Assembly (NCBI GenBank): GCA_944392145.1
Contig: CALXVS010000011.1
Coordinates: forward strand, 1-46,322
From: an uncultured Alphaproteobacteria bacterium
GTDB lineage: Bacteria; Pseudomonadota; Alphaproteobacteria; CAAHEQ01; UBA3637
Direction: 5' to 3'
DNA length: 46,322 bases
The notes below the pieces were generated by a model, which saw nothing but the letters and a program-made list of their open reading frames with translations, ran no database searches and had not been told where the DNA came from. A program made the position numbers and the translations under genes. Shown piece after piece: positions 1 to 46,322 of this stretch. Numbering within the stretch: position 1 is the stretch's first letter; every line of letters begins with the position of its first letter.

Positions 1-19
1 ATCCCGTCAACAGGTATTT

Positions 20-60
20 TAAAAAACAAAAAAACACCCACGAAAAAAACGGGGTGTTTT
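20..60 (-). terminator. Rho-independent terminator after tRNA-Phe
   Basis: On the minus strand a nine-base-pair stem (31-39 with 52-60, AAAACACCC/GGGTGTTTT) is followed by a T-rich tract at 31-20. It lies directly 3' of the tRNA gene. Confidence 0.75.
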
Positions 61-63
61 AAA

Positions 64-139
64 TGGTGCCTGGGGACGGGATCGAACCGCCGACACAGGG
101 ATTTTCAGTCCCTTGCTCTACCAACTGAGCTACCCAGGC
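64..139 (-). tRNA. tRNA-Phe (GAA)
   Basis: The minus strand folds into a full cloverleaf. The acceptor stem pairs GCCTGGG with CCCAGGC, the discriminator is A, and the 3' CCA is encoded at 64-66. The anticodon loop is CTGAAAA, giving anticodon GAA for phenylalanine. The D-arm (GCTCAGTTGGTAGAGC) and the T-loop (TTCGATC) are both standard. Confidence 0.97.
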
Positions 140-150
140 GAATGAAAAAC

Positions 151-179
151 TTTATACTTTATTTTTTTTGAAATGTCCA
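151..179 (-). promoter_or_regulatory. Probable sigma-70 promoter for tRNA-Phe
   Basis: On the minus strand TGGACA (179-174), a 17-base spacer and TATAAA (156-151) sit about 12 bases upstream of the tRNA 5' end. Confidence 0.6.
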
Positions 180-243
180 GCCTTTTTTTTAAAAAAACGT
201 ATTTTTTGTATTTTACCTGTTAAATATATATTTTTTAACGTTC

Positions 244-786
244 CTAGCTGCGATGTTTCAGGCGACGGAACCCTAAAATACGCCATTTTCCCTCTGTTGG
301 GATAGAAGCATCACATGTCAGTGTCATGTGCCAAACAGGTGACGCCGTGAGAGGGACTTCCCCCACTTTTTGATGATCGGGTGTTGTTAAAAGGATGTTA
401 TTGACTGTTTTGATAACGGTTTTTTTGTCATATGCCTGTCGTTCGGTGGGGGACATGACTTGTTTTTGAATATCAACCAGGCCGCGATAACTTAAATTTT
501 CGGGAATATTAGGTGTGACGGGAACGGTACAAATCTCTTCCCCCGGATTGTTCCGATAAAACAAAACCGCCCGTAAACGCCTTTCCGTAATATAGCCGTG
601 ACAAATGGAACAAAGGGGCGTGTCTTGATGATGATTGGCTTTTAATACCTCAAACAAACAGGCACCGGCCGGTTGTTGATGCTGTGTTTTTAAAGGAAAC
701 AAATAAAAATCGCGCGTTGTGTATGCCCCTTGGTCCGAACGAACGACAAACCCTAATTTTAAATCCGGTAATTCAACTTTTTTCAT
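244..786 (-). CDS. Unknown 180-aa protein with one copy of a repeated domain
   Basis: I do not recognise a named family. The start ATG overlaps the stop of the upstream gene by four bases (ATGA), so the two are translationally coupled. Residues about 26-100 resemble a unit found twice in that upstream protein: a PLKT segment, a G-x-x-L-F/Y strand, then a GY(I/L)-x-E-x-R stretch before an Ala/Phe-rich helix. Two cysteines lie in a CSIC motif at about residues 59-62. No signal peptide or membrane helix is seen. It probably acts with its neighbour. Confidence 0.7.
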   Translation of the reverse strand: MKKVELPDLKLGFVVRSDQGAYTTRDFYLFPLKTQHQQPAGACLFEVLKANHHQDTPLCSICHGYITERRLRAVLFYRNNPGEEICTVPVTPNIPENLSYRGLVDIQKQVMSPTERQAYDKKTVIKTVNNILLTTPDHQKVGEVPLTASPVWHMTLTCDASIPTEGKWRILGFRRLKHRS

Positions 787-1577
787 GGCACTTTTTCCTG
801 AATGCGAACGGTATGTGTGTTTCTGTTACCGACAAAGGATGCCCGGTGCGGTTTTGAAAACAGCAAATCAGGTTGCCGAGTGTTTTTTTTGCGTTCACGT
901 AAATTCGCCGGCATTCGGTTTAAATCAGGATGAATATGTTTTTCCAATGTATCGGTAGCGGGCGGATACAGGCCGGCCACTTTCTTTTTAAAGGTTATTA
1001 ATGCTTCGTTAAATCGGGATTCGTTTAAATACCCGATGTGTGTCCAAAATGAGGGTTGCCATCCGTCTTTGGTGTAAGTTTGATTTTGCGCGAACAAATT
1101 GGCCCCTGCCGCGGTTCCGTTCTTTGTTTCAAGGGGCATGGCTTCTACAGCGATTCGGTTTTTATCGTCAATTTGAATGCGTTGAATTTCAACCGAGTTT
1201 CCTTTTAAGGTCAAAGAGGGGGCAAACGTTCCCGATTGTATCGGTATGTTTTTGGGCGGTATGACTTGTGTTTTTGAAACAAGACTGCTTTTTTCACTGA
1301 CCCAGGGGATTGAACGACAGGCGCTTTCGACTTTTTGTGCCGCGATTTGGCGGCGTTTGGTTTCATCCTTACTTAAAACACCGACGGCCAACCATGCCAA
1401 TGTGTATACGCCGGCGGGTGTATTTAATCGGTATTGTAAATACAATAAACCGCCCCCGTTTCGGTTTTGAGGTGTTTTTAAGGGCTGAACACGTAGAAAA
1501 TATCCGCGTGTGTCATCAATGCGGACACGCTGTGTTTCAAAGCTCCCCGTCGGCTCCTTATAAGTAAAGGCAGTCAT
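783..1577 (-). CDS. Unknown 264-aa protein with two tandem repeats
   Basis: The protein contains two copies of one module. Residues about 11-90 begin FETQRVRIDD and continue PLKT, GGGLLYLQY, W-LAVGVLS. Residues about 130-205 begin VEIQRIQIDD and continue PLET, AGANLFAQ, WTHIGYLNES. A third copy lies in the downstream 180-aa protein. The start at 1577 has an AAAGGG Shine-Dalgarno. There is no signal peptide, and the C-terminal 45 residues are basic and Asn-rich. The repeats suggest a small beta-rich binding domain, but its function is unknown. Confidence 0.7.
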   Translation of the reverse strand: MTAFTYKEPTGSFETQRVRIDDTRGYFLRVQPLKTPQNRNGGGLLYLQYRLNTPAGVYTLAWLAVGVLSKDETKRRQIAAQKVESACRSIPWVSEKSSLVSKTQVIPPKNIPIQSGTFAPSLTLKGNSVEIQRIQIDDKNRIAVEAMPLETKNGTAAGANLFAQNQTYTKDGWQPSFWTHIGYLNESRFNEALITFKKKVAGLYPPATDTLEKHIHPDLNRMPANLRERKKNTRQPDLLFSKPHRASFVGNRNTHTVRIQEKVP

Positions 1578-1652
1578 GTTTTCCCTTTAAGACAAATGCA
1601 TTTGTCCTTAAGTGTATCATATTTTTGAAAAATGAAAAGCCCCTTTTTGAAT

Positions 1653-2213
1653 TCAGGTGTCTTTTTTTTCGGACAATTTATCTAATTTGGTATTGATTTC
1701 GTTTAAAACAGGCATCAATTCGCTTATGATTTCATGTGTTGCTGCCCGTCGGTCGAACCGCTTTTTACAATAATTAATATATTTAAAACACAAAATCACG
1801 CCGCCCAAAATCATTGCTCCGGTCAAACAGGCGGATAAAATCCCTTCCAGGCTGTTTGAAACGGTTTTTAAAACACTTAATTTGGCATTGGCGGCGGTGC
1901 TGGCCGATAAGGCGGACAGATATGATCCCCACGTGCCGGGCGATGAAAACGATAACCCCGATTGGAAAAAATCGGTTTGTTCATTTAAAAAGCGTGTCAC
2001 CCGATTCATATTCGGCAGACCGAAAGAATCCCCAATCCACTCAGACAGGCGGCTTTTGATAAAACGAATGGCCGCAAAGCCCGTTAAGGCCACACCCCCA
2101 TAAATGAATGCCCCTTTTGTCAGAATTTTAAGCACATCGGTACCGGTCAGGTGTTGCTGCCGAAAACGGGACTTTTTTATCGGAAGGGGGACAGGCGATT
2201 TTGGGTGAGCCAT
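1653..2213 (-). CDS. Unknown membrane protein, two hydrophobic segments
   Basis: This 186-aa protein has a basic N-terminus and two hydrophobic segments, around residues 28-50 (GAFIYGGVALTGFAAIRFI) and 127-148 (LTGAMILGGVILCFKYI). A C-terminal charged helix of about 35 residues (ELMPVLNEINTKLDKLSEK) could form a coiled coil. It starts 18 bases after priA on the same strand, with AAAGGA upstream of its ATG, so it is probably cotranscribed with priA. It resembles phage or plasmid membrane proteins with a coiled-coil tail, but I cannot assign a family. Confidence 0.7.
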   Translation of the reverse strand: MAHPKSPVPLPIKKSRFRQQHLTGTDVLKILTKGAFIYGGVALTGFAAIRFIKSRLSEWIGDSFGLPNMNRVTRFLNEQTDFFQSGLSFSSPGTWGSYLSALSASTAANAKLSVLKTVSNSLEGILSACLTGAMILGGVILCFKYINYCKKRFDRRAATHEIISELMPVLNEINTKLDKLSEKKDT

Positions 2214-2231
2214 CAGAAAAATCCTTTCGTG

Positions 2232-4190
2232 TCAGAAAAAACTGTAAGGGTCAATGTCAAGTCGCACATCCACACCGGCCGGAATGCGGCATTGATTCAG
2301 CCATGTCCCCAGGGTGCTTTGCAGCTTTTCTTCTTTCGGGGCCTTAATCAACAAACGAAAGCGATGTTTGTTTTTTAATAAGTGAAGCGGAGCGGGCACA
2401 GGGCCCAACACATCAAAATCAGGTTTAAACGGTGCTTTTTTGGCAATGTGCGCAATGGTTTCAAACGTTAACGCTTTATCCCGACCCGATACGATCAAGG
2501 CCGCCAATTTCCCGAACGGCGGCATGTGTAACAAACGGCGCGAGGCCATTTCGGCTTGAATAAAGCGGGAACGGTCGTTGTCCGATAACGCTTGAATAAT
2601 CAGGTTTTCGGGGTCATAAGATTGCAAAAAAGCCACCCCCTTTTTTTGACCGCGGCCGGCGCGCCCCATGACTTGATGTAACAGTTGAAACGTGCGCTCT
2701 CCGGCGCGCAGGTCCCCGCCGGCAAGTCCCATGTCGGCATCAATAACACCGACCAGGGTCAGGTTGGCAAAATCGTGCCCTTTTGCCAAAATTTGTGTTC
2801 CGATTAAAACATCAATGGCGCCCGATTGAATGCGGGCGGCAATGTCTTCAAATTCCTTGGGTGAGGCCAATGTATCCGATGTGATTTGTTCAACATGTGC
2901 ACCGGGGAAGCGGGCGCACACTTCTTCATAAATGCGTTCCACACCCGGGCCGCAGGAAATAAAACAATCCGTTTCGCCGCATTTGGGGCAATTTTTCGGT
3001 TTTTGACGTGTATAACCGCAATGGTGACATTGCAAAACGCTTTTCTTTTTGTGTTCCACCAACCAGGCGGCACAATGCGGGCAGGTCAATCGTTCCCCAC
3101 ACGCCCGGCACAAAACAAGCGGGGCATATCCGCGCCGGTTTAAAAACAAAAGGGATTGCTCTTTTTGTGTTAAGCGTTTTTGAATTTCGCCGATCAGTTC
3201 ATCCGATACAAAATGTCGGTCTTTTTTATCCCGATGCCGCATGTCAATCAGGTGCACTTCCGGAAAAACGGCGGCGTTAAAGCGGTGGGGCAGGACAATA
3301 TGCCGATAGCGTCCCGTTTGCACATTGCCATACGTTTCAATAGAGGGGGTGGCCGAGGATAAAACAATCGGGCAGGCCGCGATTTTGGCACGGACAACCG
3401 CCATGTCGCGCGCCTGGTATAAAACGCCGTCTTCTTGTTTAAAAGACGAATCGTGTTCTTCATCCACGATAATCAGTTTTAAGTCCCGAAACGGTAAAAA
3501 CAAGGCTGATCGCGCCCCGACCACCACGCGCGCGGTGCCGTTCAATACGGCACGATAGGTGTCGCGCCGTTGTTTCGGGGTTAAGGAAGAATGCCACAGG
3601 GCCGGGCGCACGCCGAATCGCTTTTCAAAACGTGTCAGCCATTGTGTCGTCAAGATGATTTCGGGCAACAGGACCAGGATTTGCCCCGATTGCCGCAGTT
3701 GGTGTGCCATCAGTTCAAAATAAACCTCGGTTTTGCCCGAACCGGTTACGCCGTCCAGTAACGAAACGTTAAAACCGTTGTCGGCCGATGCAATCAGGGC
3801 TTGGACGGCAGCTTCTTGTTCGGGGGAAAAGGCAATTGTGCCGTGACCGGGGTTGGGTTCCGGAAAAAGCGTCGGGTGGGCGCTTTGTTTTTCAAACCCG
3901 CGCAACAGGGCCATTTTAAGGACCATACCGACCGGATTCATGGTGTATTTGGCGACCCAGTTGATAAAATCAAGGCTTTGCTGGGGTAAGGGGGGCGTGT
4001 CGGGTATGGGAAGAACGGTTTTCAGTTTTTCGTGGGGAACACGGGTATCCGGCGGTGTCGGCCATACAACGCCCGTTTGCGTTGTGCGCCCGAACGGAGC
4101 CGCAACAAACGTCCCGATGGTTAAGTCGGTATCACTTAAATAATCAAAACATCCCAACGGGGTGGGAAACAAAACGGACAGACGTTGCAT
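2232..4190 (-). CDS. priA: Primosomal protein N' (PriA helicase)
   Basis: PriA is the 3'-to-5' superfamily-2 helicase that reloads the replisome at stalled forks. The N-terminal 3'-binding domain (MQRLSVLFPTPLGCFDYL) is followed by a Walker A motif (GVTGSGKTE), a DEEH Walker B box and GARSALFLPF. Eight cysteines in four CxxC-type pairs form the two zinc sites around residues 370-420. The helicase C-domain carries GTQILAKGHDF and GRAGR. The start at MQRL (4190) replaces a longer frame that would run into the divergent xerC promoter. At 652 residues it is short of the roughly 730 of E. coli PriA but intact by motif. Confidence 0.95.
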   Translation of the reverse strand: MQRLSVLFPTPLGCFDYLSDTDLTIGTFVAAPFGRTTQTGVVWPTPPDTRVPHEKLKTVLPIPDTPPLPQQSLDFINWVAKYTMNPVGMVLKMALLRGFEKQSAHPTLFPEPNPGHGTIAFSPEQEAAVQALIASADNGFNVSLLDGVTGSGKTEVYFELMAHQLRQSGQILVLLPEIILTTQWLTRFEKRFGVRPALWHSSLTPKQRRDTYRAVLNGTARVVVGARSALFLPFRDLKLIIVDEEHDSSFKQEDGVLYQARDMAVVRAKIAACPIVLSSATPSIETYGNVQTGRYRHIVLPHRFNAAVFPEVHLIDMRHRDKKDRHFVSDELIGEIQKRLTQKEQSLLFLNRRGYAPLVLCRACGERLTCPHCAAWLVEHKKKSVLQCHHCGYTRQKPKNCPKCGETDCFISCGPGVERIYEEVCARFPGAHVEQITSDTLASPKEFEDIAARIQSGAIDVLIGTQILAKGHDFANLTLVGVIDADMGLAGGDLRAGERTFQLLHQVMGRAGRGQKKGVAFLQSYDPENLIIQALSDNDRSRFIQAEMASRRLLHMPPFGKLAALIVSGRDKALTFETIAHIAKKAPFKPDFDVLGPVPAPLHLLKNKHRFRLLIKAPKEEKLQSTLGTWLNQCRIPAGVDVRLDIDPYSFF

Positions 4191-4236
4191 TTTTTCTTTG
4201 TTTCGGTTATACTCTTTGATAACAAGGATACACAAA

Positions 4237-5205
4237 ATGACGTCTCAATACAACCCCCTTTCTGTTTCATGCGACCGAAAAGTGCAGCAAACTATTACCG
4301 CGTGGGGTGATTTTTTGTTAATGTCGCGGCGGTTATCGGCCCATACGGCCGAGGCCTATCAAACCGATTTAAAGGCATTTTGTGCCTTTTTGGCGGATTA
4401 TAAAGGCGAGATTGTGACGCTGCACATGCTTAAAAAATTGGATGTTGCCGATTTTCGGTCGTTTTTGGTGCAGCGTGCCCGTCAGCGGGCGGCCCGGTCA
4501 TCGGTGGCGCGGGGATTGTCCGGGTTGCGGCATTTTTTTAAATACCTGACGCGGGAAGGGATTTTGGAAAACGCGGCCATTATGGCCGTTCGGTCGGCCC
4601 GATTGCCGAAAAGTCTGCCGAAACCGTTATCCGCCGATGAGGCCGAGCGTTTTTTAAACGCTGTTAAAACAAATGCCAAAAACCCGTTTTGTGCCGCGCG
4701 GGACAGGGCGCTTTATATGGTGCTTTACGGATGCGGCCTGCGTATTGCCGAAGCATTGAATTTAAACGTGCGTGATTTTCCGTTAAAGGGGGATGCTTTT
4801 ATGGTTCGGGGGAAGGGGGGGAAAGATCGTGTTGTGCCGGTGTTGAAACGCGTGCAAAAAGCAGTTGGGGCATATGTGGCGGTTCATCCCAATCCCAGTC
4901 CGGACGCCCCCTTGTTCGTTGGCACGCGGGGCGAGCGATTGAACCCCGGTGTGGTGCAACGGAACGTGCGTTTCTTAAGGCGTGTTTTAAACTTGTCACC
5001 CAGTGTGACCCCGCACGCTTTACGTCACAGTTTTGCGACGCATTTATTGCAAGGCGGCAGTGATTTACGAACATTGCAAGAGTTGTTGGGGCATGCCTCT
5101 TTATCCACAACCCAGCGGTATACCGAAGTCAGTTTGGCCCATTTGGACCGTGTATATGAAGAAGCACATCCGCGCGCGCATTTGGACCCCGAAAAAGAAC
5201 ATTAA
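4237..5205 (+). CDS. xerC: Tyrosine recombinase XerC
   Basis: XerC, with XerD, resolves chromosome dimers at dif. The 323-aa protein has the SAM-like N-terminal core-binding domain and a catalytic domain with all active residues in order: Arg in GCGLRIAEAL, Lys in KGGKDRVVPV, HALRHSFATHLL, LLGHASLSTTQ and the nucleophile Tyr in RYTEVS. The ending VYEEAHPRA matches XerC (VYDxAHPRA) better than XerD. The ATG at 4237 follows AAGGATACACAAA. It is divergent from priA, with only 46 bases between the two starts. Confidence 0.92.
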   Translation: MTSQYNPLSVSCDRKVQQTITAWGDFLLMSRRLSAHTAEAYQTDLKAFCAFLADYKGEIVTLHMLKKLDVADFRSFLVQRARQRAARSSVARGLSGLRHFFKYLTREGILENAAIMAVRSARLPKSLPKPLSADEAERFLNAVKTNAKNPFCAARDRALYMVLYGCGLRIAEALNLNVRDFPLKGDAFMVRGKGGKDRVVPVLKRVQKAVGAYVAVHPNPSPDAPLFVGTRGERLNPGVVQRNVRFLRRVLNLSPSVTPHALRHSFATHLLQGGSDLRTLQELLGHASLSTTQRYTEVSLAHLDRVYEEAHPRAHLDPEKEH

Positions 5206-5228
5206 AACGGTTTTGTGGTTTTTATATA

Positions 5229-5268
5229 AAAACATCGTATACAGTGTAGTGGGCGATGTTTTATTCTT
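5229..5268 (+). terminator. Possible terminator after xerC
   Basis: AAAACATCG (5229-5237) pairs with CGATGTTTT (5254-5262) across a 16-base loop, followed by ATTCTT. It is a plausible but weak intrinsic terminator 24 bases after the xerC stop. Confidence 0.45.
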
Positions 5269-5300
5269 ATAAAACAATGGGATAAAACAAAAAATAGCGT

Positions 5301-5474
5301 GTCTAAAAAAAAGGATCGTTAGAATGTAACGCTCTTTTGGATTAAGTTAGCATACTTTAGGAAGTGTGTCAATAAAAAAATAAGTTATTGTAATTGAATA
5401 AAAAACATCTATTTTGGAATGGGGTATTTTTTTCTTTTAAAATATGTCTAAAAAAAGGATCCTTTATTTAAGAC
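5301..5474 (+). repeat. Direct repeat and GGATCC-centred palindrome upstream of the pseudopilin gene
   Basis: The 300-base gap before the pseudopilin gene is AT-rich. The block GTCTAAAAAAAGGATC occurs at 5446-5461 and, with one extra A, at 5301-5317. The second copy is the left half of an imperfect palindrome (5446-5474) centred on GGATCC with GTCT/AGAC ends. The position, 33 bases upstream of the gene start, suits an operator, but no regulator is identified. Confidence 0.4.
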
Positions 5475-5506
5475 AAAGGACGGTATTTTTATAAAAGGAG
5501 ACGCAT

Positions 5507-7603
5507 ATGCATTTTAAGGGATTTTTCAACAAGGGTGTTTTAGGGAAAACGGTATCAGAGACAGCGGGTGTGTATAACACCCCGTATGCCGGACAGCGGT
5601 ATGTCACAAATAGCGATAAATCGTCTCTGACAGAGACATCCCACGTATGGTCATCCTTGCGTATGCGAGGATCCGGGGCAAATAATACCGCTTCTTTTGT
5701 TGGGGATATCTTCCCCAACAAAAGAGCTTTATCACAGTGCAGATACGATTCGGCTTTAGGTCGTTCTATGATAGAGATGTTGGGGGTGTTGGCCATTATC
5801 GGCGTGTTAAGTATTGCTGCCGTCGCCGGGTATCGTTTCGCCCTGTTAAAGTTCCGCGCCAATGAAGTCACCAACGAACTCAACATGCGCGCTATCAATG
5901 TGTCCGCCCAAATGCTTAACACCGGCACTGTCTATGAAAAAAACGAACTGATTGAAGACGGATTCGGCGATACCCTGACCGTCGGTTTCCCCGTTGAAAC
6001 CGCTATCTCGGACAGAAACACCGATTACTTTGAAATCCTGGTCAGCGATATCCCGGCTGATCTGTGTCGTCAAATCCTGCGCGATTATGAAAACCCTATC
6101 ATGATCTTTGTCAATAACGTGCGCTATAACGCCGATACAACCATCTGTGATGACGAAACACAAAATGCCTTAAACGATATGGGCTTTATTTATAAAAATG
6201 ATCTGGGAACACACGAGGCGTGTTCCGAGAAAGGATATTTTGACGAAGAGGACTTTCAGTGTCACTGTTCGGGCAACACCTATCTGGACATTTATACAAA
6301 CGATTGTTTGTGTCCGGCGGGGCATATCTGGAGCGCCGGGGAAGGCACCTGTATTGAGTCTATTTGTCCAGAGGGAGAGTTTGAGACTTCAAAAAACGGG
6401 TGTGTGCCGTGTTCGGATGAAACCAATTATACGATTGCGACCGATCAGCAAAAAGCCATTTGTTTGGCCTGCGGAAACAGGGAGGCTTATACGTTTAATA
6501 CACAAACATATTGTTATAATTTAAAACCGGCCTGTGTTTCGGGAACAACGTTCCGCCAACTTGGCGGAACATGCATAAGCTGCACAGCCACGGCTCATCG
6601 GGTTTATGTTCCCAATACAACCGATGCCATTAATTCATGCAATGCCTGCCCGAACAGGATGTATGATTCAAGTCAATGTATTATCAAAACATGTTTACCG
6701 GGCTATTTTTTAGCAAGCGATAAGTGTTATGATTGTAATACACCGGATACGGTTTCCATGTCAAATGCAACATATCAAAATTCTTGTTTAGCCTGTGGCA
6801 ACAGAAGTATTATAAATAACACCTGTGTCAAAACAACATGTTCCACCGGTGAATTTATGGGGGCAGACGGGAAATGCTATGCCTGTGATCAGCCCAAAAA
6901 AATTGCCGTTAATGCAGGATCCGGATGCACGGATACGGCGTGTGAACGGGTAGAGGTAACGAGTGACGGTAAAACGTATTGCCAAATTGCCGATTGCCCG
7001 ACCGACGGGACTTATGTCAACGTAGATGGCAGTTGTTATCCGTGTGCCGGCAGCACGCCGTTTCAATCAACAAAAGAGCAGTGTGATCAATGTTTATCTC
7101 CCCAACGTTTATGGTTAGGAACCGAAAATGCCGACGGAACGGCCATAGGGAAATGTATGACAAAATGTAAAATGGGGGTCAGTTACCCTCATGCCAGTGC
7201 AACATTATGCTATGGTTGTGCGGGATCGTATGATGGATCAGGTTATTTAGGTACTTCGGCAACCGCTCGTGAATATTGTGAGGCCTGTGGTAATTATTTG
7301 GATGGCGAATGGTGTGTCAGGCCCAATTCATGTGTACGAGGTTCCGAGTTCAGACGTAAAGTATCCGGTTATTCTTTTTGTGCTACATGTGATTTGGTGG
7401 AAAAAATCAATATCGGAACAACGGCGGTGCATCGTGATATGTGTTCGGCCTGCACAACAAAACCGCGGTTTTGGATCGGGGAATATTGCTATCGGTGCGA
7501 TTCGCCCGAAACACCTGATGTAACCTCAACCGATGAAGAAAAAAGTTGCCGTACCTGTGACGAACGCGAGGTCAAAGACGGGAAGTGTATTCTTATCCAG
7601 TAA
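5507..7603 (+). CDS. Pseudopilin-like prepilin with Cys-rich extracellular repeats
   Basis: A class III/type IV pilin-like signal is present (ALG then RSMIEMLGVLAIIGVLS, about residues 84-102), with the Glu at position 5 after the predicted cleavage site and a 20-residue hydrophobic helix. A globular head of about 130 residues follows, then roughly 400 residues of Cys-rich repeats (CxxC, CxACGN, GxCxxC) of EGF/furin-like spacing. It is probably an exported surface or secretion-system pseudopilin. The start at 5507 has a strong AAAAGGAG site. This gives an unusually long 85-residue leader, coded by DNA full of palindromes. No pilus assembly genes are adjacent. Confidence 0.85.
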   Translation: MHFKGFFNKGVLGKTVSETAGVYNTPYAGQRYVTNSDKSSLTETSHVWSSLRMRGSGANNTASFVGDIFPNKRALSQCRYDSALGRSMIEMLGVLAIIGVLSIAAVAGYRFALLKFRANEVTNELNMRAINVSAQMLNTGTVYEKNELIEDGFGDTLTVGFPVETAISDRNTDYFEILVSDIPADLCRQILRDYENPIMIFVNNVRYNADTTICDDETQNALNDMGFIYKNDLGTHEACSEKGYFDEEDFQCHCSGNTYLDIYTNDCLCPAGHIWSAGEGTCIESICPEGEFETSKNGCVPCSDETNYTIATDQQKAICLACGNREAYTFNTQTYCYNLKPACVSGTTFRQLGGTCISCTATAHRVYVPNTTDAINSCNACPNRMYDSSQCIIKTCLPGYFLASDKCYDCNTPDTVSMSNATYQNSCLACGNRSIINNTCVKTTCSTGEFMGADGKCYACDQPKKIAVNAGSGCTDTACERVEVTSDGKTYCQIADCPTDGTYVNVDGSCYPCAGSTPFQSTKEQCDQCLSPQRLWLGTENADGTAIGKCMTKCKMGVSYPHASATLCYGCAGSYDGSGYLGTSATAREYCEACGNYLDGEWCVRPNSCVRGSEFRRKVSGYSFCATCDLVEKINIGTTAVHRDMCSACTTKPRFWIGEYCYRCDSPETPDVTSTDEEKSCRTCDEREVKDGKCILIQ
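5566..5725. repeat. Cluster of palindromes inside the prepilin leader
   Basis: Three inverted repeats fall in the coding DNA of the leader: GGGTGT/ACACCC (5566-5582), GTCTCTG-A-CAGAGAC (5623-5637), and a perfect 14-bp stem with a 5-base loop (5693-5706 with 5712-5725, centred on GGGGATATCTTCCCC). Their density is unlike the rest of the gene. Confidence 0.7.
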
Positions 7604-7666
7604 TAGAAAAGGCAAAATGAAAAAAAGATTGGTTTTTCGTGTCTTTTTTGTTAAACTGACTTTTAA

Positions 7667-8122
7667 ATGATAAACAAATGTTTGACGCAGGTTGATTTGT
7701 ATACGGATGGAGCGTGTTCGGGCAATCCCGGTCCCGGCGGATGGGGTGTGCTATTGTGTTGGAACGGTCATGAAAAAGAATTGTCGGGCGGTAAGATACA
7801 AACAACAAATAATCAAATGGAACTGACGGCTGTGATTGAAGGGTTACGGCAACTTAAAAAGCCCTGTCATGTTGAATTATATACAGACAGTAAATATGTG
7901 CTTGACGGAGCGACAAAGTGGTTGGCCGGATGGAAAGCGAAAAATTGGCGTCGGGCCGATAAAAAACCGGTTTTAAATCAAGAGTTGTGGCAGCAGCTTG
8001 ATATTGAAATGATGCGGCATAAAATTGTGTGGCATTGGGTGAAAGGGCATGCGGGTCATCCGCAAAACGAACGTGTGGATGCGTTGGCGTGCGTTCAACG
8101 TGACTTGTTTTTAAAAACGTGA
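7667..8122 (+). CDS. rnhA: Ribonuclease HI
   Basis: RNase HI degrades the RNA strand of RNA:DNA hybrids. The 151-residue protein has the usual length and the four catalytic carboxylates: Asp in [14 protein letters not shown], Glu in NNQMELTAV, Asp in YTDSKYV and Asp in NERVDALA. The conserved [10 protein letters not shown] loop, with its assisting His, is present. The gene converges on the neighbouring DsbD-like gene with only two bases between the stops. Confidence 0.96.
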
Positions 8123-8124
8123 TA

Positions 8125-10017
8125 TTATTGAGGTGTTGTCAGGATAGATTCTTGATAAAACCGTTTAAAACGACGATGATTTGTCCAATCGTCCAATTGT
8201 TGCCCCGTTGGTTTTCCGGGCCCAAAAAGAAGTATTTGCGGTATTTTACCGTTCTTTAAATAAGGGGCAACAGATGTATCATTAAGCGGCGCTTGTGTTA
8301 TGGTTAAGTGATTTTGCCGTTGCATTTGGCGTATGATGCCGGTTTTAAGGAAAATCAATTTATTTAATTGACATCGTGTGCAGATATCATCTCCGACGGC
8401 AACGATTAAAGGTGTTTTTGTTGTGATTGCCTGTTGTCGTTTTACGTCGTTAAACGGTTCAAATGCGGCCTTGTCGGCCAATAACGGTCCCAAAGCACAC
8501 CAAATTAAAAATACAATCAGCATGAAATAACATTTACCGGATTTTTTACCTGTGATGTTGCCAATAATTTTAAAAAAGAGATTGGGATTTTTAAGTGCAG
8601 GGATAAAAATAACCAGTGAAACAAGAATGGCTGTGATAAATTCAGGAAAATGTAACGTTGCCATTTGTGCCGCAAAAGATTTCGGCATCAACCAAAACAA
8701 TAAAACGGCGGCCGTCAGCGAATGAGGAAGATATTTTAAGCATAAAACACAAACAAGCAATCCTGTCCAAAACCAAAAATTATTTTGTTGATAAAGAATG
8801 ATGTCAGGAATAAGGCAGCCGCCTCCCGCTAAGCCCGCCCATAAGATTAGATTGATAACGGCTGTTTTAAAGACGCGGTTGACAAGTATTTGTTTTTTCT
8901 TAAGGCTTTTAGGAGGAAAAGTAGCCTGTATCCATAGAAACGTGTAAAAAGGAGAAAAAAGGATGAGTGCCAGTAAAAGGCCGATCCAATCAAATATACT
9001 TAAGGGATCTTTCAGAGGAGGCAATGTTTGCGTTGTCAGGGAAAGAGTTGTTTCAAAAAAGCCGGCCGAAGTTTTTAAAATAACGGGTAGATTGGTCGGC
9101 GGTGTTATACCCTGGGGTAAGGTCAATGAAAGCAATATACCATTTTCCCTGTTGGATGTAATGGACACTGTATCAAACACCCACGGGACATCGGCCGGAT
9201 AAACGTGAAAAATGGCGGTATTTTTAGGAAGGACTAAATAAATTTGCAGGTGTCGGTTGCCATCAAAACCGGTTTGTGGCGGATCGCCTTTAAGCGGTTT
9301 GGCTATATCTTGCAAAGCATCAATCATTTTGGCATTAAGTGACGTCGCAAAACGATCCCCTGATGTCAGGGTTAAAGAAAGAGGTGTTTCTGTTGCTTGA
9401 CAAACTTCTTCCCGACATAAATCAAAGGAAAGGCGCATTTTAAAATCCGTTTGTTTGTCCGGATACTTCAACCGATAAATCAGGGGAAGAAAAATATCTT
9501 CCTGCGGGGTTAAAAGTGGTTGCTGTGGTGCAATACGATAAATACCCGGTAGCGGAATGTCCAAAGAAAGAATATCGGCCGTTTCATCAAGAATTTTCGG
9601 ATTTTTCAGCCATTGTCCGCTTTCAAGGTTAATTTGAATACTTAAAAAAACCAAATTATTATCACGTGTGCCGGAATAAGCCGACACCAAACGTGCTTTG
9701 CCACCGTCAAACGTTTCCCAATCGCCATAACCACGCCGCCCACTTAAGGGAGACATGTCTAACGTGTCTAAATATAACAAACGCAGCGGATTAAACGAAC
9801 CGTTGGATTCCAATGGAACATCACCCGGTTGCGGATAACGGGCAGCTTGGTTTAAAGCACGCAGTTTTTCAGTCCAAGCAGTCCACTTTTCGCGAAAAGA
9901 CATATTGGAAACGTGCTCTGATTGTATATCCGGTTGCGATTCGGTTTCGGCAACACTTTGAACCGGCGAAAAAAAGAAGGTGAAAATCAAGCAAAAAATC
10001 GTCAAAATCAGTTTCAT
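8125..10017 (-). CDS. DsbD/ScsB-like thiol-disulfide interchange protein, reduced membrane domain
   Basis: The start is chosen at MKLILTIFCLIFTFFFS, a signal peptide ending near SVAETE. The periplasmic N-domain resembles the DsbD-alpha domain of ScsB: GGKARLVSAYSG, LESGQWLKNP, and a Cys pair in FDLCREEVCQA. About five or six hydrophobic segments follow (about residues 340-520). The protein ends in a thioredoxin-like domain with CTRC in VAVGDDICTRCQLNK and a KIPQILLFGPG cis-Pro-like turn. The membrane part is smaller than the eight helices of DsbD and I do not see its paired cysteines clearly. The electron donor route is therefore uncertain. Confidence 0.75.
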   Translation of the reverse strand: MKLILTIFCLIFTFFFSPVQSVAETESQPDIQSEHVSNMSFREKWTAWTEKLRALNQAARYPQPGDVPLESNGSFNPLRLLYLDTLDMSPLSGRRGYGDWETFDGGKARLVSAYSGTRDNNLVFLSIQINLESGQWLKNPKILDETADILSLDIPLPGIYRIAPQQPLLTPQEDIFLPLIYRLKYPDKQTDFKMRLSFDLCREEVCQATETPLSLTLTSGDRFATSLNAKMIDALQDIAKPLKGDPPQTGFDGNRHLQIYLVLPKNTAIFHVYPADVPWVFDTVSITSNRENGILLSLTLPQGITPPTNLPVILKTSAGFFETTLSLTTQTLPPLKDPLSIFDWIGLLLALILFSPFYTFLWIQATFPPKSLKKKQILVNRVFKTAVINLILWAGLAGGGCLIPDIILYQQNNFWFWTGLLVCVLCLKYLPHSLTAAVLLFWLMPKSFAAQMATLHFPEFITAILVSLVIFIPALKNPNLFFKIIGNITGKKSGKCYFMLIVFLIWCALGPLLADKAAFEPFNDVKRQQAITTKTPLIVAVGDDICTRCQLNKLIFLKTGIIRQMQRQNHLTITQAPLNDTSVAPYLKNGKIPQILLFGPGKPTGQQLDDWTNHRRFKRFYQESILTTPQ

Positions 10018-10096
10018 AAGAGAAATTATAGCAAAAAAATACTTGATTGTCTTTAAAAAAATGGATAAAATAACACCGTTTTTTTTATTTAAAAAT

Positions 10097-10102
10097 GGAG
10101 GT
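10097..10102 (+). promoter_or_regulatory. Shine-Dalgarno that places the infC start at ATT
   Basis: GGAGGT at 10097-10102 overlaps the only upstream in-frame ATG (10095). It is five bases from the end of GGAGG to ATT at 10107. The ribosome would therefore start at ATT, the rare codon typical of infC. Confidence 0.7.
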
Positions 10103-10106
10103 TCCA

Positions 10107-10658
10107 ATTAAAACAATCGTTCCAAATGCGCAAGCACCTGTAGTGGCGGATAAATCCGGTGTGCGGGTTAATGAGCAAATTTCCAATCCCCAAGTGCGGC
10201 TAATTTTACCAAATGGTGAAAATGTCGGTATTGTCACAACGCGTGAGGCAATTCGTAAAGCGTTGGATCAAGGGCTGGATTTGGTTGAAATTTCATCAAC
10301 TGGACAATTTCCTGTGTGTAAGATTTTGGATGCGGGGAAATACAAGTATGAATTGCAAAAACGGAAAGCGGATTCACGCAAAAAGCAAAAAGTCATTGAG
10401 GTAAAAGAAATAAAATTTACCCCAAACATCGGTGAAAATGATTACGGTGTTAAAATGCGCGCGGCACGTCGTTTTTTAGAGGAAGGGAACAAAGTCAAGT
10501 TCACGCTGCGTTTCCGGGGACGTGAGATGTCCTATGTTGATTTGGGTATGGCAGTTTTAAACCGTGCTCGGGCTGATTTGGATGATATTGCCAAAGTTGA
10601 AGTTGAACCTAAATTAGAAGGGCGCCAGATGAGTTTGGTGATGTCAAAAAAGGCTTAA
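10107..10658 (+). CDS. infC: Translation initiation factor IF-3 (predicted ATT start)
   Basis: IF-3 binds the 30S subunit and proofreads start codon and initiator tRNA. The N-domain runs from VRVNEQISNPQVRLI through GLDLVEISSTGQFPVCKILDAGKYKYE. The C-domain runs from KEIKFTPNIGENDYGVK to the end and carries FRGREMSY. The start is set at ATT 10107 because the GGAGG site lies inside the first codons of the longer ATG version. In E. coli and relatives infC uses ATT so that IF-3 represses its own translation. The protein is 183 residues. Confidence 0.93.
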   Translation: MKTIVPNAQAPVVADKSGVRVNEQISNPQVRLILPNGENVGIVTTREAIRKALDQGLDLVEISSTGQFPVCKILDAGKYKYELQKRKADSRKKQKVIEVKEIKFTPNIGENDYGVKMRAARRFLEEGNKVKFTLRFRGREMSYVDLGMAVLNRARADLDDIAKVEVEPKLEGRQMSLVMSKKA

Positions 10659-10664
10659 AAAAAT

Positions 10665-10700
10665 AAAGCGGTCAAAAAAGTTTTGGCCGCTTTTTCAAAA
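10665..10700. terminator. Bidirectional terminator between infC and the tandem ArsR gene
   Basis: AAAGCGGTCAAAA (10665-10677) pairs with TTTTGGCCGCTTT (10681-10693), with one G-U pair. T tracts follow on both strands, so it can serve both converging genes. Confidence 0.8.
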
Positions 10701-11345
10701 ATCCGATTTGTTTTTGAGTGTATTATAACGTTTGCGAATACATTCCAAAGCCGTTTTATGCACGCCCTTTGTAATACAATATAACATAAACCGTCCGTCA
10801 CGCCGGCATGTTACAAAGCCATCTTCTTTTAATTTTTTTAAGTGTTGCGATGTTTTAAGTTGTTCTGTTTCGGTACCGGTTGCGATATCCGATACACTGC
10901 TTTCTCCCCTTAAAATAAGATGTTCCAAAATCCGCATTTTATCATAATGAGCAAATAATTTGATACGATTTGCCACCATGGTTGTAAAATCATCGGGTAA
11001 AACGGCTTTATATCCTTCCACCAAAAAACGGAAGCTGTCAGTTAAATAGCCGAACAGCTTTCGGATACAGGCAAAAATGCTGGCCGGATATTCTTCGCAA
11101 ATATCGTAATAGATAAAAACACCTCGTCGTTTTGTTTTTAATAAGCCTGCTTCACGCAGCTTGCGTAAATTTTGGGAAATAATTGCCTGCTCTTCATTCA
11201 GTGCTTTGGTAACGGCTGACACACACGATTCGCCGTTTACATCAATGTATTCCAAAATTTTCAACCGTAGGGGATGTGAGATATAACACATCCCCCGAAC
11301 GGCTTTTTTCATCGTGACTACAGGCAGCGGTTGATTGTCTGTCAT
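10695..11345 (-). CDS. Tandem ArsR-type winged-helix regulator
   Basis: Two ArsR-like winged-helix DNA-binding domains lie in one 216-aa chain. Residues about 18-85 contain ISHPLRLKILEYI, ISQNLRKLREAGLLKTKRRG and IYYDI. Residues about 120-200 contain FAHYDKMRILEHLI, TSQHLKKLKEDGFVTCRRDG and MLYCI. ArsR proteins are normally single-domain dimers, so this looks like a covalent dimer made by duplication. Cys residues (GESCVSAV; FACIRK) might be sensing sites. It is the last gene of a three-gene leftward operon and may control it. Confidence 0.85.
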   Translation of the reverse strand: MTDNQPLPVVTMKKAVRGMCYISHPLRLKILEYIDVNGESCVSAVTKALNEEQAIISQNLRKLREAGLLKTKRRGVFIYYDICEEYPASIFACIRKLFGYLTDSFRFLVEGYKAVLPDDFTTMVANRIKLFAHYDKMRILEHLILRGESSVSDIATGTETEQLKTSQHLKKLKEDGFVTCRRDGRFMLYCITKGVHKTALECIRKRYNTLKNKSDF

Positions 11346-11354
11346 GGTTTCCCT

Positions 11355-11954
11355 TTATTCTATGCAACAATCAACAGCTTTGCGCACAAAGGCTTTTAGT
11401 TTTGAAAAAGTTGTGGTTTCGGTTTCATCTGTATCTTTTTTTACATTGGAGACTTCAGCGGTTGTTGTCAAAGCGGCTGTTATTTTATCTGCTTCTTTTA
11501 AAACAGCTTTCGGTTCGTCTTTTTTCCAAGAAGTACCATCCGTATTGATCAGATTCATGTTAAGCCCCCAAAACAGACAGTATAAATCATAGGCACGATT
11601 GAACAGGTCATATGCTTTTTCTTTGTTTCCCAAAGATTGTTGCTTTGTGCCGACTTCCATTAAACGCATTGCCGTTGCCAACAAGTGCTTTGAAATACAC
11701 CACACTTCACCTTCATAAGCGGGAATAACCTGAAGCATCAAATTTTTACGCAGTTCACGGATGTCGGCAATCATGTCGTAAAAAGAGTTTTTACCTGTTT
11801 TGGCACCTGAAAACATCAGGTGTTCTTCAATGGAAATCAGATTCATCAAGGCAATTGTTAAATCCTGATCCGACGACAGATCTTTCGGGTTTTTCTTTTT
11901 TGTGGCATCAACCGCTTCAACAAATTGATTCAAAGAGGGTATTTTTTTCATCAT
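11355..11954 (-). CDS. Conserved protein of unknown function, helical
   Basis: This 199-aa soluble, mostly helical protein contains SSDQDLTIALMNLISIEEHL, EVWCISKHLLATAMRLMEVG and AYDLFNRAYDLYCLFWGLN. From memory, very similar proteins occur widely, including in candidate-phyla (CPR) genomes, next to a small CxxC membrane protein as here. No function is known to me. The gene starts 22 bases after its upstream partner and ends nine bases before the tandem-ArsR gene, so the three are one transcription unit. Confidence 0.8.
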   Translation of the reverse strand: MMKKIPSLNQFVEAVDATKKKNPKDLSSDQDLTIALMNLISIEEHLMFSGAKTGKNSFYDMIADIRELRKNLMLQVIPAYEGEVWCISKHLLATAMRLMEVGTKQQSLGNKEKAYDLFNRAYDLYCLFWGLNMNLINTDGTSWKKDEPKAVLKEADKITAALTTTAEVSNVKKDTDETETTTFSKLKAFVRKAVDCCIE

Positions 11955-11976
11955 GTTATTCCTTTCGTTATAAAAA

Positions 11977-12513
11977 TTATAATAATGTCAAATCATTTGC
12001 ATGACAATTGCACAATGGCAAAACATGAAATGCCAAAGAGGTCAAAGCTACCGCTAAAACGGGAATCACAACTTTTTCAAACGGGAAATGAGCGTGCCCG
12101 CCGTTGCGTTCTTTTAAGAATTGGTATAAGTGGTTGGCTAAAATCAAGACAATGGCTCCCATAATGTTGGCGAACAAGAATGAGTCAATGTATAAAAACC
12201 CGATAATGCCGGGTGAATACGTCATTTCGCCCAAATACATAAATCCGATCATGGCAACACTTAAAACAACCAAAAATGTGTCACGTCCCCTAAAACGCCA
12301 GCCGCGTTTGTCAAAAAAACGAATCGTCCAGAAACCGATTAAAGCCAACATGGCACCGGACCAAACACCGACGACACAATCATCTACACCGAATGCCCGC
12401 GCAACGGATAGGGTTGCCCCGATGGTGACAGTGCAAACGGCACAGGCCGGATTGGCCAGGGCTACTTTGGCAGCGCCCAGCAAAAATAAAATGAATGTAA
12501 ACAGAAAACGCAT
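11977..12513 (-). CDS. Small multi-pass membrane protein with CxxC after the signal segment
   Basis: The start is set at MRFLFTFILFL, preceded by GGAGG seven bases upstream. A signal-like segment ends near ANPACAVCTVTIGA, which has a CxxC pair. Four further hydrophobic helices follow and a conserved KERNGGHAHFPFEKVVIPV segment lies near the C-terminus. The last residues carry CNCH. I remember homologues reading ACPVCTVAVGAG with the same KxxNGGxAxFPFQKVVMP motif, always of unknown function and often paired with the downstream helical gene. A metal- or thiol-related membrane role is an inference from the cysteines and the ArsR-like neighbour. Confidence 0.8.
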   Translation of the reverse strand: MRFLFTFILFLLGAAKVALANPACAVCTVTIGATLSVARAFGVDDCVVGVWSGAMLALIGFWTIRFFDKRGWRFRGRDTFLVVLSVAMIGFMYLGEMTYSPGIIGFLYIDSFLFANIMGAIVLILANHLYQFLKERNGGHAHFPFEKVVIPVLAVALTSLAFHVLPLCNCHANDLTLL

Positions 12514-12522
12514 GTAAGCCTC

Positions 12523-12575
12523 CATATATATTAAAAACAACATATATCTTTTATCATATATATTAAAAAAGTCAA
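12523..12575 (-). promoter_or_regulatory. Promoter region with two 15-bp direct repeats, probable operator
   Basis: CATATATATTAAAAA occurs exactly at 12523-12537 and 12555-12569, a 32-bp period of about three helical turns. On the minus strand a TTGACT hexamer (12575-12570) abuts the distal copy. The repeats lie between this -35-like element and the start codon at 12513 and are natural binding sites for the two-headed ArsR-like regulator of the same operon. Confidence 0.5.
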
Positions 12576-12791
12576 GTATAAAATATGCCCAAAAGTATTT
12601 TTTTTTAGATCATATTGTTTTTATTTAATTTTATTATCTTATTTTTCGTAAAAACAATTCCGAACTCTGTTGGGATAACAAGATATAATGGCACAGAATT
12701 GTCACGGTCGCTGAAAGAACCCACTGTCCGCGACACATCTCGGACGATCATCACCCTTGGGCATATTTGGGATACAGAATAAACAATTTTG

Positions 12792-15014
12792 CTATCCTGA
12801 AAATTTATTACTGCGCGGAAAGCCGACCGGTGGGATTTTTCCGACTGTTGCCCGTTTAGCCAACCACGGTAAAATGTTACGTTCAATTCGGGTGCCGTTT
12901 CCTGATGCAAAAGGCAGACCGTCTTGTTCATTAAAGAAGCGGGCGTCGGATAAAATGGCTCCCGTATATTTTTGTAAAATCACACCGCTGCCGCGTTGCA
13001 TGGCTGGGATCTCGTCGGTTTTAAAAATAACCATTTTGCGATTGGTGCCAATGACAGCAACATGATCTCCTGTCGCCGGGACACACAAAACGGCTTTATC
13101 GGGTGGTGAAACATTTAAAATAATTTTACCGGCACGTGTTTGTGCGGTAACGTCGTTAGAGGAAACCAAAAAGCCTTTACCTTTTTGTGAAGCGACAAGC
13201 AGTTTTTCATTCGGTTGATGCACAAACATTGTGACAATGTCGGCATCTTCGGGTAAATCAATAGACAACCGAATCGGTTCGCCGAACCCGCGCCCTCCCA
13301 AAATTTTAAAACCGGGCAGGGTGTAAAACCGCCCGTTTGTGGCAAAAAACAAAATATTATCCGTTGTATAGGCGGTTAAGGCCTGTTTCAACGAATCGCC
13401 CTCTTTAAACTTTAAGTCATCGGTTTGTGTTGTATGACCTTTTAAAGAACGCACCCATCCTTGTTTTGACAAGATAATGGTAATGGGTTCTTTTTCAATC
13501 ATCGCTTCAATCGGTACGTCAATGTCCGGTGCGGCATCACCGATTTGTGTTTTGCGGGCTCCCAAACTGGTTTTTTGTGAAAACTGTTTTTTGATTTCAC
13601 CGATTTGATCATAAATCTTTTTGGCACGTAACAAAGAATCCCCCAATAACGCTGTCAAATCGGCCCTTTCTTTGGTCAGATCTTCCAACTCCCGGCGTAG
13701 TTGTTCTTCTTCCAATTTTTTTAATGAACGCAGGCGCATATTTAAAATAGCTTCAACCTGGATGTCCGACAGACTGAACTCTTCAATTAACAATGGTTTG
13801 GGGTCATCTTCCGTTCGGATGATTTCAATGACACGATCCAAATTTAAATAAGCGATCATATACCCTTTTAATAATTCCATCCGATGATTGATTTTGTCCA
13901 GACGGAATTGACTGCGCCGTGTTAAAACAATATCACGGTGCTTTAAAAAGGCAGTCAACACCTCTTTTAAACTCATAACTTTCGGGGTGTGATCGGCATC
14001 TAACACGTTCATGTTCAAATTAAAGTTGATTTGCAAATCCGTATTTTTATATAAATGTGCCATCAGTTGTTCCGGTGAAACGGTCCGTGATTTCGGTTCT
14101 AAAACGATTCGCGTCACATCTGACGATTCATCACGAATATCAGCCAATAAAGGCAGTTTCTTTTCACTTAACAGTTTGGCAATTTTCATAATCAGGTCGG
14201 ATTTAACCACCTGATACGGAATTTCCGTCACAACAATTTGATATTGACCGCGCTCTAAATCCTCTCGTTCCCATTTGGCGCGGATTTTAAAGGCGCCGCG
14301 TCCCGTTTCATAAGTTTTAACAATACTATCGCGGCTTTCACATAAAATGCCCCCCGTTGGAAAGTCGGGTCCTTTTATAAAGTCAATCAGCTTGGCCGTG
14401 TCGGTATCGGTGTGTTTAATCAAATACATTAATGCATCACAGACTTCGGCAATATTATGCGGGGGGATATTTGTTGCCATACCGACAGCGATACCCGATG
14501 ACCCGTTGGCCAATAAGTTGGGAAAGCTGGCCGGCATAACGGTTGGTTCCTCTTCCTCGCCGTCATAGGTTTTATCAAAATCAACGGCATTATCATCCAA
14601 TCCCTCCATCAACGAAACCGCGGCTGCGGTCAGGCGGGCTTCGGTATAACGCATGGCAGCCGCTTTGTCTCCGTCAATGTTGCCGAAGTTACCCTGACCG
14701 TCAACCAAAGGATAACGCACGGCAAAATCCTGAGCCAGTCGGACCATCGCTTCATATACCGACGCGTCACCGTGCGGGTGATATTTGCCGATAACATCAC
14801 CGACCACGCGAGCGCATTTTTTAAATCCCGAGGCCGGGTCCAGCTTTAATTGCCGCATCGCAAATAACAATCGGCGATGAACGGGTTTCAATCCATCACG
14901 CACATCCGGCAATGATCGGGCCACAATGGTGGATAAGGCATAGGCCAGATAACGTTCCGACAAGGCATCGGCTAATTTTGTTTCTTTAATGTTTTGTGAT
15001 GTTTCAAATGACAT
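12792..15014 (-). CDS. parC: DNA topoisomerase IV subunit A
   Basis: ParC is the DNA-cleaving subunit of topoisomerase IV, which decatenates daughter chromosomes. The N-terminus reads [18 protein letters not shown] then [14 protein letters not shown]. The catalytic Tyr is in [11 protein letters not shown]. The C-terminal beta-pinwheel begins near residue 490. The length of 740 residues and the ending [13 protein letters not shown] fit ParC, not GyrA. The start is ATG at 15014 (MSFETSQ) behind AAAAAGG; a TTG nine bases upstream is less likely. In the quinolone region ([12 protein letters not shown]) the position of E. coli Ser80 is Ala. Confidence 0.93.
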
Positions 15015-15160
15015 TCTTATCAACCTTTTTTCAGAAAATATAGGTTACTTTTACTTGAAAAACAGTCAAAAAGCAAGCATTTTTATTTTTGGGTTGCCTT
15101 TTGAAAATCTTTCCTGTAAAGTAAAAAGAAGTCTTCATATATATTTTAAGGAGTCGGGTC

Positions 15161-15676
15161 ATGAATTTTAAAGGATGTTTGTGTGCAGGTTTGATGCTTG
15201 TTTCCGGTGTGGTTTGGGCCAATGAGCCGGAAATCAAACGCTTGGGGGTCAGTTCCGATTGGGTTGCGTATCAAGTGGATGAAAATGGTTCAAAAGTTTG
15301 TTATATTGCGGCGCGTCCCATAAAATCTGAAGGAAAATACAAAAAGCGCGGAGACGTGTTTTTGACGGTCATGCATCGGCCGGCCGACAATGTGTATGAC
15401 GAGGTGAGTTTTGCTGCCGGTTATCCTTATAATGTAACTGAAAAACCGACGATTGCAGTTGATAAAAATCCGGCTGTTTCTTTCTTCAGCCGGGGGGAAA
15501 ATGCGTGGTTTAAAGAAAAAACGACGGATGAAAAGCTGATTGCTCAAATGCGTAAAGGAAATAAAGCCGTTGTTAAAGGGCGGTCTACACGCAGAACACG
15601 GACAACAGATACAATTTCGTTAAAGGGATTTTCCAAGGCCTATCAAATGATTAATGAAGCGTGTCATTGGAAATAA
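15161..15676 (+). CDS. Invasion-associated locus B (IalB) family periplasmic protein
   Basis: A signal peptide ends at GVVWANE. The body follows the IalB family plan: CYIAARPIKSEG, KRGDVFLTVMHRP, a GYPYNVTEKP segment, AWF, MRKGNKAVVKG, TRTTDTISLKGFSKA and a final Cys in NEACHWK. The family is common in alphaproteobacteria. It was named for erythrocyte invasion in Bartonella, but most members are general periplasmic proteins. A good AAGGAG site precedes the ATG. The next gene, rlmN, starts 29 bases after the stop. Confidence 0.85.
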   Translation: MNFKGCLCAGLMLVSGVVWANEPEIKRLGVSSDWVAYQVDENGSKVCYIAARPIKSEGKYKKRGDVFLTVMHRPADNVYDEVSFAAGYPYNVTEKPTIAVDKNPAVSFFSRGENAWFKEKTTDEKLIAQMRKGNKAVVKGRSTRRTRTTDTISLKGFSKAYQMINEACHWK

Positions 15677-15705
15677 ACGATAATCACATAACAAGTAAGG
15701 TTTTT

Positions 15706-16773
15706 ATGAAAGAACTCATCGGGTTATCTAAAGAAGAGTTGTCTGCTGAATTGACGGCTTTAGGGGAAAAGAGTTTTCGGACAAAGCAACTGTGGCATTG
15801 GTTGTATCATAAGGGCGAGACAGACTTCGATAAAATGACGTCACTGTCAAAAGAGTTCAGGGCGCGGTTGAAAGCGTGTTATACTGTCACACACCCGTCA
15901 ATTGTAACCGAGCAAACGTCCCAAGACGGTACACGCAAATGGTTGGTTTCGTTTGCGGATGGGAAACAGGTTGAATGTGTTTACATTCCCGAAGCCGATC
16001 GGGGAGCCGTTTGTATTTCAACGCAGGTCGGGTGTGCACAAGGATGTCGTTTTTGTCATACGGGAACGCAAAAGATGATGCGCAATTTGACTGCCGGTGA
16101 AATTGTGGGGCAATTTATGACGGCGCGTGACAGCTATGGGGAATGGCCCACGCCGACCGATGAAACGCGGTATTTGTCAAACATCGTTGTTATGGGAATG
16201 GGGGAGCCGCTTTATAATTTTGACAATTTAAAAACGGCTTTGAAAATTTTAATGGATGGAGATGGTATTGGTATATCCAAACGCAAAATTACCGTGTCAA
16301 CTGCCGGTATGGCGGATCGCATTCCCGAGTTGGCCGATTTAGGTGTCAAGTTGGCCGTCAGTTTGCATGCGCCGAATGATACCTTAAGAAGCCAAATTAT
16401 GCCGATTAATCGCAAATATCCGCTGGAAAAATTGATGGCCGCCTGTCGCGCGTATCAGGAACGCAGTGAACGCCGCCAATTTATCACCATGGAATATGTT
16501 ATGTTGAAAGGGGTCAACGATACCCCTGAACACGCGCGGCAGTTAATGTCCCTTGTCAACGGATTGGAGGTTAAGTTTAATTTAATCCCGTTCCATTATT
16601 GGGATGGGGCGCCGTTTCAACCGTCCGATGCCGATACGATTCGGCGTTTTGCCAAAATGTTGGAAGATAAATGGTTCGCGGCGCCGATTCGCCGATCACG
16701 CGGGGAAGATATTATGGCTGCCTGTGGTCAGTTGAAATCTTTGAAAGGGACAGATACCTTTAAAGTGGAATGA
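15706..16773 (+). CDS. rlmN: 23S rRNA (adenine-2503-C2)-methyltransferase / tRNA m2A37
   Basis: RlmN is a radical SAM methylase acting on A2503 of 23S rRNA and on some tRNAs. The cluster motif CAQGCRFC is present, with VVMGMGEPLYN, KRKITVSTAGM and AVSLHAPND following. The catalytic C-terminal Cys is in MAACGQL. The N-terminal domain reads LGEKSFRTKQLWHWLY. The start is set at ATG 15706 after AAGTAAGG; an in-frame extension to 15661 would overlap the previous gene and lacks a site. It has 355 residues, normal for the family. Confidence 0.96.
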   Translation: MKELIGLSKEELSAELTALGEKSFRTKQLWHWLYHKGETDFDKMTSLSKEFRARLKACYTVTHPSIVTEQTSQDGTRKWLVSFADGKQVECVYIPEADRGAVCISTQVGCAQGCRFCHTGTQKMMRNLTAGEIVGQFMTARDSYGEWPTPTDETRYLSNIVVMGMGEPLYNFDNLKTALKILMDGDGIGISKRKITVSTAGMADRIPELADLGVKLAVSLHAPNDTLRSQIMPINRKYPLEKLMAACRAYQERSERRQFITMEYVMLKGVNDTPEHARQLMSLVNGLEVKFNLIPFHYWDGAPFQPSDADTIRRFAKMLEDKWFAAPIRRSRGEDIMAACGQLKSLKGTDTFKVE

Positions 16774-16808
16774 AGGAGTTAAACCGTCAAGTGTCATAAA
16801 AGTGTCAT

Positions 16809-16837
16809 TTGATTTTTAAAAGTCGTTTAGGTATAAC
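16809..16837 (+). promoter_or_regulatory. sigma-70-like promoter of fabI
   Basis: TTGATT (16809-16814), a 17-base spacer and TATAAC (16832-16837) lie 37 bases before the fabI ATG. Confidence 0.6.
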
Positions 16838-16874
16838 AATATTCAGTTTTTATTTTGTCAGAAAGGATGAAAAA

Positions 16875-17708
16875 ATGACAACAGGATTTATGGCCGGTAA
16901 ACGTGGATTGATTATGGGTGTTGCAAATGACCATTCTATTGCGTGGGGTATTGCAAAAAAGTTGGCCGAGCAAGGAGCCGAATTGGCGTTTACCTATCAA
17001 GGGGAAACACTTGAAAAGCGGGTGCGCCCGTTGGCTGAATCGTTGGGTTCAAATATTATGATTCCGTGTGATGTGTTAGACAGTGCATCAATGGATAAGG
17101 CATTTGAAACTTTAAAACAACAATGGGGAAAATTGGATTTTGTAGTGCATGCCATTGCTTTTTCCGACAAAAATGAATTAAAAGGGCGTTATGTTGATAC
17201 AACGGCGCAAAATTTTTCAAATTCCATGTTGATTTCGTGTTATTCATTTACGGATGTATGTCGTCGGGCAGCAGAGTTGATGCCGGACGGAGGGGCTTGT
17301 TTAACATTGACCTACTTGGGTGCGGAGCGGTATGTGCCAAATTATAATGTTATGGGCGTGGCCAAAGCCGCATTGGAAGCATCTATTCATTTCATTGCAT
17401 TTGATTTGGGACATCAAAACATCCGCGTTAATGCCATTTCGGCCGGTCCGGTGCGGACATTGGCCGCGGCCGGTATCGGTGATTTCCGCCAGATTTTGGG
17501 GTGGACGGAAGCTAATTCTGCCTTGTGTCGCAATGTGACGATTGACGATGTTGGCGGCACGGGGGCTTTCCTGTGCAGTGATTTGGCCTCGGGCGTGACG
17601 GGTGAAATTATTCATGTGGATGCCGGTTACAGCCGGAATGCGATGATTAACCCGCGTAATGCGCAAAAATCAGCTGAATTGCTGTCAATGTTTAAGTTAT
17701 CGGAATAA
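16875..17708 (+). CDS. fabI: Enoyl-[acyl-carrier-protein] reductase (NADH)
   Basis: FabI catalyses the last reductive step of fatty-acid elongation. The SDR-type Rossmann start is GKRGLIMGVANDHSIAWGIA. The catalytic Tyr-x6-Lys is YNVMGVAK, with the FabI-specific Tyr upstream in YLGAERYVP. RVNAISAGPVRTLAAAGI is the substrate-loop signature. The start at MTTGFMAGKRG (16875) follows GAAAGGATG; a longer frame would begin inside the promoter. It has 277 residues. Confidence 0.95.
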   Translation: MTTGFMAGKRGLIMGVANDHSIAWGIAKKLAEQGAELAFTYQGETLEKRVRPLAESLGSNIMIPCDVLDSASMDKAFETLKQQWGKLDFVVHAIAFSDKNELKGRYVDTTAQNFSNSMLISCYSFTDVCRRAAELMPDGGACLTLTYLGAERYVPNYNVMGVAKAALEASIHFIAFDLGHQNIRVNAISAGPVRTLAAAGIGDFRQILGWTEANSALCRNVTIDDVGGTGAFLCSDLASGVTGEIIHVDAGYSRNAMINPRNAQKSAELLSMFKLSE

Positions 17709-17726
17709 CGCTTTTTCTTTGAAAGA

Positions 17727-17760
17727 CGCTCCTCCTGATAAAAGGAGGAGTGTTTTTTTA
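17727..17760 (+). terminator. Terminator of fabI
   Basis: A strong ten-base-pair stem (CGCTCCTCCT 17727-17736 with AGGAGGAGTG 17743-17752) with a six-base loop is followed by seven T residues. Confidence 0.9.
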
Positions 17761-17831
17761 TAAAAATCGCTCATTGAAGTGGTCTTTTCTTTTAAAAATA
17801 AATTATGTCACTGTGCTTTTTAAAATAAAAC

Positions 17832-17860
17832 TTGACAAAAACAAATGAACTTTGTATCAT
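17832..17860 (+). promoter_or_regulatory. Strong sigma-70-like promoter of the 613-aa gene
   Basis: A perfect TTGACA (17832-17837), a 17-base spacer and TATCAT (17855-17860) lie 29 bases before the start codon. Confidence 0.75.
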
Positions 17861-17889
17861 TGAAAGAGTTTTTTAAAAAAGGAAAGACC

Positions 17890-19731
17890 ATGTCGGAACA
17901 ACAGTCAGTGCATCAGCAAATCATTCATGAAATAGAAACCCAATATATGCGTTTAATTCGGGAAAACGACTTTGAAGATCGGGAATTAGATTCGCATGAG
18001 CAATGCTTGGCGGCAGCGGCAGTAGTGCCGGAAGTTTCCTTATATTATATATGCGGTATTTTACCGTTATCGGTAACGCAAGAATTATTGACGTTGGAAC
18101 AAACAATTTGCCGGCGAGAAAATCGTTCAAGTATTCCCATGAAAGAATTGTTGTCTGAATTGGAAGTGGTTGCGCCGCATACAGCAGAACAATACCGGCA
18201 GTGTGTGACCTCCGAAAAGATGTCTTTGGTGCGTCATTTACGGCAGGCCGCGACAGCATATTCTTGTTTTTTCAGTAACGTATCCGGTGAAGAGCAACAG
18301 TTGGATTTGGGAACATACAGAATGCGTCTTCCTTGGGTCAGTATTACGGATGAAAAAACTGATTCACATTTGAAGTTATTAAATATTATTAAAATTCTGA
18401 ATTTTTACAGCTTGCAAAAACAAGAAAGCCCTTTGGCACGTCGTGCATCGGCTATTGCGATGGATTTACTGATGGATGCTTATTCATTATTTGCGACAGA
18501 GTTAAATACATTGGCACTGCGTGAATCAAATTCAGCATCAAGGATGCGTATGCAGGCGTGTGCTGATATGTTCAATACGTGGTTAGATCATACAGAACCG
18601 ATGAATTCGGTGGAACGGCATCGTTGTCAAGTTGATCTTTATAATCGGACACGTCGGTTGATACGTGCTTTTGAACCAAATGCGAAAGCAGTCGCTCAAA
18701 AAGAGGCTTTATTTGATACCTGCATGGATTTGGATGACGCTTATGCAATCAGATTGCGTCGGTATTTGGTTGCACAGCCAATTATAAAACCCGCCCGAAT
18801 AAGTGATCGGTTACCTTTGAATGCAGAACGGATTCTTGAAACGCATCAAGCTTTGGCGCGTGATTATTTCTTTCAGTGCGATACGGAAAATATCCGATTG
18901 ACTGATTCGGAAAAAATTATTGCCTCTTTTGGAGCATTGGACGAAGACAGTTTGCTTTATCTGTGCGGTTTTTTGACTGATCGTGATTATGACCGTATGA
19001 CGGATGCAATTGAAGCCCTTGCAACGGATGATTACCTGAAATCATCAAAAGAGCCAATTGATGTGCGTCGGATTTTTTCTTATTTGCTGAATAAAAAAGA
19101 CTATGCATTGCCGATTCGCAAAAGTTATGTTTCCTTTGTGCGTCAGGTGCAAACCGCCGGTCGTCTGGTGCATTATGTTTGCGTGCGGGATGCTTCAAAA
19201 GATAAATGGTTGGTGTGGGATCGTTTGCCGAATAAACATTTTGTTGATAAATCAGATGAAAAGCTGTTTCATATGATGCCCGAAACGGGACGGCGAATTA
19301 TGTCCCTGCAAGTATTGGCCGCTGCATTGCCGGAACATAAGGAAATACAAAAGCGGTTGAAAATGCTGGCACTTGATTATTTTAAACGGGTTTGGAATGA
19401 TTCAGTGAATGTAACATCTCATCCGCGGGATCCGGAAGTGGTAGAAAGAAGACGGTTGATAACGCATTTGTATGAGGCACATTTACCCCAAGGGAAGATT
19501 TTAACGCCATGTCTGGTAAACAAAGTTTTAACACAAACAGAAAAGCAATTGCATAAACATTTGGAAAAAGCAATCGGTTCGTTAGATCAACTGTGGATCG
19601 GACGGCAGGGGCAAATTTTACGCCAAAGCACTTTAACACCGAAAGAGGCCTATTTGAACGGGATTAACCGGTATTTCCGTTGGTCGGACGAATGGTGGGA
19701 GGCTTATCGCAATGCCATTCGGGAACGGTAA
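17890..19731 (+). CDS. Unknown 613-aa cytoplasmic protein with internal duplication
   Basis: No recognisable domain or signal peptide is seen. The start is ATG 17890 after AAAAAGGAAAG. The two halves look related. Residues about 1-290 include EVSLYYICGILPLSV and LVRHLRQAATAYSC; residues about 315-560 include EDSLLYLCGFLTDRDYD and YVSFVRQVQTAGRLVHYVC. Both then have a helical block ending in LYNRTRRL or LITHLYEAHL. It is rich in helix-forming residues throughout. It is a single-gene unit with its own promoter. It may be a lineage-specific effector or scaffold protein, but the sequence gives no function. Confidence 0.75.
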   Translation: MSEQQSVHQQIIHEIETQYMRLIRENDFEDRELDSHEQCLAAAAVVPEVSLYYICGILPLSVTQELLTLEQTICRRENRSSIPMKELLSELEVVAPHTAEQYRQCVTSEKMSLVRHLRQAATAYSCFFSNVSGEEQQLDLGTYRMRLPWVSITDEKTDSHLKLLNIIKILNFYSLQKQESPLARRASAIAMDLLMDAYSLFATELNTLALRESNSASRMRMQACADMFNTWLDHTEPMNSVERHRCQVDLYNRTRRLIRAFEPNAKAVAQKEALFDTCMDLDDAYAIRLRRYLVAQPIIKPARISDRLPLNAERILETHQALARDYFFQCDTENIRLTDSEKIIASFGALDEDSLLYLCGFLTDRDYDRMTDAIEALATDDYLKSSKEPIDVRRIFSYLLNKKDYALPIRKSYVSFVRQVQTAGRLVHYVCVRDASKDKWLVWDRLPNKHFVDKSDEKLFHMMPETGRRIMSLQVLAAALPEHKEIQKRLKMLALDYFKRVWNDSVNVTSHPRDPEVVERRRLITHLYEAHLPQGKILTPCLVNKVLTQTEKQLHKHLEKAIGSLDQLWIGRQGQILRQSTLTPKEAYLNGINRYFRWSDEWWEAYRNAIRER

Positions 19732-19753
19732 AAGTATTTTTGAAAAATACTTC

Positions 19754-19782
19754 TTGACTTATTATAAAATTTTTGATATAAA
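19754..19782 (+). promoter_or_regulatory. Promoter of tRNA-His
   Basis: TTGACT (19754-19759), a 17-base spacer and TATAAA (19777-19782) lie 14 bases before the tRNA. Confidence 0.7.
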
Positions 19783-19796
19783 AACTAAACCTTGAT

Positions 19797-19874
19797 GGCG
19801 GATGTAGCTCAGTTGGTTAGAGCGCTGGTTTGTGGTACCAGATGTCGTGAGTTCGAGTCTCATCTTCCGCCCCA
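19797..19874 (+). tRNA. tRNA-His (GTG)
   Basis: This is a cloverleaf with anticodon loop TTGTGGT (anticodon GTG). The His identity element is visible: an extra G at -1 (19797) opposite discriminator C73 (19871). CCA is encoded (19872-19874). The acceptor stem has one T-T mismatch at its sixth pair. Confidence 0.96.
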
Positions 19875-19882
19875 GATTTTTA

Positions 19883-19908
19883 AGCCGTCCGTTAGGGCGG
19901 TTTTTTTA
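19883..19908 (+). terminator. Terminator of tRNA-His
   Basis: GCCGTCC (19884-19890) pairs with GGGCGGT (19895-19901) using two G-U pairs and is followed by six more Ts. Confidence 0.85.
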
Positions 19909-20028
19909 TTTCAAAAAAAGATGAAAAGAAAATTCGTTAAAAAAGATTGATTTTAAATTATGTTTTTGTTAAAAAAGAATATTATTGCATTGAAAATTTT
20001 TTATCTTTCTTTTAAAAAGAAACAATTT

Positions 20029-21099
20029 ATGGGAAAATACATGTATAAATCTAAAATTTTACTTTGCATTTTTTTTATTATCGGAATGTTTTGAGGATGT
20101 TGGATAAGTTCTTTTTATAAAGAGAAGCATTCTGAAAAGATAGCTGTTTTATATATTGCAACCGGACGATATATAAAATTTTGGGACATTTTTTACCAAA
20201 GTGCAGAAAAAAATTTTTTGCCAGGATATAAAAAACATTATTTTGTTTGGACAGATCATCAGGATAAAATTTTTCCCAAAAATGTAACACGACTATCAGC
20301 AAAATATAAGAATTGGCCGGATGTTTCTTTAAAAAGGTTTGAAATGTTTTTAGAACAAGAAGAGGCATTAAAAAAATATGATTATATTTATTTTTTAAAT
20401 GCAAATTCTTATGTAAGAGCCCCTGTGAAATCCGAGATTTTCCCCTCTGAAGATCAGGGATTAACGGTCGCTTTGCATCCCGGATATTGGGGTAAACCGA
20501 ATGATAGGTTTAGCTACGATAGAAATCCAAAGTCAACAGCCTATATTCCCAAGGGAATGGGTAAATATTATGTGGCTGGTGGTTTTAACGGTGGCCGAAG
20601 TGAAGCTTTTTTGAAAATGAGTCGTATTTTGGCCGAAAATACACGTATTGATAAAAAAAACGGTGTTATGGCTTTATGGCATGACGAATCACATCTTAAT
20701 AAATATATTTTAGATAAAAATTCTTTGATTTTATTGCCTAATTACAGTTATTGGTATGCGGGCAATGTTTTTTTTAAGCTGTTAAAAGGAACGGCTAAAA
20801 TTGAAATAGTGGAAAAAGGGTTACCTGAATATGGTGGCAGAAAATATTTGCGTGGTGTGACAGATGAACCGAATGATGGAAAGATGCCTGAAGGAAGTTT
20901 GAACCTTATCCACCCGAAATGGAAAGATTTTTTGATTCCAAAAAATGGAAAATACTATCGTTTTTCAAGAAATGATTGTGGTGTTATTCAGCGTTCCGGT
21001 GATGAAATTATTGTTATATGGGATACATATAAAACGGAAAATTTGTTGCACTTGAACGAAAAGGCTTTTATTATTACACAGAAAATTAAATTTTTTTAA
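20029..21099 (+). pseudogene. Family 6 glycosyltransferase (GT6) with an in-frame TGA near the start
   Basis: GT6 enzymes transfer Gal or GalNAc in an alpha-1,3 linkage (ABO-type). The signatures are FWDIFYQSAEKNFLPGY, YFVWTD, WPDVSLKRFEMFL, AYIPKGMGKYYVAGGFNGG and WHDESHLNKYI. The metal motif DxD is replaced by NAN (FLNANSYV), which is typical of bacterial GT6. The frame opens at ATG 20029 or 20041 with a hydrophobic anchor (KILLCIFFIIGMF) and meets TGA at 20092-20094, then stays open to 21099. No ATG, GTG or TTG precedes the first nucleotide-binding strand (IAVLYIATGRY) after the stop, so a restart at TTG 20218 would lose it. It is probably a recent nonsense mutation. Confidence 0.8.
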
Positions 21100-21456
21100 G
21101 TGACTTATTGAAATAAATACAACATTGATTGCTTTGTGTTCTTGTAATATATATTATCAGGTAAAATCACAAAAACCCACCTGAACAGGTGGGGTATATT
21201 GGTCGAGCTGACGACTATAAAACCTAGAACACTATGTCCCTTCATCATCAATCTCTTATCTTAATTAAAATATACTGTAAATACCCACAAATTACAAGCT
21301 TTTTTTTATTGTTTTGTAAAATATTTTAATGTGGTTTGTATTTTCCCCATCTCATCAAATTATCTTACTTGTCATCAAAAAAGATTATAGCTAACTACAT
21401 ATTTCGTTGAAACATATTGATTTTTAATGATTTTATTTTTTGATTTTGTAGCCACA
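21100..21456. other. AT-rich gap without a gene
   Basis: I see no plausible coding sequence. The only structure is a hairpin at 21176-21193 with a moderately GC-rich flank to about 21240; the rest is AT-rich with many stops in all frames. Confidence 0.6.
21171..21193 (-). terminator. Terminator-like hairpin, minus strand
   Basis: CCCACCTG (21176-21183) and CAGGTGGG (21186-21193) form a perfect eight-base-pair stem. On the minus strand it is followed by TTTTTG. It may end transcription from the small gene at 21457-21768, or be a relic of a mobile-element end. Confidence 0.45.
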
Positions 21457-21768
21457 TTAAATATTAAGAAGCAAAGAACGTATAGTTATTCCATATTCAT
21501 TTAATTGATATCCTCGTCCACAAGATTCTGTACCAGATAAATTTCCAGCATTGTATCCTGTTTCAATTAAAAAAACACAAAAATATAGTTGGTCTAAAGA
21601 CATTCCAGGAATTTTGTCATGACTGGCAAAGTATTCAGAATTTTCGGTTTCAAAATTTTTTAAATGCAAAAGATCTGCATAATAGCACTTTGATATATAA
21701 TCATTAAAAATGAAATAATAAAAACATGTTTTTGAACGATCAACTTTTAACAGAAAATTATTTGACAA
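21457..21768 (-). CDS. Hypothetical 103-aa protein, possibly a fragment
   Basis: This small AT-rich frame starts at TTG without a clear ribosome site. The C-terminal half (SGTESCGRGYQLNEYGITI) looks protein-like, and the interior (MSLDQLYFCVFLIETGYNAG) could be a helix pair. I recognise no family. It lies among gene remnants and may itself be a decayed fragment. Confidence 0.35.
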   Translation of the reverse strand: MSNNFLLKVDRSKTCFYYFIFNDYISKCYYADLLHLKNFETENSEYFASHDKIPGMSLDQLYFCVFLIETGYNAGNLSGTESCGRGYQLNEYGITIRSLLLNI

Positions 21769-21781
21769 ATATAAAACCGAA

Positions 21782-21937
21782 AGATACTTGCAACTAAATT
21801 ATAAAGTTGAATTGCAGAGCAAACCAAAAATTACTTTAAGTTCGGAACATGTGGTCTATGATTGGACAACAAAAGATGATCCCAAATTGGATGCATTTTT
21901 AAAAGAAATTGTAAAACAATGGGAGATTCATAAATGA
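21782..21937 (+). pseudogene. 3' fragment of an unidentified gene
   Basis: An open frame without a start codon reads as a natural protein tail: SSEHVVYDWTTKDDPKLDAF then LKEIVKQWEIHK and TGA. It overlaps the next start by four bases (ATGA), the usual spacing of a coupled operon. The 5' part of the gene is gone. The EHVVYDW-type ending is like small nucleotide-related proteins, but I cannot assign it. Confidence 0.5.
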
Positions 21938-22041
21938 CAGTTCCCGTGTGTTACCTTATTTGTGGATTTTTAGGGGCTGGAAAAACAACCTATTCTAAAA
22001 AGTTAGACTCTAAACTAAAATTATTTATTACACTAAATTAA
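21934..22041 (+). pseudogene. Truncated P-loop kinase/ATPase (N-terminus only)
   Basis: ATG at 21934 begins MTVPVCYLICGFLGAGKTTY, a complete Walker A motif (GFLGAGKTT) typical of AAA_33-type zeta-toxin-like kinases. The frame ends after 35 residues at TAA 22039-22041. All downstream motifs are absent, so this is a 5' remnant left by a deletion next to the nucleotide operon. Confidence 0.65.
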
Positions 22042-22049
22042 AAAAAAGA

Positions 22050-22078
22050 TTGATTCTTTCTTCAATATAATATATAAT
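22050..22078 (+). promoter_or_regulatory. Promoter of the nucleotide-metabolism operon
   Basis: TTGATT (22050-22055), a 17-base spacer and a perfect TATAAT (22073-22078) lie 25 bases before the first ATG of the operon. Confidence 0.7.
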
Positions 22079-22103
22079 AGAAAAAAAATTTTAAAGAGTA
22101 ATA

Positions 22104-22442
22104 ATGTTAAGATTTTCTTCTGTTGTTGATGACATAACGTTTGAAAAAATTAAAAAGAGCAAAAAAAACGTAAAGTTTTATTTGCGTGATGAGAAACACT
22201 CTAGTCTATCCATTAATGATAGTTTCTATTTATTAAATAAAAATAATGCGGGTCTCGCTCTTTTGGTTAAGACTATAAAAGTATCTAGAGATCTTAATTC
22301 GTTAATACATAAATTTTCTTTGAAAGATCTTGGCGAACCTAATTACAATTCCGCATATTTAAATATCAAAAAATGGTTTTCAAATTCAGATATAGAAAAA
22401 TATTCTATTATGGCGGTATCTGTGGAGGTGATACATGAATAA
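22104..22442 (+). CDS. ASCH/PUA-like domain protein
   Basis: This 112-residue protein reads like an ASCH domain of the PUA superfamily: FYLRDEKHSSLSINDSFYLL, then a strand LALLVKTIKV and a C-terminal KWFSNSDIEKYSIMAVSVEV. ASCH proteins bind RNA or process modified nucleosides (YqfB-type hydrolases). The classic YqfB catalytic residues are not clear here. It is the first cistron of the AT-rich operon, with AAAGAG upstream, and overlaps the pyrophosphatase gene by eight bases. Confidence 0.6.
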   Translation: MLRFSSVVDDITFEKIKKSKKNVKFYLRDEKHSSLSINDSFYLLNKNNAGLALLVKTIKVSRDLNSLIHKFSLKDLGEPNYNSAYLNIKKWFSNSDIEKYSIMAVSVEVIHE

Positions 22443-23031
22443 GATTAATTTTATTACGTCCAACAAAGGAAAAATAAAATCACTAGAAAATAGTTTGAAA
22501 CTTAATAATATAGACGTGCAGATATGTGCCAAAAACTTAGATATTATGGAACCTCAATTTGATACCGTTCAAGAGGTTTCAAAATATAAGGCATTAAAAG
22601 CTTTTGAGATATTGAAAGAACCTGTTTTAGTAGAAGATGGAGGATTTTCTGTATTTGGATTAAACGGCTTCCCTGGTGTTTATACCAAATATGTTCTGAA
22701 AACATTAGGTGCGGATGGTATTCTAAAATTAATGCATGGGATTGAAAACAGGTCAGCTAAATTCATAAGTGTCGCAACATTTATTAATAAAGACGGTGAT
22801 ATTTTTCAATTTGAACGTGAAGGTGGAGAATTTGAAATATCAAAAGAACAAGTTGATATTCAATCTCCTTTTGCATGGTCTGAGCTCTGGAAAATAATAT
22901 ATTTAAAAGAATACAATAAAAACCTTTGCGAACTCTCAGAACAAGAGGTTTCCGAATATTATGGAAAAGCTGGAGCCAATGGTAGCATTCAAAAATTTGT
23001 TAATTGGTATATAAATGATTATAAAAGATAA
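22435..23031 (+). CDS. HAM1/RdgB-like non-canonical NTP pyrophosphatase
   Basis: The family hydrolyses (d)ITP, XTP or other odd NTPs to monophosphates. Family marks are INFITSNKGKIKSLENSL (nucleotide-binding strand and SNKGK), PVLVEDGGFSVFGL (catalytic acidic pair) and NGFPGVYTKYV. The usual C-terminal SHRxxA motif is replaced by GKAGANGSIQKF, so substrate choice may differ. It has 198 residues. It overlaps both neighbours, which shows tight coupling. In this operon it may clear or produce a modified nucleoside monophosphate. Confidence 0.8.
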   Translation: MNKINFITSNKGKIKSLENSLKLNNIDVQICAKNLDIMEPQFDTVQEVSKYKALKAFEILKEPVLVEDGGFSVFGLNGFPGVYTKYVLKTLGADGILKLMHGIENRSAKFISVATFINKDGDIFQFEREGGEFEISKEQVDIQSPFAWSELWKIIYLKEYNKNLCELSEQEVSEYYGKAGANGSIQKFVNWYINDYKR

Positions 23032-24245
23032 ATTAACTTTCTGTGGCAACTCTTCAATTGACCACATCATAACTTATCAAGGTACAAAGGATGTAATAGG
23101 CGGAAGCGCTGTGAATGCAGCTATTGCAGGAAGTTTATTCGGAAATAAAGAAATATCTATAATCTCAAGCATAGGCTATGATTTTCCCATAGATGTATTA
23201 GATAAGTTAAATATAGATACACAGTATATACAACAATATAAAAACAAATTCGTTCAATATTGATGAGATAAATAATAGGATTTCCTTAATAAACAGTGCT
23301 TATGTTCCTATAATTATACCAGAGCAATTAACTACTAACCATTTGCATATATCCTGCAGAAAAGGCGTTCCTTTCACCGATGCTATGAATAAAATTCATG
23401 CCCAGTCCTACTCTTTAGATGTTATGTGGTCTAGTATAAAGGATTTTTTACCGGAATTATCAGCCTGCCTTAAAAAGGCTGATTTTTTATTTTGTAATGA
23501 TAGTGAATTTATAATTATGCAACGTAATGGCTTAATCAATATCGATTCATTACCTCAAAATTTATCAATATTTATCACAGATAAAACAGGGGTTTTCTAC
23601 CAAAAAGGAAATAACAGAAAATACTTTACGACAATCAAAACAGATGATGTTATTAGTACAGTTGGTGCCGGGGATACATTCCTCGGAAGCTTCTTGTCTT
23701 TGTTTAATGGCAAAAATTTAAATGAAGCTGTTTATCAAGCATTAGCTATAGAAATAATTAATGAATATGGCGCAGAAATTGGTAAAAATGGCTTCCCTAA
23801 ATTTTTACCAGGAATTAATTTAATGCATGGATTACCAGGGCAAACAGAAAAAACTCATGAAATAAATATAGAATTCTTAAATAAAATTTATCAAAATCGC
23901 CTACAAACACATAGATTATTCTACCGCTATATGACACCTGCAGAAGGAATCATTTCCTCTCAAATTAAAGAAGATTTTGATTATTACAATAAATGTAAAA
24001 ATGAAATCATGCAAAATTTTGTTATTCCAATGCAAAAATATGTTTATCCCAAAGGTCGACAATTAAGAGGATTTAGAGAAGTTGTTTTTGAAAATGGAGA
24101 TTCCTTCTTAAGAACTTTAGGAACATGCTCTATAAAAGTTATGATTGAAAATAAAAAACTAACTCCTTATGATACTTATAATATACAAATATTAGATACT
24201 ATTGATTCTAAGTTATTAAAAGGTGAGATTATAAAAGGAAACTAG
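23015..24245 (+). pseudogene. PfkB-family kinase, frameshifted, fused to the C-terminal half of a radical SAM protein
   Basis: The first frame (23015-23263) has the PfkB start: FCGNSSIDHIITY, GGSAVNAAIAGSLFG, SIGYDFP. It closes at 23263, but the next frame continues the same protein from about 23240 (FNIDEINNRISLINSAYVPI) through HISCRKGVPF to ISTVGAGDTFLGSF, the PfkB catalytic signature. A one-base slip near the A-rich run at about 23240 separates them. After about residue 245 the chain changes into the back half of a radical SAM enzyme: INEYGAEIGKNGFPKFLPG, INLMHGLPGQTEKTHEIN, then a TRAM-like tail. The CxxxCxxC half is missing. Confidence 0.7.
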
Positions 24246-24247
24246 CT

Positions 24248-25027
24248 ATGCGTAACAGTGAACAAATAAAAGCTATAGAAATTATGGCATCTCAACCTGA
24301 GGTGAAAGATGCTGTCATAAAATCTCATGACAATAATCCATGGTGGCCTAAGGATGTTAAAGATTGGCGAATGAAAATGCTTGTAGCTGGATTAAGTACA
24401 AGAGTTTCTTTCCGAATGCTTGGAAGCTATACGAATACTATCAATAATTTTTTAACACATACTTATGATGAGATAAAAGAAACCACGGATAATGATTTAA
24501 GAATAATGTTGAAACCACTGGGATTACCAGATGCCAGAATAAAATTTGTCAGGAGCATGAGCCGATATATAGATAACAACCTACAATCAAAAGACATTAA
24601 AAATATCCCTAATTTAGAAATGATTGCAGGTATTGCAAAAAATGTTGATGGTGCTTCATACAAAGTCGGCCAGTGCTGTGTTTTATATGCAAAAGGATAT
24701 TACTGTGGGATTATGCCCGTTGATAGTGGCATGAAAGACATGTTAGCTCCTTGTTTGGGATATAAAACAGGAAAAACAGCTATTGCTCATGAAACTGTAA
24801 GAGAACAATTAGAAGCATTTACTAAATCTCATGATTGGATAGAAATTGCGAACAAACTAGGGTATGATAAAAAAATAACACTTCCTAAAGATAAGCCATT
24901 AACATGGTGGGTTCATTTAGTTATGATAAATTATAAACGCCATTTCTGTAATAACCGGAAACCAAATGAATGCCCTCTTTTAAAAGCTGGCATACCCTTA
25001 AGTGCGATAAAAGGATGTCAACGATGA
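24248..25027 (+). CDS. Endonuclease III-fold (HhH-GPD) DNA glycosylase-like protein
   Basis: The central part aligns by eye with the helix-hairpin-helix and catalytic loop of endonuclease III. NVDGASYKVGQCCVLYAKG corresponds to LPGVGRKTANVVL with the Lys, and MPVDSGM to AVDTHI with the Asp, so both catalytic residues are kept. The C-terminus has CNNRKPNECPLLKAG then a late Cys, an incomplete version of the Cx6Cx2Cx5C iron-sulfur loop. It has 259 residues. It would excise an altered base, or bind one; the target is unknown. Its stop overlaps the next start (ATGA). Confidence 0.65.
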   Translation: MRNSEQIKAIEIMASQPEVKDAVIKSHDNNPWWPKDVKDWRMKMLVAGLSTRVSFRMLGSYTNTINNFLTHTYDEIKETTDNDLRIMLKPLGLPDARIKFVRSMSRYIDNNLQSKDIKNIPNLEMIAGIAKNVDGASYKVGQCCVLYAKGYYCGIMPVDSGMKDMLAPCLGYKTGKTAIAHETVREQLEAFTKSHDWIEIANKLGYDKKITLPKDKPLTWWVHLVMINYKRHFCNNRKPNECPLLKAGIPLSAIKGCQR

Positions 25028-26178
25028 ATGATTTTATTATACTAGAGGGATGTGATGGTGTTGGTAAAACAACTTTAGCTAATTTGCTGCTTCATAGAGG
25101 ATATAAATCTCTACATTTTGATTATGATCCAACCTTATCAATAAAAGAAAAATATCAACGAATATTATCAAAAGATTATGGTGATAATATTGTTTTAGAT
25201 CGCTCTTTTATATCTGAAATGGTTTATGGGCCATTAAAACGAGGTTATTCTCGTCTTTCTGATCAAGATTTTTTAGAATTATTACAAATGTTAAATAAAC
25301 GGGGAGGACGAGTTATTTTATTAGACGCATCTCCTGAATCTATTTATGAGCGAATACAAAAAAGAGGTGATGCAGACGATAAAAATATGGATTTAGCTCA
25401 AATAACAAGCATTAGAAATTTGTATAAGCAAATTCTGTCATCAAGACAAGAATGTCCCATTGATATTATTAGAAACGATAGAGAAATACCTCAAAACATT
25501 TTAACAAGATTACAACTAACAGAACCACCTTTGCAATGTTTAATTTTCGATTTTGATGAAACAATTTATCATCCGGAAGCAACAACATTACCTCAACAGT
25601 TAGTTTATAGAATGTCTAAATTTATTAAAGATAAGTTTAATTTATCGTACAGAGAGGCTAGAGAATTAAGTCGAAAATACCGATTAGAATATGGTTCAAC
25701 TGTTGTTGGTTTACAACGGATACACAATATTGATCCCAAAGAATTTGTAGATTATTCTTATAACTTGGATCTAGGAGAATTAAAAAGAGATCAAAAACTT
25801 AAAGAACAGCTTCACTCAATACCAGAAAAAAAAGTAATTTTAACTAATGCCAATGAAATATATGTTGAAAAAGCTTTATATATCATGGGTATTAGAGATG
25901 AGTTTTCTGATATTATTGGAATTAATCGAACCAATTTTGTTCCAAAATCCAATCCTGTAGGTTATGAAATAGCAATTGATGGCCATGCTGATTCTGGCAA
26001 AAATTGTATTATGTTTGATGATCAAGTTGCAAATTTAAGAATGGCCAAAAGATATGGTATGGAAACTGTTCTATGCAATAAAGCTGAAAATAATTTGCAG
26101 GGAGTGGATCATATTACAAAACATCTAAACCATGACTTATTAAATATTGTTTCTAAAATAAAAGGTAGAAAAAAATGA
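25024..26178 (+). CDS. Thymidylate kinase-like domain fused to a HAD phosphatase/5'-nucleotidase
   Basis: The N-terminal part (about residues 1-165) is a P-loop nucleoside monophosphate kinase: ILEGCDGVGKTTLANLLL, an NIVLDRSFISEMVYG segment like the DR motif of dTMP kinases, and a lid with RIQKRGD. The C-terminal part (about 170-384) is a HAD hydrolase with all four motifs: FDFDETIYH, VILTNAN, VPKSNP with Lys, and MFDDQVAN. Such HADs resemble pyrimidine 5'-nucleotidases. Phosphorylation and dephosphorylation of a nucleotide in one chain is striking. The start is ATG 25024 after AAAAGGATG. Confidence 0.8.
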   Translation: MNDFIILEGCDGVGKTTLANLLLHRGYKSLHFDYDPTLSIKEKYQRILSKDYGDNIVLDRSFISEMVYGPLKRGYSRLSDQDFLELLQMLNKRGGRVILLDASPESIYERIQKRGDADDKNMDLAQITSIRNLYKQILSSRQECPIDIIRNDREIPQNILTRLQLTEPPLQCLIFDFDETIYHPEATTLPQQLVYRMSKFIKDKFNLSYREARELSRKYRLEYGSTVVGLQRIHNIDPKEFVDYSYNLDLGELKRDQKLKEQLHSIPEKKVILTNANEIYVEKALYIMGIRDEFSDIIGINRTNFVPKSNPVGYEIAIDGHADSGKNCIMFDDQVANLRMAKRYGMETVLCNKAENNLQGVDHITKHLNHDLLNIVSKIKGRKK

Positions 26179-26804
26179 AACATATTGGTTTTCTTATACC
26201 AGCATCAAATATTGTAGCAGAACGAGAGCTATATACAAGATTAGTTAAAGATGAACTATCAGATATTTCATTTCATTTTGCCCGACTTAAATTTCAAACG
26301 CCATATGGTGTAAATGAAGAAAAGTATACACAGGAACTTATCGATAGTATACCTATTACCCTGACAGAATTGGAAAGAATCAAATTATATAAAACAGCAG
26401 TTTTGTGTACATCTGCTGAAATTTTTGCCAAAAACACCGAAAATTTATTATTTCCATTATCTGCAGTAATATCTTATTTAAAGTGTATAAATAAATCTCA
26501 TCCTTTAATTATAACGCCGTATAATAAGAACATTGGTAATGTTGTTACGCAAACAATGCAAAATTCGGGCATATTTATTTCTAAAGAAATACATCTAGAT
26601 ATTAAAAACAAAGAAGATTTAATTAATTTTAGTAACACTAAGTTATTAGAATTAATAGAAAATCAGATAGACAAACATATTGATTCTATCTGTGTTTTAT
26701 GTACAAACTTTGCAACTATTCATTTAGAAAAAGATATTGAAGAAGAATTTAATGTGCCTTTTATATCAAGTAACAAAGCAATTTATATGGCTATTTTAAA
26801 ATAA
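26175..26804 (+). CDS. Asp/Glu racemase / maleate isomerase superfamily enzyme
   Basis: The protein begins IGFLIPASNIVAERELY, like the P-x-x-N-x-x-E start of maleate cis-trans isomerases and arylmalonate decarboxylases. Two cysteines lie in the expected mirror positions, AVLCTSAEIF (about residue 76) and CVLCTNFATI (about residue 176), and would be the catalytic pair. It has 209 residues. It is the last gene of the operon, overlapping the kinase-phosphatase gene by four bases. It could isomerise or racemise a small dicarboxylate or a ring-opened base; the substrate is unknown. Confidence 0.7.
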   Translation: MKHIGFLIPASNIVAERELYTRLVKDELSDISFHFARLKFQTPYGVNEEKYTQELIDSIPITLTELERIKLYKTAVLCTSAEIFAKNTENLLFPLSAVISYLKCINKSHPLIITPYNKNIGNVVTQTMQNSGIFISKEIHLDIKNKEDLINFSNTKLLELIENQIDKHIDSICVLCTNFATIHLEKDIEEEFNVPFISSNKAIYMAILK

Positions 26805-26907
26805 AGCATTCTTACCAAGAATTTGCAAATGACTTTATCATGTCAGTTTAACCAAGTCTAAAAAATAAATCACATTGAAGATATTATAAAAAGCAATTTT
26901 TTTATCT

Positions 26908-27105
26908 CTATTTTACACACATTTCATCATAAACGATGTTGTTTCGGTCAATTTGACGGATGGTTTCGGGCGTATCTTGTTCGTAATCTGCATAAATTGG
27001 CTCGTAAATCAGGCAAAAATCACCGTTTATATTTGTTGTGCAACCGCTTAATACGATTAGTGTCAGATAAAGAAGTACGTGCTTGAATTGCTTTGTTAAG
27101 AGCAT
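26908..27105 (-). CDS. Outer-membrane spanin, Rz1-like lipoprotein
   Basis: A lipoprotein signal with lipobox LSGC (about residues 19-22) precedes a short periplasmic tail: DFCLIYEPIYADYEQDTPET then a QIDRNNIVYDEMC ending, a pattern common in phage Rz1-like proteins. Its first 86 bases overlap the i-spanin gene in another frame, the classic Rz/Rz1 arrangement. It disrupts the outer membrane at lysis. Confidence 0.8.
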   Translation of the reverse strand: MLLTKQFKHVLLYLTLIVLSGCTTNINGDFCLIYEPIYADYEQDTPETIRQIDRNNIVYDEMCVK

Positions 27106-27229
27106 TGAGTTCCCCTTTCATTTGATGATTTTCGGCAGTTTCCTTGGCTTGCCGATAGCCGAATAAATATAGAAATAAAGAAATTGCTACAAAAATAAGT
27201 GTTTTAAATTTTTTCAATAGGTTTAACAT
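27020..27229 (-). CDS. Inner-membrane spanin, Rz-like
   Basis: The start is set at MLNLLKKFKTL, preceded by GGAGTAAACAGG. It is 69 residues: a single N-terminal membrane helix (TLIFVAISLFLYLFGYR) followed by a charged coiled-coil region (TAENHQMKGELNALNKAIQA). Topology and overlap with the Rz1-like gene identify it as the i-spanin. Its start also overlaps the end of the holin gene. Confidence 0.75.
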   Translation of the reverse strand: MLNLLKKFKTLIFVAISLFLYLFGYRQAKETAENHQMKGELNALNKAIQARTSLSDTNRIKRLHNKYKR

Positions 27230-27419
27230 CCTGTTTACTCCTTTCAATACCAATATCCCGTACACCACTGATCCCCAGCATGATACCGAGACTGGTTAAT
27301 AATTGTTCCCATTCTACTAATCCCACATCAAAATAGGGGGCAATAATACAGTTATTAATGAATCCATAACACAAAACCCATCCGATAACTGGTATCCAAA
27401 GTCTCTTTATTTTTTTCAT
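27204..27419 (-). CDS. Phage holin (GTA-type, short)
   Basis: This 71-residue protein has a basic N-terminus, one clear hydrophobic segment (IPVIGWVLCYGFINNCII) and a second weaker one (LLTSLGIMLGISGVR). The GIMLGISGVRDIG tail matches the 3TM holins of gene-transfer-agent type. It sits in the lysis cassette and overlaps the endolysin-like gene by four bases. Confidence 0.7.
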   Translation of the reverse strand: MKKIKRLWIPVIGWVLCYGFINNCIIAPYFDVGLVEWEQLLTSLGIMLGISGVRDIGIERSKQDVKPIEKI

Positions 27420-27832
27420 ATGAGGTCAATCCCTTTCTGTATTGTTTCGTCTTTATAAGGTTGAATACCGTTTTCTATGCGGATGATGGCTTTAATAAAA
27501 ACCGTTAAAATGTCTCGCTCTTCAATATCAATCGGTTCATCCGGATATCGACCAATTTGTTTTGAAACCGATTGAATATAAACCTGAGTTTGATTCTCGT
27601 TTGGTGGTGCGTACCGGCTGATTATTGAGCGAATGGTTTTTAATCCGTAAAGTTTTTTATAATTGATTAAAACTTTGGCTAACGCCCGAATACCATAAAC
27701 AGCATTTGTAAATACACAAAAGGACGGATCTTGTTCTTTCCCGTCCTGTTTTAATCCGAGCCAATTTTCTCCCCATCTGATGTTTCCAGGGTTATTGTTT
27801 CGAATGCCTCTTGGCTGTCGTGTTTGGTTCAT
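27416..27832 (-). CDS. Phage endolysin-like / structural lysozyme-like protein
   Basis: The protein begins RGIRNNNPGNIRWGENWLG, the hallmark of a phage family annotated as structural protein P5 or virion lysozyme, with FTNAVYGIRALAKVL and ISRYAPPNENQTQVYI following. It has 138 residues and no signal peptide. Placed directly before the holin in the cassette, it is probably the cell-wall hydrolase; the catalytic residue cannot be fixed by eye. Confidence 0.75.
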   Translation of the reverse strand: MNQTRQPRGIRNNNPGNIRWGENWLGLKQDGKEQDPSFCVFTNAVYGIRALAKVLINYKKLYGLKTIRSIISRYAPPNENQTQVYIQSVSKQIGRYPDEPIDIEERDILTVFIKAIIRIENGIQPYKDETIQKGIDLI

Positions 27833-28046
27833 GATGTAAACTCCATATCATTTCTCGTAAATCGTCAATTTTAGTTTCCAGTCGGGCGATATGCGTCTGA
27901 GTTGCATACTCTTTGGCCACCGCTACTTTGAATTCGTTTAAATCTCTTTCAACACTTTTGATTTCCCTCCGTTGTTCTCCCAGTTTATAAAAAAACCAGC
28001 CAAAGGCCGGTACGCAGATGATCTGTAAAAATTGAATCCAATCCAT
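27792..28046 (-). CDS. Small phage membrane protein with coiled coil
   Basis: A hydrophobic N-terminus (IQFLQIICVPAFGWFFYKLG) precedes a long charged helix with heptad-like spacing (EIKSVERDLNEFKVAVAKEY). It is 84 residues and overlaps the endolysin-like gene by 41 bases. Such proteins are common in lysis cassettes and may be an accessory holin or antiholin. Confidence 0.65.
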   Translation of the reverse strand: MDWIQFLQIICVPAFGWFFYKLGEQRREIKSVERDLNEFKVAVAKEYATQTHIARLETKIDDLREMIWSLHHEPNTTAKRHSKQ

Positions 28047-28058
28047 TGGTTTTCTCCA

Positions 28059-28088
28059 TAAAAAAAGCCGAGCGGTTAAACTCGGCTT
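28059..28088 (-). terminator. Terminator of the metal cassette
   Basis: On the minus strand AAGCCGAG (28088-28081) pairs with CTCGGCTT (28072-28065) and is followed by a T tract. It lies just after the MBL hydrolase stop and insulates the cassette from the lysis genes. Confidence 0.85.
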
Positions 28089-28109
28089 GTATGCTACCTG
28101 AATTATAAA

Positions 28110-28901
28110 TTAAAAGTGATAAATTTCTCCATCAGCAGGTATTAAAATTTTATCGGCAATATTGCGCTGATGTAACTTTTCGCTTAAGGTTTGGCGATTT
28201 AATGTTGCATGCGCCACATTATCCATATGGCTGGCGATAATTTTTGCATTTGGGCACACTTTATGAACGTTTGCCACATCACCGTCGTCCATAATCAAAC
28301 GTCCGAAAGTGTTAAAAGTCGCCGCACAAGCGTTCAGAATAATAACTTCCGGCTGATATTGTTGCAAAATCTTTTGAACTTCATCATAAAAAATCGTATC
28401 TCCGGCCACATAAACCGACTTTTCGTTTTTATGTTGCAAAATAAATCCGCTGGCCTTTCCGCAAGGAACTTTTGTACCATGTAATGCCGGTGTTTTAATA
28501 AGCGTAATTTCACCGATTTGCGTATTTTCCGTCATAACTTGCACATCTGTAAATCCGGACTTTTTCAGTACTTCGGCATCGTCCTTATTTTGCACAAAAA
28601 CCGGTGTATTGTGATTTAAATCTTTACCGACTGTTCCATCAGGATACATATCAATATGGTCCGGATGAATATGGGTGATGATATAGTAATCAACCCCGTT
28701 TAATATCTCCGCAACTGATTTGGGCAACGAACATATCGGCATAGCAAGTTCATTGTGTTCAGCGCAAATTGCCTCGCTTTGCATACCAAGTTCCTTAAAA
28801 GTGCCGTTACTTCCTTGTGGCGCAAGCCATGGATCAACCAAAAACTTTTTATCGGCATATTCCAAAACAATTGTCGCATTGCGTATTTGTTCAAATTTCA
28901 T
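28110..28901 (-). CDS. MBL-fold metal-dependent hydrolase (UlaG-like)
   Basis: This is a 263-residue metallo-beta-lactamase fold protein. The first strand is IVLEYADKKFLVDPW, the metal motif is THIHPDHID, and further ligands are HGTKVPCG, VAGDTIF and ASHMDNVAHAT. This matches the UlaG-like branch (L-ascorbate-6-phosphate lactonase relatives); the substrate is unknown. It starts 25 bases after the exporter stop, so it is the last gene of the metal cassette. Confidence 0.85.
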   Translation of the reverse strand: MKFEQIRNATIVLEYADKKFLVDPWLAPQGSNGTFKELGMQSEAICAEHNELAMPICSLPKSVAEILNGVDYYIITHIHPDHIDMYPDGTVGKDLNHNTPVFVQNKDDAEVLKKSGFTDVQVMTENTQIGEITLIKTPALHGTKVPCGKASGFILQHKNEKSVYVAGDTIFYDEVQKILQQYQPEVIILNACAATFNTFGRLIMDDGDVANVHKVCPNAKIIASHMDNVAHATLNRQTLSEKLHQRNIADKILIPADGEIYHF

Positions 28902-28926
28902 TTTGCTATCCCTTCTTTAAAAATTT

Positions 28927-29817
28927 TTATAAATCGCAACATTCACCGCATGATTTATTTTCTACCTGAAAATTGCAGTGAGTAATTCCGAATTTATCTT
29001 TTAAAAGCTGTGTTGCTTCCACAATAATATCATTGTTATCACTTTCAATATGGCATTCAATCGCCACATTATGTTCACTGATACACCATAAATGCAAATG
29101 GTGCACATTTTTGATATTTTTTATGGCAAGCAAAGAATTTTTGACTTGTTCTATATCAATGTTGTCGGGAACGGCATTCATCAAGATATTTACAATCTGC
29201 GGAAAAGACACAACCGATTGAAAAATCATATAAAAAGCAATAATCAAGGCCACAATCCCATCAACCCGATATAAATCAAACCATATAATACAAAGGCCGG
29301 AAATAATAACGCCGATTGAACCGAATGCATCTGCCAAGTTATGAATAAACACCATTTTCATATTGCTGTTGTGATGAGCGTCATGATGCGAAATTTTTGC
29401 CGTTAAGGCATCAATAATAAGCGCCAAAACCGAAATCCAAATAATCAGCAGTCCATCAATTTGTTGCGGATTTATCAGCCGTTCAATTCCTTCTACCAAC
29501 AGATAGCAACCGGATATAAAAAGCAATATCAGATTAACAAATCCACCTATAATTTCAGCTCTTTTGAAACCGTATGTGTATTTTGCCGAAGCTTTCTTGT
29601 TTCCTATCTTAAACGCAATAACGGCAATCAAAATTGAAAAAGCATCAGAAGTATTATGCAGTGCATCTCCTATCAAAGAAACACTGCCGGAAATTATACC
29701 TCCTATTATTTCAGCAACAGACAAAAGCATATTGATTGCAAACGATAAAATCAGCAATTTAACGGACTTTTGTGTTACCTCATTATGATGATGGTGATGA
29801 TGAATATGCTCAGACAT
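28927..29817 (-). CDS. Cation diffusion facilitator (Zn/Co/Ni/Cd exporter)
   Basis: CDF proteins export divalent metals by proton antiport. The N-terminus carries a run of six His in SEHIHHHHHHNE. Six membrane segments follow, with the site-A residues in LIGDALHNTSDAF (helix II) and FIHNLADAFGS (helix V). A His-rich loop (SHHDAHHNS) and a cytoplasmic domain with HHLHLWCISEHNVAIECHI complete it. The ending CGECCDL adds a Cys cluster. The type is close to CzcD/ZitB. It lies 16 bases downstream of the CsoR/RcnR-like gene. Confidence 0.92.
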   Translation of the reverse strand: MSEHIHHHHHHNEVTQKSVKLLILSFAINMLLSVAEIIGGIISGSVSLIGDALHNTSDAFSILIAVIAFKIGNKKASAKYTYGFKRAEIIGGFVNLILLFISGCYLLVEGIERLINPQQIDGLLIIWISVLALIIDALTAKISHHDAHHNSNMKMVFIHNLADAFGSIGVIISGLCIIWFDLYRVDGIVALIIAFYMIFQSVVSFPQIVNILMNAVPDNIDIEQVKNSLLAIKNIKNVHHLHLWCISEHNVAIECHIESDNNDIIVEATQLLKDKFGITHCNFQVENKSCGECCDL

Positions 29818-29833
29818 TATTTATTCCTTTTAT

Positions 29834-30115
29834 TTAATCATCTGATTTATCTAAAAGCCCGATAAGCTCATCAATTTTTTTCTGTTGCTCGGCTTTTGAG
29901 GTAGAAAAAGAAGCGGCAACGCAATGTTGAATGTGTTTTTGCAAAATGTTTTTTTCAACACTTTTCAATGCAGAACGCACCGCTTTAATTTGATTGACAA
30001 TATCCAAACAATAACGTTCTTCTTCTATCATCTTTTTTATTCCATCTATCTGACCGGAAATGCGGTTCAGGCGAGGCAAGTTTTCCGAATGATTCGGTTT
30101 TGATTGTATAGTCAT
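29834..30115 (-). CDS. CsoR/RcnR/FrmR-family metal-sensing repressor
   Basis: The all-helical 93-residue protein matches the family: LPRLNRISGQIDGIKKMIEE, then RYCLDIVNQIKAVRSAL with the conserved Cys, and the second-helix motif HIQHCV with His and Cys. These form the metal site of Cu(I), Ni/Co or related sensors. It would bind the G-tract palindrome at 30338-30362 and repress the cassette. Which metal it senses cannot be told from sequence alone; the Zn/Co/Ni-type exporter downstream favours a divalent ion. Confidence 0.9.
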   Translation of the reverse strand: MTIQSKPNHSENLPRLNRISGQIDGIKKMIEEERYCLDIVNQIKAVRSALKSVEKNILQKHIQHCVAASFSTSKAEQQKKIDELIGLLDKSDD

Positions 30116-30124
30116 TGGCTTTAC

Positions 30125-30304
30125 CTATTTATTATCGCCGCAGTGGCAAGAATCGCAGCATTTATTTTCTTTGGTGCATTGACAGTTATCACCGCAGGTA
30201 CAATTTTCACCGCAATGGCATTCTTTACCATTTTTTCCGCACTGACAATTTTCACCGCATTGACAGTTTTCGCATTTACAATTCGGATTATTACATTTTC
30301 CCAT
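30125..30304 (-). CDS. Metallothionein-like Cys-rich protein
   Basis: The start is MGKCNNPNCKC at 30304, with AGGAG upstream. Of 59 residues 17 are Cys, almost all in CxC units within a repeated CxCGENC pattern, plus a CC pair and two His. This is a metal-chelating small protein. It is the first gene of the cassette and ends ten bases before the repressor gene. Confidence 0.85.
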   Translation of the reverse strand: MGKCNNPNCKCENCQCGENCQCGKNGKECHCGENCTCGDNCQCTKENKCCDSCHCGDNK

Positions 30305-30337
30305 TTTTATTCTCCTGTTAAAAAAATTACGTTCAAA

Positions 30338-30370
30338 TATACATATACCCCCTATATGTATAAATGTCAA
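30338..30370 (-). promoter_or_regulatory. Promoter and CsoR/RcnR-type operator of the metal cassette
   Basis: TTGACA (30370-30365), a 17-base spacer and TATATG (30347-30342) form a strong promoter on the minus strand. A perfect palindrome with ten-base arms flanks a G5 tract (arms 30338-30347 and 30353-30362; G tract 30348-30352). AT-rich arms around a G tract are the known operator type of the CsoR/RcnR family, and this one lies next to the -10. Confidence 0.8.
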
Positions 30371-30380
30371 GATGTTTTTT

Positions 30381-32606
30381 TTAATTTTGATGTACTCGGC
30401 TATCCTCAATAACCGCTGTTATTTCTACCTTGGTGGAGCGTGGATGTATGCCCGTTACACGTGCAAGCACACTCCATTTATCGGCAGTTCCAAAGGCAAA
30501 ATGCGTTCTTTCAGCATCAGTGCCTGTTAAAATGTCAATGTCCGGTTCTTCCGATAAGATAACCTCTGTCGGAAGTGAACCGGCAGTCACAACATACGGA
30601 CCGGATAAAGACCCGTTTTTCTTTCGTAATGCCAAATAATGTGTTTGACCTTCTTCAAACTTGACCGGTTCGGACAGGCTTAGAGTTAATCCGTTTTGCT
30701 CTGTCACTTCACCGCCTTGTCCCCATTTGGCCATATCGTGTGTGATAGCGATCAAGTCGCCATAACTGGGGATTAGGCCTTCCAATTCTGTTGAAGAAGT
30801 CACGATTCGCCGCCGATACCTGTTTGCCAACGCCATATAGGTCGCTTCCCGTAGAGCTTGCTCTTTATTCGTGCAGCCAAACAGTTCCACCGTGGCGGTT
30901 TTGTCTGAGGTTGAGCCGTCAAACGAACCGGTTATTTCGGAGGTTTTCCAAGTCTTTTCCGAAAAATACTGAACACAAACGCTGTCGGCTGTGTCTTCGG
31001 ACGGCATCACATATTGTATGGACAGGCTGTTCTTTACAATATTTCGTGGTCCAAAGAGTGCCACCGGTATGTTTTTCGGCTCATCCCGAACGAACCGAAC
31101 AATGCCGCCTTGAATAAACGGAATAGCCCGTCCAACCTTGGCACAGCGGGATAACGCTTCATAAACGGTCAGCTTGCTATCAAACACAGCGTTAAATGTA
31201 TCGCCTCGGCTATTCCAAGTCTGATCCAAATTATAAAGAGCTCGCAGGTCTATGTTCTTGTCTGCCAGTTTTGCTCCATAGTCGGCTTTTAGAATATCCG
31301 CCAACGCCCACGCGATTGACCGAGTCACAACCGGAGAAGACCAACCGGAAGTTGGAGACCATGTCGGCAGTTTTCTTGTGACAATACAGTTCACCATGCG
31401 GGAGGATCGTTGAGACAGGTTATCGGTGGCTTTCATAGTTATAGCCAGCAATGTCACGTTCCCATAGTCTTTATCTGACACGATATAGCCCTTGGCTGAA
31501 CCCCAGCGAATTTCATGTCCGGCACGTGAGGATGTGTCTTTGGCATCTAACCGAGTAGCTCTGACCTCATACCTGCCGGTTGTAACCGAATAAGTATAGG
31601 TTTTATACATGGCATTGTGGTTATTGCTTGTAATACTTTCCGTTCCAAGAGTAACCCAATCACCCAGCGCATTATCTTCATCATCAATCCGCCTGGCATC
31701 GATACGCCATTGAATGGTTTTATTGGCCATGGTGCCATTGTCGTTTGCGTAATAACAACCCCGTTGAAAAGCTACATCAATTTCAATTTTATTGATAACA
31801 CTTTCGGTCGGGTTTAACACAAACGGACCACAAATGGTATCCTTTAATAGTTCCTGACCTGCCACTTCGTTGGAAGTCACCACATCTTCTTCAAAAAGCG
31901 TGTTTTTACCACCCGGTGGAATGATTTGATAGGTTATTTCTTCAAATGAGCTGATAGGCGTGTCCTCAATGCGGATTTGTTCGACATTGTATTCGCCTTG
32001 ACCTATGCAATGGAGCTGATAGACGTATTGCTCGTTGTTTGCATATTTATAATAAGGCTGACTGGCAAAATCAGGATATATCAGGTGCCGACCATAAATA
32101 ACCGGAATAGGATTACCAAGACGGGCCTGATTACCTTGAGCCTGTAAAGAATAGGTTGGGCTTTGGGTTAGACTTGAGGTTGTCATTCCATTTAAGGAAG
32201 CCTTAGGTGTAGGCACAAAGGTGTTAATCAAAATACCACCTCCGACCGAAACAGCTGCCGCCGCAACACCGCCCCAAACGGCACCATAAGCGGCACCCAC
32301 AGCACCGCCTGTATAAACAGTTGCTACGATTAAGGCCACCGTTAGGACAATTTGCAACGGATTAGAGCTTTTACCACCGCCACCCAGCGGCAGAGCGACA
32401 AAACTGACAACAGACTTTTGATATAAGACCATATCCCAGTCTTTGCGGAGTTTTGCCACACCATTAACAAAACAGACGGTCGGGCGCGATAAATCCACCT
32501 TTTGCGATTTGACAATTTGCCAAATACTCTGTTTTTTGGACAAAACTTTGCTTATCCGCCCTTTATTTGGATTAAACGGATTTGTGAAATAATTAAAATA
32601 AACCAT
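30381..32606 (-). CDS. Phage tail tip / host-specificity protein (J/TipJ-like)
   Basis: This 741-residue protein has the TipJ layout. The N-terminus (NPFNPNKGRISKVLSKKQSI) is followed by a hydrophobic Gly/Ala segment at about residues 85-135. RLGNPIPVIYGRHLIYPDF is the conserved entry to the tail-hub domains. Ig-like and hub modules follow with LSIQYVMPSEDTADSV and RRRIVTSSTELEGLIPSYGD. It contacts the host receptor at the tail tip. It is in the usual place after the NlpC/P60 tail gene, with the DUF559 cassette inserted between them. Confidence 0.85.
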   Translation of the reverse strand: MVYFNYFTNPFNPNKGRISKVLSKKQSIWQIVKSQKVDLSRPTVCFVNGVAKLRKDWDMVLYQKSVVSFVALPLGGGGKSSNPLQIVLTVALIVATVYTGGAVGAAYGAVWGGVAAAAVSVGGGILINTFVPTPKASLNGMTTSSLTQSPTYSLQAQGNQARLGNPIPVIYGRHLIYPDFASQPYYKYANNEQYVYQLHCIGQGEYNVEQIRIEDTPISSFEEITYQIIPPGGKNTLFEEDVVTSNEVAGQELLKDTICGPFVLNPTESVINKIEIDVAFQRGCYYANDNGTMANKTIQWRIDARRIDDEDNALGDWVTLGTESITSNNHNAMYKTYTYSVTTGRYEVRATRLDAKDTSSRAGHEIRWGSAKGYIVSDKDYGNVTLLAITMKATDNLSQRSSRMVNCIVTRKLPTWSPTSGWSSPVVTRSIAWALADILKADYGAKLADKNIDLRALYNLDQTWNSRGDTFNAVFDSKLTVYEALSRCAKVGRAIPFIQGGIVRFVRDEPKNIPVALFGPRNIVKNSLSIQYVMPSEDTADSVCVQYFSEKTWKTSEITGSFDGSTSDKTATVELFGCTNKEQALREATYMALANRYRRRIVTSSTELEGLIPSYGDLIAITHDMAKWGQGGEVTEQNGLTLSLSEPVKFEEGQTHYLALRKKNGSLSGPYVVTAGSLPTEVILSEEPDIDILTGTDAERTHFAFGTADKWSVLARVTGIHPRSTKVEITAVIEDSRVHQN

Positions 32607-32619
32607 TGTTTTATTCCAT

Positions 32620-32653
32620 AAAAAAATCCCTCACTATGTAAAGTGAGAGATTT
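32620..32653 (-). terminator. Terminator of the DUF559 nuclease gene
   Basis: On the minus strand AAATCTCTCAC (32653-32643) pairs with GTGAGGGATTT (32634-32624), one G-T pair, and is followed by a T tract. It lies 20 bases after the nuclease stop and would isolate it from the tail genes. Confidence 0.85.
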
Positions 32654-32673
32654 AATAAATTATATTTTATAAA

Positions 32674-33240
32674 CTATTCTAAAAAAGAAACACCTGTAAG
32701 GAACTCATTATTTTCTTTTTTTAAGGCCTCCATATTTACTCTTAGTTGTTCTGGATATTTTTGAAATTCTCTTTTCATACGTTGAATTCCAGCACCACAT
32801 AAATAAGCTGGAGTATTTTTTCCTTTTATCCCTAATGAGGGAATATTTTCATTAAACATAGGGATTTCGACAGTACGTCCAAATAATTGTTCAATAGCTT
32901 TATTTGTTAATTGAATAAAATATGGTATTCTTACAACGTTATATCCTAAAGTTTTATAAAATTCTGTTTTTTCAATATCTTTCTGAATGTTTTCAGGATT
33001 TGTATAATGTGGAATACCATCAAATTCGATAATTAATTTCTCTCGTTCACTTCTATAGTCAGGACGAAATCTACGTCCACAATCAGGGATTATTTGATTA
33101 TGTATCCAATCATGTGTATTTGGAAAGATAACAGCCAAATACTCTTCTAATCCAGTTCTGTGTAAACCGGTATCTTTATCTAGTCCGGCTCTTTGTGCAT
33201 CCTCTTTTGTTTCTCTAAGAAAACCCCATTTTTCAGTCAT
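32674..33240 (-). CDS. DUF559-type (Vsr-like) endonuclease
   Basis: The PD-(D/E)xK-like core is visible at about residues 45-115: CGRRFRPDYRSEREKLIIEF then DGIPHY, a helix with NPENIQKDIEKTEFYKTLGY, and NVVRIPYF. This is the EFDG-x-x-HY and VVRIP pattern of DUF559 nucleases. It has 188 residues with a GGAGAGG ribosome site. It is AT-rich compared with the flanking tail genes and has its own terminator and a TTGACA-like element (33293-33288). It is therefore an inserted single-gene cassette, possibly a homing-type or superinfection-exclusion nuclease. Confidence 0.8.
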   Translation of the reverse strand: MTEKWGFLRETKEDAQRAGLDKDTGLHRTGLEEYLAVIFPNTHDWIHNQIIPDCGRRFRPDYRSEREKLIIEFDGIPHYTNPENIQKDIEKTEFYKTLGYNVVRIPYFIQLTNKAIEQLFGRTVEIPMFNENIPSLGIKGKNTPAYLCGAGIQRMKREFQKYPEQLRVNMEALKKENNEFLTGVSFLE

Positions 33241-33298
33241 TATCCTCTCCTAAGATTATATAATAACTACTTTAAAACATAAATATTTGTCAACATGA

Positions 33299-33700
33299 TT
33301 ATTGCTTCACTCGGTAATAACTGTCTAAATACCAACCACAGGTGTTTAAGGAACGAACATTCTGAAATACGACACCGCTATCCCTAACACAATGCAGAAC
33401 GCCACCGCCGTCTATATCTAACCATAACCCGGCGTGAACGGGATTTTTTGATTGCCTCATTAAAACAACATCTCCGTTCCGAGGTGTCGGTACTTCAATA
33501 AAGGCTTGAAATGCCAAGTCCACCTTAAAGGCATGAAGGACATCTCTTAAATTATTCGGATTAATGTTGACCGGTGGCACATCATGGCCAAACTCGTGCA
33601 ACAACACATAACGGACAAAGCCCCAACAATCAAACTGGTCGGGTCCTTGTGCACCAGCTACCCACGGCAAGCCGATATATTTGTTCGCAAAATGTGTCAT
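33299..33700 (-). CDS. Phage tail NlpC/P60 cysteine peptidase
   Basis: The protein begins HFANKYIGLPWVAGAQGPDQ, then FDCWGFVRYVL with the catalytic Cys. The His is in NPVHAGLWLDI, after GDVVLM. It has 133 residues. Such phage proteins (lambda K-like) act in tail-tip assembly or peptidoglycan opening. Its start overlaps the DUF1833-like gene stop by four bases. Confidence 0.88.
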   Translation of the reverse strand: MTHFANKYIGLPWVAGAQGPDQFDCWGFVRYVLLHEFGHDVPPVNINPNNLRDVLHAFKVDLAFQAFIEVPTPRNGDVVLMRQSKNPVHAGLWLDIDGGGVLHCVRDSGVVFQNVRSLNTCGWYLDSYYRVKQ

Positions 33701-34239
33701 CTACTCAACCCCGGATATTTTTTGACGGTATAATTTTCTGCCGGAAAGGATTTGTTGCCGATGTCCATCATGCGGGCCGTAGCGGTTATTTTATAGCAGT
33801 CCACATGAATATCTGTAATAACCAGGGTTATCGGCGGGTCCATCTGCGGCGTTGTCAGGTCGTCAGACAGATATGGCCGGTATGTCAGATCGATCATGTC
33901 TTGTGTCTCTATAGACCGGTCAAGATAAGCGATCATCTCGGTTGAAACGTTGTCGATCGTGACCGAAATCTCAGGTGTCGGCGTGTTGTTGACCGGTGGC
34001 AATTCCAAGTCAAAGGCCATGGCAACAAACTCCACAGCTTCACCCGGATTTAGAGGGGCCGAGTTTTCAAGCGTACAAGTGTGGCTGACGTGATCCCGAA
34101 CAACCCGAATAGCGGTTGGATTACCATTCTCATCCACAAACGAGGGATGCCTTAACTCTAATGTGTGCAATAAAATCACATCACTGGGTGCCGAGGCATA
34201 GGCTTCTTTTAATGCTTCTGATAAAGTGTTATCTGTCAT
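33697..34239 (-). CDS. Phage tail protein, DUF1833 family
   Basis: The protein has 180 residues: LSEALKEAYASAPSDVILLH at the start, TLELRHPSF, then VAMAFDLELPPVNNTPTPEI and a tail-associated DIGNKSFPAENYT. This matches the DUF1833 family found just before NlpC/P60 and TipJ genes in siphophage tail operons. Its role is tail assembly; the mechanism is not known. Confidence 0.75.
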   Translation of the reverse strand: MTDNTLSEALKEAYASAPSDVILLHTLELRHPSFVDENGNPTAIRVVRDHVSHTCTLENSAPLNPGEAVEFVAMAFDLELPPVNNTPTPEISVTIDNVSTEMIAYLDRSIETQDMIDLTYRPYLSDDLTTPQMDPPITLVITDIHVDCYKITATARMMDIGNKSFPAENYTVKKYPGLSR

Positions 34240-34250
34240 TTCATTTTTCC

Positions 34251-34578
34251 TTAAATATCCTCAACAAGTTCACAGATTTTTGAATGGTAAACCTTATTCC
34301 CTCGCATCACGACAATTGTATCTCCAACAATAACCATACTTTGCCGATACCATGTTGTTGAGGTAAATGGCATTTTATATTTTTTGTAAGTGGAAAAATC
34401 AGAAGTCGAATAGATTCTTGATTGGTCTATAATATAATACAGTCCGTTATAATAAAGGACATTAAAAGAATAGTGCTCGGCATTAAAACCTTCCGGTTTT
34501 GTTAACTCACTCCAATTTGTTCCGTCTGAACTTCTGATAAACTTATCACTCCAGTTGTAATGGTAAAAATAACCGATC
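34251..34578 (-). pseudogene. 3' remnant of a phage tail fibre-like gene
   Basis: An open minus-strand frame ending at TAA 34253-34251 encodes a beta-rich tail: YHYNWSDKFIRSSDGTNW, HYSFNVLYYNGLYYIID and MVIVGDTIVVMRGNKVYHSK. The alternating strands and W/Y content fit a beta-propeller or fibre protein. The 5' end is lost at the junction near 34,575, where the recombinase gene begins. The recombinase stop is read from this sequence in another frame. Confidence 0.6.
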
Positions 34579-35437
34579 GGGAGGGTGTAAATCTATCTCC
34601 CTTATTAAGCCGTTTTAACTCTTGGACTTGATTCCACAAATCCATGGGGATGATAGCTTCGTGCAAACCGTCAAACAACTCGTTTTTATAGGGGATTTTT
34701 CCGATATATATAGGGTTACGAAGCATATTATTAACGATAGCATGATTAAAGGCTATGTTGACAGGCTCTATTGAAGACGGTAGTTTACGTGGTTTACTAT
34801 GGTACCCCATTTCTTTTGCGTTCCGGCTAACTTGGACTTCAGACCGGCACCGGAGGTACTCTTCAAAGATATATCGAACAACCTTGGCTTCTTCGGGATT
34901 AACCACTAACTTCTTATTTTCTACATCATACCCCAAAGGAACGCTTCCACCGGTCCACATCCCTTTTTTCTTTGTGGCGGCAATTTTATCTCGGATACGC
35001 TCAGCACTGACTTCACGTTCAAATTGGGCAAAGGATAACAAAATATGCAGGGTTAACATACCCATGGAATCACAGGTGTTAAAGTGTTGTGTTACAGAAA
35101 CAAAGGAACAATCGTGTGCATCAAAAATTTTAATCAGTTGTGCAAAGTCTAGCAAGGAACGGGTAAGACGGTCAATTTTATACACGACAATCATGTCCAC
35201 TTTATCATTTTTGACGTCTTCCAGTAATCGCTGTAACGCAGGACGTTTCATGGTACCACCGCTATATCCACCATCATCATAACGGTCAGGAATGAGTGTC
35301 CAACCTAAATGTTTTTGACTTTTAATATAGTTTTCGCCGGCTTCCCGCTGTGCCTCCAACGTGTTAAACTCTTTATCCAACCCTTCCTCTGTTGATTTAC
35401 GGGTATAAACTGCACATCTGATTGTTTTTTGTTCCAT
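34502..35437 (-). pseudogene. Large serine recombinase, C-terminally truncated
   Basis: The N-terminal resolvase domain is complete: VYTRKSTEEGLDKEFNTLEA with the catalytic Ser, YDDGGYSGG, YKIDRLTRSLLDFAQL and LLSFAQFEREV. The recombinase domain continues to TPSRSV at about residue 288. There the homology to the intact copy at 37319-39031 stops and 23 unrelated residues follow, read from the tail fibre remnant. The zinc ribbon and coiled-coil are missing, so integration activity is unlikely. It lies three bases after the DUF2924 gene. Confidence 0.85.
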
Positions 35438-35440
35438 GTC

Positions 35441-35854
35441 TTATCCTTTGTATTTTTCTAATTCGAAAAAGTGATTGCCCGAAATTTTAAAGCCGGTTAT
35501 CAGTTTGGCAACGCTGGACAGGCTTTTGTATTTGTTCCCTTGGTATTCAAATCCCCCGGGAACGATTTTAACCGAGTGTTCTATACCTTTATACTCCCGA
35601 ACAATGCGGGTACCTTCCGGTGGCAGGTGTAGGCCTTTTTTCTTCTTTTTTTCTAGGCAAAGTTCAGAGATTACTTTCTTCGTTGAGGCGTTTAATCCTC
35701 CGTATGCCAACTCTTGCATCCGGTAAGCTATCCGACTGATATAAAACTCTCGCTTTTGAGCTTCGCACTCTGTACCAAAATAGTGCTTCCACAGATGACG
35801 CAACTCAGAAATCGGGAGTGTTTGTAATTGAGCTATTTTTAATGCTATTTCCAT
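35441..35854 (-). CDS. DUF2924 protein (left integration module)
   Basis: This 137-residue protein has the DUF2924 plan: LPISELRHLWKHYFGTECEA, REFYISRIAYRMQELAYGGL, LPPEGTRIVREYKGIEHSVK and YKSLSSVAKLITGFKISGNH then FF. It is similar to the right-hand copy at 36906-37307. DUF2924 genes almost always precede a large serine recombinase in alphaproteobacterial phages; the protein may be a recombination partner. It overlaps the small gene before it by ten bases. Confidence 0.85.
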   Translation of the reverse strand: MEIALKIAQLQTLPISELRHLWKHYFGTECEAQKREFYISRIAYRMQELAYGGLNASTKKVISELCLEKKKKKGLHLPPEGTRIVREYKGIEHSVKIVPGGFEYQGNKYKSLSSVAKLITGFKISGNHFFELEKYKG

Positions 35855-36009
35855 TGTTCTACTCCTTTCTTGTTGATTGTGTTGCTATGAATGCTTGGAT
35901 TTTTAGTATTATCAAGCCCTTTCTCGACTATTTCGTCTTTTTCTTTGGCCTCTAAAAACAGTAAAAACTCCGGTATAATTAATTGTATTAAACTTTCGAT
36001 TTGGGTCAT
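35845..36009 (-). CDS. Small protein, first gene of the left integration module
   Basis: The start MTQIESLIQLIIPEFLLFLE at 36009 follows a perfect GGAGGT site. It is 54 residues: an amphipathic N-terminal helix and a KNPSIHS segment. It is homologous to the small gene at 36742-36918 (MTQVEKLIKIIMPDLLRYLE, KNPSIHC), which proves both are real genes. The function is unknown; a regulator or directionality factor is possible. Confidence 0.75.
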   Translation of the reverse strand: MTQIESLIQLIIPEFLLFLEAKEKDEIVEKGLDNTKNPSIHSNTINKKGVEQWK

Positions 36010-36140
36010 CTTGACCTCCTTTCGAAAGGTAAAAAGCCCGGACATCGATTTTTCGTCCCCCAAAAATGAAAAAAATTTCAATTATTTTTTAACCAATTGA
36101 TTTTCAAGAATTAAAAAACAGAAAAAAATCTCGATTAAAA

Positions 36141-36183
36141 TTTTCGCAACCGCTTTTTTGACTAGTTGAAGCGGTTGTGAAAA
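36141..36183. repeat. 43-bp dyad, candidate recombinase attachment or operator site
   Basis: TTTTCGCAACCGCTT (36141-36155) and AAGCGGTTGTGAAAA (36169-36183) are 15-base arms with one G-T pair around a 13-base centre that contains ACTAGT. Size and symmetry fit an att site of a large serine recombinase. Confidence 0.45.
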
Positions 36184-36390
36184 ACGATAGAATATCATTT
36201 TATGCGAAGCAAGCAAAGTCAATAAGTTGGGGGGATTGTGTGCAGGCTAAAAAAGCACATCTCGTAAGTGTATATCTTTTTCAAAAAAGTATATGCCAAA
36301 GCGGATTTGAATTAAAAACCCCAAGATATTTTATCAAAAATCAAGTCTTGAAAAGTGCCTGTTTTAGCGGCCTGCGGGGTAATTTAGGCA

Positions 36391-36420
36391 CAAAAAAAGC
36401 GAAAGGATATCCTTTCGCTT
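36391..36420 (-). terminator. Hairpin terminator, minus strand
   Basis: AAGCGAAAGGA (36397-36407) and TCCTTTCGCTT (36410-36420) form a perfect stem. On the minus strand the T tract TTTTTTTG follows. It would stop leftward transcription before the left module. Confidence 0.65.
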
Positions 36421-36434
36421 TCAACTATTGGTCG

Positions 36435-36591
36435 GATTGACCCCCTCTAAATTAGAAAACGGATACCACCCGAAATACTTATAAAGTACTTATAGCAGAT
36501 AAATGCAGAAAACACAAGACCTTTCTGCAATTTTTTTTATAAAAAAATGCCAAGGCGGGCGAACTTTCTAACCTAAACTGGTGGGGTTGAG
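36435..36591. repeat. Possible MITE or insertion-sequence relic
   Basis: The left end (36435-36458, GACCCCCTCTAAATTAGAAA) and the reverse complement of the right end (36564-36591, TTTCTAACCTAAAC with GTGGGG) are similar inverted ends, about 157 bases apart overall. TGACCCC-type ends occur in IS3/IS150-group elements. No transposase is present. Confidence 0.3.
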
Positions 36592-36686
36592 TTTTAGATA
36601 CTGACCGCCTTGTTTGATGTTCATTTTTTTATTTAATTACAATGACATATACCGACAGATATGGCGGCTTGTAAATTTTTTTATTT

Positions 36687-36722
36687 TTTTTGAGGGAATT
36701 TTTCAATCTCCGGGGGAGTTAC
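36687..36722 (+). promoter_or_regulatory. 36-base phage leader element, copy 1
   Basis: The stretch is identical at 35 of 36 bases to 39700-39735. It contains GAGGGAATTTTTCAATCTCC and a CTCC-GGG-GGAG hairpin. It lies 20 bases before the first gene of the right integration module. Confidence 0.7.
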
Positions 36723-36741
36723 ATTTCGAAAGGAGGTCAAA

Positions 36742-36918
36742 ATGACCCAAGTAGAAAAATTGATAAAAATAATCATGCCGGATTTGCTCCGGTACCTAGA
36801 AATGGTAGAAAGTGGCGAAATTATTCAGAAAAGACTGGATAAAAGAAAAAATCCAAGCATTCATTGTGACGACGAACAAGAATTGGAAATTGATGGAGGT
36901 TCACAATGCAATCAATAG
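36742..36918 (+). CDS. Small protein, first gene of the right integration module
   Basis: This is a 58-residue protein with an AAAGGAGGT ribosome site. The N-terminal helix MTQVEKLIKIIMPDLLRYLE and the KNPSIHC motif match the left-module gene at 35845-36009; the acidic tail DDEQELEIDGG does not. The last 13 bases overlap the DUF2924 gene. The function is unknown. Confidence 0.75.
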   Translation: MTQVEKLIKIIMPDLLRYLEMVESGEIIQKRLDKRKNPSIHCDDEQELEIDGGSQCNQ

Positions 36919-37307
36919 CAGTCCAAATAGCATTACTTCAACAGAAGTCTGTGCTGGAACTACAAGAACTGTGGAAGAAATACTTTAATGAGCCAACGAC
37001 TATTCAAAGTAAGGAATTTTTTGTATCTCGTATAGCTTATCGCATACAGGAATTGGCATACGGAGGCTTACCTCGAGAGCAACAACAGTTGATCGCTCAG
37101 ATGTATGTTCCTCCGGAGATGCGCAAAAATCTTCCACCGGTGGGAACAAGGATTATACGCGAATATCACCAAGTTGAGCATTCTGTTACTATTTTGAATG
37201 ATGGATTTGAGTATAACGGAATGAAGTTTCCAACGCTTTCGGCCATAGCAAAAAAAATTACCGGCCGGAAAATATCAGGAAGATACTTTTTTGGAATAGA
37301 TAATTAA
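36906..37307 (+). CDS. DUF2924 protein (right integration module)
   Basis: This 133-residue homologue of the left copy keeps LQELWKKYFNEPTT, EFFVSRIAYRIQELAYGGL, LPPVGTRIIREYHQVEHSVT and FPTLSAIAKKITGRKISGRY. It contains a helical N-half and a DNA-binding-like C-half with a conserved GTRI-REY core. It is followed by the recombinase after 11 bases, with AAAAGGAG between. Confidence 0.85.
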   Translation: MQSIAVQIALLQQKSVLELQELWKKYFNEPTTIQSKEFFVSRIAYRIQELAYGGLPREQQQLIAQMYVPPEMRKNLPPVGTRIIREYHQVEHSVTILNDGFEYNGMKFPTLSAIAKKITGRKISGRYFFGIDN

Positions 37308-37318
37308 AAGGAGAAACC

Positions 37319-39031
37319 ATGGAACCGCAAAAAAAAGTCAGATGTGCAATTTACACTCGTAAATCAACAGATGAAGGTCTTGAAAAAGAATTTAATACTT
37401 TGGAAGCCCAACGTGAAGCCGGAGAAAATTACATTAAGAGTTTTAAGCATCAAGGTTGGGAAGCCTTACCAGACCACTACGATGATGGTGGTTTCAGCGG
37501 TGGCAATCTAAAGAGGCCTGCCTTACAACAACTATTGAAAGATGTTGAAAAAGGTAAAGTTGATATGATTGTTGTTTATAAAATAGACCGTTTAACCCGT
37601 TCTCTTCTCGATTTTGCACAGCTCGTAAAAACGCTTGAAAAGCATAATTGCTCTTTTGTATCTGTTACACAGCACTTTAATACTTGCGATTCCATGGGAA
37701 AGTTAACATTAAATATATTGCTGTCGTTTGCACAATTCGAGCGTGAGCTTGGTGCAGAACGTGTCCGGGATAAAATTGCGGCCAGCCGTAAAAAAGGAAT
37801 GTGGACCGGTGGATCGGTTCCTCTTGGCTACACTCTTAAAAATAAAAAATTGATTATTGAACCGGCTGAGGCAGAGATTATACGTTTTATTTTTGAAGAT
37901 TATGCTCGTACTAGATCAGAATTACTTACAACACAGCACGCCATCGAGCGCGGTTACACACCTAAAGAACGGAAAAATAAAGATGGAACCCTTAAGAATA
38001 AAGAGGTTTTTAATCACTCAATGGTTAATCACATTTTGAACAATCCTCTTTATTTGGGGAAGATGCCATACAAAGGAGAGCTATACGAAGGTCAGCACAA
38101 GGCTATTATTTCACAGGATTTATGGGATAGAGTAAAAAGTCTAAAATCGGATAATTTAGGAAATGCATTTTGTCCGTCAAGATCAGTAAAAAACAGCTTA
38201 TTAAAAGGTCTGTTAGAATGTGAATGTTGTGGCACCATGATTCCAACTAGATGTAAGCGCGGCAACAAGTACTATGAGTATTACACTACTTTAAAATCTG
38301 TAAAAGAAGGTGCAAAAGCACATCCGTGCAAAATTGGAAGTGTTCCTGCTGGGGAACTCGACACTTTTGTTTTAGAAAAGATACAACAAATATTTAAGTC
38401 GCCGAAGATAATGCGAGAGATGGCAAAACAGCTTGAAGAGGCTAACCCCAAGTATTCAGCAAATGATGCTTATAATCTTGCGAATAATATAGGCGAAGTG
38501 TTCCAGTACTTTGAACCGGCAACTGTCCACGATTTTATTTCAGAGGTTGTTGAAAAAGTAGTTTTGCACCAAGAATTTATTGAGATAAAATTACGTCCAT
38601 ATGGGGCTGATATTTTTGAAAATCAGCTTACAGAACCTGATAAATGCTACTGCAAAGAAAGTTTAGTTCTAAAATATCCTGTAAAGTTTGGGAGAAAACG
38701 CGGAAGCATGAAAATTGTTGAACCCACAAATCCAACTAAGGATATGCCGGCACGAGATGAAAAACTTTATAATGCAGTTACACAAGCCTTTTATTTGAAA
38801 AATGAAATGGAAACTAAAAAGATATCATTAGCAGAGTTATCACGACGAGAGCATTGTGATCATACTTATATTGGTCAAGTGGTGCGCCTTACAACTTTAG
38901 CACCGGACATTATAATGGCCATTATTGAGGGTAGACAGCCAAAACTTTTGACCTTAAGAAGATTACTTCGCGAACGCTTCCCATACTCATGGGAAGAGCA
39001 ACGCAAGGAATTAGGATTTAATCCTGCATAA
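37319..39031 (+). CDS. Large serine recombinase (phage integrase)
   Basis: This 570-residue intact recombinase has its catalytic Ser in YTRKSTDEGLEKEFNTLEA, with YDDGGFSGG, YKIDRLTRSLLDFAQ and FERELGAERVRDKIAA. A recombinase domain follows to about residue 290, then a zinc ribbon (CECCGTM, CK at HPCKIG) and a coiled-coil segment near 370-400. The C-terminal 80 residues have a helix-turn-helix look (KISLAELSRREHCDHTYIGQ). It should mediate integration and excision of the right element; its N-terminal 290 residues are closely similar to the truncated left copy. Confidence 0.93.
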   Translation: MEPQKKVRCAIYTRKSTDEGLEKEFNTLEAQREAGENYIKSFKHQGWEALPDHYDDGGFSGGNLKRPALQQLLKDVEKGKVDMIVVYKIDRLTRSLLDFAQLVKTLEKHNCSFVSVTQHFNTCDSMGKLTLNILLSFAQFERELGAERVRDKIAASRKKGMWTGGSVPLGYTLKNKKLIIEPAEAEIIRFIFEDYARTRSELLTTQHAIERGYTPKERKNKDGTLKNKEVFNHSMVNHILNNPLYLGKMPYKGELYEGQHKAIISQDLWDRVKSLKSDNLGNAFCPSRSVKNSLLKGLLECECCGTMIPTRCKRGNKYYEYYTTLKSVKEGAKAHPCKIGSVPAGELDTFVLEKIQQIFKSPKIMREMAKQLEEANPKYSANDAYNLANNIGEVFQYFEPATVHDFISEVVEKVVLHQEFIEIKLRPYGADIFENQLTEPDKCYCKESLVLKYPVKFGRKRGSMKIVEPTNPTKDMPARDEKLYNAVTQAFYLKNEMETKKISLAELSRREHCDHTYIGQVVRLTTLAPDIIMAIIEGRQPKLLTLRRLLRERFPYSWEEQRKELGFNPA

Positions 39032-39058
39032 CATTATAAACAAATTGCTCTTTTTGTA

Positions 39059-39087
39059 TCTATGTATGCCTGAAAAACATACATAGA
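39059..39087 (+). terminator. Hairpin after the recombinase gene
   Basis: TCTATGTATG (39059-39068) and CATACATAGA (39078-39087) form a perfect ten-base-pair stem with a nine-base loop, followed by an AT-rich tract rather than a clean T run. Confidence 0.5.
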
Positions 39088-39149
39088 TATTTAATTTTAT
39101 AAATTTTTCAACCGTTTATTGAAAAAAAACTAAACTAATGAATATATGG

Positions 39150-39176
39150 CCTTTTGTATTAATCATTAACAAAAGG
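39150..39176 (+). promoter_or_regulatory. Hairpin covering the ribosome site of the sigma-like gene
   Basis: CCTTTTGT (39150-39157) pairs with ACAAAAGG (39169-39176); the AAGG of the right arm is the ribosome binding site for ATG 39184. The same arms recur at 39735-39760. Confidence 0.5.
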
Positions 39177-39183
39177 TTAAAAA

Positions 39184-39696
39184 ATGAACAAATATTTATT
39201 AGATGGGTTACCACCCAGCGTGGTAAACTATATCAAAATACATTTACGACGGATCTATTCCACGGGGCTTTTTGATAGCCAAGAACGAGAGGACTTAATT
39301 CAAGATTTAGTCCTCTTTTATTTAGAACTAATTCATAAGCTTACTGATGTGCTAGATGTAAAAGTTTACTTGGCCTTAAAAACTAAGGCTGACCACATTA
39401 TGAGAACCCGACTGCGAGAACTGCAATCGGGTTTTTTAAACACAGGGTCATTAAATAGTATGTTTGAGGATGAAGGCTTTGAACCTGCATCCTCTTTTTC
39501 GCTTTCCGATTTGGAAAATTATATTTCGATAAGCGAATTAAAAAACTTTATTTCACCAAAAGAACAGAAATTTATAGAACTTGTTCTGGATGGAGAAACA
39601 ATCGACAATGCTATAAGATTGGCACATGTATCTAAAAATATTCTTTATATCTTGAATGGAAAATTAGCTGAAAGGAATAAAAAACAAAAAAAATAA
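39184..39696 (+). CDS. Phage sigma-70-like protein
   Basis: The 170-residue protein starts with a region-2-like part (YIKIHLRRIYSTGLFDSQER then EDLIQDLVLFYLELI) and ends with a region-4-like segment (FISPKEQKFIELVLDGETID then NAIRLAHVSKNILYIL). The layout fits small phage or ECF-type sigma factors, though the match is weak in the middle. It may direct transcription of phage genes that share the leader elements. Confidence 0.6.
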   Translation: MNKYLLDGLPPSVVNYIKIHLRRIYSTGLFDSQEREDLIQDLVLFYLELIHKLTDVLDVKVYLALKTKADHIMRTRLRELQSGFLNTGSLNSMFEDEGFEPASSFSLSDLENYISISELKNFISPKEQKFIELVLDGETIDNAIRLAHVSKNILYILNGKLAERNKKQKK

Positions 39697-39699
39697 AAA

Positions 39700-39760
39700 T
39701 TTTTGAGGGAATTTTTCGATCTCCGGGGGAGTTACCTTTTGTATCAACCAAAACAAAAGG
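39700..39760 (+). promoter_or_regulatory. 36-base phage leader element, copy 2, with ribosome-site hairpin
   Basis: 39700-39735 repeats 36687-36722 with a single base change. It runs into CCTTTTGT (39735-39742) pairing with ACAAAAGG (39753-39760), whose right arm contains the AAAGGAG site of the next gene. Confidence 0.65.
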
Positions 39761-39768
39761 AGAAAAAA

Positions 39769-40014
39769 ATGGTTAAGCATACAAAAAGTGTATATGAAAT
39801 TATCCAAAATATCCCGGTCGACAGCATGATTGCTCTCTCATTTACTCAGTTACGTGAGTTTGAAGCACAGCTAAAAGACGAAGTAATTGCACACACTCTG
39901 AAGCGTAAACAAAAAAGCAAGGAATACCACCGCGCAGTTCTTGCTCTGCGCTGGATTCAAGGTGTGATTCGGATCAAGACAATGGATGAATGCCAAGGGG
40001 TGCAACATGGATAA
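39769..40014 (+). CDS. Unknown small phage protein
   Basis: This 81-residue soluble protein begins MVKHTKSVYEIIQNIPVDSM and is Lys/Arg-rich in the middle (LKRKQKSKEYHRAVLALRW). The start is chosen by AAAGGAG five to seven bases upstream. It overlaps the next gene by eight bases. I recognise no family. Confidence 0.7.
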   Translation: MVKHTKSVYEIIQNIPVDSMIALSFTQLREFEAQLKDEVIAHTLKRKQKSKEYHRAVLALRWIQGVIRIKTMDECQGVQHG

Positions 40015-40714
40015 AAAGACAACTATTTTGTTAGACACTGCCGGCTTCCTCGCGGCTGTGCATAACTATAAGAAAAGTGAAATCGCAGATTTAATTGTTG
40101 CGCTGTGCGAATTTAATTTATACGGTTGCACTTCTGTAAAATTAACGGACATGAAAAAAATTCACTTTGATGCGATTCAAGAAGTAATTGAATTGCGCAA
40201 TTCGCGTTGGCTTAAAACATGCGAGATTAACGCGCAAAACGCAAAAAAGCGAACTGCAAATCGTAAAGCGACCGCTGAGCGAAATTCAAGCGAGCCACCT
40301 GAACCAGCGCAAAGCGACCGCCCGGAAGATAAAGAGAGAGATAAAGAGAACGATAGTGAACTAGATGAAGATAAAGAGTCCGATAATGATTTTATAAATA
40401 AAAAAGATAGAAATAAAGAGGCGGAAAATGTGGATAAGTCCCGATACGTAGGTGCTCCGAGTGTTGAAGAAGTAGCGATTTATTGCAAGGAAAGTGGTTA
40501 TACCATCGACCCGGTGGCGTTTGTGAAGTGGAATTCTGACCGAGGTTGGATGAATGGCAAGAAATACATCGCGCTGGATTGGCGAAAAGCTGTCCGGAAA
40601 TGGTTTTGCAAAGAAAACGGTTTGTCCTACTCCGAAATGGAGAGCATGACTGACATCTGTCACGATATGCTCAGCAAGGTAAAGGGGGCGCAAGATGAAG
40701 CCAATCACACCTGA
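40007..40714 (+). CDS. Phage replication-type protein (DUF6291-like N-terminus)
   Basis: The N-terminal 80 residues (ILLDTAGFLAAVHNYKKSEI, FDAIQEVIELRNSRWL) resemble the DUF6291 helical domain of phage replication genes. A very charged linker (about 85-145, rich in Glu, Asp, Lys, Arg) follows. The end (PVAFVKWNSDRGWMNGKKYI then ALDWRKAVRKWF) is like the C-terminal module of phage primosome proteins. It has 235 residues; the start ATG is at 40007 after AAGGGG. The next gene overlaps by 20 bases. Confidence 0.65.
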   Translation: MDKKTTILLDTAGFLAAVHNYKKSEIADLIVALCEFNLYGCTSVKLTDMKKIHFDAIQEVIELRNSRWLKTCEINAQNAKKRTANRKATAERNSSEPPEPAQSDRPEDKERDKENDSELDEDKESDNDFINKKDRNKEAENVDKSRYVGAPSVEEVAIYCKESGYTIDPVAFVKWNSDRGWMNGKKYIALDWRKAVRKWFCKENGLSYSEMESMTDICHDMLSKVKGAQDEANHT

Positions 40715-41117
40715 ACAAATCAAAAATGATCTAGAAACAGCGGCTTATGTAGAGCGGCTCATACCTCCGGTGCGACCTCCAAAATATCGGTGCTGTATGC
40801 CGGACGTTGTCTATACTCCGCAAGAGATTGCGTTCATGGACCGCCGTCCAGTTCCACCGCAGCCAACATCGGAACAAATTGCCATCTGGGAAAAGGTAAT
40901 TTTACAATGGTTGCCTATTCTTGATGTTGAAGAAAGAAGTCTCGTCTGGAAGCGAGCCTGCCACATACCTTGGAAGTTACTTTGTCGGGATTTTGGGCTC
41001 TCTAGGCCGCAACTGAATATCGTGTATTCTCGAATAATCAATTATTTACACGGTTACCTAACAGGAAAAATGTCTAGACATAAAAAGACAAGACATTTTC
41101 AAAAAAAAGTGCTATGA
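40695..41117 (+). CDS. Phage DUF6362-like protein
   Basis: This 140-residue protein has a core VILQWLPILDVEERSLVWKR then ACHIPWKLLCRDFGLSRPQL, which matches DUF6362, a phage family with a helix-turn-helix-like end. The C-terminus is basic (KMSRHKKTRHFQKK). It could be a terminase-associated or transcription factor. It closes the first early operon before the terminator at 41189. Confidence 0.65.
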   Translation: MKPITPEQIKNDLETAAYVERLIPPVRPPKYRCCMPDVVYTPQEIAFMDRRPVPPQPTSEQIAIWEKVILQWLPILDVEERSLVWKRACHIPWKLLCRDFGLSRPQLNIVYSRIINYLHGYLTGKMSRHKKTRHFQKKVL

Positions 41118-41188
41118 ATCTTGGTATAATCGCGAGTGAGTGTGTAAACAAGCATTCCGATTATATTTTTATCTCGATGAAACATACC

Positions 41189-41217
41189 CCGCCGGTGGCA
41201 AACTGGCGGTTTTTTTG
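41189..41217 (+). terminator. Terminator of the early phage operon
   Basis: CCGCCGGT (41189-41196) pairs with ACTGGCGG (41202-41209), one G-T pair, followed by seven Ts. Confidence 0.85.
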
Positions 41218-41332
41218 TTGTTGCAAATCATCTTAAAATCTGCCATAATCAGAACAACCTCGTCGGGTGACGTGGTGATGTGGATTTAGGCCAACTTGTC
41301 CTACTATAACGGACTAAACAGGAGAAAATAAC

Positions 41333-42379
41333 ATGCTGAAAACAGCTGAAGCGGTGTCTATCGGCCACCCGGACAAAACAGCCGATTACATTTCAAGTTA
41401 CATTTTAGACAGACTTATCGAGCAGGATCCAGGCGTTCATTACGCTGTGGAAGTTATGATCAAAGATAACTGCGTTATGCTCGGTGGTGAGGTCAAAGGT
41501 TCGGTAGATATGTCAGACATCGAAACATATGTCTGCAATGCCCTCCGAGAAATCGGTTATGATGAACATTACTCTAGTATATGGAAAAATTATGCCATAG
41601 ATGTTCGACATATAGAGGTCATAAACAAAATCGGTGTCCAATCGGCCGACATCAACCAAGGTGTCGAGCGCGATGGATGGGGAGATCAAGGCGTGTTTGT
41701 GGGCTATGCCTGCAAAGGCCCGGCTCTCATCAACCGCGAGTTATGGCTGGCACGTAAACTAAATGATGCTCTTTATGAACATGCAAAGACATCATCTAAC
41801 CTTGGCCTCGACATAAAAACACAAATTACCATAGATGATGCAACCGGTGACATAGTGACGGCCATAGTTGCCATACCAATGTTAGAGCCGGAAGACATCA
41901 AACCATTTGTCGTTGATGCGCTCGGCCAAGAGCCAAAGTCCATCATCGTGAACGGCACAGGCATTTATCAATTCCATTCGTCCATTGCCGACTGTGGTAT
42001 TACCGGTCGGAAATTGGCGTGCGACTTCTATTCTACCGCCTGTCCGATTGGCGGTGGTTCGCCATGGACCAAGGACCCAAGCAAGGCAGACTTAACCTTG
42101 AATGTCTATGCCCGTTACCTTGCAACCGAACATCTTGGCGACAATGATGAATGCTTCGTCTACCTTTCATCTTGCATCGGGAAAGCAGAATTACCAAGCG
42201 GTCTGATACGAACCGTTAAGAACGGTGTTGTTACGAACAGTCCTCTGTTCTGTAATCAGAAGCCCAAGAAGCTAATTAGATTCTTTGGTTTAGACCGTCC
42301 GATCTACACAAAACTGTGTCGCAAGACATTGCAAGCACTGACAATTGTACCGGTTGAACGAAAAAAACTGGTTGTTTAA
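41333..42379 (+). CDS. metK: Phage-borne S-adenosylmethionine synthetase
   Basis: MetK makes SAM from methionine and ATP. Signatures are AEAVSIGHPDKTADYISSYIL (near the start, with the ATP-site His and Asp), INKIGVQSADINQGVERDG then WGDQGVFVGYA, GLDIKTQITID, and the P-loop-like ACDFYSTACPIGGGSPWTKD region. It has 348 residues, shorter than the roughly 384 of cellular MetK, and lacks part of the C-terminal domain. The flexible-loop motif is diverged. It lies between phage genes and next to a DNA methyltransferase, so it probably supplies that enzyme. Confidence 0.85.
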   Translation: MLKTAEAVSIGHPDKTADYISSYILDRLIEQDPGVHYAVEVMIKDNCVMLGGEVKGSVDMSDIETYVCNALREIGYDEHYSSIWKNYAIDVRHIEVINKIGVQSADINQGVERDGWGDQGVFVGYACKGPALINRELWLARKLNDALYEHAKTSSNLGLDIKTQITIDDATGDIVTAIVAIPMLEPEDIKPFVVDALGQEPKSIIVNGTGIYQFHSSIADCGITGRKLACDFYSTACPIGGGSPWTKDPSKADLTLNVYARYLATEHLGDNDECFVYLSSCIGKAELPSGLIRTVKNGVVTNSPLFCNQKPKKLIRFFGLDRPIYTKLCRKTLQALTIVPVERKKLVV

Positions 42380-42412
42380 TATAGCGTTTTTCTCCTTGGC
42401 TTTGCTCCCGTT

Positions 42413-42433
42413 GGCTGTCAGATTTTGACAGCC
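42413..42433. repeat. Hairpin after metK
   Basis: GGCTGTCA (42413-42420) and TGACAGCC (42426-42433) form an eight-base-pair stem with a five-base loop. There is no T tract. Confidence 0.4.
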
Positions 42434-42512
42434 GATGGGCTGGCGGGTCCTTCCTCGCTTCGGATCGTATGCGGGGCTCCAAGCCGCGGCATTTTTCTAG
42501 CGAAACACAAAA

Positions 42513-42613
42513 ATTTTGGGTGGTCAGTGGTCACATAAAAACGCAGTAATATCAAATAGTTATAATAACGAATTAAAATTTTGGGTGGTCACTTTGTAAT
42601 TTTGGGTGGTCAC
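42513..42613 (+). repeat. Three 14-15 bp direct repeats before the methyltransferase gene
   Basis: ATTTTGGGTGGTCA occurs at 42513-42526, 42578-42591 and 42599-42612, the last two also followed by C. A partial GTGGTCAC unit lies at 42527-42534. The last two are spaced 21 bases, two helical turns. They lie directly upstream of the gene and are likely operator or iteron sites. Confidence 0.7.
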
Positions 42614-42646
42614 CCTTTGTTTTATCACACAAATTCAGGAGCAAAA

Positions 42647-43909
42647 ATGGAATTTCAACAGAACTTTCCAGTGGATAAACTTATCCCTTACGCACGCAAC
42701 TCGCGCACGCACAATGATGAGCAAGTGGCACAGATTATGGCCAGTATTAAGGAGTTCGGCTTTACCAACCCGATCCTTATCGGCTCGGATAACGTCATCA
42801 TTGCCGGACATGGCAGACTTTTGGCGGCTCAACGCTTAGGCATGACAGAAGTCCCGGTCATCGTCTTACCGGACTTAACCGAAACACAACGCCGAGCCTT
42901 GGTCATTGCCGATAACCGAATCGCTCTCAACGCCGGTTGGGATGAAAAGATGTTGGCGTTGGAAATCGGCGAGCTGAAGGACGAGGACTTTGACCTAACT
43001 AACCTCGGCTTTACCGATGATGAACTAAAGGCCCTCGAGAACTTTGGCGAAATACAGGACACCGGTAATACCGAAGATGATGAGGTACCCGAGGCACCGG
43101 TCGAACCTACCTCTAAGCATGGCGACGTTTGGCAGTTGGGAAACCACCGGTTGATGTGCGGCGACACAACCATGATAGACGATTTCAAAAAGTTAATGCA
43201 AAACGACGTGGCTGACATGATCTTTACTGACCCGCCATACAATGTTAACTACGGCGCAACGATGAAAGACAAGCTCCGTTATCACACCAGTCCGAACCAT
43301 GGCCGCACCATTATGAATGACAACCTGGGCGAAGATTTCGAGCAGTTCCTTTATGATGCCTGCACCAATATGCTGATGTATTGCAAAGGTGCCGCCTACG
43401 TTTGCATGAGTTCGTCCGAACTTCACACCCTTTACTCGGCATTTGTGAAAGCCGGCGGCAAATGGTCAACCTTTATCATTTGGGCCAAGAACACCTTTAC
43501 CTTGGGCCGGGCTGACTATCAGCGGCAGTATGAGCCTATCCTCTATGGCTGGGTGAGCGACAAGCCTCACTATTGGTGTGGTGACCGGAACCAGTCCGAC
43601 ATTTGGGAATATAACAAGCCACAGCACAATGACCTGCACCCGACAATGAAACCGGTCGAGCTTGTTGAGCGCGCTATCAACAACAGTTCCAAGGTTGGCG
43701 AGATTGTTTTGGACGGATTTGGCGGTTCCGGGTCGACTTTAATCGCCTGTGAGAAGACCGGTCGAGTCGCAAGATTGATGGAATTGGATCCGAAATACTG
43801 CGATGTTATCGTGAAAAGATGGGAAGATTGGACCGGTAAAAAGGCTGTTCTGCTAGAAAGTGGCGAAATATCAAAAAATAATGCAGAAACAAGCACTTAT
43901 AATGCATAA
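42647..43909 (+). CDS. ParB/Srx-domain DNA methyltransferase
   Basis: The N-terminal ParB-like domain (PVDKLIPYARNSRTHNDEQV, IKEFGFTNPILIG, IIAGHGRLLAAQRLG) is followed by an N4/N6 amino-methyltransferase with DPPYNVNYG (catalytic motif IV) and the SAM motif DGFGGSGSTLIACE near the C-terminus, the beta-class order. HPTMKPVELVERAINNS is the usual downstream motif. The start at MEFQQNFP (42647) has CAGGAG upstream. It has 420 residues. It probably protects phage DNA from restriction. No cognate nuclease is adjacent. Confidence 0.92.
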   Translation: MEFQQNFPVDKLIPYARNSRTHNDEQVAQIMASIKEFGFTNPILIGSDNVIIAGHGRLLAAQRLGMTEVPVIVLPDLTETQRRALVIADNRIALNAGWDEKMLALEIGELKDEDFDLTNLGFTDDELKALENFGEIQDTGNTEDDEVPEAPVEPTSKHGDVWQLGNHRLMCGDTTMIDDFKKLMQNDVADMIFTDPPYNVNYGATMKDKLRYHTSPNHGRTIMNDNLGEDFEQFLYDACTNMLMYCKGAAYVCMSSSELHTLYSAFVKAGGKWSTFIIWAKNTFTLGRADYQRQYEPILYGWVSDKPHYWCGDRNQSDIWEYNKPQHNDLHPTMKPVELVERAINNSSKVGEIVLDGFGGSGSTLIACEKTGRVARLMELDPKYCDVIVKRWEDWTGKKAVLLESGEISKNNAETSTYNA

Positions 43910-43978
43910 TTAACTGGATAATTCTTCGAAAAAGAGCGTTCATTGACTTGTAAGATACAACAGCGAAAGGAAATTAAA

Positions 43979-44290
43979 ATGAAAACAGTTAAAACTTACA
44001 TGGTCCGCAAGCCAAGCGACCTCGACGAAGTAAAGAGCATAACCAGAGCCAACAGCGACAGACTTGAAACTGTGGCGGTGGTTGAAACCATTAACCTGAC
44101 ACCGGCCGAACATAAAAGAGTATGCAAGAGCCCATTAAACGACTACGGCTTCTTAAAAGGCAAAGGCGGCTACTGCGATGAGCACGAATACCGCCAGGTG
44201 GTTGAGATTACAGCAGACGGTCAGCCAACACTTTACGCTGACCCGTCAGGCTCAAGCTACTGCAGATACTTAGGTATAGAGGTTAAATAA
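43979..44290 (+). CDS. Unknown phage accessory protein
   Basis: The start MKTVKTYMVRKPSDLDEVKS has GAAAGGAAAT upstream. It is 103 residues and soluble, with an EHKRVCKSPLNDYGFLKGKG segment and a Tyr-rich end (LYADPSGSSYCRYLGIEV). It belongs to a rightward run of small genes with good ribosome sites. I recognise no function. Confidence 0.7.
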   Translation: MKTVKTYMVRKPSDLDEVKSITRANSDRLETVAVVETINLTPAEHKRVCKSPLNDYGFLKGKGGYCDEHEYRQVVEITADGQPTLYADPSGSSYCRYLGIEVK

Positions 44291-44300
44291 GGAGGTCGCC

Positions 44301-44597
44301 ATGATGAACAAGAAAGCAAACCTGAACCAAGCATTTAAAGAGCTCCGCAAGCTCGGATATTTTGCAAGACAAAACTTTTGGTGCTGTCAATCCTGCGCCT
44401 GGGCCGCGGTACCGATGGATGCCAAAAAGGTGGTCTTTTACCACAGGCAAGATACCGAGGAATTAAACAAGACCGGTGAATGTTACCTTGCCTGGTCTGG
44501 CGACCGGGACGAAATCGCCGAGGTCCTGGAACGCAACGGGGTCTTAAAGAAAAAGCCGGAAAACGAAAGCCAAAGATTTGAAATCAGCATTAACTAG
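44301..44597 (+). CDS. Unknown phage protein (DUF6891-like)
   Basis: This 98-residue protein contains FKELRKLGYFARQNFWCCQS then CAWAAVPMD and FYHRQDTEEL, a pattern resembling DUF6891. GGAGG lies five bases upstream of the first of two ATGs. Three cysteines at CCQSC might bind metal. The function is unknown. Confidence 0.65.
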   Translation: MMNKKANLNQAFKELRKLGYFARQNFWCCQSCAWAAVPMDAKKVVFYHRQDTEELNKTGECYLAWSGDRDEIAEVLERNGVLKKKPENESQRFEISIN

Positions 44598-44609
44598 AAA
44601 GGAAAAACA

Positions 44610-45101
44610 ATGACTGAGATTTTAAAGACACAAAACAAAACCTGGGGATTTTGGGGAACCGCCAGCAACCATATAGAACATAAAAAGGAAATGCAGGTAT
44701 TTTGGGATAAGGCCGCCGAGATAATCCAATCCAAGGGCTTAACCCCGCAACAAACGCTGGGCCTGATGGACAGCCGATGGGGCCGCCACATCGCTGACGA
44801 GTTCGCCGAGGAGCTCAGCACCAACTTGGAAACATTCGCCTCGGTATTTAAAAGGCAAATGAGCACAATCCGCCTGATTAAAGAGTTCCGGTATTATGTG
44901 GATCCGAAAGCATTCCCGGACGTAAAGCCTCGCGCTTATGAGAACTTCGCCAAGGATTTAACCAAACTCTGCAAGACCTACGGCGTAACGATAAAGTGCA
45001 TCGGCGGCGTAAGCCTGCACTCACAAGACGAAATGAAAAAGCTCCTGGGTTACAGCTCAGACCTGGATAGCGGTGACGTATTACCAATTTGGAGAGATTA
45101 A
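44610..45101 (+). CDS. Unknown phage protein, 163 aa
   Basis: The protein has TWGFWGTASNHIEHKKEMQV then FWDKAAEI, and LMDSRWGRHIADEFAEEL. Such FWGT/SRWGRHIADE proteins occur in phage accessory regions. It is soluble, and the C-terminal half is helical. AAAGGA precedes the ATG, and the next start is one base after its stop. Confidence 0.65.
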   Translation: MTEILKTQNKTWGFWGTASNHIEHKKEMQVFWDKAAEIIQSKGLTPQQTLGLMDSRWGRHIADEFAEELSTNLETFASVFKRQMSTIRLIKEFRYYVDPKAFPDVKPRAYENFAKDLTKLCKTYGVTIKCIGGVSLHSQDEMKKLLGYSSDLDSGDVLPIWRD

Positions 45102-45102
45102 A

Positions 45103-45474
45103 ATGTATAAAGAAGTACCGGAAGATTTGATGGCCAAAATTAAAGAGGCCGCAGGAACCATTAACAAACACAACTGTGCGGTTGATACCATGTTGATCGC
45201 TGTTGGAAATAATTACTATGGATATCAACCGCACCCTCAGCCGAAGAAAAAGAAATACTGCCAAGTGACAGATAAACGGCTCGAGGAACTGAGCCACACG
45301 TTCAATGAGGTCCATGATGCACTGGCAAAAGAAAACATCGACCTCTTGGTTTGCTTTGTGGCTCTAAAAGACGGCGGTGCAACGGTCTTTGTCGCACAAG
45401 AGGCTGTTAACCGCCGCCTTGACGTATTTAACGAACTCAAAAAAATGGAGGAACAGCATGCCAAAATATCCTGA
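45103..45474 (+). CDS. Unknown phage protein, 123 aa
   Basis: The start MYKEVPEDLMAKIKEAAGTI is chosen because GGAGAG lies seven bases upstream. A Lys-rich segment (PQPKKKKYCQV) divides two helical parts. It overlaps the next gene by 17 bases. There is no recognisable family. Confidence 0.65.
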   Translation: MYKEVPEDLMAKIKEAAGTINKHNCAVDTMLIAVGNNYYGYQPHPQPKKKKYCQVTDKRLEELSHTFNEVHDALAKENIDLLVCFVALKDGGATVFVAQEAVNRRLDVFNELKKMEEQHAKIS

Positions 45475-45655
45475 TATTACGCTCCAGCTGACCGGTAAAG
45501 ACGGCAACGCATTTAATATATTAGGTATATGTTTACAGGCTATGCGCCGGGCTGGACTAAGCCAAGAAGAATGCGAAGCCTTTCAGGCTGAAGCGACTTC
45601 CGGTAATTACGACAACTTACTTGCCACCTGCATAGAATGGTTTAACGTCGAATAA
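45458..45655 (+). CDS. Small conserved phage protein
   Basis: The 65-residue protein MPKYPDITLQLTGKDGNAFN then ILGICLQAMRRAGLSQEECE with EATSGNYDNLLATCIEWF matches a frequent small phage protein of unknown function. GGAGG lies seven bases upstream. It is the last rightward gene before the structured element at 45668. Confidence 0.75.
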   Translation: MPKYPDITLQLTGKDGNAFNILGICLQAMRRAGLSQEECEAFQAEATSGNYDNLLATCIEWFNVE

Positions 45656-45667
45656 TCTGAAATAGAT

Positions 45668-45792
45668 ATCCACCAGTAAACTGGTGGTACTATTAACGCT
45701 ACAAACCTTACGGTTTGACCGCACTTCCAGTGCGGAGCGGCGTTATTCTAACGCGTTAACATTCATCCCCGTATAAATACTGGGTTTTCTGC
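45668..45792 (+). ncRNA. Orphan IS200/IS605 right end with omegaRNA-like fold
   Basis: A chain of helices is visible: CCACCAGT/ACTGGTGG (45670-45687), then a three-way junction closed by AACGC (45695-45699) and GCGTT (45740-45744) with hairpins CAAACC/GGTTTG (45702-45717) and CCGCACT/AGTGCGG (45719-45735). It is followed by ATTCATCCCC, an imperfect hairpin (45767-45784, one mismatch) and TTTTCTGC (45785-45792). This layout is that of IS605-type right ends whose RNA guides TnpB. No tnpA or tnpB gene is nearby. Confidence 0.5.
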
Positions 45793-45807
45793 AAGGCAAC
45801 TAATAAA

Positions 45808-45844
45808 AAAAACTGGGATTTTTTGAAAAATCCTAGTTTTTTTT
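45808..45844. terminator. Bidirectional terminator between the phage operon and the DUF3489 gene
   Basis: A long hairpin (AAACTGGGATTTT with AAAATCCTAGTTT, one G-T pair) has T tracts on both strands, so it can stop both converging units. Confidence 0.8.
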
Positions 45845-45859
45845 GTAAAATCCCAGTCG

Positions 45860-46219
45860 CTATGCGCTGGCCTTAAGGTAATAGGTCCGAACCCCGTCTT
45901 TCTTTTCGGAGGCGATGGTTGTCTTTGTCTTTTTGGCATACAGCGACATCGCACCGCGGATCGAGTTTTCTTTCCATCCGAGGGCTCCGGCCATCTCTTT
46001 TAAGGTAGCTCCTTCCGGGCGGCTGAGCATAACAACCATAAAGGCTGTTTTATCGCGACCGTCAATCTTAGCCGGTTGCGGCTGTGCGATCGTTGGCTCC
46101 GGCTCGGCTACCTTGGCCAGGGTTTCGGTCAGGATATTACCTAACTCTTTATCAGTAATACTGGAGGTTGATTTTTTAGTTGTAGTCTTAGCTACTGGTT
46201 TTTTCTTTTGTGTTGTCAT
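45860..46219 (-). CDS. DUF3489 winged-helix protein
   Basis: The N-terminal 50 residues are a disordered Lys/Thr/Pro-rich arm. The C-terminal 65 residues (DKTAFMVVMLSRPEGATLKE then MAGALGWKENSIRGAMSLYA) are the DUF3489 domain, a winged-helix-like fold ending in GVRTYYLKA. This family is frequent on alphaproteobacterial phages and plasmids. It reads opposite to the early operon and may act as its repressor or as a chromatin-type protein. A good AAAGGA site precedes the ATG at 46219. Confidence 0.8.
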   Translation of the reverse strand: MTTQKKKPVAKTTTKKSTSSITDKELGNILTETLAKVAEPEPTIAQPQPAKIDGRDKTAFMVVMLSRPEGATLKEMAGALGWKENSIRGAMSLYAKKTKTTIASEKKDGVRTYYLKASA

Positions 46220-46322
46220 GTTTTTGTCCTTTCTATCTGGTTAACACAACACAATACATGCTTGGAAATAAAATTATATCCAGTAAATAATGCAAGAAAG
46301 TGAAGAAATATGGCAAATAAAG

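Follow-up and report, generated by a model that had tools for sequence, protein, structure and literature searches.

The GT6 (ABO-like) glycosyltransferase gene at positions 20029-21099 (+ strand) of the window, the whole 46,322-nucleotide stretch analyzed from an uncultured alphaproteobacterium, is probably an anchored GT6 gene that was recently struck by a nonsense mutation, left no useful product, and belongs to a gene family with fast turnover. Its translation runs through MGKYMYKSKILLCIFFIIGMF, is interrupted by an in-frame TGA at 20092-20094, and continues with GCWISSFYKEKHSEKIAVLYIATGRY and beyond. The stop falls within the anchor. Before it lies the N-terminal segment (20029-20091), which on the basis of translation, hydropathy and the layout of relatives consists of a K-rich start and the first part of the anchor. 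After it come 334 open codons (20095-21096), closed by TAA at 21097, which contain the end of the anchor, the GT6 catalytic core and a C-terminal tail, as recognized from Pfam PF03414, the BoGT6a protein of Bacteroides ovatus and an AlphaFold model. A tRNA-His (GTG) was detected directly upstream of the gene, at 19798-19874 (+).

The core of this gene is intact. The stretch after the stop matches the Pfam GT6 family PF03414 at 131.7 bits (cut-off 25), and its best match in the PDB is BoGT6a (E=1e-52), with the human ABO transferases next; the GT6 identity proposed in the first-pass annotation is therefore confirmed. That annotation also described the GT6 signatures as complete, with NAN in place of DXD, and alignment to BoGT6a agrees on both points. 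The NAN motif, corresponding to N95-A-N97 of BoGT6a, is located at 20398-20406 (+), the WHDES motif, whose E is the equivalent of E192, at 20677-20691 (+), and the equivalents of K231 to R243, which contact the diphosphate, at 20815-20853 (+). The roles of E192, K231 and R243 in BoGT6a are named in PMC3961637. All these residues are kept in the window gene, as in the bacterial metal-independent GT6 enzymes of the NXN clade. The AlphaFold model has the GT-A fold of the GT6 type, with core pLDDT mostly above 90, and its best Foldseek match is again BoGT6a (E=2e-28, TM 0.91 on target).

Comparison with known GT6 enzymes may provide some clues regarding what the intact protein did. BoGT6a, a metal-independent histo-blood-group A-type synthase (PDB 4AYJ, 4CJ8), is 44% identical to the window gene over 234 aligned residues. 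However, BoGT6a is intact and anchorless and starts directly before the first strand, whereas the window gene has a stop-cut anchor and a C-terminal tail. This tail of about 79 residues (20860-21096, +) is common to three relatives (L012, L014 and L015) and, past a stop, to a fourth (L011); it has no match in Pfam, and the last 60-80 residues of the window protein are modeled with low AlphaFold confidence. The vertebrate GT6 enzymes (ABO transferases and alpha-1,3-galactosyltransferase) have the GT-A fold and motifs in common with the window gene, but they are metal-dependent and carry DXD instead of NAN. By analogy with BoGT6a, the enzyme would transfer GalNAc or Gal in alpha-1,3 linkage onto a (fucosyl)galactose end, and its product may be a host-like epitope.

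Two further claims of the first-pass annotation, that the TGA cuts the anchor from the enzyme and that no ordinary start precedes the first strand after the stop, also hold. The hydrophobic run crosses the TGA in a single frame, with a 17-residue mean hydropathy of 2.57 when the stop is scored as 0. Both candidate starts, ATG 20029 and ATG 20041 (+), lie before the TGA. A scan of the in-frame codons from the TGA onward finds no ATG, GTG or TTG until the TTG at 20218-20220 (+). This codon comes after the first predicted strand (residues 15-21 of the AlphaFold model), and its use would cost this strand. The open frame after the stop is not due to chance, since base shuffles of this stretch never left more than 85 codons open in 2000 trials. 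Its 41 start-free codons rank it in approximately the top 2-3% of the 130 long frames in 240 kb of the genome: only two of these frames begin with a longer start-free stretch, and one with a stretch of equal length. One of the two is the PfkB fragment neighboring the GT6 gene in the same window. The uninterrupted frame with a usable start expected of a functional gene is not found here.

GT6 genes are present in 18 of the 43 genomes of this bacterial family. An N-terminal type-II anchor or signal peptide precedes the core in 18 of 23 GT6 proteins from gut Alphaproteobacteria, whereas it is absent from all 33 proteins of other or unnamed bacteria; these calls rest on a simple hydropathy test, which 17 of the 18 passed by threshold, while L020 was counted by eye and L017 was judged separately from its sequence. 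In the phylogenetic tree, the window gene, whose DNA encodes an anchor cut by the TGA, joins anchored proteins at two levels. First, it belongs to a group of seven rows (support 95/93), in which all the other six have an intact anchor. This suggests that the ancestral state was an open anchor frame, and that the TGA is either derived or an error. Second, a larger group of 21 rows (97/95) comprises the 18 anchored rows, the window gene, a paralog from its own genome, and L054, which has no anchor yet is placed inside the anchored lineage. The anchored GT6 proteins of gut Alphaproteobacteria (L009, L010, L011, L013, L015 and others) are the nearest kin of the window gene, with the same anchor position and similar length, but their anchor frames are open. 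The first-pass annotation had considered that relatives might all start downstream of the stop; on the contrary, the anchor is kept in its nearest relatives, whose starts lie upstream. No same-species copy of the gene was found in the genome and viral contig collections searched, and a search for the orthologous site by means of the upstream gene (17845-19731) gave only weak partial matches in relatives.

The charges around the anchors sum to a net +38 before the helix and -6 after it (17 sequences, including the window gene with its stop taken as neutral). By this crude charge rule, a topology with the N-terminus inside is favored, and the catalytic domain would be outside the cytoplasm. The intact bacterial relatives resemble vertebrate GT6 enzymes in their succession of short N-terminus, membrane helix and catalytic domain, although the vertebrate domain resides in the Golgi lumen and the bacterial one on the predicted extracytoplasmic side.

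In its intact form, the window gene would have encoded a protein with a short N-terminus in the cytoplasm, a single membrane helix and a GT6 catalytic domain that needs no metal. With a derived TGA in the anchor, translation would end after 17-21 residues, and the protein would essentially not be made, because there is no efficient start upstream of the catalytic core. Leaky reading of the UGA, or a rare AUA start at 20104 or 20140, could still yield trace amounts of enzyme. The loss is probably recent, since the frame shows no other decay. The same observation also counts against a pseudogene: no second inactivating change is seen in 334 codons, so that decay is not independently visible.

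Decay is visible in other genes. The second GT6 copy of the same genome (L002, contig C12), a member of the same lineage in the tree, is split over three frames and also shifts at its C-terminus. Its frame changes lie near position 1320, in a G8 tract around 1410 and in a C6 tract around 2163. The G8 tract (1408-1415) is of a type seen in phase-variable genes; however, simple on/off switching of this copy by the tract is unlikely, given the two further frame changes. Downstream in the window, a PfkB-type kinase gene (23030-24242, +) contains a frame change and stops, and its C-terminal part is joined to unrelated sequence. In other genomes, a GT6 stretch on G042:C16 has four stops, and the GT6 gene of G020 (L011) has an in-frame TGA at 6820-6822, after which about 55 further codons are homologous to the window gene's C-terminal tail. 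GT6 genes are lost often in this family, and such frequent disruption would be in keeping with host-like surface sugars being lost or varied. Two further observations were made in the window: a P-loop fragment at 21940-22070 (GFLGAGKTTYSKKL) closed by stops, another sign of decay, and a 311-aa serine recombinase at 34502-35437, apparently C-terminally truncated relative to the 570-aa recombinase at 37319-39031.

The alternative that survives best, though it is unlikely, is that the organism itself has an intact gene and makes an anchored GT6. The TGA would then be either a mistake of base calling or assembly, or a variant of a minor strain, in a genome assembled from a metagenome. Only one base need have changed in a frame that is otherwise perfect, which is consistent with this alternative, and false internal stops have been documented in some assemblies (PMC11017572). 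Moreover, the genome resembles a binned draft: it is in 49 contigs, and a PBP1A-prfB-PhoU-PiT block present in its relatives is missing. However, the assembly does not look error-ridden: sampled stretches have a coding density of 0.73-0.90, and late starts are seen in few of the long frames. In addition, the second GT6 copy and a neighboring gene are independently broken.

TGA serves as a regular stop codon in this genome. It closes 43 of the 191 predicted genes (22%) in the 240 kb sampled, and reading on past it gives a median of 7 codons, with only one extension over 80, where the downstream gene is in frame by chance. The anticodon of tRNA-Trp is CCA. Among the 12 matches to a tRNA-Sec model, the 8 that were examined are all other tRNAs (Ser, Cys, Leu, Gly, Lys and others). 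Recoding of TGA as Trp was rejected on the stop usage and read-on lengths, selenocysteine was rejected on the eight tRNA-Sec matches examined, and the gene does not behave as one in which UGA is recoded for either residue. A frameshift was likewise rejected as the cause of the interruption: the other frames contain no convincing anchor, and the T-run preceding the stop is in the same frame. Of the two outcomes that the first-pass annotation had offered, loss is favored, and programmed read-through finds no support in the use of TGA, the tRNA-Trp anticodon or the tRNA-Sec matches examined.

The release factor gene prfB (RF2) was not found in this genome, nor in two others (G003 and G004). In relatives, prfB is flanked by PBP1A and by a PhoU/PiT pair, and the three genomes in which prfB was not found are also missing PBP1A and PiT; in G002 and G008, a PiT match and a third transpeptidase match lie beside prfB. 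Since prfB is gone together with its neighbors, we take the gap to reflect a contig left out of the bin or the loss of a block, and reassignment of UGA was rejected as its explanation.

Useful low-level read-through, in which a near-cognate tRNA-Trp would read the stop in its UGA-G context and produce a little anchored enzyme, is very improbable. UGA is generally the leakiest stop, there is only one of them here, in L011, too, a homologous coding tail comes after a UGA, and the missing RF2 would point in the same direction. On the other hand, there is no sign of extended frames among the many sampled genes ending in UGA, the loss of prfB with its neighbors points to a missing contig, and the relatives have no conserved stop at this place. 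Hardly more credible, and if anything less so, is a re-start past the TGA at the non-standard ATA 20104 or 20140, by which the enzyme would have shed its anchor and become soluble and cytoplasmic like BoGT6a: BoGT6a and five alphaproteobacterial relatives do start without an anchor directly before the first strand, and the anchorless L054 sits inside the anchored lineage, but ATA is a very poor start codon and the region has no ATG, GTG or TTG. Neither read-through nor a non-standard re-start has positive evidence specific to the window gene.

With a recent nonsense mutation as the preferred reading, finding a disrupted GT6 copy in a single gut bacterium is ordinary by itself. More noteworthy is its background, a bacterial lineage of ABO-type transferases that carry an anchor or signal peptide at the N-terminus, a feature absent from the characterized bacterial member BoGT6a. 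According to one review (PMC4202792), bacterial O-antigen transferases, with the exception of initiating enzymes, are without transmembrane domains. We tentatively suggest, as a possibility with the odds against it, that the intact relatives represent a membrane-anchored or exported GT6 lineage (type II, with the core outside the cytoplasm), some of them fused to an H-antigen-type GT11 or to a second GT6. Such a lineage would build glycans resembling blood-group structures in an unusual compartment, and mutations would have inactivated its members repeatedly, as in the window gene. If the catalytic domain is truly outside the cytoplasm, the source of the nucleotide-sugar donor becomes a testable question.

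Fused and tandem GT6 proteins are also found. L008/L019 (567 aa), L114 and L158 each combine an N-terminally anchored GT11 (alpha-1,2-fucosyltransferase type) with GT6 in one reading frame. L158 (527 aa) is encoded on contig C18 of the same genome as the window gene, and in it a divergent GT6-like domain (hhalign probability 93.7%) comes after the GT11. L117 and L118, from G043 and G045, are about 640 aa long and have two GT6 units in tandem, and L118 has a hydrophobic segment at its N-terminus.
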